From Thermoanaerobacterales bacterium (GTDB lineage: Bacteria > Bacillota > Desulfotomaculia > Desulfotomaculales > JASEER01): 41,885 nucleotides of DNA. Position numbers and translations under genes: made by a program. The notes beneath the pieces are model-generated. The model saw nothing but the letters and a program-made list of their open reading frames with translations. It was not told where the DNA came from and did not search any database. Each line of letters opens with the position of its first letter. Positions within the stretch are counted from its first letter, which is position 1. Shown one piece after another: positions 1-41,885 of the stretch. The stretch is from the NCBI GenBank assembly GCA_030019475.1, contig JASEER010000009.1:30612-72496 (forward strand), written 5' to 3'.

Positions 1-9
1 GTAAAAGAC

Positions 10-612
10 ATGGTAGTCCTTGTTTCCGATAGAAATATTGAGTTTGCCGTCAAGGGAATTCTGACTCGTTGCGACGCTTTGAACATTCGCCAAATAACCA
101 ATGACTTCTTTGTTCACCCGGAACATGATCCGGGTTGTCGCTTGCGTGCTCACGATTTTTTGCGAGGACTTATAAAACAGTACAAGTATGCGCTGGTTGT
201 ACTTGACCGCGAAGGCTGCGGTAGTGAAACACCGACCCGCAAAGTGCTGGAAAAGGAGATCGAAGAGCGCTTGGCGACATCGGGGTGGAATGGCCGGGCG
301 GCGGCGGTGGTCATCGATCCGGAACTGGAAGTCTGGGTTTGGAGCAATTCACCGCATGTCGAAAGGATTCTCGGTTGGGCCGGGATGCAGCCCGACTTGC
401 GAACCTGGCTCATTCTAAAAGGCTATTTGCGTCCGGGTGAACTTAAGCCCCGGCGACCCAAGGAAGCCGTCGAAGAGGCTCTATACCTAGCGGGTAAGGC
501 GCGATCCTCTTCGCTCTACCAGCGACTTGCTCAAAATGTTAGTTTAGCACGCTGCGTTGATCCAGCGTTTGTCAAGCTCAAACTTACTCTGCGCAGCTGG
601 TTTCCCGCCTAA
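10..612 (+). CDS. TOPRIM-like/DUF4276-like protein, possible MADS (MAD4-like) defence component
   Basis: A 200-residue soluble protein. The reading frame is still open at base 1 and no Shine-Dalgarno site precedes the ATG at 10, so the true start may lie just outside the window. Acidic motifs sit where a TOPRIM-type fold would have them: VLVSDRN near the N-terminus, LDREGCG near residue 65 and IDPELEVWVW near residue 102. From memory this pattern resembles proteins annotated as MAD4 of the methylation-associated defence system, and more loosely DUF4276 proteins; I could not run a search. If so, methyltransferase and other defence genes should lie upstream of the window, since nothing downstream belongs to such a system. 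The gene uses more AT-rich codons than the genes that follow, consistent with acquired DNA. No signal peptide or membrane segment is seen. Confidence 0.6.
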   Translation: MVVLVSDRNIEFAVKGILTRCDALNIRQITNDFFVHPEHDPGCRLRAHDFLRGLIKQYKYALVVLDREGCGSETPTRKVLEKEIEERLATSGWNGRAAAVVIDPELEVWVWSNSPHVERILGWAGMQPDLRTWLILKGYLRPGELKPRRPKEAVEEALYLAGKARSSSLYQRLAQNVSLARCVDPAFVKLKLTLRSWFPA

Positions 613-703
613 TCCTTGGAGCCCGGGCTTCGGTGGGCCGGATAGGACTTGATCCGGGTGCCGGTTGGGGCGGCACAATAGCGCTGCGGGAAAGGGATAC
701 GGG

Positions 704-1051
704 ATGCGTATTAGGGTGGAGGTCGTGGGCGACGTCCCGGCCAATGAGTACGGAAGGCCGGGGTGAGCGCCGGGCGGGTGCGCGTCCGGCGGACGCGACC
801 TGTCGTTCATCTACCGGCTGCTGGAGGGATTAGCGCAGCGTCTCTACGGTTCCCGGGTGACGGTGGCCTATCGCTACGGCGCGGCGATGGCCGCGGCGCG
901 TACGCCCGTGGTGTTTGTTGATGGATCGGAAGTGGCCGCCGGCGAAGTGCCGGTGCCGCGGATTATCCGTTATCTGGACGGACTGGGCGTGCCCCGGGCC
1001 AAAGAGACGGGGGGTGAGGTCGATGGCCCGTCCGGGCAAGGTCAAGGTTAA
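704..1051 (+). CDS. Thioredoxin-like selenoprotein candidate (UGA at 764-766 read as Sec)
   Basis: The frame opened by ATG 704 meets TGA at 764-766 and then stays open for 94 more codons to TAA at 1049-1051. Upstream of the ATG is AAAGG at good distance. Reading TGA as selenocysteine gives 115 residues with U21 in GUAPGGC, so a U-x4-C pair with Cys26. The rest looks like a thioredoxin-like fold: an N-terminal beta strand (RIRVEVVGDV), a helix (LSFIYRLLEGLAQRLYG), a strand (RVTVAYRYG), then TPVVFVDGSEVAAGEVPV, which resembles the cis-Pro and substrate loop of small thioredoxin-like proteins, and a terminal helix. A hairpin with SECIS geometry begins 10 bases after the TGA. The last 29 bases overlap the Smr gene, so the two are probably co-translated. 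The alternative is a nonsense mutation in a Cys-containing gene. The function is unknown; a thiol/selenol redox role is inferred. Confidence 0.7.
777..800 (+). promoter_or_regulatory. Candidate bacterial SECIS element
   Basis: Directly after the in-frame TGA (764-766) lies a hairpin: lower stem GGT (777-779) with ACC (798-800), a single bulged G at 780, upper stem CGCGTCC (781-787) with GGACGCG (791-797), and a GGC apical loop (788-790). The E. coli fdhF SECIS has the same plan: a GGU/ACC lower stem, one bulged base on the 5' side, a short upper stem and a loop starting with GG. Here the loop Gs are 22-23 bases after the UGA, against about 19-20 in fdhF, within the known bacterial range. SelB would bind this loop to deliver Sec-tRNA. 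Confidence 0.7.
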
Positions 1052-1274
1052 CAACGAATGTGACCTTCACGGATTTACCAGGCGGGAGGCGCTGGCCGAA
1101 CTGGAGCGTGAGATCCGCGAGATGCGGCGGCGCGGCGGCGGGCGGCTGCGGGTGATCCACGGGTGCGGCGAGGTCCTTTCGGAGATGGTCTACGACTACG
1201 CGCGGCGGACGGCCGGGGTCGCGGCCACGCCGGAACGGGATAACCCCGGGTCCTGCATCCTGGATATAAGATAG
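1023..1274 (+). CDS. Stand-alone Smr-domain protein
   Basis: An 83-residue protein that is almost wholly one Smr domain, the C-terminal nuclease-like domain of MutS2. Residues 14-17 are DLHG and residues 46-49 are HGCG, matching the family's conserved DLHG and HGxG motifs; the closing strand GSCILDIR also fits. The usual HGKG is HGCG here. Start ATG 1023 is chosen because GGTGAGGT lies just before it and the longer upstream reading is not protein-like. It overlaps the end of the selenoprotein gene and ends 38 bases before the HIT gene, so the three probably form one operon. Smr domains bind or cut nucleic acid; the target here is unknown. Confidence 0.8.
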   Translation: MARPGKVKVNNECDLHGFTRREALAELEREIREMRRRGGGRLRVIHGCGEVLSEMVYDYARRTAGVAATPERDNPGSCILDIR

Positions 1275-1312
1275 CCTCGCCGCATGTGGTGAAGAGTCAG
1301 GAGGTATCGGGT

Positions 1313-1696
1313 TTGAGGCAAGACTGTATTTTCTGTCACTTGCCGGCGAACAGTATCATTGCCGAAAATGACCTGGCACTGGCGTTTTATGACAAGTACC
1401 CCGTCAATCCGGGGCACACGTTGATCATCCCCCGGCGGCACTTCAGCTCTCTGTTCGAAGCCACACCGGAGGAGATGCTGGCCATTTACGACTTGCTGCA
1501 CAGGGTGCGGGGCATGCTCGAGGAGCGCTATCACCCCGACGGCTACAACGTGGGGGCGAATGTCGGCGCCTGCGCCGGACAGGTCATCCGGCACCTGCAC
1601 TTCCATATGATCCCCCGCTTCAACGGGGATGTCGAGGGGCCTCCCGGGGGGCTGCGAAGGGTAAAGAAGCCGGTAACGGCCTGGGAGAGAGAATAG
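1313..1696 (+). CDS. HIT-family hydrolase
   Basis: A 127-residue histidine-triad protein of the Hint/Ap4A-hydrolase type, which cleaves nucleotide phosphoanhydride or phosphoramidate bonds. The triad H94-L-H96-F-H98 is intact, preceded by NVGANVGACAGQ as in the family. C5 and C8 near the N-terminus form the CIFC motif that often binds zinc with downstream residues. The tail DVEGPPGGLR is typical of bacterial HIT proteins. Start TTG 1313 is preferred over the GTG codons at 1286 and 1289 because AGGAGG (1299-1304) sits 8 bases upstream of it. It probably ends the small operon that begins at 704. Confidence 0.88.
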   Translation: MRQDCIFCHLPANSIIAENDLALAFYDKYPVNPGHTLIIPRRHFSSLFEATPEEMLAIYDLLHRVRGMLEERYHPDGYNVGANVGACAGQVIRHLHFHMIPRFNGDVEGPPGGLRRVKKPVTAWERE

Positions 1697-2011
1697 GGCA
1701 TCCACCAGGGCCTTGAGCTGCCGGTACCCGGCGGGCCGGTCGCCCACGGGGATGCGGTTTAGCCCGCGCGGTGCTCGCGCAGTGCTTGGCGGGAAAGGGT
1801 CTTTCGCAGGCTGGAGCCGGTCGAGGGCAAAGGTGGTTGAGGCATGGTGATGGATACAAGAAAAGCCGAAAAAGGGCAGAATATGTCGTTTGCTCCAGAT
1901 TTGAAGAGCTATTCTTTTATGGGAGATAGTGATTGTGATTGCAATCATTAGCAGTGTGTCATATGAGATAAATGAGTCCATTTGGCAACCCAGGGAGGTG
2001 ATACTTTTCAT
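1697..2011. other. Intergenic region with a 12-bp palindrome
   Basis: No gene is supported here. The first half is GC-rich; its minus strand is open for a long stretch but reads as low-complexity Pro/Arg-rich sequence and is probably a shadow or an unrecognised remnant. The second half is AT-rich and looks like the promoter region of the HD-GYP gene. A weak sigma-A candidate is TTGAAG (1901-1906) with GATAGT (1925-1930) at 18 bp. Just downstream is the perfect palindrome TGATTGCAATCA (1936-1947), a possible operator. AGGGAGGTGAT (1992-2002) is the ribosome binding site of the next gene. Confidence 0.4.
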
Positions 2012-3445
2012 ATGGCCGCGGGCAGGTACTTGACGTTCCTCAAAAAGAACCTGTTGGAGGAGGCCTTGCGCGTCATCGCCGAAGTAAATCCCGAGGTGGC
2101 CTGGGCAAGGGTTGTGATTGACGGGACAATGGTGGAGATCAAGGGTCGTTCGCAGAAAGGCCATGATAACAGGCTGGAGTGGGACATCCCCGTGGGTGAC
2201 GCGGTTACGGCAAGGGTGCAGTTGGGCCTCGCCGGCTCATCCAACCTTGCTCTCCCGGACACCGGCCCGGTTCTCCCGACCGTGTTGAAAACCATCTTCA
2301 GGGTTGCGGACGCGGCGGAGGAAGCCTGCCTTACGACTGTCACACAGCTGGCTGAGGAATTGCAGGTCAGGCGGCGTGAACTGGAGACCTTGCAGAGACA
2401 GATGAAACACCTCAGTTTTCGTGATCCGTTGACCGGCTTGTACAACAGGCGCTTTTTCCGGGAGGAGGTGAAACGTCTTGACGGTTGCGCGCAGGCCCTG
2501 CCGGTCAGCATTATCGTGGCCCGACTCAAAGGACTGCGGCAGCTTGGGATAACCAAAGGCGATGCTGCAGCCGATGAAGTATTACGCACGGTGGCGCGGG
2601 CAATCGAGTCCTTGTTCCAACCGGGCGATGTCGTGGCGCGGGTGGGCGATGACCAGTTCGCGGCGGTCCTTCGCCAGACCGGTGTGGAAACGGCTCGTTC
2701 GCGCGCCGGTGAAATCGAACTCGCCGTCCAGCTTATTAGGGCCGGAGCGGCGCCGGATGAACCCCTGGCGATGTTCACCGGCGTTTCTTTTGCAGACCGG
2801 TGTGACGTGCCCATGGCCTCGGTTCTTCTGGCAGCCAACAATGATCTCTACCGCACGGAAAAATCCTGCCGGAGCGGGGTTGCCCGCTCCGTCATCAGTA
2901 TGCTAAAGGTTTTGGTGGCCGAGCGGGATGATATCACCGGCGCGCACAGTGACAGGCTGCTCGGTATGGCCGAGAGGTTTGCCTCTGCTGTTAATTTAAG
3001 TGCCGTTGACAGTGAACGCTTACGCATACTGGCCGTGGTGCATGACATCGGGAAGATCAGCGTGCCGGACCGTATCCTTTTCAAAGAGGGGCCGTTGACC
3101 CCCGCCGAGAGGCGTGAAATGGAACGGCACAGTGAAATCGGGTACCGTATCGCGAGCAGTGTGGCCGAAATGGCTCCGCTGGCCGAGCTCATACGGTACC
3201 ACCACGAGCGATGGGACGGTAAGGGATACCCGGACGGGTTGGCGGGCCTCGCCATTCCCCTTCCATGCCGGATGCTCTCAATCATGGACGCCTTCGACGC
3301 GATGACCAACGACCGGCCATACCGGCGCGCCCTTGGTGTTGAGGCGGCGCTGGACGAGCTGCGCCGGTGTGCCGGGAGTCAGTTCGACCCTGAACTGGCT
3401 GAGATCTTTGTAGACCGTGTCGTTGGCGGCGATAAGGCTCACTGA
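2012..3445 (+). CDS. Degenerate GGDEF plus HD-GYP domain protein
   Basis: A soluble protein of 477 residues. Residues 1-110 are an unrecognised sensory region; a short coiled coil (about 110-130) leads into a GGDEF domain starting at RDPLTGLYNRR (about 136). The signature is VGDDQF (from residue 211) instead of GGDEF, and the usual metal-binding Asp in the LDxDxFK motif is missing (ARLKGL), so it should not make c-di-GMP; it may bind GTP. The RxxD inhibitory site is also lost. The C-terminal HD-GYP domain is complete: HD at 344-345, HH at 397-398 and GYPDG near 404, so c-di-GMP phosphodiesterase activity is expected. ATG 2012 is preferred over TTG 1982 because of the strong GGGAGG upstream. 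Confidence 0.88.
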   Translation: MAAGRYLTFLKKNLLEEALRVIAEVNPEVAWARVVIDGTMVEIKGRSQKGHDNRLEWDIPVGDAVTARVQLGLAGSSNLALPDTGPVLPTVLKTIFRVADAAEEACLTTVTQLAEELQVRRRELETLQRQMKHLSFRDPLTGLYNRRFFREEVKRLDGCAQALPVSIIVARLKGLRQLGITKGDAAADEVLRTVARAIESLFQPGDVVARVGDDQFAAVLRQTGVETARSRAGEIELAVQLIRAGAAPDEPLAMFTGVSFADRCDVPMASVLLAANNDLYRTEKSCRSGVARSVISMLKVLVAERDDITGAHSDRLLGMAERFASAVNLSAVDSERLRILAVVHDIGKISVPDRILFKEGPLTPAERREMERHSEIGYRIASSVAEMAPLAELIRYHHERWDGKGYPDGLAGLAIPLPCRMLSIMDAFDAMTNDRPYRRALGVEAALDELRRCAGSQFDPELAEIFVDRVVGGDKAH

Positions 3446-3473
3446 TGTATTACGGATATATCGACTTTAGAGG

Positions 3474-3532
3474 ACGCCCATAAGATCAATCATTAACTTA
3501 ACAGTTTGTCCAATTCAAAGTATACGAGGAGG
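3474..3532 (+). repeat. 59-bp leader repeat, copy A
   Basis: This block matches 19403-19461 at 58 of 59 positions (A at 3503, G at 19432). It begins ACGCCCATAAGATCAATC and ends in the ribosome binding site GAGGAGG. In both copies exactly 7 bases separate the end of the block from the ATG. Similarity continues weakly upstream (AGAGG). It lies in front of the chemoreceptor at 3540 here and a phasin-like gene at the other site. A TTAACA-17-TATACG match is inside it, but a start from that -10 would leave no ribosome binding site. Confidence 0.9.
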
Positions 3533-3539
3533 CGTTGAG

Positions 3540-5117
3540 ATGCGTGTTCGACAGAAGATCCTGGCCGGCTACCTGGTGGTCCTTGTCATGCTGGTGACCA
3601 TTGCCACCCTGACGGTGACTCAAGTCTCCAGGGTCGACCGCTCTTACCGGGAGCTGATCGACCATCGCGTAGGCCTCGTGCGGCAGACGGAAGAGATGTT
3701 GCTGGCCTATGAATATATGGCGCTCATGATGCGGACCTACCTGCTGACGGGCCTTCCGGAGTATCGCGAAGAATATGACGCACAGGCGAAACTGGTCCAG
3801 AGCGCCTTGCGGGATACGGAACCTAAACTTACCGCCTCGAAAGAGAAAGAAATCTTCAACAACTTCCGGGCCGTACTGACGCGCTTTCAGTCGGACTACG
3901 CGGTCCCCATTATGAATGTACATGCCCGCGAGGATCTTACCCCCCAAGAAAAAACGGCGGAGATCGAAAGGATCACCCTGGCGAACAAGGGTATCGTGCG
4001 CGGGGTCATCAAGGATGGGCGGGAATTCGTTACCTACCAGGAGGAGGAAATGAAAAAGGCGCAGGCTCAGGTTGCGGCCGTGGTGAAGCGGGTCACCGCG
4101 GTCACCTGGACGGTGGCCGGTATCGCCATCCTGCTGGGGATCGGCGCCGCGCTCTTGATCTCGCAGGTTATTACGGCGCCGGTCAAGAGGCTGGAAGCGG
4201 CGGCGACGCGGGTGGCGGACGGCGACCTGACGGTCGGCGACGTGGAAATCCGGTCCAAGGACGAAATCGGCGTTCTCAGCCGGTCTTTTGGCAAGATGGT
4301 CGCCGCTTTGCGAGGACTTGTCGGCGATATACACAAGTCTACCGCGGAGGTGACGTCAGCCACGTCCGAATTGACCTCCAGCAGCCAACAGGTGGCATCC
4401 GCCGCTTCAGAAACGGCCACGGCAATGAGCGAGGTTTCCGCGACGGTGCACCAGGTGGCCGACAACACCAACGCCATCGCGGCCTCGGCGCAGAAGGCGG
4501 CCGCCCAGGCCCACAACGGGCGGGAGACGCTGAAAGAGGTCGCGGACCAGATGGAGAAGGGGAGGCGCGCCTCGGCCCTGGCCGGGGAGACGGTCAAACA
4601 GCTGGAACAGAAACTGAAGGAGATCAGCAAGATCGTGGAGTTTATTACTCTAATCGCCGACCAGACCAACCTGCTGGCTTTGAACGCGGCCATCGAGGCC
4701 GCGCGCGCCGGTGAACAGGGGCGCGGTTTCGCCGTCGTGGCCGAGGAGGTGCGCAAGCTGGCCGAACAGTCGGCCACCGCGACGAAGGATATCGGGGCCT
4801 TGATCAACGGTATCCGCAGCGACGCGCAGCGCGCGGTGGCGGCGATGGAGGAGGACCTGCGGATGGTCACCAGGGGCAACGAAATCGTCCAAACCGCCAA
4901 CCAGGCCTTCCAGAGCATTATCGCCGAAGTCGACGCCCTGGCGCAGCAGATCCACGACGTCGCGGCGGCGACGGAAGAGGTGTCGGCGACGATCGAAAGT
5001 GTCACCGGGACGGCGGAGGAACAGACAGCCACCGTCGAAGAGGTGGCCGCGGCCACGGATTCGCTTAACCGCCTGGCGGAGCGCCTGCGGGAGGAGGTGA
5101 CGGGTTTCAGGTTATAG
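3540..5117 (+). CDS. Methyl-accepting chemotaxis protein
   Basis: A 525-residue transmembrane chemoreceptor. The first membrane helix is at about 8-28, an extracytoplasmic four-helix-bundle-like sensor at about 30-180, the second helix at about 188-210, a HAMP domain at about 211-265 and a signalling domain to the end. The hairpin tip [20 protein letters not shown] and the following [17 protein letters not shown] are intact, so it should couple to CheA/CheW. There is no C-terminal CheR-tethering pentapeptide. GAGGAGG precedes the ATG. Its upstream 59 bp is repeated before the gene at 19469. It is a paralogue of the receptor at 10811. The ligand cannot be told from sequence. Confidence 0.95.
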
Positions 5118-5140
5118 CCGGGCATTATAGTCCAGGTACG

Positions 5141-5168
5141 AGGGCCGTGCCTCAAAGGTGCGGCCTTT
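5141..5168 (+). terminator. Rho-independent terminator after the first chemoreceptor
   Basis: An 11-bp stem, AGGGCCGTGCC (5141-5151) with GGTGCGGCCTT (5157-5167), including three G-U pairs, closes a TCAAA loop. The T run after it is short (TTTAG), so efficiency may be moderate. Confidence 0.6.
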
Positions 5169-5297
5169 AGTATTGCCGGAAGCGCGTAGTGACGACGGAC
5201 CACGTAAATCATCGCTGAAAGAGCAGCGATATAGTAAAATGGGACAAGCAGAGGCGGTTTTTGGTTGCCCGAGTCGCTCGAAAAAGGAGGGAAGTTA

Positions 5298-6947
5298 TTG
5301 GTATCTGATAAACGAGAACGTCCGACGGGTCCTGAGGCGCCCGGCGTTGACGAAGGGACGCTTGCGGTCCCCGCCGTGACCACGTCGGAGCTGGCGGAGA
5401 GAATGCTTGACAACGCCGGACTGTTGGAAATATTTGACCGGCAGGTGTTACGCCTGAGCGGCGTGCTGCAAGGGATGGCGGGGACCTTCGCGCTGGTGAT
5501 GACTGACGCGGAAGGGTGCTGCCTGAGAGTGCGTACTTGCCAGCTTTCCCCCCAGGACGTTGAGAAGCTGGGGCTGAAGAAGGGGTCTCTCCTCCTTGAG
5601 GATTTTGTGGGCCCCTGCGGGATCGCCACTACTCTGGTCAGGGGAGTGCCGGTTATGTTCCGTGGGCCGGAACACGGCAGGTCGGCTTACCATAACTGGG
5701 TAACGATGGGTGTTCCGATTCATGCCCAGGACGGGGGAACCGTCGGCGCCCTGGGCCTGTATGTGGCGGCGGCCCAGGACACCCTGCCCCTGCTGGACCT
5801 GCTGGTGCTTGCCGGACATGCTATTGAAGCCGACCTCGCCAGGGTTACTTTACAGCAGCAGTTGGCGGCCAAGGCCGGGGCCCTGGAGGCAATGCAGAAG
5901 GAAACCCACGGTCTCTTCGACGCGCTGCCCATGGGAGCCATGGTGGTCAACAGCAGGCTCAACATAGTGGTCTGGAACCATGCGGCCGAGAGGATAACCG
6001 GCCTGGATGCAAGCCATGTGCTTGGCAGGAACGTCTTTGCCGAGGCCCCTGCCCTGCTGGAGGCTGACTGGGCGGAACTGCAGGCAAAAATCGCGGAAGC
6101 GCTGTACGGGGAACGGCCCATTTTCGGACAGGAGATCACCGTGCGGTTGGATGGCGAGGACACCATCCTCTCGTATAGCATCCACCCGGTGTGGTCCGAA
6201 AACCAGGACTGTGGCAAGTGCCTGGTTCTATTCGAAGACGTGACTTATCAGCGTCGGCTTGAAAGAAGAGTGCGGCGGACGGACGAGAAGATGGAACTTG
6301 TGGGACAAGCCCTTGACAGCCTGCCGTTCGGCGTCGTGATTACGGATGCCTTCGGACGCATAGTGTATGTGAACGGGACTTTTCAACGCAAGACGGGGTT
6401 TGACGCCGAGGCGGTCATAGGAGTCAGGCTCGGCGCGTTGGGGCGTGACGTTGCCGGCCCGTCGAAGAGGAGAGACGACGCGGAGAGGATGACGTCCCTC
6501 GACGGGGCTGCGCCTCAGATGTCTACCGAAGGCCGTTTTTATGCCCTGGCGGACAGGTCGGGCCGAGAACGGGTGTTTGTCCTTGACAATCATTCGGTTG
6601 AGGCCGGTGGGCAAAAACTAGGAACTGTTAGCCTTTGGGATGACCCCGGGACCACGGGGCGTTTGGCGGTACGTTTTAAAGATATTGCCGGCCTGGACGG
6701 AGTCCGGGTAGCCAGGGCCCCGAAGGAGGGGCTGTCCGTGGCCGTCCTTTGGGAGCAGGTACGAATGTACCGCGGGATGACGCCGGCGCAGTTTGCCCAC
6801 CAGGTCCTGGACCTCAACCTCAGCCAGTATCTCCGTTATGAGAAAGGCGCGAAGTTTCCCAGCCTGCCGAACGCCCTGGCGCTGGCCCGCAGGGCCAACT
6901 TCGCCCTGGAAAGCATCTATTGCCTGCTGGATGATACGGCGGTTTGA
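5298..6947 (+). CDS. GAF-PAS-PAS sensor regulator with C-terminal XRE-type HTH
   Basis: A soluble protein of 549 residues. Residues about 30-190 form a GAF-like domain of the type seen in AcoR-like sigma-54 activators (GPCGIATTLVRGVPVMFRG, then HNWVTMGVPIHAQDG and GALGLY). Two PAS domains follow, at about 205-315 (LPMGAMVVNSRLNIVVWN) and about 330-400 (LPFGVVITDAFGRIVYVN). There is no AAA+ domain. The last 70 residues form an XRE-like helix-turn-helix (YRGMTPAQFAHQVL, then QYLRYEKGAKFPSLPNAL). It therefore looks like a ligand- or redox-sensing DNA-binding regulator that acts without sigma-54. TTG 5298 is preferred over TTG 5265 because GGAGGG (5286-5291) precedes it by 6 bases. A strong terminator follows, so it is probably transcribed alone. 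Confidence 0.82.
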   Translation: MVSDKRERPTGPEAPGVDEGTLAVPAVTTSELAERMLDNAGLLEIFDRQVLRLSGVLQGMAGTFALVMTDAEGCCLRVRTCQLSPQDVEKLGLKKGSLLLEDFVGPCGIATTLVRGVPVMFRGPEHGRSAYHNWVTMGVPIHAQDGGTVGALGLYVAAAQDTLPLLDLLVLAGHAIEADLARVTLQQQLAAKAGALEAMQKETHGLFDALPMGAMVVNSRLNIVVWNHAAERITGLDASHVLGRNVFAEAPALLEADWAELQAKIAEALYGERPIFGQEITVRLDGEDTILSYSIHPVWSENQDCGKCLVLFEDVTYQRRLERRVRRTDEKMELVGQALDSLPFGVVITDAFGRIVYVNGTFQRKTGFDAEAVIGVRLGALGRDVAGPSKRRDDAERMTSLDGAAPQMSTEGRFYALADRSGRERVFVLDNHSVEAGGQKLGTVSLWDDPGTTGRLAVRFKDIAGLDGVRVARAPKEGLSVAVLWEQVRMYRGMTPAQFAHQVLDLNLSQYLRYEKGAKFPSLPNALALARRANFALESIYCLLDDTAV

Positions 6948-6976
6948 CAGGCAGGCCGGTTGGGGCCGGGAGAGAG

Positions 6977-7002
6977 AGGCGCCCTTTGCGGGCGCCTTTT
7001 TT
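6977..7002 (+). terminator. Strong rho-independent terminator
   Basis: A perfect 8-bp stem, AGGCGCCC (6977-6984) with GGGCGCCT (6990-6997), has a five-base loop and a run of six T (6997-7002). Confidence 0.92.
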
Positions 7003-7096
7003 AGTCCCTGTGAGTTATAGACGGGTAGGCCTCCGACAGGCGTTGCCGCTGCTCAGATTGACCGTCCTGGATAATCCCCCCCATGCCTGCAGTGGA

Positions 7097-7417
7097 TCAT
7101 GAGGTCACAATTGGATCGGGGTGGCATTTAGCAATAGCTAGATAGTCCATCCCATGCACTTGAAAGTTGTAGCAGACTGTACCATGCGTAAGCCCCAAGT
7201 AATTATTTACGCCAATTGGCACATTTCCTGCGAATGTGAAACTTGTCGAATTTTGGCCTTGTACCGTATGCTGGTTCAAGAAGCTGGCGTATAGGCCTTT
7301 GATCCGCCCCAGTGACGAAGGGGCTGTCGCTTCGTTTACGGAGTTTCTATATGCCGTCGGGTTAATCGGTATGTCCGGACCTCCAATTAGCCGGAAGGGT
7401 GGGGACGTATCCGGTGC
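7097..7417 (-). pseudogene. AT-richer open frame of unknown origin, possibly a gene remnant
   Basis: The region between the terminator at 7002 and the PAS gene has no supported plus-strand gene. On the minus strand a frame of 106 codons stays open to TGA at 7097-7099, but it has no ATG or ribosome binding site; the first plausible start is TTG at 7279. The translated product is not low-complexity: it contains stretches such as SFTFAGNVPIGVNNYLGL and TVCYNFQVHGMDYLAIA, which look like a beta-rich secreted protein. Base composition is clearly lower in GC than the flanking genes. I do not recognise a family. It may be the decayed 3' end of a foreign gene, or a chance open frame. Confidence 0.25.
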
Positions 7418-8505
7418 TTAACTCCACCATTACCGAATCGGAACTGTATACGGCGGGGGGCTTGGACGTTCCAGAGCCGGCAGGAGAACACCGCCAGGGT
7501 CTGGCCGTGGTACGGAACCACCGCATTGTCTGGCATGACCGGGGTTTGAGTAAACTCCTGGGATACGGGCCGTATGAGCTGGTGGGATGTCAGACCCGGG
7601 TCTTGTATGCGGACGACATCAGTTACATTACTTGCAGCGAAACACTTTATGGACCAAACCGTTCCGGGAAAGAAATCGCCGTCAGCTTGGTGTCGGCTGA
7701 CGGCAAGACGGTTCCTTGTCGCATTTATGCCCATGCTCTCGAAGGCACGGGGAGCGGGGGGCTCTGGTTGATTCTCGTGCGGTGCCTCTCCTCGGGGAGC
7801 ATTGGATACGGCCCGCCCGAAAGGGATTGCGTTGCGCTGGAGAGTGTGGCAAGGGCGATGGCCGGCGATTTGCGCAACCCGTTGTCCGTCATCCGGGGCT
7901 ACGCGCAGTTTCTCGTTGAGGAATTAAAGGGAACGGCGGCGGCGCGGCGTGCGGAACAGGTACTGAGGGCCGCTGATGAGCTCGCGGCCAGGATGGGCGC
8001 TTTTCTCAGCTTCTTTTCGGCTTGTGAGGCTCCACGAAGTGTGTTCGATTTAAACACTCTGGTGGCGGACCTGGTGCCTGAACTGGAGATATTGGCGTCG
8101 TCGTATTTAGTACGGGTGAACGGGGAGTTCGACCGCCTCCCGTGTTTCGTGCGCGCCGAACCGGGGGTCCTGCGGTATGCGCTCCTTGAACTGGCCTGGC
8201 CGGTTCTGGAAGCGATGAAAAACCGGCCTTTGAGGCAACTGCACATTAAATGCGCCTATCTTCAAAAAAAGCGGGAAGTCGAAGTGGTTATCGAGGCCTC
8301 CGGGGCTTCTCCGGCTTCGGGACGATCAATGGCCGGGACGGAATCCACTCGGCGGTTGAAGGCCGAGGACACCGAAAGGGCCGGTCTGGCGGTGGCGCAG
8401 GCGGTCATCGTGAGTTACGGGGGACGGGTGATCCTGCACAGTAACCAGGAAGGGGGATTGATCCGGGCGGTGGTTCATACACCTGAGGCTCAAAGAAGCG
8501 GATAG
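7414..8505 (+). CDS. PAS protein with degenerate histidine-kinase core
   Basis: A soluble protein of 363 residues. Residues about 20-115 form a PAS-like domain (GLAVVRNHRIVWHDRGLSKL, LGYGPYELVG). Then follows a HisKA-like helix pair: the usual AHEIRNPL motif is AGDLRNPL at 150-157, so the phosphoacceptor His is replaced by Gly151. In the ATPase-like region the N-box Asn is missing (LLELAWPVLEAMKN) and the glycine-rich G1/G2 boxes are not visible. The family fold is therefore present, but kinase activity is not expected. It may act as a dimerising scaffold or sensor for a partner kinase. GTG 7414 is preferred over GTG 7399 because GGTGGGG lies 9 bases upstream. It ends 12 bases before the GGDEF/HD-GYP gene, suggesting a shared transcript. 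Confidence 0.78.
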   Translation: MLNSTITESELYTAGGLDVPEPAGEHRQGLAVVRNHRIVWHDRGLSKLLGYGPYELVGCQTRVLYADDISYITCSETLYGPNRSGKEIAVSLVSADGKTVPCRIYAHALEGTGSGGLWLILVRCLSSGSIGYGPPERDCVALESVARAMAGDLRNPLSVIRGYAQFLVEELKGTAAARRAEQVLRAADELAARMGAFLSFFSACEAPRSVFDLNTLVADLVPELEILASSYLVRVNGEFDRLPCFVRAEPGVLRYALLELAWPVLEAMKNRPLRQLHIKCAYLQKKREVEVVIEASGASPASGRSMAGTESTRRLKAEDTERAGLAVAQAVIVSYGGRVILHSNQEGGLIRAVVHTPEAQRSG

Positions 8506-8517
8506 GGGGCAGCAAGA

Positions 8518-10689
8518 ATGCGGCGTAAAGTCGAGGAAGGCCTGAGACTCGGGTCGGTAGCAGTGCTGGCGGGCGCCGTAGCCTTAAGTGCCCTCGTGCT
8601 CTATGAAATGAAACAGGTCAAAGACGTCCTGGGCGGTTTCCCTGAGCAAATAGACAAGGTCGTGGCCTCGGACGAACTGCACTACGGGTTGCTCGCCCAG
8701 GCCTATTTTATGCGGGGGTATATGCTCTACAAGGACCCGATCTGTCTGGATGAATTCCATCGCCAGGCCGAACTCAACCGCGTGCGGATTGAACAGTTGC
8801 TGCGCAGTGTACGTGATTCACGCAGGCCCCTGACGGAACAAATGCTGGCCGCGCATGAAGAGTACACCCAGGCTTGCCGGGAGGAGATAATCCCCCTGGT
8901 GCAGCGGGGCGATACGGCCGCCGCGGTTCGTGCCGCCGAGAGCAGCCGTGTACAAGATCTGGCTGAAAAGATGCTTGCCTCCGAGGAAGCACTCAGAGGC
9001 CAACGCCTTAAGGACACCTACAGTCTGGTCGGCCTGGCGGGCCTTGAGGCAAGCCGGGCGCTCTACTGGGGGATCGGCGCTGTACTGTTCATTATCCTGG
9101 CCGGGTTGACCGGCGGAAGCCTGGTTGCCCACCGGATGGCCCTGGAATATATGGTCTACCGACTAGTATTACTGAATTCACATAGCGCCGTAATGGTGAT
9201 TCGCCGGGACGGCCGCATCCATTCGGTCAACCGCGTGGCCGAGAGTATTTTCACCATACGCCGGGAAGAGGTCGTGGGCCGGCGCTTCTCCGGCGTGTTT
9301 AGCGGCCGGGCGCAACCGGGCGAGGTGGCCTTTTCGTACCCGGTGGAGGACGTCATATCCAGCGGCGACGATGCCTGCAATATAGAACGGGATTATGAGG
9401 ACAGCGAAGGCCGGCGTCATACCCTGCTGGTCGACTGCCAGGCGCTCAGGTCGGAAGGCGGCTCCATTCACGGGGCGGCGTTGATCGTCCGGGACATTAC
9501 GGAAAGGAAGCTGGTAGAGGAAAGCCTGCGGGGGCTCAGCATTCGGGACGGCATGACCGCTCTCTACAACCACACCTATTTGAGGGAGTCCCTGGTGCGG
9601 AAGGTGGCTGAAGCCGAGGCGGGCGGAGGGCGGCTGGCTTTCCTGATGCTGGACGTGGACAACTTTAAGAGCTACAACGACTGCTTCGGGCACCCGGCCG
9701 GCGATGAACTGCTGCAGACCCTGGCCCGGATACTGGAAAGGAACGCCCGCGTTTCGGACATCGTCGCCCGGTATGGCGGGGACGAGTTCGCCATTATCCT
9801 GTCCGACGCGGATGAGGCCGCGGCGGTCGAGCTTGGGGAAAGGATACGGCGCGCCGTGAGGGAGTACCATTTCCCGCACCGCGAGGCGCTGCCTGACGGG
9901 CGGGTCACGGTCTCGGTGGGGGTGGCCTGTTACCCCGGCGACGCTGATGATGCCGACGGGCTGGTCAGGCTGGCCGACGAGGCTCTGTATACCGCCAAGC
10001 GCAATGCCAAGAACAGGGTGGAGGTGTACTTTTCCGCCTTTAAGGAGTTGCAGGCCGATTGGCCCCAGGAGCAGGGGCTTCTATACAACGTCGGGGGCCT
10101 GCTGGCCATGGTCAACAGCAAGGACCGCTACACCTACGGTCATTCGGAAAAGGTGGCCTATTGGGCCAGCCGCCTGGCTCGGGCGGCCGGTCTTACGGCG
10201 GAGGAAGTCAGGATGGTCAGGCTGGCAGCCTTCCTGCACGACATCGGCAAGGTCAGCATTCCGGAGCGGGTGCTCAATAAGCCCGGAGTCTTAAACGAGC
10301 GGGAACGCCGGCTCATCAGGGACCATCCGGTGACGGGCGCCGCCATCATCCGTCATCTCAAGCCCCTGCAGGACATCATCCCCGCCATCCTGCATCATCA
10401 CGAGCGCTACGATGGAACCGGATATCCCGACGGACTGGCCGGCGAACGGATTCCCCTGCCGGCTCGTATCATCGCCCTTGCGGACAGCTGGGATGCCATC
10501 ACCTCCGAACGGCCCTACCAGCGGGCAAGGAGTGCCGGCGAGGCCGTGGCCGAGATCAAGAGGTGTACGGGCACACAGTTCGATCCGGAGCTTGCGTCAT
10601 TGTTTATCAATGAGGTCCTGGCGAGAGAGCCGGCCACAAGAGTGGATGACGGAATGCCTGTGGGGAAGGAGGCGCTTATAACGGCTTAG
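8518..10689 (+). CDS. Membrane sensor with PAS, GGDEF and HD-GYP domains
   Basis: A 723-residue c-di-GMP enzyme. Membrane helices at about 11-31 and 181-204 flank an extracytoplasmic four-helix-bundle-like sensor. A PAS domain (about 215-330) ends in VRDITERK. The GGDEF domain has the intact signature YGGDEF (419-424), the metal motif LDVDNFK and an RxxD inhibitory site (RVSD). The HD-GYP domain has HD at 574-575, [14 protein letters not shown] from about 626 and the C-terminal TGTQFDPEL motif. Both cyclase and phosphodiesterase activity are thus possible; in such hybrids one often dominates. GGGGGC lies upstream of the ATG. It lies between the PAS pseudokinase and the second chemoreceptor, all on the same strand. 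Confidence 0.93.
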
Positions 10690-10810
10690 ACGATATTGGG
10701 TGGGCCTTAAGATTCTAAATATTCCTAAGTGGGATTTAGAGAAATCAGCATGGGGGGTGGACCGGCACGCCGCACCGGACCGAGTGCGGCGCCGGCGTGT
10801 CGGGGATAGA

Positions 10811-12418
10811 ATGACTCTGACCATAAGAGGAAAGCTGTTGGCCGGCTTCGGGGTAGTCCTGCTGCTAGCGCTGTGTAGCTGCCTGTTTCTGGTCTGGACT
10901 CTGACCCGAGTCGACAAGGATTACAATGCCCTGATCAAGACGAAGGGCTACGCCTATGCCTGGGCCGAGGCGGCCGTCGGTGACTACAGCAGCGCCGCCG
11001 CCAGCGTCAGGTCTTACGTAATAGGGGGAGACCCGGCGGACGGCGAGAAGTGCCGGGAGCGGATGCAAAACGCGGATGCCCACCTGGCCGCGATTGAACC
11101 TCTGCTACAGACCGACGAGGGGAAGAGGATCTACAAGGAGTTCTCTGACGCATCCTTGGCCTTCAAACAATACGCCGAACGGGTCATTTCCCTGGTGGCC
11201 GCCCGGGAGGCCGCCACTGGGGAGGAGCGCCTGGCAGCGGAAAGGCAGTTGGCCGAGTACCTCTCCTCCCAGAAGGGAATCGTCGGCAAGGTGGTGGATG
11301 CCGGCAATGCTGTCGCCGAACGACAGCGGCAGCGCCTGGACGACGGGGTCGCGCAGACGGCGGCGGCGGCGAAGAGGCAGATGTTTGTGGCCAACATCAT
11401 CACAGCCGTGACCATCATCCTGGGGCTGGTCATCGCGCTTTATGTCGCCCGTATGATCGCTGCGCCGATAAGTCTGGTCGATGCCGGAGCGGCCAGGATT
11501 GCCGCCGGCGACCTGACCGGTGACGAGATCAAGGTCCGGTCCCGGGACGAGACCGGGCGTTTGGCCGCCTCCTTTAACACGATGCTTGTGAACCTGAGGG
11601 AGATGGTCAAGGAGCTGCAGGAAAAAGCGCAGACGGTTTCTTCTTCCGCCGCGGAATTGTCCGCCAGCGCCCAGAGCGTTTCGGCGGGAGCCAGTGAGAA
11701 CGCGTCCACGATCGCCGAGGTCTCCTCCACGGTGGAAACCGTCGCCAACAATGCACAGCAGATCGCCCAATTGTCCACGGAGGCCGCCGGCTCGGCCAGG
11801 CAAGGGAACGAGGTCCTCCAAGACGTTAAGTCCCAGATGGACGCCATCCAGGAGGTCACGGCCGCCAACAGGAACGTTGTGCACGGCCTGAGCGCCTCCG
11901 CCGGTAAAATCACTCAAATCGTGGAACTGATCACGCATATCGCCGACCAGACCAATCTTCTCGCCCTGAATGCGGCTATTGAGGCGGCCCGGGCCGGGGA
12001 GCACGGGCGAGGGTTCGCCGTCGTCGCCGAGGAAGTGCGCAAACTCGCGGAGCAGTCCGCCGGGGCCGCCAGCGAGATCTATGCGCTCATCAATACCATT
12101 GAGGGAGACGCGCAGAAAGCCGTCCAAAGCATGGAACGGAGCACAGCCCAGGTCGAAGCCGGGGCAAAGGTCGTGGGGGAAGTAGAGACCACCTTCCAAA
12201 AGATCATCACCGCCGTTCAGGATCTTGCGGATCAGATCCAGGCGGTTGCTTCGGCGGCCGAGGAGATGTCGGCCGGGGTGGAGAACGTGGCCGCGGCGAC
12301 GGAGGAGCAGACGGCCACCGTGGAAGAGGTATCCGCCACCACGCAGACCCTTGCGCGGCTGGCGGGGGAACTGGAGTCTCTGGCCGACCGGTTCAGACTG
12401 GGCCAACGTTCCCGGTGA
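10811..12418 (+). CDS. Methyl-accepting chemotaxis protein
   Basis: A 535-residue chemoreceptor with the same plan as the one at 3540: a membrane helix at about 8-30, an extracytoplasmic helical sensor, a second helix at about 195-218 ([20 protein letters not shown]), HAMP, then a long coiled coil with the intact tip [23 protein letters not shown] 10811 is chosen because the N-terminus then starts with [14 protein letters not shown], as is usual for this family; the frame is open further upstream to 10700 but that part is Arg-rich and lacks family character. The ribosome binding site is weak (GGGGAT). A convergent hairpin follows the gene. Confidence 0.94.
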
Positions 12419-12452
12419 CGCTGAGCATCCGGGAGAACGAAGGGGTTGAAGC

Positions 12453-12484
12453 GCGAGGGGGCTCTCCGAGGAGAGCCCCCTCGC
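12453..12484. terminator. Bidirectional hairpin between convergent genes
   Basis: A perfect 15-bp stem, GCGAGGGGGCTCTCC (12453-12467) with its complement at 12470-12484, lies between the stop of the chemoreceptor and the stop of the minus-strand oxidoreductase. Neither side has a good T run, so it may work as an RNA-stabilising end or a weak terminator for both. Confidence 0.7.
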
Positions 12485-12497
12485 CCTGCGTTCCGTC

Positions 12498-13178
12498 TCA
12501 GTATGGGCCCGGAAGGTGCTCGGGCGGAGCGCCGGCCGCGGACCAGCCCGGGGGCTGCTCGTGGAGAACGCCGAAACGGCCGACGTCCGGGTGCATCCCG
12601 GACAGCCCGCCGACAAGGCGCCGCACCTCATCAAGCATGGCGTGACGGTCGGCGTCGCTTACAAAGGGGACGGCGTAGAAGTTGCGGTAGGTCACCGGGG
12701 CAAGCCCGCTCATCCGGAGTGTGCCCTCCACCAGGCTGGTGCGCATCGACTGAATCATCCCACTGGCGCCGGCGGCTGCCTCATCGGCGCCCGACGTCGA
12801 TATGACCAGTGCCCGGCGTCCTCTTAAGAGGCCTTCCAGGCCGTGGTCGGTGGACCGGTAGGCGAAATTGACGGAAAAGACGCGGTCCAACCAGCCCTTG
12901 AGGATGGCCGGCGGGCCGAACCACCAGACAGGGAAAACCATGAGCAGGGTGTCGGCCCAGGAAACGGCCTCCTGTTCGCGGGCGATGTCGTCGGGTACGC
13001 GGCCCGCGAGAAGGCTCTCGAAGTCCCCGGCGGAGAGGCTCGGGTCCCAGCCCTCGGCATAGAGATCGCGGACACGTACCTCGGCGCCGCCGTCGCGCAG
13101 GGCTTCCTGTGCCGTTTCAAGGATGGCATGGTTAAAGCTTTTAGGGTTCGGGTGGGCATAGACGATCAGGGCGCGCAT
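12498..13178 (-). CDS. Flavodoxin-fold NAD(P)H oxidoreductase (quinone reductase family)
   Basis: A 226-residue protein of the NQO1/MdaB/KefF-like family, which uses FMN or FAD to reduce quinones or related acceptors with NAD(P)H. The N-terminal phosphate-binding loop is YAHPNPKSFNHAI; the central motif MVFPVWWFGPPAILKGWLDRVF matches the family well. ATG 13178 has GAGGAA 7 bases upstream on the minus strand. The C-terminal 25 residues are Gly/Pro-rich and unlike the family core. It stands alone between the convergent hairpin and the tRNA-Leu unit. The true acceptor cannot be told from sequence. Confidence 0.88.
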   Translation of the reverse strand: MRALIVYAHPNPKSFNHAILETAQEALRDGGAEVRVRDLYAEGWDPSLSAGDFESLLAGRVPDDIAREQEAVSWADTLLMVFPVWWFGPPAILKGWLDRVFSVNFAYRSTDHGLEGLLRGRRALVISTSGADEAAAGASGMIQSMRTSLVEGTLRMSGLAPVTYRNFYAVPFVSDADRHAMLDEVRRLVGGLSGMHPDVGRFGVLHEQPPGWSAAGAPPEHLPGPY

Positions 13179-13252
13179 GGCTTTTTCCTCACCTTGCCTC
13201 TCGGATTTCTGGTTACAGGCTGCCCGTGACCGTTACGATCTATACAAAAGAG

Positions 13253-13285
13253 AAAAACCACCTGCCAAGGGATGGTCAAGTGGTT
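13253..13285 (-). terminator. Terminator of tRNA-Leu
   Basis: Read on the minus strand, AACCACTTG pairs with CAGGTGGTT (one G-U pair) around a 12-base loop, and the stem runs into a run of T (complement of 13253-13257). Confidence 0.75.
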
Positions 13286-13296
13286 GGATGCGTTAT

Positions 13297-13384
13297 TGGT
13301 GCGGCAGAGAGGATTTGAACCTCCACGGGCTAAAGTGCCCACTAGATCCTGAGTCTAGCGCGTCTGCCGTTCCGCCACTGCCGC
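13297..13384 (-). tRNA. tRNA-Leu (CAG)
   Basis: A class II tRNA with long variable arm. Acceptor stem GCGGCAG/CTGCCGC, anticodon stem CTAGA/TCTAG around loop CTCAGGA giving anticodon CAG, T arm with GGTTCAAATCC, discriminator A and an encoded CCA (complement of 13297-13299). It has its own promoter and terminator. Confidence 0.96.
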
Positions 13385-13406
13385 ACGGCTTCTTATGACA
13401 ATGACT

Positions 13407-13435
13407 ATGATAGCACAGCGTACGGTCACTGTCAA
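13407..13435 (-). promoter_or_regulatory. Sigma-A promoter of tRNA-Leu
   Basis: On the minus strand TTGACA (complement of 13430-13435) and TATCAT (complement of 13407-13412) are 17 bp apart, about 23 bases before the mature tRNA 5' end. The -35 box overlaps the stop codon of the DUF1405 gene. Confidence 0.85.
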
Positions 13436-14115
13436 CGGCCTTGCGGACGTCCGGGCGTCCGCGCGCGGCGCCCGCGGCGCGTTCGGACGGTGGGCGCGCT
13501 GCGTAGCCAGGTCAAGGTATAGAGGGTGACGGCGATGCTCCCGGCGGCCGCCAGACCGGTAGCCACGCCCATCTGGTCCCCGCCGGGCAGGTAGGGGTGG
13601 AGGCCCACGCCGTAGTCCAGCCAGTCCATGAGGGCGAACCAGGGCCCGACGAGGAGCACGAGGTAACGGGCGGGTACCAGGAGCGGCAGGAAAACCAGTC
13701 CCTCAACGGCCATCCCGAGATGGGCGACAAAAAGCGCGACGCCCTCCAGGTCCGGCACGCCGCCGGTCGCCCAGTGGTGGCCGAGGATGCCCACGGTCCA
13801 CGTGCCGTACTTTATCAGGCCCGGGAGGGTGAAGGCCTCGAGAAAGGGCCAGGGCCGGGCCAAAAGGCGCAGGGCGATGACGGCGGCGAAGAGCAGGGAC
13901 TGGATGGGGCACTCCGGAGTAAAGGGCCAAAAATACCAGGGGGTGGCCGCCAGTTGTTCCCGGTACCAGATGAAACCCCAAACCGTGCCGCCAAGGTTGA
14001 CCAGGAGAATGGCGACCAGTGCCCGGGGGCGGGCGAGCAGCCAGGCCAAAAGGCCCCCGGGGGCGGTTTTACGGTCAGCGGACGCGCGCACGGCGGATCT
14101 CGGCGGGAACATCAT
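13432..14115 (-). CDS. DUF1405 integral membrane protein
   Basis: A 227-residue protein with five or six hydrophobic segments, similar to B. subtilis YpjA (DUF1405). Family features visible are the aromatic stretch WYREQL...TPWYFWPFTPECP, GLIKYGTWTV and the C-terminal PWFALMDWLDYG. The function of the family is not known. The start is uncertain: ATG 14115 overlaps the acyltransferase gene by 41 bases, while GTG 14091 would overlap by 17; neither has a strong ribosome binding site. The C-terminal tail is Arg-rich. It appears to be the last gene of a minus-strand unit led by thi4. Confidence 0.8.
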   Translation of the reverse strand: MMFPPRSAVRASADRKTAPGGLLAWLLARPRALVAILLVNLGGTVWGFIWYREQLAATPWYFWPFTPECPIQSLLFAAVIALRLLARPWPFLEAFTLPGLIKYGTWTVGILGHHWATGGVPDLEGVALFVAHLGMAVEGLVFLPLLVPARYLVLLVGPWFALMDWLDYGVGLHPYLPGGDQMGVATGLAAAGSIAVTLYTLTWLRSAPTVRTRRGRRARTPGRPQGR

Positions 14116-14653
14116 TCGTGGCCACCGCTTCGCGGGGCCTGATTATCCGGGCGGGAACGCCGCCGGCGAGGACATTCGGGGGCAGGTCGCGGTTTACCAG
14201 GGAACCCGCGGACACGTAAGTGTTGGCCCCGATGGTCACCCCGGGCAGGACGGTGGTGTTGGCGGCGATGAGGCAGTTGGGCCCGATGACCACCGGGCCG
14301 GTGCGGTACTCCTCGACCAGGAACTCGTGGCAGAGGATGGTGGCGTTATAGCCGATGACGCAGTTGTCGCCGAGGGTGATCAGTTCCGGGTAGAAGAAAT
14401 CAAAAACAGCCATGGCTCCGACGGCGGCGTTCCTGCCGACCTTCACACCGAGGAAACGGTAAAGGCGGTTCTTCAAGCCCAGCCAGGGGATGTAGCGTGC
14501 GAGCCAGATGACCGTGGCGTTGAAGACCACCCGGGCACGGCTCTTGTCCCGGTAACAATACCACAGGCTGTTCTTGTCCGGAGGAACGGGGTGTCTCGTC
14601 AGGCGGCGCACGTCGAACCATCCCCTTCGGAGGCGCAAGAGCCCCGAACGCAT
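14075..14653 (-). CDS. Hexapeptide-repeat (left-handed beta-helix) acyltransferase
   Basis: A 192-residue protein of the bacterial transferase hexapeptide family. The N-terminal 75 residues are basic and helical; the middle shows the [LIV]-G-x4 repeats of a left-handed beta helix (ITLGDNCVIGYNATI, VVIGPNCLIAANTTVLPGVTIGANTYVSAGSLV), with His in CHEF as a possible catalytic residue. The tail LAGGVPARIIRP is a common ending. Such enzymes O- or N-acetylate sugars or other small acceptors using acetyl-CoA; the acceptor is unknown. It starts 16 bases after the thi4 stop codon, so is probably in the same transcript. Confidence 0.85.
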   Translation of the reverse strand: MRSGLLRLRRGWFDVRRLTRHPVPPDKNSLWYCYRDKSRARVVFNATVIWLARYIPWLGLKNRLYRFLGVKVGRNAAVGAMAVFDFFYPELITLGDNCVIGYNATILCHEFLVEEYRTGPVVIGPNCLIAANTTVLPGVTIGANTYVSAGSLVNRDLPPNVLAGGVPARIIRPREAVATNDVPAEIRRARVR

Positions 14654-14669
14654 CCGGGGATCTTAGGCT

Positions 14670-15446
14670 TTATCGTAAGGCCTGCGCCACCTGTTCCGCG
14701 GCGCGCCGGCCGGAAAGGAGCATTCCGCCGAAGATGGGCCCCATCCGGTAGCCCCCGGCGACGGCGTTGGCGGCCATCCCCGCCACCCAGAGCCCGGGGT
14801 AGACTTCGGCGGTATATTCCAGGACCTGGGTTTCCGCGACCTCGGCCCACATGGGCCGTTCCCCGACGGTCCGCCCCTGGGGGGTGCGAAGGGTAACGCC
14901 GGCCTTGCGGGATAAAAGGTTGACGATGCGGGCCTCGTGTCCCGTACAATCAATGACGTAGCGGTAACGGGCGGCGATAGGGTCAACGTGGAGGCGGGCG
15001 ATGTCCACGGCCGTCCAGTTGAGGACCAGGCCCGAGACACGCTCCTCATGCAGGCAGACATCCTCGGCGGAGACCAGGTTCAGCAGGGTGGCCCCGGCGC
15101 GGGCGGCGGCCAGGGTTAAGGCGGCGACCGACTCGACGGACGACGCCGTGTAATAGCCCTCGTCGAAGGGCTGGCAGTTGACGCCCACCTCTTCCATGAT
15201 CGGCAGGGCCGACTCCTGCACGACAATCTCGTTGAGCATCATCGCCCCGCCCCACATCCCGCCGCCCAGGCTTAGTTTGCGCTCGTAGAGGACGGTCTTC
15301 AGGCCGGCGCGGGCGAGGTAGTAGGCCGCCGTAAGCCCGGCCGGTCCGCCGCCCACCACGGCCACATCCCCGTCGAGGCTGGCGAGCAGCCTTTCGGTAT
15401 AACGTTCGATGATTGCCCTGGCTATTATGCGCTCGTCCAACTGCAT
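14670..15446 (-). CDS. thi4: Thi4, sulfide-dependent adenosine diphosphate thiazole synthase
   Basis: A 258-residue Thi4 enzyme, which makes the thiamine thiazole precursor from NAD+ and glycine. The Rossmann motif VVGGGPAGLTAAYYLAR is at about 30-46, the GGGMWGGAMM motif near 62, and the C-terminal WVAGMAANAVAGGYRMGPIFGGML motif is complete. In yeast a Cys donates its sulfur and the enzyme is used up; at the matching place this protein has His153 (ARLHVDP), as in the archaeal enzymes that use free sulfide and turn over. GGGGAGG precedes the ATG by 8 bases. No other thiamine gene and no TPP riboswitch are nearby. The promoter carries two palindromes (see 15478-15523). Confidence 0.92.
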   Translation of the reverse strand: MQLDERIIARAIIERYTERLLASLDGDVAVVGGGPAGLTAAYYLARAGLKTVLYERKLSLGGGMWGGAMMLNEIVVQESALPIMEEVGVNCQPFDEGYYTASSVESVAALTLAAARAGATLLNLVSAEDVCLHEERVSGLVLNWTAVDIARLHVDPIAARYRYVIDCTGHEARIVNLLSRKAGVTLRTPQGRTVGERPMWAEVAETQVLEYTAEVYPGLWVAGMAANAVAGGYRMGPIFGGMLLSGRRAAEQVAQALR

Positions 15447-15477
15447 GGTATGTCCTCCCCGGGTTATATAAATAGTC

Positions 15478-15523
15478 TAGGTTGTTACCTATACAATTAT
15501 AATTGTCCAGATTTTCCCGTCAA
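15478..15523 (-). promoter_or_regulatory. thi4 promoter with two palindromic operator candidates
   Basis: On the minus strand TTGACG (complement of 15518-15523) and TATAAT (complement of 15496-15501) are 16 bp apart, a good sigma-A promoter. The -10 box lies inside the perfect palindrome ACAATTATAATTGT (15493-15506). Two bases downstream is an inverted repeat, TAGGT-TGTT-ACCTA (15478-15491), near the transcription start. The placement suggests a repressor; the regulator cannot be named. Confidence 0.7.
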
Positions 15524-15651
15524 GCGCGGGGCATCGGTAGGGTTTTCAGCCTATCTGGAAAAGTTAGGGTAAAAGGCAGGATTTTGGCATCGCGCCGTCA
15601 AATGGGATTGGTAGATGAACTCCCAGACCCGGGGGGACGGGGGGTAAGGCC

Positions 15652-17232
15652 GTGCCGTTTGGTCTGCACCTGGTTTTGCTGGGGTTGCTGGTCGGTACTT
15701 TAGGATATATCGTGGCCAGAAGCAGCCGGACCATGGTGTACGTCTGCCTCGTGGTGAACCATCTGCTGGCCATGGGGTTTGTGCTCGGCCGGTATCTTTA
15801 CCTGACAACATCCGGCGGCGGGGGGGAAAGGACCTTTCTCGTTGGACACCTGTCCTGCCTCATGCTCCTGGGACTGGGCTGGTTGATCTTCGCCCTCTAT
15901 GACACTCAAACCGTCCCCGGCTGGAAGACGATCGGGATTCTCCATGTGCCGGTGCTGGCAGCGATCGCCGTTATCACGGCCACGGCCGCCCCGGCGACAA
16001 ACATTATGGCTGATGCTTTCTCCGGCGTATATTTCTTAAGTGGCGGAGCACCGTTCCAGTATTCTCTGGCCGTAACGAGCCTTTACGCCATGGCTGCCGC
16101 CGGCGTCTTAGCGGGTAAGGTACGCCGGCGCCGCCTGGCCTCCCGCTTTCAGGCCGGGTTCTTACTGGCTGGAGTCCTGATACCGCTTATATCGGCAGGG
16201 TTTGAAACGTTGCTTTTCGGTGCCGGCGTTAGGCTGCCTGCCGGGACACCGGCCTTACCGGTCATCGGGGTCACCCTCGGCGCCCTTTGCTTCGTGATAG
16301 GCGTCCTCCGTTACCACGTCGTTGATATTGTGCGGCAGGGGGTATATGAAAATCTGCGCGAGGTGGTGCTGGTTCTGGACCTGGAAGGGCGGGTGGTGGA
16401 CGCCAACCTGGCCGCGCGGCGCCTGTTCGGCGGGCAGTGGCCCTTACATGACATGGCCCAGATACGGTCCAGGGTGGAAGACAGGTTGGAAAGCCCTGAC
16501 CTTTTCGATGACCTTGCGAGGCATATGGAACAAGGCACAATGGCCCCTTTTGAAGGGGAATTGCGCCTGACGGAGGATACCAGGACCCGTTATCTGACGG
16601 TTTACGCCTTGCCGGTGGAGGCACAGGCAGGAATGGTCGGCTGGGCGGTCACGATGGGCGACGTCACAGGGTTGCGCCGGGACCTCGACCGGGCGCGGTT
16701 CCAGGCGATGACCGACGACCTGACAGGCCTTTATAACCGCCGCTTTGTGAGCCATGAGCTTTTGCGGGAGGTCGAACTTTGCGCCCGGACGGAGGCCAAC
16801 CTGGCGGTTCTCCTGATCGATGTCGACCATTTCAAGGAAGTGAATGATGCCTATGGCCACCAGATCGGTGACCGGGTGCTGGCCGCGGTAGCGCACGTCA
16901 TCAAGGAGAATCTTCGCCCTACGGACACCGTGGGGCGGTTCGGCGGCGAAGAGTTCATCGTTATGTGTCCGGGGAGCGACCTTGCCGGGGGAATGCGCCT
17001 GGCGGAGCGGCTCCGGCGCGCCGTCGCGGATTGCCGGATCCCCGTCGACAACGTGATCGTACGGGTCACCATCAGCGTAGGAGTGACGGCCTGGCAGGGA
17101 GGGGCGGAAACGGTCAGCGAGGTGGTAATCGATAAGATGTTGCGCGAGGCGGATGAGGCCCTTTACCGCGCCAAGAACAAGGGGCGGAACCGTGTGGCCG
17201 GCGTGCCCAAGGGCATAGGCGAGGTATCGTGA
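15652..17232 (+). CDS. Membrane-bound diguanylate cyclase
   Basis: A 526-residue protein. The N-terminal part (about 1-220) has seven hydrophobic helices and resembles the 7TM sensor region found in front of some kinases and cyclases. A PAS-like segment (about 235-350: VVLVLDLEGRVVDANLAARRLFG) ends in AVTMGDVTGLRRD. The GGDEF domain has GGEEF at 431-435, the metal motif LIDVDHFKEVND, and a complete RxxD inhibitory site (R422-D425), so it should make c-di-GMP and be feedback-inhibited. GTG 15652 has GGGGGGTAAGG just upstream. It is divergent from thi4, with their promoters back to back. Confidence 0.92.
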   Translation: MPFGLHLVLLGLLVGTLGYIVARSSRTMVYVCLVVNHLLAMGFVLGRYLYLTTSGGGGERTFLVGHLSCLMLLGLGWLIFALYDTQTVPGWKTIGILHVPVLAAIAVITATAAPATNIMADAFSGVYFLSGGAPFQYSLAVTSLYAMAAAGVLAGKVRRRRLASRFQAGFLLAGVLIPLISAGFETLLFGAGVRLPAGTPALPVIGVTLGALCFVIGVLRYHVVDIVRQGVYENLREVVLVLDLEGRVVDANLAARRLFGGQWPLHDMAQIRSRVEDRLESPDLFDDLARHMEQGTMAPFEGELRLTEDTRTRYLTVYALPVEAQAGMVGWAVTMGDVTGLRRDLDRARFQAMTDDLTGLYNRRFVSHELLREVELCARTEANLAVLLIDVDHFKEVNDAYGHQIGDRVLAAVAHVIKENLRPTDTVGRFGGEEFIVMCPGSDLAGGMRLAERLRRAVADCRIPVDNVIVRVTISVGVTAWQGGAETVSEVVIDKMLREADEALYRAKNKGRNRVAGVPKGIGEVS

Positions 17233-17264
17233 GCCGGGGGCATTACCGCTTGCAGCGGCCCAAA

Positions 17265-17291
17265 ACAAAAAGACAAGGACCACAATCCTTG
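17265..17291 (-). terminator. Terminator of the tRNA-Pro/Tyr/Lys unit
   Basis: On the minus strand CAAGGA (complement of 17286-17291) pairs with TCCTTG (complement of 17274-17279) and is followed by TCTTTTTGTTTTG. Confidence 0.85.
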
Positions 17292-17306
17292 CCTTTGGCA
17301 TCTTTA

Positions 17307-17382
17307 TGGTGGGCCATGTAGGAATCGAACCTACAACCTGACGATTAAGAGTCGCCTGCTCTGCCAATTGAGCTAATGGCCC
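17307..17382 (-). tRNA. tRNA-Lys (CTT)
   Basis: Acceptor stem GGGCCAT/ATGGCCC, anticodon stem GGCGA/TCGTC around loop CTCTTAA giving anticodon CTT, T arm GGTTCGATTCC, discriminator A and an encoded CCA. It is the last gene of the three-tRNA unit. Confidence 0.95.
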
Positions 17383-17390
17383 ATGCTTGA

Positions 17391-17475
17391 TGGTGGAGGG
17401 GGTTGGATTCGAACCAACGAAGGCTGCGCCAGCGGATTTACAGTCCGCCCCCTTTGGCCACTCGGGTACCCCTCC
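17391..17475 (-). tRNA. tRNA-Tyr (GTA)
   Basis: A class II tRNA with long variable arm. Acceptor stem GGAGGGG/CCCCTCC, anticodon stem GCGGA/TCCGC around loop CTGTAAA giving anticodon GTA, T arm GGTTCGAATCC, encoded CCA. It lies 8 bases from tRNA-Lys. Confidence 0.96.
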
Positions 17476-17544
17476 GCAATGATGTCAGAGATCGGCATGA
17501 GATGTCGGACTATATGGTAATTCGCGCCCCGCTGAACTTCTTTT

Positions 17545-17621
17545 TGGTCGGGATGGGGAGACTTGAACTCCCGGCCTCTTGCTCCCAAGGCAAGCGCGCT
17601 ACCAACCTGCGCCACATCCCG
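17545..17621 (-). tRNA. tRNA-Pro (TGG)
   Basis: Acceptor stem CGGGATG/CATCCCG, anticodon stem CTTGC/GCAAG around loop CTTGGGA giving anticodon TGG, T arm GAGTTCAAGTC, encoded CCA. It is the first gene of the unit, about 40 bases from the promoter. Confidence 0.96.
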
Positions 17622-17660
17622 ATGCCCGGGATTAAAAAGGTGCCATTTCCGACAAGGATG

Positions 17661-17690
17661 AGTATAGCATAAGGCGTGCACGGGTGTCAA
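17661..17690 (-). promoter_or_regulatory. Sigma-A promoter of the tRNA unit
   Basis: On the minus strand TTGACA (complement of 17685-17690) and TATACT (complement of 17661-17666) are 18 bp apart. The -35 is a perfect match and the -10 matches at 5 of 6 positions. Confidence 0.88.
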
Positions 17691-17893
17691 CAGGCTTTCC
17701 CGGGGGAGTCAGGGCGGGGTTTATGCGCCCTGCGGTGTGTTATACTTACTTAATAAGACTCACGGTGCAATGTCAAGAGGAACTTAATGGAATTTAAGTG
17801 GGGTTAAGTCAAAAAGGCCATACAAAATCCTCCAACTACAGGTTAATTAAGTAGCTGGTAATAGATTCCAGTATAGAGGAGTGAGGTAAGAAG
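17691..17893. other. AT-rich flank between the tRNA promoter and the IS110 transposase
   Basis: No gene is seen. Composition shifts from GC-rich to AT-rich near 17740, with many TTAA and ACTTAAT words (for example TTACTTAATAAG and GGTTAATTAAG). One end of the IS110 element should lie here, but IS110 elements lack terminal inverted repeats, so the border cannot be placed from one copy. Confidence 0.4.
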
Positions 17894-19126
17894 TTAAATG
17901 TTCACCTGCCCCGGCGCATAGATTTGGCCTTTGCTCAGCAGTGCATAGACCAGACGAACGAACTTCCGTGCGGTTAAGACTAAAGCCCGCTTGTGCTGGT
18001 GTTTGGTAACCTCGGCATATTTGGCCTGGTAATAGGAGCGGTATTCCTCGTTGTGCACCCGCAACGAGTTGGCCGCCTCCACCAGGTAGTAGCGAAGGTA
18101 GCGGTTACCGGTCTTGGTAAGGCTTTTGTCCTCGGCATCGAAGTTGCCGGACTGATACCTGTTCCAGGTGAGGCCCGCGTACTGGGCCAGGGCCGCCTGG
18201 CCGGCGAAGCGCCTGATATCCCCGATCTCGGCCACGATGCCGGAAGCCAGGACCGGCCCGATGCCGGGGACGGTGGTCAAAGTCTGCGGGATAGCGTCCA
18301 GTTCCCGGGCGATGAGCCTGTCCAGCTTGCGGACCTGGCCTTTCAGGAAATCGATATTGCTGATGGTCATGGCCAGGGCCGTCTCCACCGCCGAGCCCAT
18401 CTGGGGATGCAGGCGGTAGGCGCGGCGGGCCGTAGCCTTAAGGGAACGGGCATATTCCTCCGGGTCGCCCAGGCGGTTGTTGCCGTTTTCCAGGATAAAG
18501 GCGGCCAGATCTTCCAGTTCCAGATTCAGCAGCTCCTCCGGGGTATAGTCATTGAGCACGGCCAGGGAAGAGCGACCGAAGACCGAGCTGAAGGGCTTCT
18601 CCCGGCGGTAGTTGGAGAACTTCAGGTAGATGTAGTTATAGGCGCGGTTTTGCTCCACCGCCAGCGTCTGCACCAGGTGCAGGCGCAGACGGGTCAACTG
18701 CAGGAGGGGCTCGGTCACCAGCCGTTCCTGGGAGAACGGCGTAAGATGGCCGAAGCGTACCCGTTCAGCAATGGCGAAAGCGTCCAGGCTGTCCGTCTTG
18801 GGGCGTTTGGGAAAGGACTTCTTGAAGCCCGCCACCAGGGCCGGATTGATCTCGTAGACCTTCGTCTCCAAAGCGGCCAGGGATGGTACAGCCACCAGGA
18901 AGTTGCGCAGGTGGACCCCGTAAACCGAGGTAGCCTCCAGGCCGACCTCCAGCCGGGTAGCCCGCTGCTTTTGGGCCAGTTCCAGCAGGAAGGCGGTCAA
19001 TTCCTCTGCCCCGGCCAGGTCATTGCTGAACGTTCTGCTTTGACCCAAGGGCTGGCCGGACTGGTCAACACACAAGACCACGCAGGAGTCGGCGCTCACA
19101 TCGATGCCGCAGAAAATCGCACGCAC
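17894..19126 (-). CDS. IS110-family transposase
   Basis: A 410-residue transposase with the two IS110 domains. The N-terminal RuvC-like DEDD domain has GIDVSADS at the start, GLEATSVYG, and KTDSLDAFAIAERVRFG carrying the later acidic residues. The C-terminal domain has TVPGIGPVLASGIVAEIGD, a helix-hairpin-helix-like stretch, and KTGNRYLRYYLVEAANSLR with the conserved serine region of the Tnp domain. Start GTG 19126 has GGGAGGG on its upstream side. It is full length with no frameshift, so it may be active. Family members use an RNA bridge encoded in the element's non-coding end to choose target and donor sites. Confidence 0.94.
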   Translation of the reverse strand: MRAIFCGIDVSADSCVVLCVDQSGQPLGQSRTFSNDLAGAEELTAFLLELAQKQRATRLEVGLEATSVYGVHLRNFLVAVPSLAALETKVYEINPALVAGFKKSFPKRPKTDSLDAFAIAERVRFGHLTPFSQERLVTEPLLQLTRLRLHLVQTLAVEQNRAYNYIYLKFSNYRREKPFSSVFGRSSLAVLNDYTPEELLNLELEDLAAFILENGNNRLGDPEEYARSLKATARRAYRLHPQMGSAVETALAMTISNIDFLKGQVRKLDRLIARELDAIPQTLTTVPGIGPVLASGIVAEIGDIRRFAGQAALAQYAGLTWNRYQSGNFDAEDKSLTKTGNRYLRYYLVEAANSLRVHNEEYRSYYQAKYAEVTKHQHKRALVLTARKFVRLVYALLSKGQIYAPGQVNI

Positions 19127-19402
19127 TGCACACCACCCTCCCTGCGCTGGTCAAGAATTGGGGCGACCCCTGAGAACTCGGCGCGTTAACAACCTCGCGG
19201 GCGATAAGCGCTCAACTGGTTGTCCGGGGGTGCACCCCGGGGCTGCTGTCACCCGGGGCCGGGCAACAGCCGGCGCAGCTCATGGTCAGAAATCAACACC
19301 GAGTGCAGGGTCTCACTCTTAACAGAGAAGTCACCGGTTTCCCGGGCAACAGGAGGCAGCGAGAGTGACCCCGACCAACGCCAGGTTGATTGTCTCAGAG
19401 GT
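19127..19402 (-). ncRNA. Candidate IS110 bridge RNA region
   Basis: The 276 bases upstream of the transposase start have no supported gene. They hold several strong inverted repeats: GGGGTGCACCCC near 19229, CCCCGGGG (about 19238) with CCCGGGG (about 19253) enclosing CTGCTGTCA, and CCGGCTGTTGCCCGG (about 19260-19275). In the IS110 group the bridge RNA is encoded between the element end and the transposase start, which is this position. The call rests on position and structure only; loop-target matches were not tested. Confidence 0.4.
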
Positions 19403-19461
19403 ACGCCCATAAGATCAATCATTAACTTAACGGTTTGTCCAATTCAAAGTATACGAGGAGG
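19403..19461 (+). repeat. 59-bp leader repeat, copy B
   Basis: This block is identical to 3474-3532 except G at 19432. It ends in the GAGGAGG ribosome binding site, 7 bases before the ATG of the phasin-like gene, as in copy A. Upstream sequence differs and belongs to the IS110 side. Confidence 0.9.
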
Positions 19462-19468
19462 TGCACGG

Positions 19469-19816
19469 ATGCTGCTGGATACCTTTCGCAAGCTCATGTT
19501 GGTGAGTGTCGGGGCCCTTTCGCTGACCAAGGAAAAGGCGGAACAATTGGTACGGGAGTTGACGGAGAAGGGCCAGGTGAGCACGAACGAGGCGCGCAAG
19601 TTCGTGACGGAACTGATGGAGAAGGGCGACAAGGAGCGGGAAGCGATCCGGAACGCTGTCGGCCAGGAGGTCCGCCGGATCCGCGAGGAATGGGGGATCG
19701 TCACCAAAGGAGACCTGGCGGATCTAAACGCGCGCCTGGCGCGGATCGAGGAACACCTTTTCGGTTCGCCCGCAACGGAGCCGGAGAACACCGCCGAGCC
19801 CGGCGCGGCGCAATAA
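19469..19816 (+). CDS. Phasin-like / PhaF-type coiled-coil protein
   Basis: A 115-residue helical, charged protein. The pattern GALSLTKEKAEQLVRELTEKGQVS, then EARKFVTELMEKGDKEREAI, matches the phasin-superfamily proteins (poly(hydroxyalcanoate) granule-associated or PhaF-like) common in Firmicutes without known polymer. A coiled coil occupies about residues 20-95 and the tail is Pro/Glu/Ala-rich. The GAGGAGG site belongs to the 59-bp leader shared with the chemoreceptor gene. No PHA synthase is nearby, so a storage-granule role is not supported by context. Confidence 0.75.
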   Translation: MLLDTFRKLMLVSVGALSLTKEKAEQLVRELTEKGQVSTNEARKFVTELMEKGDKEREAIRNAVGQEVRRIREEWGIVTKGDLADLNARLARIEEHLFGSPATEPENTAEPGAAQ

Positions 19817-19895
19817 AATACTAATTGTTGGCATATCCGGGACCATTATCCCCGTATAGTTATGCTGAGTAACTCACGCGGGGGAGATGGTCCTT

Positions 19896-21053
19896 ATGCT
19901 TCTTAAGGGCTTGGCTAAGCTGACCCTGCTTTTTGTGGTACTAGCCCTGGTGCCGCTCCTGGCGTTTGCTACCGGGGGAAATATAGACCCGGACCAAGCG
20001 CCTGAGCAGGTCCCCCGATACACACGCCATGTCTTTTTGGTGGTTGTCGACGGCCTTCGTGCGGACATACTGCAAAAGGTGCAGGCGCCTAACATCAACG
20101 GGATCGGCTCGGCCGGAGTGCGTGTGCCGGAGACCATCCCCGTTTTCCCTCCAACCCTTGAGGCCAGCACAGGGACCATCCTGACCGGCACCGATCCTTC
20201 TCTTCACCGGTTTCTGAAGCCGGGTGACCGCCTGGCCGAGCCGACGGTTTTGGAAGTGTTGGAGAAGCAGAATATAGGCACCGCTTTTTTTGACGGCAGC
20301 AACGGCCGATTGAAAGGCCTGTCCCGGGGAGCGCGGCATTATCATGCCTGCGGCAACGACGGAGAGGTGATCGAGGCCGCGCTCAAATACCTCGGGGAGA
20401 AGAAGCCCTACGTAAGCGTAATGGTTCTCAGCGGGCCAGGGAAGGCCCTTGCGCTGTCCGGTCCGGACAGCGACGAGTACGCCCGGGCGGTCAGCGAGGC
20501 CGACAACCGGATAGGCGAACTGTTGAACTTCCTGCACCAGCAAGGGCTGTATGACCAGTCGCTGTTCATGATGACGGGCACGGGCGATGCGCCGCCACTG
20601 ATTGTTAAGGGCCTGCAGTTTAAGTGCGGGGTGGTGTTGCCCCCGGCGGGAGTCATCGATGTCGCCCCCACCCTGGCCTACGTTCTGGGCAGCAAGCTCC
20701 CGGAAGCGAGCGGGCTGATACTCTGGAACGCGATGGAGCCCGGCTCCTTCCAGAACGGGCTCTATCTCATGGAGCAGCGGATCAAGGACCTGGCACAGGC
20801 ACAGGTGAACGCCTATCAGGAGATCTACCGGCTGCGGGACGAACAGTACCAGGTGCAGGACGAGAAGGCGCGGTTGACGGCTGAAAGGGACGAGACTTCG
20901 CAGGCCATCAGCGAGCGCGACCGGAAGATCGGGAGCCTGGAACTCAAGGTGAAGGCGCTGGTAGCTACTATCTTCTTACTCTTGATCCTTTTCGGTGTCG
21001 GTTATCTATGGGAGTATCGCTATCTGAAGAAGAAATTCCTGCTCTTCTCATAA
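19896..21053 (+). CDS. Membrane-anchored alkaline-phosphatase-superfamily protein, likely degenerate
   Basis: A 385-residue protein with an N-terminal signal or anchor helix (about 5-23), an alkaline-phosphatase/nucleotide-pyrophosphatase-like domain (about 45-280), a coiled coil rich in Arg, Glu and Gln (about 285-350) and a membrane helix near 352-370. The first metal motif is present (VVVDGLRAD) and a Thr in FPPTLEASTGTILTG fits the nucleophile. The later SDHG-type metal motif is replaced (MMTGTGDAPPL), so hydrolysis is doubtful. ATG 19896 is preferred over ATG 19887 because GGGGGAG ends 9 bases before it. An inactive binding or scaffold role on the cell surface is possible. Confidence 0.75.
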   Translation: MLLKGLAKLTLLFVVLALVPLLAFATGGNIDPDQAPEQVPRYTRHVFLVVVDGLRADILQKVQAPNINGIGSAGVRVPETIPVFPPTLEASTGTILTGTDPSLHRFLKPGDRLAEPTVLEVLEKQNIGTAFFDGSNGRLKGLSRGARHYHACGNDGEVIEAALKYLGEKKPYVSVMVLSGPGKALALSGPDSDEYARAVSEADNRIGELLNFLHQQGLYDQSLFMMTGTGDAPPLIVKGLQFKCGVVLPPAGVIDVAPTLAYVLGSKLPEASGLILWNAMEPGSFQNGLYLMEQRIKDLAQAQVNAYQEIYRLRDEQYQVQDEKARLTAERDETSQAISERDRKIGSLELKVKALVATIFLLLILFGVGYLWEYRYLKKKFLLFS

Positions 21054-21073
21054 CAGCAAGAAAGGTTGGTCGG

Positions 21074-21101
21074 CCCCGGGGCCGAAGACCCCCGGGGTTT
21101 T
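21074..21101 (+). terminator. Rho-independent terminator before the acs operon
   Basis: CCCCGGGG at 21074-21081 pairs with CCCCGGGG at 21090-21097 around an eight-base loop, followed by TTTTCGTTT. Confidence 0.8.
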
Positions 21102-21198
21102 CGTTTGCGTGCGTTGAACCTGTTGCGTAAGCGGAGCTGGATGCGTTATGCTAGTTGGAAATCTTGTAATGGTGTTAGTTCCGGGGGGATGTTCCGGA

Positions 21199-22563
21199 AT
21201 GGCGCTGACCGGGTTGCAGATCTTTAAACTGCTGCCCCGTACGAACTGCCGGGAATGCGGACAGGCTACGTGCCTGGCTTTTGCAATGCAATTGGCGGCC
21301 GGAAGGGCATCGCTTGACCTTTGCCCGCATGCCGGCCCCGAGGTGCGGGATGCGCTGAGCGCGGCGACGGAACCTCCGATTGCCCTGGTTCGCATTGGCG
21401 GCGGGGAGCGCGCGGTCGAAATCGGGCACGAGACCGTCCTCTTCCGGCATGAGAAGCGCTTCGTGCGCCCGACGGCCATCGCGGTAACGGTTTCGGACCG
21501 GCTGGGTCCGGATGATGTGGCGGCGCGGGTACGGGCCATCGATAATCTCTCTTTCGAGCGCGTCGGACAGGTGGTCGGAGTCGACCTTGCGGCGATAAGG
21601 CATGAAACGGACCGGGTGGAGGATTTCGCGGCCGCCGTCCGGGCCGCCCGCAAGCATAGCCGGCTGGCCCTGGCACTTCTGGCGCCCGGGGATCCGGCGG
21701 CGCTGGAAGCCGGCCTGGAGGCGGCGGGCGTGGACCGGCCCCTGGTTTATGCCGCGACCGAGGCCGACTGGGATGAGGTTACCCGTCTGGCTATGCGCTT
21801 CAAGGCCCCGCTGGCCGTTTACGCCGACGGTTTGGATAACCTGGCGTCGCTGGTGGAGAAGGTGGCCGGATTGGGTCACCGGGAACTCGTGTTGGACCCG
21901 GGAGGGCGGACGGCCGGCCGGGTGGTGGCCGAACAGACCCTCATCCGGCGCCTGGCGGTTGAGCGCCGGTTTCGCCCCTTCGGTTACCCGACGGTCTGCT
22001 TCGCCGGGGATGCGGACAGGATAGACCAGATAATGGCGGCCACGGTCCAGATAGCGAAGTATGCCGCCGTAACGGTGTTGAACACCGCCGATCCGGCGGA
22101 TGTCCTGCCGCTCGTCACCTGGCGGCTGAACCTCTACACCGACCCGCAAAAGCCGATCGCCATTGAGGCCGGGGTCTACGAAGTCGGCCGGCCCGGGCCG
22201 GACGCGCCGGTGTTCCTGACGACGAACTTCTCGCTGACCTACTTCTGCGTCATCGGGGATATTGAGGCTTCCCGCACCGACGCCTTCGTTCTGCCGGTGG
22301 ATACCGACGGGACCTCGGTCCTCACGGCCTGGGCGGCCGGGAAACTATCCCCCGAGAGAATTACGGCCTTCCTGGAGCAGTCCGGGATCGGCGAACGTGT
22401 GAATCACAGGCGTCTGATCATTCCCGGGGGTCTGGCCGCATTGCGGGACAAGCTGGAGCAGGTCTCCGGCTGGGAAGTCCTTATAGGGCCGCGCGAGTCG
22501 TCTGCCATTCCGGCTTTCCTGCGTACGCGTCGGCCCGGTCAGGCGCGGCGGGAAGAGGGGTAG
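21199..22563 (+). CDS. acsC: Corrinoid iron-sulfur protein, large subunit
   Basis: A 454-residue large subunit of the corrinoid iron-sulfur protein, which carries the methyl group from methyl-THF to acetyl-CoA synthase. The [4Fe-4S] motif is complete: C17, C20, C25 and C42 in CRECGQATC and DLCP. A TIM-barrel domain follows, then a C-terminal corrinoid-binding domain (LTTNFSLTYFCVIGDIE, PVDTDGTSVLTAWAAGKL). ATG 21199 gives the standard start MALTGLQIF and has GGGGGG 10 bases upstream; the frame is open to 21148 but that part is not family-like. It is the first gene of the block. The CODH/ACS genes acsA and acsB that often precede it are not in the window. Confidence 0.95.
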   Translation: MALTGLQIFKLLPRTNCRECGQATCLAFAMQLAAGRASLDLCPHAGPEVRDALSAATEPPIALVRIGGGERAVEIGHETVLFRHEKRFVRPTAIAVTVSDRLGPDDVAARVRAIDNLSFERVGQVVGVDLAAIRHETDRVEDFAAAVRAARKHSRLALALLAPGDPAALEAGLEAAGVDRPLVYAATEADWDEVTRLAMRFKAPLAVYADGLDNLASLVEKVAGLGHRELVLDPGGRTAGRVVAEQTLIRRLAVERRFRPFGYPTVCFAGDADRIDQIMAATVQIAKYAAVTVLNTADPADVLPLVTWRLNLYTDPQKPIAIEAGVYEVGRPGPDAPVFLTTNFSLTYFCVIGDIEASRTDAFVLPVDTDGTSVLTAWAAGKLSPERITAFLEQSGIGERVNHRRLIIPGGLAALRDKLEQVSGWEVLIGPRESSAIPAFLRTRRPGQARREEG

Positions 22564-22581
22564 CTCCGGAAGGTTACACGG

Positions 22582-22755
22582 GTGCGCTTCCTGCCCGGCG
22601 GTGTCACCGTCGAGGGCACGCCCGGAGAGAACCTGGTTGTACCGGCGGCATGGGCCGGGATCGCCCTCCGGGGCGCCTGCGGCGGAGAAGGGACCTGCGG
22701 CCGTGGCCGGCAGGGAGCCGTAAAATATCAGGAACGGGGACGGGCGAGAGGGAAC
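22582..22755 (+). pseudogene. acsV: Truncated acsV (corrinoid activator RACo) N-terminus, in frame with acsD
   Basis: From GTG 22582, 58 codons read like the N-terminal ferredoxin domain of RACo, the ATP-dependent reductive activator of the corrinoid protein: VRFLPGGVTVEGTPGENL and CGGEGTCGRG. The usual [2Fe-2S] pattern C-x5-C-x2-C is broken: C33 and C39 remain, but position 42 is Gly, and the fourth Cys and the whole C-terminal ATPase part (over 500 residues) are gone. The frame runs without a stop into acsD, so a 374-residue fusion could be made. The place, between acsC and acsD, is where acsV stands in Moorella-type clusters. It looks like the scar of an internal deletion. Confidence 0.75.
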
Positions 22756-23706
22756 ATGGCTGTAGAAGTCGTAAGGGAAAGATGGAAGGGGCGCGTCATA
22801 GAAGTAACCCTCGGGCGGGAACCGAACCGGGTCAGCTTCGGCGGTGACGGTGCGCTGCCCTTCCTGCACTTCGAGGGACCCATTCCGCACCGGCCCGCCG
22901 TTGTTCTTGAGGTTTGGGACCGGGTCGACGGGGACTTCCCGCCCTTGCTTTTCGGGGCGTTCGGCCCGGTGCTGCAAGACCCGGCGGAATGGGCACGGCG
23001 CGCCGTGGCCCTGGGGGCCGACATGGTGGCGCTCCGGCTGGTGAGCACCGACCCGGATGGGTTTAACGCCGGGGCACCCGAGGCGGTGAACGGGGCGCAG
23101 GCGGTAGCGGCCGCCGTGGACGTGCCGCTTATCGTCCTGGGTTGCGGCGTGGAGTCGCGGGACGCCGAGGTCCTGCCGGCGGTGGCGGCCGCGCTTGAGG
23201 GCCGGGGCTGCCTCATAGGGACGGTCACGGCCGAGAATTACCGGCCGGTGGTTGAGGCCTGCAAGATCCACGGGCATGCCGTCGTCGCCACCAGTCCCCT
23301 GGACATCAACCTGGCCAAACAGCTTAACATCCTGATCACTGATGCCGGCCTGCCGTTGGAGAGGATTGTGATGGACCCCTCCATCGGCCCGCTCGGGTAC
23401 GGTCTGGACTACGCCTATTCAATTATGGAACGTATGCGGCTCGGCGCCCTGGGAGGCGACCGCATGCTGGCACCGCCGGTCGTATGTTTTGTCGGCTACG
23501 AGGCCTGGAAGACAAAGGAGGCCCTGGCCGTTGATCGTCCGGAGTGGGGGGAGCAGGCGGAGCGCGCCGTCCTGTGGGAGGCGGTCACCGCCGCCACCCT
23601 GGCTCAGGCCGGGGGCTCGCTGTTCGTCTTCCGGCACCCGGAGGCCATGCGGCGCTTTCAGAAACAGATCGGCGAGTTAATGGCGGGATGGAGGGATGAA
23701 CGTTGA
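22756..23706 (+). CDS. acsD: Corrinoid iron-sulfur protein, small subunit
   Basis: A 316-residue TIM-barrel subunit that pairs with AcsC to hold the corrinoid. Family features include VSFGGDGALPFLHFEG, GADMVALRLVSTDPDGF, the strand-helix TSPLDINLAKQLNILITDAG and DPSIGPLGYGLDYAYSIMER. ATG 22756 is preferred because it gives the family's usual length and start (MAVEVVRERW) and has GAGAGG just before it; the open frame continues upstream into the acsV remnant. The stop overlaps the acsE start (TTGA), showing translational coupling. Confidence 0.95.
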   Translation: MAVEVVRERWKGRVIEVTLGREPNRVSFGGDGALPFLHFEGPIPHRPAVVLEVWDRVDGDFPPLLFGAFGPVLQDPAEWARRAVALGADMVALRLVSTDPDGFNAGAPEAVNGAQAVAAAVDVPLIVLGCGVESRDAEVLPAVAAALEGRGCLIGTVTAENYRPVVEACKIHGHAVVATSPLDINLAKQLNILITDAGLPLERIVMDPSIGPLGYGLDYAYSIMERMRLGALGGDRMLAPPVVCFVGYEAWKTKEALAVDRPEWGEQAERAVLWEAVTAATLAQAGGSLFVFRHPEAMRRFQKQIGELMAGWRDER

Positions 23707-24497
23707 TCCTTATCGGAGAACGCATCAATGGTATGTTCCGTGACATCCGGGAGTCGGTCGCCGACCGGGACAAAGAGCCGGTAGCCGCTTGGGCCCGGCG
23801 GCAGGCCGCGGCCGGGGCGCATTACCTGGACATCAACACCGGTCCCGGCGTCGGGCCGGACGAGGCGCCGGAGGTCATGGCCTGGCTGGTGCGTACGGCG
23901 CAGGATGCCTGCGGTCTGCCCTGCTGCCTTGACTCTCCGCATGCGGAGGTCCTGCGTGCGGGTTTGGAGACGCACCGGGGCCGGGCGATCATCAACTCGA
24001 CCAGCGCCGACCAGGAGAAGATGGATGTCCTCTTCCCGCTGGCGGTCGAATACGGGGCAGCGATCATCGGCCTGGCGATGAATGAGAAGGGCGTCCCCAA
24101 GGACGCCAACGACCGGCTGGCCCTGGCCATGGAGCTGGTGGCCAATGCCGACGCCCACGGCCTGGCCATGGATGACCTTTTCATCGATCCCCTCATCCTG
24201 CCCGTTAACGTGGCTCAGGAGCACGCCCCTGAGGTACTGGAAACCCTGCGGGGAGTGAAACTCCTGGCCAGTCCGGCGCCGCTTACGGTTGTGGGTCTTT
24301 CCAACGTCTCGCAACGTGCGCCGGACCGGCCGCTGATCAACCGGACCTTTGCCGTAATGGCGGTGGCCGCCGGTTTGGACGCGGCGATCCTGGACGTCGA
24401 GGACGCGGACCTGCTCGACGCCATTGCCACGGCGCGGGTGCTCATGAATAAAGAAGTCTACTGCGACAGTTACCTGAAGGTTTTCCGGGCGCGGTAA
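23703..24497 (+). CDS. acsE: Methyl-THF:corrinoid iron-sulfur protein methyltransferase
   Basis: A 264-residue pterin-binding TIM-barrel enzyme that moves the methyl group of 5-methyl-THF to Co(I) of AcsCD. The start ILIGERINGMF is diagnostic, as are HYLDINTGPGV (pterin-binding Asp), INSTSADQEKMD and the LIINRTF-like segment near the end. The length matches Moorella AcsE. The start codon is TTG 23703, overlapping the acsD stop by four bases, with GGAGGG about 9 bases upstream. Confidence 0.96.
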   Translation: MILIGERINGMFRDIRESVADRDKEPVAAWARRQAAAGAHYLDINTGPGVGPDEAPEVMAWLVRTAQDACGLPCCLDSPHAEVLRAGLETHRGRAIINSTSADQEKMDVLFPLAVEYGAAIIGLAMNEKGVPKDANDRLALAMELVANADAHGLAMDDLFIDPLILPVNVAQEHAPEVLETLRGVKLLASPAPLTVVGLSNVSQRAPDRPLINRTFAVMAVAAGLDAAILDVEDADLLDAIATARVLMNKEVYCDSYLKVFRAR

Positions 24498-24682
24498 CGG
24501 CAACCCGGCCGATTCGGCGGCATGTTATTCGAGGCCGGTTTCGAACCACACCTTCGGTCACCCCCGGCGCTATTATTCCCGGGGCATGTTGTGGGACAGG
24601 GGGAACGCCCGGCGCCCTGGAACCTTCATTGGATGAGCAACTAGCGGTTATAATTAAGACGGCTGAAGGGGGTGTTACGGGA

Positions 24683-27600
24683 GTGACTCACGGGAAGACC
24701 GGGGCGGTCCTGGTGGTCGGCGCCGGGGTGGCGGGGCTGCAGGCGGCGCTTGACCTGGCGCGGGCGGGCTTCAAGGTGTATCTGGCCGAGGCCGGGCCGG
24801 CGGCCGGTGGGCGGATGCCCGCCCTGGGCCGGGTCTTCCCGACGAACGAATGCTCCCTCTGCACCCTGTCGCCGTACCTGGCCGCCGTCGCCCGCCACCC
24901 CAGTGTAAATACACTGACCCAGGCGCGGCTGATCGACCTCCAGGGTGAGGCGGGGCAGTTCCGGGCGACCCTGGCCGTGACGCCGCGGGGCGTGGATCCG
25001 GCGCGATGCAAGGCCTGCGGGGCCTGTGCCGCCGTCTGCCCGGTCTCTGTTCCGGACCAGTTCAATGCCGGTCTGTCTTCACGGAAGGCTATTTACCAAC
25101 CCTATCCTCAGGCGTACCCGGCTGCCTTCGTCATCGACCGGGCGGCATGCACCGACTGCGGCCGCTGCGCCGAGGCCTGCACCGCGCATGCTATCGACCT
25201 TGAGCGCGATGAAGAGGAGCGGGTAACGCTGGATGTCGGCGCGGTCATCCTCAGCCCGGGGCTGGCCCCCTTTGCCCCTGTTGCGTTGAATTACCTGGGT
25301 TACGGCCGTTACCGGAACATCATTACCAGTGTGGCTTTTGAGCGCATCCTCTCGGCGGGCGGTCCATCGGGGGGACGGCTGGTACGTCCTTCGGACGGGC
25401 GGGCTCCGGAGCGGATCGCCTGGCTGCAGTGTATCGGTTCGCGGAACCCGGCCATCGGGCGCGGCTACTGTTCGGCGGTCTGCTGCATGGCGGCCGTAAA
25501 GGCCGCCGTGTCGGCGAAAGAGCAGGCTTCAGTGCCCCTGGAGACGGTGATCTTCTTCCGCGACCTGCGCACGTACGGGAAGGGCCACGAACGTTATCTG
25601 GCGAGGGCCCGGTCCGAGGGCGTACAATTCGTGCGCGCCGGCGTGGGGGGACTGCACGAGCAGAGTGACGGCAGCCTTCTGATCCGCTACGCTATGGAAG
25701 ACGGAACGGTCCGGCGGGAGCGTTTCGATCTGGTCGTCCTTTCGGTGGGTCAGGAGGCCGCGGGCGGGCACCGGGAACTCGCCGGCGCGGCCCGCATCGC
25801 TGCGGATGAATTCGGCTTTTGCCTTACTACGGACATCGCCGGCAACTGCACCTCGCGCCCCGGGGTCTTCGCCGCGGGTTCCTTCACCGGGCCGCGCGAT
25901 ATCCCGGACTCTGTGACCGGGGGGAGTGCCGCGGCGGCCCAGGCTATGGCGCTCCTGGCCGGAAATCGCGGGACACTGGTGGAAAGGCCGGTGGTACCGC
26001 CGGAGCGCGACCGGTCGGAACAGGAGCCGCGGATCGGCGTGGTTGTCTGCCGGTGCGGCACGAACATCGCCGGAACGGTTGATGTGGCGCGCGTGGCGCG
26101 CGCGGCGCGTGAGTTGCCGGGCGTGGTCTGGGTGCGTGAGGAGAAACACGCGTGCGCGGCCGACGGTCAGGCCGCCCTGCGGCGGGCCATTGCACGGCAG
26201 GGGCTTAACCGCGTGGTCATCGCCGCCTGCAGCCCGCGCACACACGGGTTGCTCTTCGGGAACGTGGTCCGGGAGGCCGGGCTGAACCGCTATCTGGTCG
26301 AGATGGCCAATATCCGCGACCATTGCGCCTGGGTGCACGGCGACGCCCCGGAGGCGGCGACGGCCAAGGCCTGTGCCCTGGTACGGGGCGCGGTGGCGAA
26401 GGCCCGGGTGCTCGAACCGGTGGCCGACGTCAGCGTCCGGCTGACCCCGGCGGCGCTCGTGGTGGGCGCCGGGATCGCCGGACTGGAGGCTTCTTTCGGC
26501 CTGGCCGAACAGGGTTTTGAGGTCCACCTCGTCGAGCGTGCATCCACTCTCGGCGGACGGGCCCGAACCCTACGGTATGAGCCGGAGGGGCGGGACGTAC
26601 GGGGCTATGTCGCCGGTCTGGTGTCACGCGTTATGGAACACCCGCTGGTCCACGTGCACCTGGAGCGGACCGTATCCCGGGTGCACGGCCATGTCGGGCG
26701 CTTTGTGAGTGTTCTTGACGACGGCCGGGAAATAACGCACGGCGTGGTCGTGCTGGCCACAGGGGCGGTGGATGGGACCACCGGGGAATACCTGTATGGA
26801 CGACACCCGTCGGTGTACACACAGGGAGCCTATGAGACCGCGCTGAGCGCGTCAGAAAACCTGAAGACGGTGGTGTTTATCCAGTGCGTAGGGTCGCGCC
26901 GGGAAGGAGAGCGGCGACCTTATTGCAGCCGGATGTGCTGCGGACGCACCCTGGCCCTGGCGCTGGCCACGCTGGAGCGGCACCCCGGCGCACGGGTGTA
27001 TGTCCTTTACCGGGACCTTATGGCTTACGGGCGGATGGAAGAGGTCTACCGCGAGGCGCGGCGGCGGGGCGTGGTCTTTGTACGGTATGGCCCCGACAGC
27101 CCGCCTGCGGCCGCTGCGGCCGGCGAAGGGGTGGCGGTTGAGGTTTGTGACGTGGTGCTCGGGGCAAGGCTGGATATCACGGCCGACGCGCTGGTCCTGG
27201 CGACGGGACTGGAACCGGCGCCGGGGAACAGGGAAGTGGCGCGGCTCTTCAAAGTGCCTGTAGACGAGTACGGTTTCTTCCTGGAAGCGCAGCCCATGCT
27301 CCGCCCCGTAGATTTCGCCGCAGAGGGCGTGTTCCTCTGCGGCGACGCCCAGGCGCCGAAGGCGCTGCACGAAAGCGCCGCCCAGGGACGTGCGGCGGCG
27401 GCCCGCGCCGGGGCGCTCCTGGGGGCGGGGACTCTGGAAGCCCGGGGTGTATACGCCGTCGTAAATCCGCAGGCCTGCGCGGCCTGCCTGAACTGTATCC
27501 GGGTTTGTCCCTACAACGTACCCGTACTGGATGGACATACGGCGCGGATCGAACCGGTGGCCTGCCAGGGCTGCGGGATCTGCGTCGCCGGGTGTCCGAA

Positions 27601-27694
27601 CCAGGCGATCAGCCTGACGGGATACAACAGCAGGCAGCTGACGGCGCTGGTGGGCGCCCTGTTCGCGGACCCGAAGGACGGTGGGGAAACGTGA
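24683..27694 (+). CDS. hdrA: Double-length HdrA-type flavin electron-transfer subunit
   Basis: A 1003-residue protein made of two HdrA-like halves. Half one: Rossmann GAGVAGLQAALDLARAGF at about 13, the family NECSLCTLSPYL motif, two [4Fe-4S] sets (CKACGACAAVCP near 108 and CTDCGRCAEAC near 155), and CIGSRNP with YCSAVCC. Half two: VCRCGTNIAG from about 451, CSPRTHGLLF, a second Rossmann GAGIAGLEASFG near 593, CVGSRREGERRPYCSRMCC, and a C-terminal 2x[4Fe-4S] ferredoxin (CAACLNCIRVCP, CQGCGICVAGCP) from about 931. GTG 24683 is chosen because AAGGGGG lies 10 bases upstream; TTG 24629 is an alternative. It overlaps mvhD by four bases. HdrB and HdrC, the usual partners, are absent here; with MvhD and MetFV it should serve methylene-THF reduction, perhaps by electron bifurcation. 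Confidence 0.92.
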   Translation: MTHGKTGAVLVVGAGVAGLQAALDLARAGFKVYLAEAGPAAGGRMPALGRVFPTNECSLCTLSPYLAAVARHPSVNTLTQARLIDLQGEAGQFRATLAVTPRGVDPARCKACGACAAVCPVSVPDQFNAGLSSRKAIYQPYPQAYPAAFVIDRAACTDCGRCAEACTAHAIDLERDEEERVTLDVGAVILSPGLAPFAPVALNYLGYGRYRNIITSVAFERILSAGGPSGGRLVRPSDGRAPERIAWLQCIGSRNPAIGRGYCSAVCCMAAVKAAVSAKEQASVPLETVIFFRDLRTYGKGHERYLARARSEGVQFVRAGVGGLHEQSDGSLLIRYAMEDGTVRRERFDLVVLSVGQEAAGGHRELAGAARIAADEFGFCLTTDIAGNCTSRPGVFAAGSFTGPRDIPDSVTGGSAAAAQAMALLAGNRGTLVERPVVPPERDRSEQEPRIGVVVCRCGTNIAGTVDVARVARAARELPGVVWVREEKHACAADGQAALRRAIARQGLNRVVIAACSPRTHGLLFGNVVREAGLNRYLVEMANIRDHCAWVHGDAPEAATAKACALVRGAVAKARVLEPVADVSVRLTPAALVVGAGIAGLEASFGLAEQGFEVHLVERASTLGGRARTLRYEPEGRDVRGYVAGLVSRVMEHPLVHVHLERTVSRVHGHVGRFVSVLDDGREITHGVVVLATGAVDGTTGEYLYGRHPSVYTQGAYETALSASENLKTVVFIQCVGSRREGERRPYCSRMCCGRTLALALATLERHPGARVYVLYRDLMAYGRMEEVYREARRRGVVFVRYGPDSPPAAAAAGEGVAVEVCDVVLGARLDITADALVLATGLEPAPGNREVARLFKVPVDEYGFFLEAQPMLRPVDFAAEGVFLCGDAQAPKALHESAAQGRAAAARAGALLGAGTLEARGVYAVVNPQACAACLNCIRVCPYNVPVLDGHTARIEPVACQGCGICVAGCPNQAISLTGYNSRQLTALVGALFADPKDGGET

Positions 27695-28122
27695 GCGCGG
27701 AGGTGCGGATTGTGGCCTTCTGCTGCGTCAACTGCGCCTATTCGGCGGCCGACCTGGCCGGCGCGATGCGGCTGGCCTACGATCCGGCGGTGAAGGTCGT
27801 CGCCCTTCCCTGCACGGGCGCCGTCGAAGCCGGCGTGCTTCTCAAGGCCTTCGAACAGGGCGCGGACGGGGTGATGGTTGCCGGCTGCCTCGAGGGCGAA
27901 TGCCACTACCGGACGGGCAACCTGCACGCCCGGGAGCGGGTGTCGGACTTAAAACGGCGCCTTGAAGAGATCGGCATCGAACCCGAACGGCTGGAGATGT
28001 TTAACCTGTCGGCGGCCATGGGAACGCGCTTCGCCGAGATCGCCGATGAGTTCGCAACCCGCATCAGGGCCTTGGGGATTTCGCCGCTGAGGAGGGGGGA
28101 CGGGGGATATGATCGTTGTTGA
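27691..28122 (+). CDS. mvhD: MvhD-type [2Fe-2S] electron-transfer subunit
   Basis: A 143-residue MvhD/FrhD-family subunit that links HdrA to an electron donor such as a hydrogenase or formate dehydrogenase, or to MetFV. The conserved cysteines are in CCVNCAYSAADL, LPCTG and GCLEGECHY, and HARERV follows as in the family. GTG 27691 overlaps the hdrA stop (GTGA), showing coupling. Its 3' end overlaps metV by 14 bases. No Sec codon replaces a Cys here, unlike some archaeal relatives. Confidence 0.92.
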   Translation: MSAEVRIVAFCCVNCAYSAADLAGAMRLAYDPAVKVVALPCTGAVEAGVLLKAFEQGADGVMVAGCLEGECHYRTGNLHARERVSDLKRRLEEIGIEPERLEMFNLSAAMGTRFAEIADEFATRIRALGISPLRRGDGGYDRC

Positions 28123-28765
28123 AGCCAAGCCGTTTGCGGAGATTGCACGGTTGGTCTCACCTTACCGAAACCTCCTCCTCGTCGGCTGCGGCGCGTGTGC
28201 TACAGTGTGCTTCGCCGGCGGCCAGACGCAGGCGGAGTCGCTGGGCCTGGCGTTACGGCTGCAGCGCCGGGTGTCCGGGGGCACCCTCCGGACGGCGTCG
28301 GTTACCGTTACCAGGCAGTGCGACCCGGCCTTCCTCGCGCCCCTGGGAGAGGCGGTCGCCCAGGCCGGGGCCGTCGTTTCGCTGGGCTGCGGCGTGGGCG
28401 TGCAGCAGTTGGCCGATGAATTCCCTGAGGCCTGGGTTATCCCGGCGATGAACACCCGGTTCGCCGCGGGTCTAACGGCGGACGGGACGTGGGAGGAGCG
28501 TTGCGCCCTCTGCGGGGAGTGTATTCTGGACCTTACGGCGGGGATCTGTCCGCTGGCCCGTTGCGCCAAAGGGCTGTTGAACGGTCCCTGCGGGGGAACG
28601 CGCGAGGACGGAAAATGCGAGGCGGATGCCGGGCGGCCGTGTGCGTGGCTGATGATCTACGAGCGCCTGGCGGCGCGTGGCAGGCTGGACCTGATGGCCG
28701 TCTGCCGGGAACCCAAGGATTGGCGGGGCGGCAGGATGGGAGGGCGAAGGCGTGACGGTAAGTAG
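28109..28765 (+). CDS. metV: MetV, zinc/cysteine-rich partner of methylene-THF reductase
   Basis: A 218-residue MetV protein (Pfam MTHFR_C), which forms the MetVF reductase with MetF in acetogens. The N-terminal half has GCGACATVCFAGG; the C-terminal half has the Cys-rich block CALCGECILDL, CPLARCAKGLLNGPCGG and KCEADAGRPCAW. GGAGGGGGG stands 9 bases before the ATG, inside the end of mvhD. Its stop overlaps metF by 14 bases. The MetV of Moorella and relatives sits next to metF in the same way. Confidence 0.93.
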   Translation: MIVVEAKPFAEIARLVSPYRNLLLVGCGACATVCFAGGQTQAESLGLALRLQRRVSGGTLRTASVTVTRQCDPAFLAPLGEAVAQAGAVVSLGCGVGVQQLADEFPEAWVIPAMNTRFAAGLTADGTWEERCALCGECILDLTAGICPLARCAKGLLNGPCGGTREDGKCEADAGRPCAWLMIYERLAARGRLDLMAVCREPKDWRGGRMGGRRRDGK

Positions 28766-29651
28766 ATTGGCCCGGACCTTGTCCGAAGCGCGCTTCGCGG
28801 TCACCGCCGAGGTCGGCCCTCCGAAGCATGCCGCGGCCCGGGACATGCGTGAAAAAGCCCGGCTCCTCCGCGGCTGGGTGGACGCCGTCAATGTCACGGA
28901 CTGCCAGTCTGCCGTGGTGCGCCTCTCCAGTTTGGCGGGCTGCCTTCACGTGCAGGACGAGGGCGTCGAGGCCGTCCTGCAGGTGACCTGCCGGGACAAA
29001 AACCGCATCGCTATCCAGAGCGATCTGCTCGGCGCCGCCAGCCTGGGGATCAGGAACGTCCTTTGCCTGACCGGCGACCACCAGCGCTTCGGGAACCACC
29101 CGCAGGCCAAGGGGGTCTTTGACCTGGACTCGGTACAGCTCCTGGGGGTGGCGAAGGGCCTGACGGAGGGCCGTTTCGCCAACGGGGAAACAATGAAGGG
29201 CCCCGCTCCCGAGCTGTTGCTGGGGGCCGTGGAAAACCCGACCGCCGGGCCGCCGGAGCTGCGGGCGCTGCGGTTGGCGAAGAAGGTCGAGGCGGGGGTC
29301 CGCTTTGTCCAGACGCAGGGCGTCTTCGACCTGGAACGCTTCAAACAGTTTATGGCACTGGTAAATGCCCGGGGACTAACGCAGCGCGCGGCGCTCCTGG
29401 CCGGGGTGATTGTCTTGAAGTCGGGCCGCGCGGCCCGGTTCATGCGGGAAAACGTCCCCGGAATCTACATCCCCGAGGGTCTTGTCGAGCGCATGGAGAG
29501 GGCGCCCGACCCGCGGGAGGAAGGCGTCGCCATCGCCGTGGAGACGGTCCGCACCCTGCGGGAAATCCCCGGGGTGGCCGGCGTGCACCTTATGGCGATC
29601 GGTTGGGAGGAGATCATGCCGCGTATCGTTTCCGAGGCCGGTCTCAGGTAA
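28752..29651 (+). CDS. metF: Methylene-tetrahydrofolate reductase
   Basis: A 299-residue TIM-barrel flavoenzyme reducing 5,10-methylene-THF to methyl-THF, the substrate of AcsE. Motifs include TAEVGPPKHA (active-site Glu region), VNVTDCQSAVVR, NRIAIQSDLLGAASLGI, CLTGDHQRFG and FVQTQGVFDLERF. The start is GTG 28752, within metV. It closes the operon, which ends at a strong terminator. Confidence 0.95.
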   Translation: MTVSRLARTLSEARFAVTAEVGPPKHAAARDMREKARLLRGWVDAVNVTDCQSAVVRLSSLAGCLHVQDEGVEAVLQVTCRDKNRIAIQSDLLGAASLGIRNVLCLTGDHQRFGNHPQAKGVFDLDSVQLLGVAKGLTEGRFANGETMKGPAPELLLGAVENPTAGPPELRALRLAKKVEAGVRFVQTQGVFDLERFKQFMALVNARGLTQRAALLAGVIVLKSGRAARFMRENVPGIYIPEGLVERMERAPDPREEGVAIAVETVRTLREIPGVAGVHLMAIGWEEIMPRIVSEAGLR

Positions 29652-29659
29652 GAAGGAAC

Positions 29660-29696
29660 ATAACGGGGGTTCGCCTGGCGAACCCCCGTTATTTTA
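29660..29696. terminator. Terminator between metF and gap
   Basis: A perfect 16-bp inverted repeat (29660-29675 with 29677-29692, ATAACGGGGGTTCGCC and its complement) is followed by TTTT on the plus strand. It stands between convergent genes and may serve both. Confidence 0.92.
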
Positions 29697-29721
29697 GAGA
29701 GGGCGTTTTATCGTTGAGGCC

Positions 29722-30783
29722 TTATTGCTCCCGCGTGCGGACGCGTTCGGCCGGCCGTGCTTCGGCCCGGTCGCCGAGGGTCTCGCGCCAGTGCATGAAG
29801 AGGATAATGTCCACGAGGCGGTTCGAAAAGCCCCACTCGTTGTCGTACCAGGCGACGACCTTGACGAAGGTCCCGTCGATGACCATGGTCGACAGGCCGT
29901 CGACGATGGACGAGTGCGGGTTGCCCAGGAAGTCCACCGACACCAAAGGCAGTTCGGTGTAAGCGAGAATGCCCTGCAGTTCATCCTCGGCCGCGGCGCG
30001 GAGGGTGTCGTTCAACTCCTCCTTGGTCGTGGAGCGCTCCAGGTCGCAGACGAAGTCGATGATCGAGACGTCGGGGGTCGGCACCCGGAAGGAGAGGCCG
30101 GTCAGCTTGTCCTTCAGCTCCGGAATAGCGATGGCCACGTTCTTGGCCGCCCCGGTGGTCGTGGGGATGATCGAGAGCGCCGCGGCGCGCGCCCGCCGCA
30201 GGTCGCGGTGGGGCAGGTCGAGGAGGCGCTGGTCGTTCGTGTAGGAATGGGCGGTCGTCATGAAGCCGTGCTTGACCCCGTACCGGTCGTTAAGGATCTT
30301 GACGATCGGGGCCAGGGCGTTGGTGGTGCAGGAGCCGGAAGAAATAATGCGGTGGTTCGCGGGGTCAAAACGCTCCTCGTTAACCCCCATGATGATCATG
30401 ACATCCTCGCCGTTGGCGGGGGCGGAGATAACGACCTTCTTCGCCCCGGCTTCAAGGTGCTTGGCGGCGTCTTTCGCCTTGGTAAAGCGGCCCGTACTCT
30501 CGATGACGTATTCCACGCCGAAATCACGCCAGGGGATGTTCGCCGGGTCGGCCTCGGCCAACACCCGCACCTCCTGGTCGTCGGCCCAGAAGCTGCCGTC
30601 GGTGGCCCGGACGTCGGCGGCAAAGGTGCCATGCACCGAGTCGTATTTGAGCAGGTGGGCCAGGGTGGCGGCGTTCGTCAGGTCGTTAACCGCGACGACC
30701 TCGATGTCCGGGTGATTATGGACAAGGCGGTAGAAATTGCGCCCGATGCGGCCGAAGCCGTTGATGCCGACCTTGATGGCCAT
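29722..30783 (-). CDS. gap: Glyceraldehyde-3-phosphate dehydrogenase, type I
   Basis: A 353-residue GAPDH. The N-terminal NAD motif is KVGINGFGRIGRN, with NDL giving NAD preference; the active-site Cys152 is in SSGSCTTNALAP, the catalytic His in TTAHSYTNDQ, and the C-terminal WYDNEWGFSNRLVD is complete. About 20 extra residues (MHWRETLGDRAEARP...) follow the usual end. ATG 30783 has AAAGGAGG upstream, which lies at the end of the amphi-Trp gene, so both are co-transcribed from the promoter near 31072. Confidence 0.96.
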   Translation of the reverse strand: MAIKVGINGFGRIGRNFYRLVHNHPDIEVVAVNDLTNAATLAHLLKYDSVHGTFAADVRATDGSFWADDQEVRVLAEADPANIPWRDFGVEYVIESTGRFTKAKDAAKHLEAGAKKVVISAPANGEDVMIIMGVNEERFDPANHRIISSGSCTTNALAPIVKILNDRYGVKHGFMTTAHSYTNDQRLLDLPHRDLRRARAAALSIIPTTTGAAKNVAIAIPELKDKLTGLSFRVPTPDVSIIDFVCDLERSTTKEELNDTLRAAAEDELQGILAYTELPLVSVDFLGNPHSSIVDGLSTMVIDGTFVKVVAWYDNEWGFSNRLVDIILFMHWRETLGDRAEARPAERVRTREQ

Positions 30784-30784
30784 G

Positions 30785-31000
30785 CTATCGTCCTCCTTTG
30801 AAGCTCCACTTAACCTCGAGTTCCAGCTCCAGGGCGCCGTCGCCCTCTTCCTCCAGCTCGATTTCAAGCGTGGCGGTGTCGGGCAGACGGACGGTCTTGC
30901 CTTGAACGGTCAGTCTGCCGCGCGCGATTTGATCCAGGTACTCCTGGAGCCGGCGTGTCAGTTGTTCCGGCGTGCACAGGCACTTTTCTTGGATTTTCAC
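30785..31000 (-). CDS. Amphi-Trp domain protein
   Basis: A 71-residue protein ending in LELELEVKWSFKGGR, the alternating hydrophobic/charged strand with Trp that defines the amphi-Trp family. The N-terminal part (TPEQLTRRLQEYLDQIARGRL) is helical. The family function is unknown. It lies directly in front of gap, which takes its ribosome binding site from the last codons of this gene. Confidence 0.8.
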   Translation of the reverse strand: MKIQEKCLCTPEQLTRRLQEYLDQIARGRLTVQGKTVRLPDTATLEIELEEEGDGALELELEVKWSFKGGR

Positions 31001-31014
31001 GCCGTCACTCCCCT

Positions 31015-31027
31015 GGGTATTATACCC
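31015..31027. promoter_or_regulatory. Palindrome in the amphi-Trp/gap leader
   Basis: GGGTAT-T-ATACCC, with 6-bp arms, lies 15-27 bases upstream of the amphi-Trp start codon, inside the transcribed leader. It may be an operator for a roadblock repressor of glycolytic genes or part of an RNA hairpin. Confidence 0.4.
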
Positions 31028-31071
31028 GGTCCGTTTTTCGATATACTGGAGACAAAGGCTATCGCGCCCTG

Positions 31072-31100
31072 ATTATAGCAATTGATACCAATAGTGTCAA
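31072..31100 (-). promoter_or_regulatory. Consensus sigma-A promoter of amphi-Trp/gap
   Basis: On the minus strand TTGACA (complement of 31095-31100) and TATAAT (complement of 31072-31077) are both perfect and 17 bp apart. The predicted leader is about 65 bases. High gap expression is expected. Confidence 0.92.
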
Positions 31101-31122
31101 CGTGGGCCTCCGGAGGGACGTC

Positions 31123-31854
31123 ATGAGTGGTAATAACGGCAGCCGGTACATGACCAGAGTCAAACATGCCATTAAGGACTATGATATGATCCCCCCGGGA
31201 TCGCACGTTGTCGCCGGGATTTCCGGGGGCAAGGATTCCACAGTCCTCTTATGGATACTGGGCCAGTTGCAGAAGCGCTCCCACCTGCGCTTCACTCTTG
31301 AGGCGGTGCACCTTGAACTGGGATGGGGGGAGGTGGACACCGAGCCCCTGCGCCGGCTCTGCGCCGACCTCGGGGTGCCGCTTCACATCCGGTCCTACCC
31401 CGTGGCGAAGATTATCTCCGCCAAGCCCGGCTTCAATCCGTGCGCCCTGTGCGGCAAGCTCCGGCACGGCGTGTTAAACCGCACCGCCCTGGAGCTGGGC
31501 GCACAATGTGTCGCCCTGGGGCATCACCTTGATGACGTTATTGAAACCTTTTTTCTGAACCTTGTCTTTACCGGGCAGATCAAGACCTTTATGCCCAAAA
31601 CGCATCTCTGCCGTACCGGTTTGAGCCTGATTCGCCCCCTTGTTTACCTGCCGGAAAAAGTGCTGGTGGCGGTCGGCAGGCGTCAGAATCTGCCGGTGTT
31701 GGACAACCCCTGCCCGTACAACGGGCGGACGAAGCGCGACGAGATGCGGGAGATTACGGAGTGGTTGGTGGCGCGCTACCCTGACTTTCGGGAGATGTTC
31801 CTGCGGTCGCTGCACAACGTCAGGCTTGAGAACCTCTGGCGGCAGGATCTGTAG
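31123..31854 (+). CDS. TtcA-like PP-loop ATPase (tRNA sulfur-carrier family)
   Basis: A 243-residue adenine nucleotide alpha-hydrolase of the TtcA/TtuA type. The PP-loop SGGKDS is at 34-39; C107 and C110 form the CALCGK pair that with the Cys of NPCPYNG (197) can hold a [4Fe-4S] cluster, as in TtcA; GHHLDDVIETFFLN follows the family. It is shorter than E. coli TtcA. A 2-thiolation role on tRNA is the best guess. ATG 31123 has GGAGG 6 bases upstream; the longer open frame from 30955 would overlap the divergent gene and promoter. Its end overlaps the convergent CapA gene by 35 bases. Confidence 0.88.
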   Translation: MSGNNGSRYMTRVKHAIKDYDMIPPGSHVVAGISGGKDSTVLLWILGQLQKRSHLRFTLEAVHLELGWGEVDTEPLRRLCADLGVPLHIRSYPVAKIISAKPGFNPCALCGKLRHGVLNRTALELGAQCVALGHHLDDVIETFFLNLVFTGQIKTFMPKTHLCRTGLSLIRPLVYLPEKVLVAVGRRQNLPVLDNPCPYNGRTKRDEMREITEWLVARYPDFREMFLRSLHNVRLENLWRQDL

Positions 31855-33055
31855 TTTCATGCGGCGCAATGCCCCATTCAGGGCGGTCCAGGAGGTCCGC
31901 GAGTTCCCGTCGGACCTCCTGGAGGCGCTGATAGTCCTCCGCGGTCAGGAGGCCGTCGAGGCCGGCCTCGTAATCGGCGAGCGCCTTGGGCACGGGCAGG
32001 ACACGGTAGTGGCGGCGGCCGGCCGCGGTAAAGGTATCGACCCAGACCGGCGTATAAGATACTGATGTCACTTCCGCCACGTCACGGGCAGGGTCGCGGG
32101 TGACGCGGACGTGAAGGATAATGCCGCTGTCCGAATAGCGCCAGCGCTGGTTGGAAATAAAGTTGCCCAGCGAATAGACGACGAAACAGGTGCGAGCCCG
32201 ATCGTCGGCCGTCCGGAGATCGAGGCGTTCGATGGGCTGCACGACATGGGGATGCTGACCGATGATCAGGTCCACTCCCATTCGGGCCAGCTTATCCGCC
32301 CACTCCCGTTGTTGCGGGTCGGGGCCGCGCCGGTACTCGGTCCCCCAATGGACAAAGGCTATAATCAGGTCGGGGTCGAGGGCGCGCAGACGCGCGAGGT
32401 CGGCGGAAACCTGTTGTTCCTCAAGGTTGGCCACCGCGTAGGGATGTTCCGCCGGCAGGGGCAGGCCGTTGGTCGTGGCCGTGTAATTCAGGATGCCCAG
32501 GCGAACGCCCCGCACCTCGACGACGAAAGGCTTCTCCCGTTCCGCAGCGGAGCGGTACGTTCCGACGTGTGCCACCCCCGCGCGGTCAAGGCAGTCCAGG
32601 GTGGCGACAATCCCCCGCCAGCCCATGTCCATGCTGTGGTTGTTGGCCGTTGTCGCCAGGTCGATACCCAGGCGCCGCATGGCCGGCGCCAGGTCGTCGG
32701 GCGTGTTGAAAAGGGGGTAGCCCTGGTAACCGGGGCCCGGTCCGGCCAGTCTGGTTTCCAGGTTCGCCGCGGTGTAGTCGGCGCCGGCAAGGAGCGGGTG
32801 TACGTCGGTGAAAAGGCTGTCGAAATCATAGGCACCGGTGGCGGCATCCCGGGTGGAGTTTACAACGGGAAGGTGCATCAGGAAGTCGCCGACGGCGGCG
32901 AGGCTGACCTCTACGGGGCGTTGCTCTGCCGGCGGGGCTGCAATCCCGGGGGCCGGAGGCGGGGGCGCGGCCACCTGAAGGGTGCCGCCGGCGACGAAGG
33001 CCGCGATGGTCCCGAGTACGATGACGCCAAGGATCAGCATAAAACCCCTGGGCAT
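31820..33055 (-). CDS. CapA-like metallophosphoesterase (PgsA family)
   Basis: A 411-residue secreted or anchored protein. The signal/anchor helix is at about 5-25, followed by a Pro/Ala-rich linker. The CapA domain starts at VSLAAVGDFLMHL (metal-binding Asp) and includes NLETRLAGPG, TTANNHSMDMG (NNH motif), FVHWGTEY and GQHPHVVQPIE (GxHPH motif), all typical of the capsule/poly-gamma-glutamate family CapA, which has a calcineurin-like fold. ATG 33055 is preferred because AGGTG precedes it; GTG 33064 is three codons longer. No capBC genes are next to it, so a polyglutamate role is not supported; wall or envelope phosphoester hydrolysis is possible. Confidence 0.9.
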   Translation of the reverse strand: MPRGFMLILGVIVLGTIAAFVAGGTLQVAAPPPPAPGIAAPPAEQRPVEVSLAAVGDFLMHLPVVNSTRDAATGAYDFDSLFTDVHPLLAGADYTAANLETRLAGPGPGYQGYPLFNTPDDLAPAMRRLGIDLATTANNHSMDMGWRGIVATLDCLDRAGVAHVGTYRSAAEREKPFVVEVRGVRLGILNYTATTNGLPLPAEHPYAVANLEEQQVSADLARLRALDPDLIIAFVHWGTEYRRGPDPQQREWADKLARMGVDLIIGQHPHVVQPIERLDLRTADDRARTCFVVYSLGNFISNQRWRYSDSGIILHVRVTRDPARDVAEVTSVSYTPVWVDTFTAAGRRHYRVLPVPKALADYEAGLDGLLTAEDYQRLQEVRRELADLLDRPEWGIAPHETTDPAARGSQA

Positions 33056-33184
33056 GGTTTTCACCTACAAGCACAGGAAATAAATAGATTGGGTTCTTCT
33101 TCGCCCGGCACATGTTCTCCTGCGTAGGACGGGCAGGAAATCGAAAAGGTCCGGCGAATCGAAGTCTCGAGAGGATGGTAAAGG

Positions 33185-33724
33185 ATGCCCCGTTCAGGCG
33201 ATGAGCGTAAACCCTTTATAACACTCCTTAGGGCTCCGGGAAAGGGCGGTCCGGAAGCCCTGGAACGGGCCTGCCGGGCCGCGCTTGAACGGGACGAACG
33301 GCTCAGCGGGGGCTGGTTCGTCGTCGGCATGCTCTGCCTGCAACGAGGGGACGTCGAGGAGGCGTATGAGAGCCTGAGCGAATTCACGTCCCTGGAATCG
33401 GCGGGCGAAGAGGCCCGCCGGGTCGAGATCCTGCTGTATTACCTGGAGAGCCTGGAGACGGTGGGGTCTGAGCTTGGTGAGGAACTGGGCGAGGAGATGG
33501 CGATCATGTTCCTCGAGGCGTTCGGCGCGTCCTTACCCCCGGCCCGACGGCTTTTAGATCTGGGCGGCATCGGCCCGCGGGAGGCGGTACGCACCCCCGC
33601 GGGGCGGCGGCTGGTACTGCGCCTGCTCCAGGAGCAGAGGGTGTTTCTCCGGGAGGCGGTCGAGTACGCCCGGCGTTTCCTGCCCGAGGGGACTTTGCAG
33701 GAATGGAAAGGGGATGACTATTGA
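33185..33724 (+). CDS. Hypothetical helical (TPR-like) protein
   Basis: A 179-residue acidic helical protein that I cannot assign. Residues 20-75 read like one or two tetratrico-type helices (ERACRAALERDERLSGGWF, LQRGDVEEAYESL); the rest has amphipathic helices and no Cys cluster. GAGAGGAT lies 8 bases before the ATG. Its stop overlaps the TTG start of the activase gene by four bases, so the two proteins are made together and may act together. Confidence 0.7.
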   Translation: MPRSGDERKPFITLLRAPGKGGPEALERACRAALERDERLSGGWFVVGMLCLQRGDVEEAYESLSEFTSLESAGEEARRVEILLYYLESLETVGSELGEELGEEMAIMFLEAFGASLPPARRLLDLGGIGPREAVRTPAGRRLVLRLLQEQRVFLREAVEYARRFLPEGTLQEWKGDDY

Positions 33725-34503
33725 ATACGCACATTGTTGCGGGGATCGATATCGGGTCTCTTTCCGCCGAGGCTGTCATCCTGGGCGGAAACAGGGTCCT
33801 CGGCTATAGCGTTATAAATACCGGTGCTGACAGCAGGCGGGCTGCGGAGGAGTCGCTGGCTCTGGCTCTCAAGCGGGCGGAATGCTCCCCCGGTGACATC
33901 GCCTTTACGGTAGCCACAGGCTACGGCAGGGTGAACGTTCCCTTCGCCGATCTGCAGGTCACCGAGATCACCTGCCACGCCCGCGGCGCGGTTTTCCTGC
34001 TCCCCGGCACGCGGACGGTGATCGATATCGGAGGGCAGGACTCCAAAGTCATCCGGCTCGATGACATGGGCACGGTGGTTGATTTTGCCATGAACGACAA
34101 GTGCGCGGCGGGAACCGGGCGTTTCCTGGAAGTTATGGCCCGCGCCCTGGAAACCAGGGTTGACGCCTTGAGCGACCTGGCCGCATCCGCGCGGCGGGCG
34201 GCGCCGATCAGCAGTATGTGTACCGTCTTCGCCGAGTCGGAGGTGGTGTCGCTTGTGGGGCAGGGGACGCCGCGCGAGGAGATCGTGCGGGGGCTTCTGC
34301 AGTCGGTGGCCGAACGCACCGTTAACATGGTTCATCGCGTGGGGCTGGCGCGGGAGGTGGCCATGACGGGCGGGGTAGCCAAGAACCGCGGCGTGGTGCG
34401 GGCGATCGCCGAACGGCTCGGTGTTCCGGTGAACGTCCCGCCGGAGCCGCAGATCGTCGGCGCTCTGGGTGCGGCGCTGATCGCCCGGTCCCGCGCTAGA
34501 TAA
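33721..34503 (+). CDS. CoA-substrate-specific enzyme activase (HgdC/BcrA-D family)
   Basis: A 260-residue ASKHA-fold ATPase of the 2-hydroxyglutaryl-CoA dehydratase activator family. ATP motifs are GIDIGSLSAEAVIL and DIGGQDSKVI; Cys128 in NDKCAAGTGRF and Cys167 in SSMCTVFAESEV hold the intersubunit [4Fe-4S] cluster of the homodimer; TGGVAKNRGVV closes the site. The start is TTG 33721. The dehydratase or reductase subunits that it would activate are not in the window, so the target is unknown; single activases of this type are common in acetogens and syntrophs. Confidence 0.92.
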   Translation: MNTHIVAGIDIGSLSAEAVILGGNRVLGYSVINTGADSRRAAEESLALALKRAECSPGDIAFTVATGYGRVNVPFADLQVTEITCHARGAVFLLPGTRTVIDIGGQDSKVIRLDDMGTVVDFAMNDKCAAGTGRFLEVMARALETRVDALSDLAASARRAAPISSMCTVFAESEVVSLVGQGTPREEIVRGLLQSVAERTVNMVHRVGLAREVAMTGGVAKNRGVVRAIAERLGVPVNVPPEPQIVGALGAALIARSRAR

Positions 34504-34981
34504 CGATAAAGAACCAGATGATCATAGCGGCGCCTATGGCCAGTTTCAGAACGGTACTCCCCAAAAAGCCCACCAGTGTGCCAAGACCCACCCGTAAGGC
34601 CTGGCCGGGGTTGCCGTTGGCCAGGAGTTCGCCGCCGAAGGCGCCAAGGAAGGGGCCCAGGATAATCCCCAACGGCCCGAGAAGAAACACGCCGACCAAC
34701 GTGCCCAGGATACTTCCCCAGAGAGCGGCCCTGGACCCTCCATAGCGCCGCACTCCCCAGACGTTGGCGGCGTAGTCCACGAGGAAGGCGAGCGCAACGG
34801 CCACGGCCTGTCCCACGAAAAAGCCAGCCGTCAGGTTGGCAAAACCGGTGAACAGACCGTAGACCGCCATCCCGGCCGCTATGAGGATATGGCCGGGCAG
34901 GACCGGGAAAAGGATCGCCGCCGTTCCGGCAATGAAAAGCACAACGGCCAGTATAAGGCCTACTGTATCCACAAGCATCAT
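34496..34981 (-). CDS. DUF456 membrane protein
   Basis: A 161-residue protein with four or five membrane helices. PVLPGHILIAAGMAVYGL near the N-terminus and the glycine-rich LLGPLGIILGPFLGAFGGELLA match the DUF456 family. Function unknown. It overlaps the end of the activase gene tail-to-tail by 8 bases. The start is one of two adjacent ATG codons (34981 or 34978) just after GGGGG. Confidence 0.85.
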   Translation of the reverse strand: MMLVDTVGLILAVVLFIAGTAAILFPVLPGHILIAAGMAVYGLFTGFANLTAGFFVGQAVAVALAFLVDYAANVWGVRRYGGSRAALWGSILGTLVGVFLLGPLGIILGPFLGAFGGELLANGNPGQALRVGLGTLVGFLGSTVLKLAIGAAMIIWFFIVI

Positions 34982-35074
34982 CCCCCGGAAGGTTACGCCT
35001 GATTATAATCGGTGGGCGTTCCGGTGGTCAATGAAGTTAAGGAATGAAATCGGAGCGAAAGAGCGAGAAGCGGT

Positions 35075-35356
35075 ATGCACGTCGGCATCCTGACCCTTGA
35101 ATTTCATTTGGGCGAGGCGTCCTCTCTCAAAGACAAGCGGCGTTTGGTGAAGAGCCTTCTCAGCCGCCTGCGGTCGCGCTTCAATGTTTCGGCGGCCGAG
35201 GTTGACGCCCTGGAAAGCTGGCAACGCGCCGTCCTCGGCGTCGTATGTGTCGCCAACGACGCGGCTTACCTGGACGAGGTGATGGCCGCGGTGGCACGCT
35301 ACGTGGAAACCGACCGCAGTTTGCAGCTCCAGGGCTACAGCACGGAGATTATCTGA
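35075..35356 (+). CDS. DUF503 (YlxP-like) protein
   Basis: A 93-residue protein of the DUF503 family: MHVGILTLEFHLGEASSLKDKRR at the start (given here in part as SLKDKRRLVKSL), RFNVSAAEVD in the middle and the closing strand. In B. subtilis ylxP lies in the nusA-infB-rbfA region; here it stands alone. It may bind RNA or the ribosome, but this is not shown. The ribosome binding site is weak. Confidence 0.88.
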   Translation: MHVGILTLEFHLGEASSLKDKRRLVKSLLSRLRSRFNVSAAEVDALESWQRAVLGVVCVANDAAYLDEVMAAVARYVETDRSLQLQGYSTEII

Positions 35357-35617
35357 CTTCCGGTTCCCTGCGGCGCCGGCCCGGCCCGGACGGCTCGCGC
35401 CCATGCGTCCTCCCCCGTATTCACCGGTGCTTGCCCCCCATTGACTTCCATCCCTGGCGGTACCCGGCTGATCCACAAAAAGTTTTTCAGCCATAAAGGG
35501 TTTTTCCTATTCGTGTAGAATATTCTGTCTTCTAATATTGTCCGGCCGTTCTCGCGCCCCCTGATGTCTCTCCTACCCTGCGGCCGCCATCACTCGAGAT
35601 GCAAAGGTGATGTTCCC
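35357..35617. other. Intergenic region upstream of the liv operon
   Basis: No gene is seen. GGCTG (35466-35470) and CAGCC (35488-35492) enclose AAAAA-G-TTTTT, forming a hairpin that may end the DUF503 transcript. Beyond it the DNA turns AT-rich, as expected for the liv promoter; AGAATATTCT (35517-35526) is a short palindrome next to TAATAT (35533-35538), a possible -10 box without a clear -35. Confidence 0.4.
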
Positions 35618-36382
35618 TTGAGCCTGCAGCTCACGATTGAGAACCTTTCTTTAACCTTCGGCGGCGTTACGGCGTTGACCATGGTTGACCTTGACGTGCA
35701 ACAGGGGGAGATCCTGGCGGTCATCGGCCCCAACGGGGCGGGGAAGACCAGCCTCCTGAACTGCATCAGCGGGCTCTACCGCCCCAGTGAGGGGCGTATA
35801 GGCTTCGAAGGCCGCGATATCACTTTCCTGCCCCCGCACGAGCGGGCGCGCCTCGGTATCGCCCGGACCTTCCAGAATATCGAGCTGTTCCGGCACATGA
35901 CGGTTCTGGAGAACCTGATGCTCGGACGCCACATCCACATCCGCTACTGGCTGCTGGCCGGCGGTCTCTACTGGGGGCCGGCCAGACGGGAGGAGGTCCG
36001 GCACCGTCGCCGGGTCGAGGAAATCATAGATTTTCTGGAGATCGAAAACGTGCGGCAGAAACCGGTGGGCACGCTGGCTTACGGCCTGCAGAAACGGGTT
36101 GAACTGGGGCGCGCCCTGGCCCTGGAGCCGCGCCTGCTGCTCCTTGACGAGCCGATGGCGGGCATGAACCTTGAGGAGAAGGAAGACATGGCGCGCTTCA
36201 TCCTGGACATCGCGGAAGAATGGGGAACCACGATGATTCTTATCGAACACGACATGGGCGTCGTGATGGACATCTCGGACCGTGTTGCCGTCCTTGACTT
36301 CGGGCGGAAGATCGCCGAGGGCACCCCGGACGACGTACAGCAGGATCCGGTGGTCGTACGCGCCTACCTCGGACAGCAATGA
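35618..36382 (+). CDS. livG: Branched-chain-type ABC transporter ATP-binding protein (LivG)
   Basis: A 254-residue ATPase. Walker A is GPNGAGKTS (37-45), the LivG mark GIARTFQNIELFRHMTVLENLMLG is present, Walker B is LLLLDEP and the switch His is in LIEHDMGVVMD. The signature loop is YGLQKR instead of the usual SGGQ-type, as in many LivG proteins. TTG 35618 is preferred over ATG 35564 because AAAGGTGAT lies upstream and the first residues SLQLTIENLS match the family. The stop overlaps ATG 36379. It forms the ATPase pair with LivF. Confidence 0.93.
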   Translation: MSLQLTIENLSLTFGGVTALTMVDLDVQQGEILAVIGPNGAGKTSLLNCISGLYRPSEGRIGFEGRDITFLPPHERARLGIARTFQNIELFRHMTVLENLMLGRHIHIRYWLLAGGLYWGPARREEVRHRRRVEEIIDFLEIENVRQKPVGTLAYGLQKRVELGRALALEPRLLLLDEPMAGMNLEEKEDMARFILDIAEEWGTTMILIEHDMGVVMDISDRVAVLDFGRKIAEGTPDDVQQDPVVVRAYLGQQ

Positions 36383-36399
36383 GCGGGAAAGGGGTAGCC

Positions 36400-38307
36400 A
36401 TGCGGGAAGAAACTCTCCCTCAACTGCTATACCGCAATGCCACCCGTTACGGCCGAAAGGTTGCACTGCGGGAGAAGGACTACGGTATTTGGCAGCCCAT
36501 CAGCTGGCTGGAGTACCTGGAGCAGGTACGTCTCTTCGCGCTGGGGCTGGCCGCCCTGGGTTTCGGCCGTGGTGACAAGCTGGCCATTATCGGCGACAAC
36601 CGCCCGGAGTGGGTCTGGTCCGAACTTGCGGCGCAGTCCTTGGGCGGGGTGGCCGTGGGTCTTTACCAGGACAGCCTGCCAAGGGAACTGGCCTACGTCA
36701 TTGACCATAGCGACGCCGTTCTGCTGGTCGTCGAGGACCAGGAGCAGGTCGACAAGATGCTGGAGATCAAGGACCGGATGCCGCGCGTCAGGCGGGTCAT
36801 CTATTACGATCCCAAGGGCCTGAAAAACTATCGCGACGACCTGCTGCTGTCGTTTACTGCGGTTCAGGAGATGGGCGGCCGCTTCGGCGAGGAGCATCCG
36901 GGTTACTTTGAGGCGGCCCTGGAAGAAGGGCGCGGGGAGGACGTGGCCATTATCGCCTATACGTCCGGCACGACCGGGGCGCCCAAGGGAGCGGTACTCA
37001 CCCACGCCAATCTCCTGAATATGGCCAGGAGCCTCTTGTCGATAGACCCCCGGACGGACCGGGACGAGTTCCTTTCCTTCCTTCCGCTGGCCTGGCTCGG
37101 GGAGCAGATGATGTCGATTTCCGCCGGGCTGTGGTCGGGAATGACGGTGAACTTCCCCGAAGAGCCGGAGACGGTACAACAGAACCTTAAGGAAATCGGC
37201 CCTCACGTGGTCTTCTCCCCTCCGCGGATCTGGGAGGATATGGTCTCGCGCGTGCAGGTTAAGATCAAGGATGCGAGCCGGCTGAAGCGCACCGCCTATC
37301 GCGTTATGATGCCGGTCGGCTATCGGATGGCGGACTGCCGCTTCACGGGGCGGCGGCCCTCAATTCTCTTGCGTTTCCTCTATTTCTGGGCCGATCTCGT
37401 TCTCTTTTCGGGCATCAAGGACCACCTGGGACTGACACGCCTTAAGCATGCTTACACGGGCGGGGCGGCTCTCGGTCCGGATGTCTTCAGGTTCTTTCAC
37501 GCCCTGGGCGTCAACCTGAAACAAATCTACGGGCAGACGGAGATCGCGGGCATTTCGGTTACCCACCGGGACGGGGCCATCAAATTCCACACCGTGGGCG
37601 TGCCGATCCCCGGGACCGAGGTGCGGATCAGCGAGGAAGGTGAAATCATTTCCCGCAGTCCGAGCGTCTTTCTAGGGTACTACAAGGACGAGGCGGCGAC
37701 CGCGGCGGCCCTCAAAGACGGATGGCTGCATTCCGGAGATGCGGGTTACCTGGACGAGGACGGGCACCTGGTGGTCATCGACCGCCTGAAGGACGTCATG
37801 CGCCTCTCTGACGGCAGCGCCTTCTCGCCCCAGTTTATCGAGAACAAGCTCAAGTTCTCGCCGTACATTAAAGAGGCGGTTGCCCTGGGCCGCGATCGGC
37901 CTTTTGTGGCGGCGATGTTGAACATCGATATGGGCAACGTGGGCAAATGGGCGGAAGACCGTCAGATCCCCTACACCACCTACATCGATCTGGCGACGAA
38001 AGCCGAGGTCCGGGATCTGCTGGCCGGGGAAGTGGCGCGGGTCAATCACGACCTGCCTCCCGCCGGGAGGGTAAGACGGTTCGTCATCCTGCACAAAGAG
38101 CTGGACGCCGACGACGAGGAACTGACCCGCACCCGGAAGGTCCGGCGGGGGTTCGTCGCCGAGAAGTACGCGGCGGTCGTCGAGGCCCTCTATGGTGCGG
38201 CAAACGCGGTACAGGTGGAGACCGTGGTGCAGTACCGTGACGGTCGCCGGACCACGATCGGCACCGAACTGGTGATCGTGGATATGCCCGAAGCGGGGGT
38301 GGAGTAG
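36400..38307 (+). CDS. Long-chain-type acyl-CoA synthetase (AMP-forming)
   Basis: A 635-residue adenylate-forming ligase of the FadD15-like group. The AMP-binding P-loop TSGTTGAPKGAV is near 188, YGQTEIAG near 377 and the hinge DGWLHSGDAGYLDEDGHLVVIDRLKD near 440 (quoted in part); the C-terminal Lys lies in TRTRKVRRGF. ATG 36400 is chosen because AAAGGGG is 6 bases upstream; ATG 36379 overlaps the livG stop. It sits between livG and livH, so the acid it activates is probably the solute imported by the transporter: an aromatic, branched or fatty acid rather than an amino acid. The exact substrate cannot be told. Confidence 0.92.
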   Translation: MREETLPQLLYRNATRYGRKVALREKDYGIWQPISWLEYLEQVRLFALGLAALGFGRGDKLAIIGDNRPEWVWSELAAQSLGGVAVGLYQDSLPRELAYVIDHSDAVLLVVEDQEQVDKMLEIKDRMPRVRRVIYYDPKGLKNYRDDLLLSFTAVQEMGGRFGEEHPGYFEAALEEGRGEDVAIIAYTSGTTGAPKGAVLTHANLLNMARSLLSIDPRTDRDEFLSFLPLAWLGEQMMSISAGLWSGMTVNFPEEPETVQQNLKEIGPHVVFSPPRIWEDMVSRVQVKIKDASRLKRTAYRVMMPVGYRMADCRFTGRRPSILLRFLYFWADLVLFSGIKDHLGLTRLKHAYTGGAALGPDVFRFFHALGVNLKQIYGQTEIAGISVTHRDGAIKFHTVGVPIPGTEVRISEEGEIISRSPSVFLGYYKDEAATAAALKDGWLHSGDAGYLDEDGHLVVIDRLKDVMRLSDGSAFSPQFIENKLKFSPYIKEAVALGRDRPFVAAMLNIDMGNVGKWAEDRQIPYTTYIDLATKAEVRDLLAGEVARVNHDLPPAGRVRRFVILHKELDADDEELTRTRKVRRGFVAEKYAAVVEALYGAANAVQVETVVQYRDGRRTTIGTELVIVDMPEAGVE

Positions 38308-38309
38308 AC

Positions 38310-39194
38310 TTGGATTTCTTCCTTCAACTTGTGGTGAGCGGCCTGGTGGTGGGCAGCGTATACGCCCTGGTGGCCCTCGGGTTTGTACTGATCTATAAGT
38401 CCAGCGACGTAATCAACTTCGCCCAGGGCGAATTTCTACTGGTCGGCGCCTACGTATCACTGGCCCTTGTGGCCGGTTACAAGGTGCCCTTCCTTCCGGC
38501 GGTGCTCCTGACACTGCTCGGATGCGTGCTGCTGGGCGTCGTCGTGGAGCGGCTGGTGCTGCGGCCGTTTATCGGGGAACCGGTGATTTCCATGATCATG
38601 GCCACCATCGGCCTTTCAAGCCTGATGCGCGGCGTTATCCAGGTCATCTGGGGCACCGATACGCGGACCTTTCCGCCCATCTTTCCGGTCGAACCCGTTC
38701 ACCTCGGCGGCGTGGTTGTCTCCCAGGTTTACCTGTGGTCCCTCGGCCTGGCGTTAGGGCTTCTCGCCCTGTTCACCCTCTTCTTCAAGTATTCCAGCAC
38801 GGGGATTGTGATGCGGGCGGCGGCCGATGACCAGACGGCCGCGCTCTCCATGGGGATCTCGGTCAAACGAGTGTTCGCCATAACATGGGCGATCGCGGCC
38901 GTTGTAGCGGCCATCGGAGGCATTCTCCTGGGGAATATCAACGGGGTCAATCCCACCCTGGCCAGCATCGGCTTGAAGGTTCTGCCGGTGGCCATTCTGG
39001 GCGGCCTTGACTCGGTTTCCGGGGCCATTGTCGGCGGATTCGCCATCGGGCTCATTGAAAGCCTGGCGGGAGGTTACCTGGACCCCATCGTCGGCGGCGG
39101 GGTGAAGGACGTCACTCCTTTCGTCGTCCTGGTGATTGTCCTGATGCTCAGGCCTTACGGGCTCTTCGGCAAGGAGATTATTGAAAGGGTGTAA
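38310..39194 (+). CDS. livH: Branched-chain-type ABC transporter permease (LivH)
   Basis: A 294-residue inner-membrane permease with about eight hydrophobic segments. GLVVGSVYALVALGFVLIYKSS, VINFAQGEFLLVGAY and the EAA-like loop AAADDQTAALSMGI are typical of LivH. The start is TTG 38310, two bases after the ligase stop codon, with GGAG upstream, so translation is coupled. Confidence 0.94.
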   Translation: MDFFLQLVVSGLVVGSVYALVALGFVLIYKSSDVINFAQGEFLLVGAYVSLALVAGYKVPFLPAVLLTLLGCVLLGVVVERLVLRPFIGEPVISMIMATIGLSSLMRGVIQVIWGTDTRTFPPIFPVEPVHLGGVVVSQVYLWSLGLALGLLALFTLFFKYSSTGIVMRAAADDQTAALSMGISVKRVFAITWAIAAVVAAIGGILLGNINGVNPTLASIGLKVLPVAILGGLDSVSGAIVGGFAIGLIESLAGGYLDPIVGGGVKDVTPFVVLVIVLMLRPYGLFGKEIIERV

Positions 39195-39199
39195 CTGGC

Positions 39200-40267
39200 G
39201 TGCAGGTTAGAAATCCGCTGGTGATGGACTGCGGCATCTTTACCGCATCGTATGAGGATGATATGGCGATCCTCTTTCACCCGGCCGCCCGGCTGAAGGT
39301 TCTCTTCATTCTCATCGTCCTGGCGGCGTTTCCCTTGGTGGCGAACCCGTACTACGTAGGTCTGGCCAACCTTGTAGGCATCGCGGTCATCGGCGCCCTG
39401 GGGCTGAACATCCTCACCGGGTTCACGGGGCAGATCTCGATCGGACAGGGCGCGTTTATGGCGGTTGGCGCATACACCACCGGAATCCTGATGGCCAAAC
39501 TCGGGCTCTCGTTTTGGCTGGCTCTCCCCGCGGCCGGTATCGTGGCCGCGATGGTCGGCGCGGTGTTCGGCATACCGTCACTCCGTCTGAAGGGGCTCTA
39601 CCTGGCTATTGCCACGCTCGCGGCACAGGTGATCATTGAGTTCATTATCATTCACTGGGTGGGACTGACGAACGGTCCGGCCGGGATCGTGCTGCCGGCG
39701 CCGGTGCTCTTCGGCTACAGCCTGGAGAGCGACACCGCGTTCTACTACCTGATCCTCGCCCTCTGCCTTGCGGCGGTCGTTTTCGCGCTCAATCTTTTCC
39801 GCACGCGGCCCGGCCGGGCCCTTATGGCCGTACGCGACCGCGACCTGGCGGCCGCGGTCGCCGGCATCAACCTTTTCCGCTATAAGCTGACGGCCTTTGC
39901 CCTTGCCTCTTTCTACGCGGGTATCTCGGGGGCCCTTTGGGGCGCATACATGCGGGTCATCAGTCCGGAACACTTTACGATTGCGGTTTCCATTCTCTAC
40001 CTGGCGATGATCATCATCGGCGGCCTGGGCAGCGTAATGGGATCCATCTACGGGGCCTGCTTTATGACCCTGCTGCCGATCATCCTGCGCGAGGCGGCGG
40101 ATGGCATCAGTCCTTTCTTCCCGCAAATCGGGAACACGATCCTGGCGCTGCAGGAGGCCGTCTTTGGCCTTATCATCATCATCTTCCTGATCTTTGAACC
40201 CGAGGGCCTGGCCAAGCTCTGGAAGAACGTTAAGGATTACTTTAAGCTCTGGCCTTTCTCTTACTAA
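39200..40267 (+). CDS. livM: Branched-chain-type ABC transporter permease (LivM)
   Basis: A 355-residue permease with about nine hydrophobic segments. ALGLNILTGFTGQISIGQGAFMAVGAY (the core GQISIGQGAFMAVGAY) and AVRDRDLAAAVAGIN are LivM marks. The N-terminal 25 residues after GTG 39200 are not hydrophobic; ATG 39263, preceded by GAGGAT, may be the real start. It is followed by 112 bases without a gene before livJ. Confidence 0.92.
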   Translation: MQVRNPLVMDCGIFTASYEDDMAILFHPAARLKVLFILIVLAAFPLVANPYYVGLANLVGIAVIGALGLNILTGFTGQISIGQGAFMAVGAYTTGILMAKLGLSFWLALPAAGIVAAMVGAVFGIPSLRLKGLYLAIATLAAQVIIEFIIIHWVGLTNGPAGIVLPAPVLFGYSLESDTAFYYLILALCLAAVVFALNLFRTRPGRALMAVRDRDLAAAVAGINLFRYKLTAFALASFYAGISGALWGAYMRVISPEHFTIAVSILYLAMIIIGGLGSVMGSIYGACFMTLLPIILREAADGISPFFPQIGNTILALQEAVFGLIIIIFLIFEPEGLAKLWKNVKDYFKLWPFSY

Positions 40268-40379
40268 CTTAAGGACTCCCAAGGCGGGATGTATTGAGGG
40301 GGGATGCGCCTTCCTGTGCATAAGAACTGAAGGGACGGAATCCTAAATCTTCCCGATTGTGGTAAGGAGGTTGACCGTT

Positions 40380-41585
40380 ATGAAGAGTCGGTGCTTTTCC
40401 CTCGCGGCTTTGCTCCTGGCCCTGGTTTTGGCCGTCTCCTTTGCCGGCTGCGGCGGGGGCGGCGGCAGTGAGACGCCCGGTGCCGGGAGCGGAGGTGATG
40501 CGCAAACCGTGAAGATCGGCGGGATCTTCGATCTCACCGGGGGTACCGGAGACGTCGGCGCGCCCTATGCCGAAGGTGCCAGGGCCTATGTTGATTACTA
40601 CAACAACAAAGGCAGCGGCACGAAAGTCGTGCTGGAAGATATCGATTACGCTTACCAGATTAACCGTGCTAAAGAAGCCTATGACAAACTGGTAAAGTCA
40701 ACCGGGGTCGCAGCCATCCTCGGATGGGGCACCGGCGACACCGAGGCGCTGAAGAGCTTTATCGCCCGCGACAAGATTCCCTACATCTCCGGCTCGTACT
40801 CGGAAGGGCTGGCGGACATCAACACCTGTCCTTACAACTTCCTGGTAGCCGCTACCTATTCCGACCAGGCGCGGGTCGCCCTGAAGTGGGCGAAGGAGAA
40901 CTGGAAGGAAAGCCGGAAACCCCGCGTGGCCTTTGTCTTTAACGATACTCCGTTCGGGCGCTCGCCCGTAGAGGACGCTAAGAAGTTCGCCTCCGAACTC
41001 GGCTTCGAGGTTATCGGTGACGAGGTGATCGACCTCAAGGCCCTGGACGCTACCACCCAGATGCTGGGCCTGCAGAAGAAACAGGCGGACTTCGCCATTA
41101 TCCAGGGTACATCCAACCTGACGGCGACCACCCTTAAGGACGCTAAGAAGCTCGGATTGAAAACACAGTTTATCGGGCTGAACTGGGCCGCCGATGAGAA
41201 GGTCATCCAGTTGGCGGGGCCCGCGGCCGAGGGATACATCGGGGTCATCCCCTTCGCCTTCCCCTACGACCAGGTACCGGGGATGGGCGAGGTAAAAGCC
41301 TACCTTGAGGCCAAGGGCAAGAAACTGGAGGACGTCAACCAGAAGTTCGTCCAGGGCTGGGTCTCGGCGAAGATCATGGTCGAGGCCATCAACCGTGCCG
41401 GGACGAACCCGACGGGCGAGTCGATCCGCGCCGCCCTGGAGACGCTGGATGGCTATGATACCGGCGGCCTGTGCGCACCCGTCACCTATACCGCAGAGAG
41501 CCACCGGGGTTCCGAGAAAGTGCGCCTGGCGCAGGTGAAAGACGGCAAGTTTGTCTACCTGACCGACTGGATCGGTTATAAGTAA
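40380..41585 (+). CDS. livJ: Branched-chain-type ABC transporter substrate-binding lipoprotein (LivJ)
   Basis: A 401-residue lipoprotein. The signal peptide ends in the lipobox SFAGC with Cys24 as the lipid attachment site, followed by a Gly-rich linker. The type I periplasmic binding fold starts at VKIGGIFDLTGGTGDVGAPYA and continues with ARAYVDYYNNKG and ILGWGTGDTEALKS. ATG 40380 has AAGGAGG at 40364-40370. It is the solute receptor of the transporter; the ligand is unknown. Confidence 0.94.
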   Translation: MKSRCFSLAALLLALVLAVSFAGCGGGGGSETPGAGSGGDAQTVKIGGIFDLTGGTGDVGAPYAEGARAYVDYYNNKGSGTKVVLEDIDYAYQINRAKEAYDKLVKSTGVAAILGWGTGDTEALKSFIARDKIPYISGSYSEGLADINTCPYNFLVAATYSDQARVALKWAKENWKESRKPRVAFVFNDTPFGRSPVEDAKKFASELGFEVIGDEVIDLKALDATTQMLGLQKKQADFAIIQGTSNLTATTLKDAKKLGLKTQFIGLNWAADEKVIQLAGPAAEGYIGVIPFAFPYDQVPGMGEVKAYLEAKGKKLEDVNQKFVQGWVSAKIMVEAINRAGTNPTGESIRAALETLDGYDTGGLCAPVTYTAESHRGSEKVRLAQVKDGKFVYLTDWIGYK

Positions 41586-41608
41586 AGGGGAAAACGGCGG
41601 CTGTCCAA

Positions 41609-41632
41609 GGGGTGCGCCTCCCGGCGCGCCCC
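41609..41632 (+). promoter_or_regulatory. Intergenic hairpin between livJ and livF
   Basis: GGGGTGCGCC (41609-41618) pairs with GGCGCGCCCC (41623-41632) with one G-U pair, and further GC-rich repeats follow. There is no T run, so it more likely stabilises the livJ message or slows read-through into livF than ends transcription fully. Confidence 0.55.
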
Positions 41633-41680
41633 ACCGGCCGGCGGCCGGGTCCCCGGCCCGGATGAAGGGGTTGGGCCTTG

Positions 41681-41885
41681 ATGCTTGTGCTTAATAACGT
41701 GGAAGTCATGTACGACCGGGTCGTTCTGGTCCTCAAGGGCATGTCGCTGACGGTACCAGACGGGAGGGTGGTTGCCCTGCTTGGGGCGAACGGGGCCGGT
41801 AAGACCTCGACGCTGAAGGCCATTTCCGGCCTCCTTAAGGCCGAGAACGGCGAGGTTACCGACGGGCAGATAGAATTCGACGGCA
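41681..41885 (+). CDS. livF: Branched-chain-type ABC transporter ATP-binding protein (LivF), 3' end missing
   Basis: The first 68 codons of the second ATPase, cut by the window end. MLVLNNVEVMYDRVVLVLKG begins the domain and Walker A is GANGAGKTS; ISGLLKAENGEV follows as in LivF. ATG 41681 has GAAGGGG 10 bases upstream. Confidence 0.9.
   Translation, partial: MLVLNNVEVMYDRVVLVLKGMSLTVPDGRVVALLGANGAGKTSTLKAISGLLKAENGEVTDGQIEFDG

Follow-up and report, generated by a model that had tools for sequence, protein, structure and literature searches.

A probable selenoprotein with a U-x4-C motif and a predicted thioredoxin-like fold, from a DUF1462/ArsD-like superfamily that interchanges selenocysteine and cysteine

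The stretch of DNA analysed here, 41,885 nucleotides from a Thermoanaerobacterales bacterium (hereafter the window), holds at positions 704-1051 of its forward strand what its sequence and that of its relatives indicate to be a real selenoprotein gene, very probably intact despite the stop codon within it. The explanation that best accounts for the evidence as a whole, and which we hold with considerable confidence, is that selenocysteine (Sec) would be inserted at an in-frame UGA under the direction of a SECIS-type hairpin, giving a thioredoxin-like protein of 115 residues that most likely performs selenol/thiol redox chemistry. We conclude that the gene is a branch of an uncatalogued DUF1462/ArsD-like superfamily of thioredoxin fold in which Sec and Cys are swapped at a pair of positions. 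What comparison adds to the window itself is that Sec is a family-wide property within this broader Sec/Cys superfamily, and that the U-x4-C spacing is specific to the window's own subfamily.

A conserved reading frame across an in-frame UGA

The frame opens with ATG at 704, six bases 3′ of the Shine-Dalgarno-like AAAGGGA at 691-697 that bears out the ribosome-binding site proposed in the sequence-only reading, and closes with a TAA ending at 1051. It is interrupted by a single TGA at codon 21 (764-766, read as Sec), after which 94 codons stay open before the TAA; the coordinates and description that the sequence-only reading had given for this frame proved exact when we read it again. The predicted product is MRIRVEVVGDVPANEYGRPGUAPGGCASGGRDLSFIYRLLEGLAQRLYGSRVTVAYRYGAAMAAARTPVVFVDGSEVAAGEVPVPRIIRYLDGLGVPRAKETGGEVDGPSGQGQG, in which Sec is residue 21 and Cys26, encoded by the TGC at 779-781, is its probable partner in the U-x4-C motif.

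Homologues that cross the TGA were recovered within the order. A six-frame search of 40 relatives with the single window protein gave matches in 12, all of them crossing a TGA, and the best TGA-containing matches in other genera reached E-values down to 1e-27. In translation, one and the same short motif holds the TGA in these 12 relatives, and a profile built from them found matches aligned across the TGA in 34 of the 113 genomes of the same order. The sequence-only reading had proposed looking for Cys or UGA at position 21, and in the first sample homologues with UGA at this place occur in 10 of 30 genera. Among the order-wide members, borderline matches included, the active-site loop contains TGA with a single exception, a paralogue in genome G065 that has Ser (TCA) in this column; two matches listed without a TGA, in G054 and G056, start just past the Sec codon, and the TGA lies upstream in their DNA. 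A scan of named genomes with a strict profile returned four loci only, all from Desulfofundulus, Desulfovirgula or similar organisms.

Conservation extends over the protein on both sides of the UGA. Eight residues are invariant in the seven subfamily members of alignment A2 (C26, G29, L33, Y37, L40, E41, G49 and Y56), and closely related pairs show dS above dN in the part that follows the TGA (for example, 0.36 versus 0.04). A UGA kept in homologues together with protein conservation on either side of it is the pattern by which a selenoprotein is recognised.

Several copies in relatives depart from the common arrangement. Genome G065 holds tandem copies (L044:4018-4347 and 4494-4808), one with Sec (TGA) and the other with Ser, the TCA of the latter being one base from TGA; this is probably a natural Sec-to-Ser change in a decaying or repurposed paralogue. 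The sequence-only reading had said that an ordinary sense codon other than Cys would indicate a nonsense mutation, and such a codon does occur, but its sole case is this paralogue, which sits beside a Sec copy. In genome G031, a second copy on the reverse strand of L043 (about 6351-6664) lies beside an intact Sec copy and seems broken by a frame change. A further copy, on a contig labelled Armatimonadetes (L060, JAIMBK010000069.1), closely resembles the one in Desulfofundulus thermobenzoicus, and the record name is probably wrong.

These data bear on the simplest alternative, that the TGA really ends translation or arose by nonsense mutation and that the region is either a pseudogene or two small genes, one at 704-766 and one starting further downstream, for instance at GTG 857. 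Ordinary gene callers would indeed take TGA 764-766 as a stop, an open reading frame for 64 amino acids does run from GTG 857, and two relatives have degraded tandem copies (Ser in place of Sec in L044, the frame change in L043). Against this, the identical TGA is retained across many genera, the protein conservation spans the stretch from the TGA to 857, dN stays below dS downstream, and a covarying hairpin stands immediately 3′ of the TGA. We therefore give a stop or pseudogene very little probability and proceed with the frame read through as a selenoprotein gene.

A SECIS-type hairpin and the selenocysteine machinery

The sequence-only reading had described a downstream hairpin at the right distance with a GGT/ACC base, one 5′ bulge and a GG loop, and a structure of this plan is present on the forward strand at 777-800, where its 5′ arm overlaps the Cys26 codon. 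Its 10 base pairs comprise a GGU/ACC base and, beyond a bulged G780 on the 5′ side, a stem of 7 base pairs capped by a GGC apical triloop (788-790), with the loop 21 nucleotides past the TGA. The hairpin thus lies just 3′ of the UGA and has a G near the start of its apical loop, the features sought in a bacterial SECIS element. It differs from the SECIS element of E. coli fdhF in the bulged base, which is G here and U in fdhF. The folding energy was lower than expected from shuffled sequences (z = −2.7), an equally stable fold arising in 2 of 200 shuffles.

Evidence that the pairing is maintained comes from 13 gap-free aligned relatives (alignment A6), a set that shares ancestry and onto which the structure drawn from the window sequence was laid. 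Across these relatives 86% of cells could pair, compared with 29-41% when the 3′ arm was slid, and both sides had changed at 8 of the 10 pairs, giving 22 double-change cells where shuffling gave 7.3 on average; none of 500 shuffles reached the observed values for pairing, double-change cells or covariation. A covariance model found matches beginning exactly at the UGA in four left-out relatives (L023, L025, L031 and L037), and these are only suggestive because their scores are weak (E = 0.012 to 0.56). In one selD gene of the same genome, the UGA is likewise followed by a comparable stem with a GGC loop. The SECIS model of the window's subfamily (A, below) did not convincingly find subfamilies B and D, so their hairpins differ from that of subfamily A. 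Rfam, searched around the site at a permissive threshold, gave no SECIS family match; since bacterial SECIS elements are poorly covered there, we do not count this result against the assignment.

The machinery that such a hairpin would serve is encoded in the same assembly. The sequence-only reading had proposed looking for selA, selB, selC and selD, and all were found: selA (2e-162); an adjoining selB over its cut-off (contig C20); a tRNA-Sec scoring 78.6 bits with anticodon TCA (UCA in the RNA); and two selD genes of Sec type, each with an in-frame TGA (genome G000, C32:13654-14577 and C2:53505-54422). SelB exceeds its cut-off in 109 of the 113 genomes of the order, and because nearly all of these genomes have it, co-occurrence of the family with the machinery is uninformative here.

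Readthrough might in principle be achieved without Sec, by a suppressor tRNA or by reassignment of UGA to another residue. Nothing specific speaks for such a route, and the complete Sec machinery, the bacterial SECIS plan of the hairpin and the occurrence of Cys, the usual counterpart of Sec, at corresponding positions in distant relatives all argue against it; we judge it highly improbable. Sec at 764-766, as the sequence-only reading proposed, instead agrees with the TGA-bearing homologues, the covarying hairpin, the machinery and the Cys of distant relatives. For the living cell we infer from these sequence data that SelB would bind the hairpin at 777-800 and bring Sec-tRNA(UCA) to the UGA, and that readthrough would then yield the protein of 115 residues.

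Sec/Cys interchange in an uncatalogued superfamily

Within the order, the family falls into subfamilies with distinct active-site motifs. The window belongs to subfamily A (GRPGU-x-P-x-GC), in which 16 of 17 members have U-x4-C and one has U-x5-C. Subfamily B has AP[CF]UPPDG and lacks the second Cys, subfamily C has RPGUPP-x-G-[C/G/K], and subfamily D has GWEGU-x-x-PG-x-S-x-GCS. Thus the U-x4-C motif proposed in the sequence-only reading holds for the window's own subfamily but does not extend to its sisters, and the absence of Cys26 in two sister subfamilies implies that the Sec21-Cys26 pair is not essential to the superfamily.

Distant Firmicutes members place Sec elsewhere or dispense with it, carrying C-x4-U (L068, L074, L075 and L079), C-x2-U (L100) or Cys only. 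Cys in place of Sec, which the sequence-only reading had proposed looking for, occurs at the corresponding pair in these distant relatives (L076, L066, L072, L083 and L087) and in DUF1462 members, but not closer to the window: for the subfamily to which the window belongs, the order-wide profile search of 113 genomes found no Cys form. A clean Cys/Sec pair is formed by L076 (C-x4-C) and L068 (C-x4-U), which share 34% identity over 105 gap-free residues, and L100 (C-x2-U) scores over the cut-off of DUF1462, the Cys members of which have C-x2-C. Further DUF1462-like frames containing a TGA were seen in other Firmicutes (L068, L074, L075, L079, L100, L067, L070, L077, L085 and L086), in which Sec occupies the alternative site of the pair (C-x4-U, C-x2-U) or lies close to extra Cys.

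In a joint alignment and tree, the window's group came out as a single clade with Sec throughout (support 94/83, short of the starred level), and about six Sec/Cys changes were required overall; with the deep branches of the tree weak, any count of independent Sec/Cys switches is tentative.

We could not find this family described. No NCBIfam 20.0 model (June 2026) was over its cut-off for any member tested, no entry with the same domain or motif appears in a 2026 catalogue of 119 prokaryotic selenoprotein families (PMC13188914), and the new selenoprotein families of deep-Sep are different ones. The nearest listed proteins by description are Sec.1 and Sec.2 of Brachyspira, whose architecture differs (PMC5330540), and the sole open paper naming DUF1462 merely assigns it to the thioredoxin clan (PMC3091736). 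We therefore call the family uncatalogued in the sense of NCBIfam 20.0, the 2026 catalogue and the main texts of the open literature, as distinct from GenBank or RefSeq annotation. Since NCBIfam drives annotation, and the family is absent both from it and from the catalogue, members are likely called as truncated genes or missed.

Such cases matter in that selenoproteins are detected almost only where their family is already known. The superfamily also offers a set of naturally occurring variants (Cys/Cys, Sec first, Sec second, Sec alone, and Sec replaced by Ser) for asking why a protein uses Sec at one site or the other, and it hints at what the long-uncharacterised DUF1462/YuzD fold might do.

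Predicted fold, proposed chemistry and comparison with known proteins

The window protein is predicted to adopt a thioredoxin-like fold. An AlphaFold model built from 17 sequences (pLDDT 85.9, pTM 0.75) has the thioredoxin-like order of strands and helices and places Sec21 in the loop that connects strand 1 to helix 1. The top Foldseek match to this model was 1xg8, a DUF1462 protein (E = 5e-3, prob 1.00), with the ArsD structures 3mwh, 3ktb and 3kgk among ranks 2-5. VIA-align gave Z-scores up to 7.8, under 8, with SelW tied with many thioredoxins, so that 'thioredoxin-like' is the safe statement; given these ties and the weak Foldseek E-values, the fold call rests on the model together with profile links. 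Model and fold search agree with the thioredoxin-like fold named in the sequence-only reading, the nearest families being DUF1462 and ArsD and not classical thioredoxin.

Profile comparisons (hhalign) connected the window group to the distant group at 99% and to YuzD at 95%, the latter over the C-terminal two thirds only, and connected the distant group to YuzD at 98% and to ArsD at 93%; the window group reached ArsD at 40%, over the C-terminal half only. Searches of Pfam and NCBIfam with the window protein gave nothing over cut-off, PF07315 and ArsD included. Subfamilies C and D scored 24.0-24.9 bits against PF07315, just under its cut-off of 25, and some distant Sec members passed it (26.9 and 25.1). 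Weak ArsD matches appeared only in distant relatives (0.0048 in Pfam, 0.026 in NCBIfam), the similarity of the family to Pfam Thioredoxin_3 was likewise weak and below cut-off (best 0.0032), and no member tested matched the Rdx/SelW family. A profile search of PDB sequences returned weak matches only (AhpF, 1xg8), and one distant member searched alone returned nothing meaningful.

The protein is not a classical thioredoxin or glutaredoxin, having U-x4-C in place of C-x2-C or U-x2-C and matching no such family over cut-off. Nor does it qualify as an ArsD: the window's G-U-x4-C lacks the vicinal Cys pair plus third Cys that act as metalloid ligands, and subfamily B has C-U and no third Cys.

The genes around the selenoprotein gene differ between the window and its relatives. 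In the window it is followed on the same strand by a small stand-alone Smr-domain protein (1014-1274; PF01713, E = 1.7e-10), starting at GTG 1014 or ATG 1023 and overlapping the end of the selenoprotein gene, and then by a HIT-family (Hint-like) protein (1313-1696; PF01230, E = 2.2e-23) with a probable TTG start at 1313 after AGGAGG at 1299-1304. Both are thus encoded beside the gene as the sequence-only reading had said, but a functional link finds no synteny to stand on: no Smr or HIT relative lies near the gene in 25 other loci with flanks of 1.5-6 kb, and the two neighbours are probably incidental. Among relatives, Desulfofundulus-type genomes have HdrC/HdrB-like genes 3′ of it and others have Hsp20, while in one family an Fe-hydrogenase lies upstream; we take all of these as local synteny. 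No conserved operon partner was found in the relatives' neighbourhoods, and a redox role is in this respect without support from genetic context; with Smr and HIT in the window and other neighbours in relatives, context does not decide between redox and metal(loid) functions.

On the other side of the gene, positions 10-612 of the window encode a MAD4-like protein (NF047734, E = 2.4e-66), and 5′ of it on the same contig (L048:7349-8599) is an AAA ATPase resembling HEC-01A, mad3 and AriA. The two are probably a defence pair, located immediately 5′ of the selenoprotein gene.

As for the chemistry, Sec21 would sit where thioredoxin-fold proteins keep their active cysteines, with Cys26 five residues on. 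Sec21 could act as the nucleophile that attacks an oxidised or electrophilic substrate, Cys26 would resolve the intermediate as a selenenylsulfide, and a cellular reductant would regenerate the pair; where the second Cys is missing, as in sister subfamilies, the resolving step would fall to an outside thiol. If the protein is a selenoprotein, we lean towards this selenol/thiol redox chemistry of Sec21 and Cys26.

The main rival accepts the selenoprotein and makes Sec21 and Cys26 the ligands of a soft metal or metalloid (arsenite, mercury, copper or selenite-derived species), in the manner of the ArsD chaperone. The U-x4-C spacing is that between the vicinal Cys pair and the third Cys in the ArsD sequences compared (CC-STGV-C), and those Cys of ArsD bind metal. 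Subfamily B moreover has a vicinal C-U pair, ArsD structures occupy Foldseek ranks 2-5, and some relatives match ArsD weakly, the distant group reaching it at the 93% given above. For the window's own subfamily the direct profile link is weak (the 40% match over the C-terminal half), the protein keeps two chalcogen ligands and not three, and the neighbouring genes examined included none recognisable as ars. On balance we regard metal binding as unlikely, though deserving of real weight, and retain redox chemistry as the preferred function. A bolder extension is that this is a large unrecognised superfamily of Firmicutes selenoproteins in which Sec has moved within the active pair (U-x4-C, C-x4-U, C-x2-U, C-U), some members employing the selenol to bind soft metals or metalloids, as a selenium counterpart of an ArsD-like chaperone; we offer it as a speculation with a rather low chance of being right.

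Four known groups invite comparison. Sec.1 and Sec.2 of Brachyspira (PF13192) are likewise small thioredoxin-fold selenoproteins, but their Sec is carried by an N-terminal extension, some 35 columns ahead of where a separate thioredoxin domain has its CXXC position (PMC5330540), whereas in the window protein Sec is the active-site residue itself and there is no CXXC. SelW-like (Rdx) proteins (2npb and related) have a comparable fold (VIA-align Z of 7.8, tied) and also carry Sec in the loop that leads from strand 1 into helix 1; unlike the window protein, SelW has CxxU. DUF1462/YuzD (PF07315; 1xg8 from S. aureus) has the same predicted fold with its active Cys in the same loop, but its Bacillus-type members have C-x2-C and no Sec, in contrast to the U-x4-C of the window protein, which does not match PF07315. 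ArsD (PF06953) differs in its CC pair and its C-terminal Cys pairs, which the window protein does not have, and in an ars context, which we did not see here; like the window's family it is thioredoxin-like in fold, keeps chalcogen residues in the loop joining strand 1 to helix 1, and has an x4 spacing to the second Cys and a P-x-x-x-V-D/N-G motif before the last helix.
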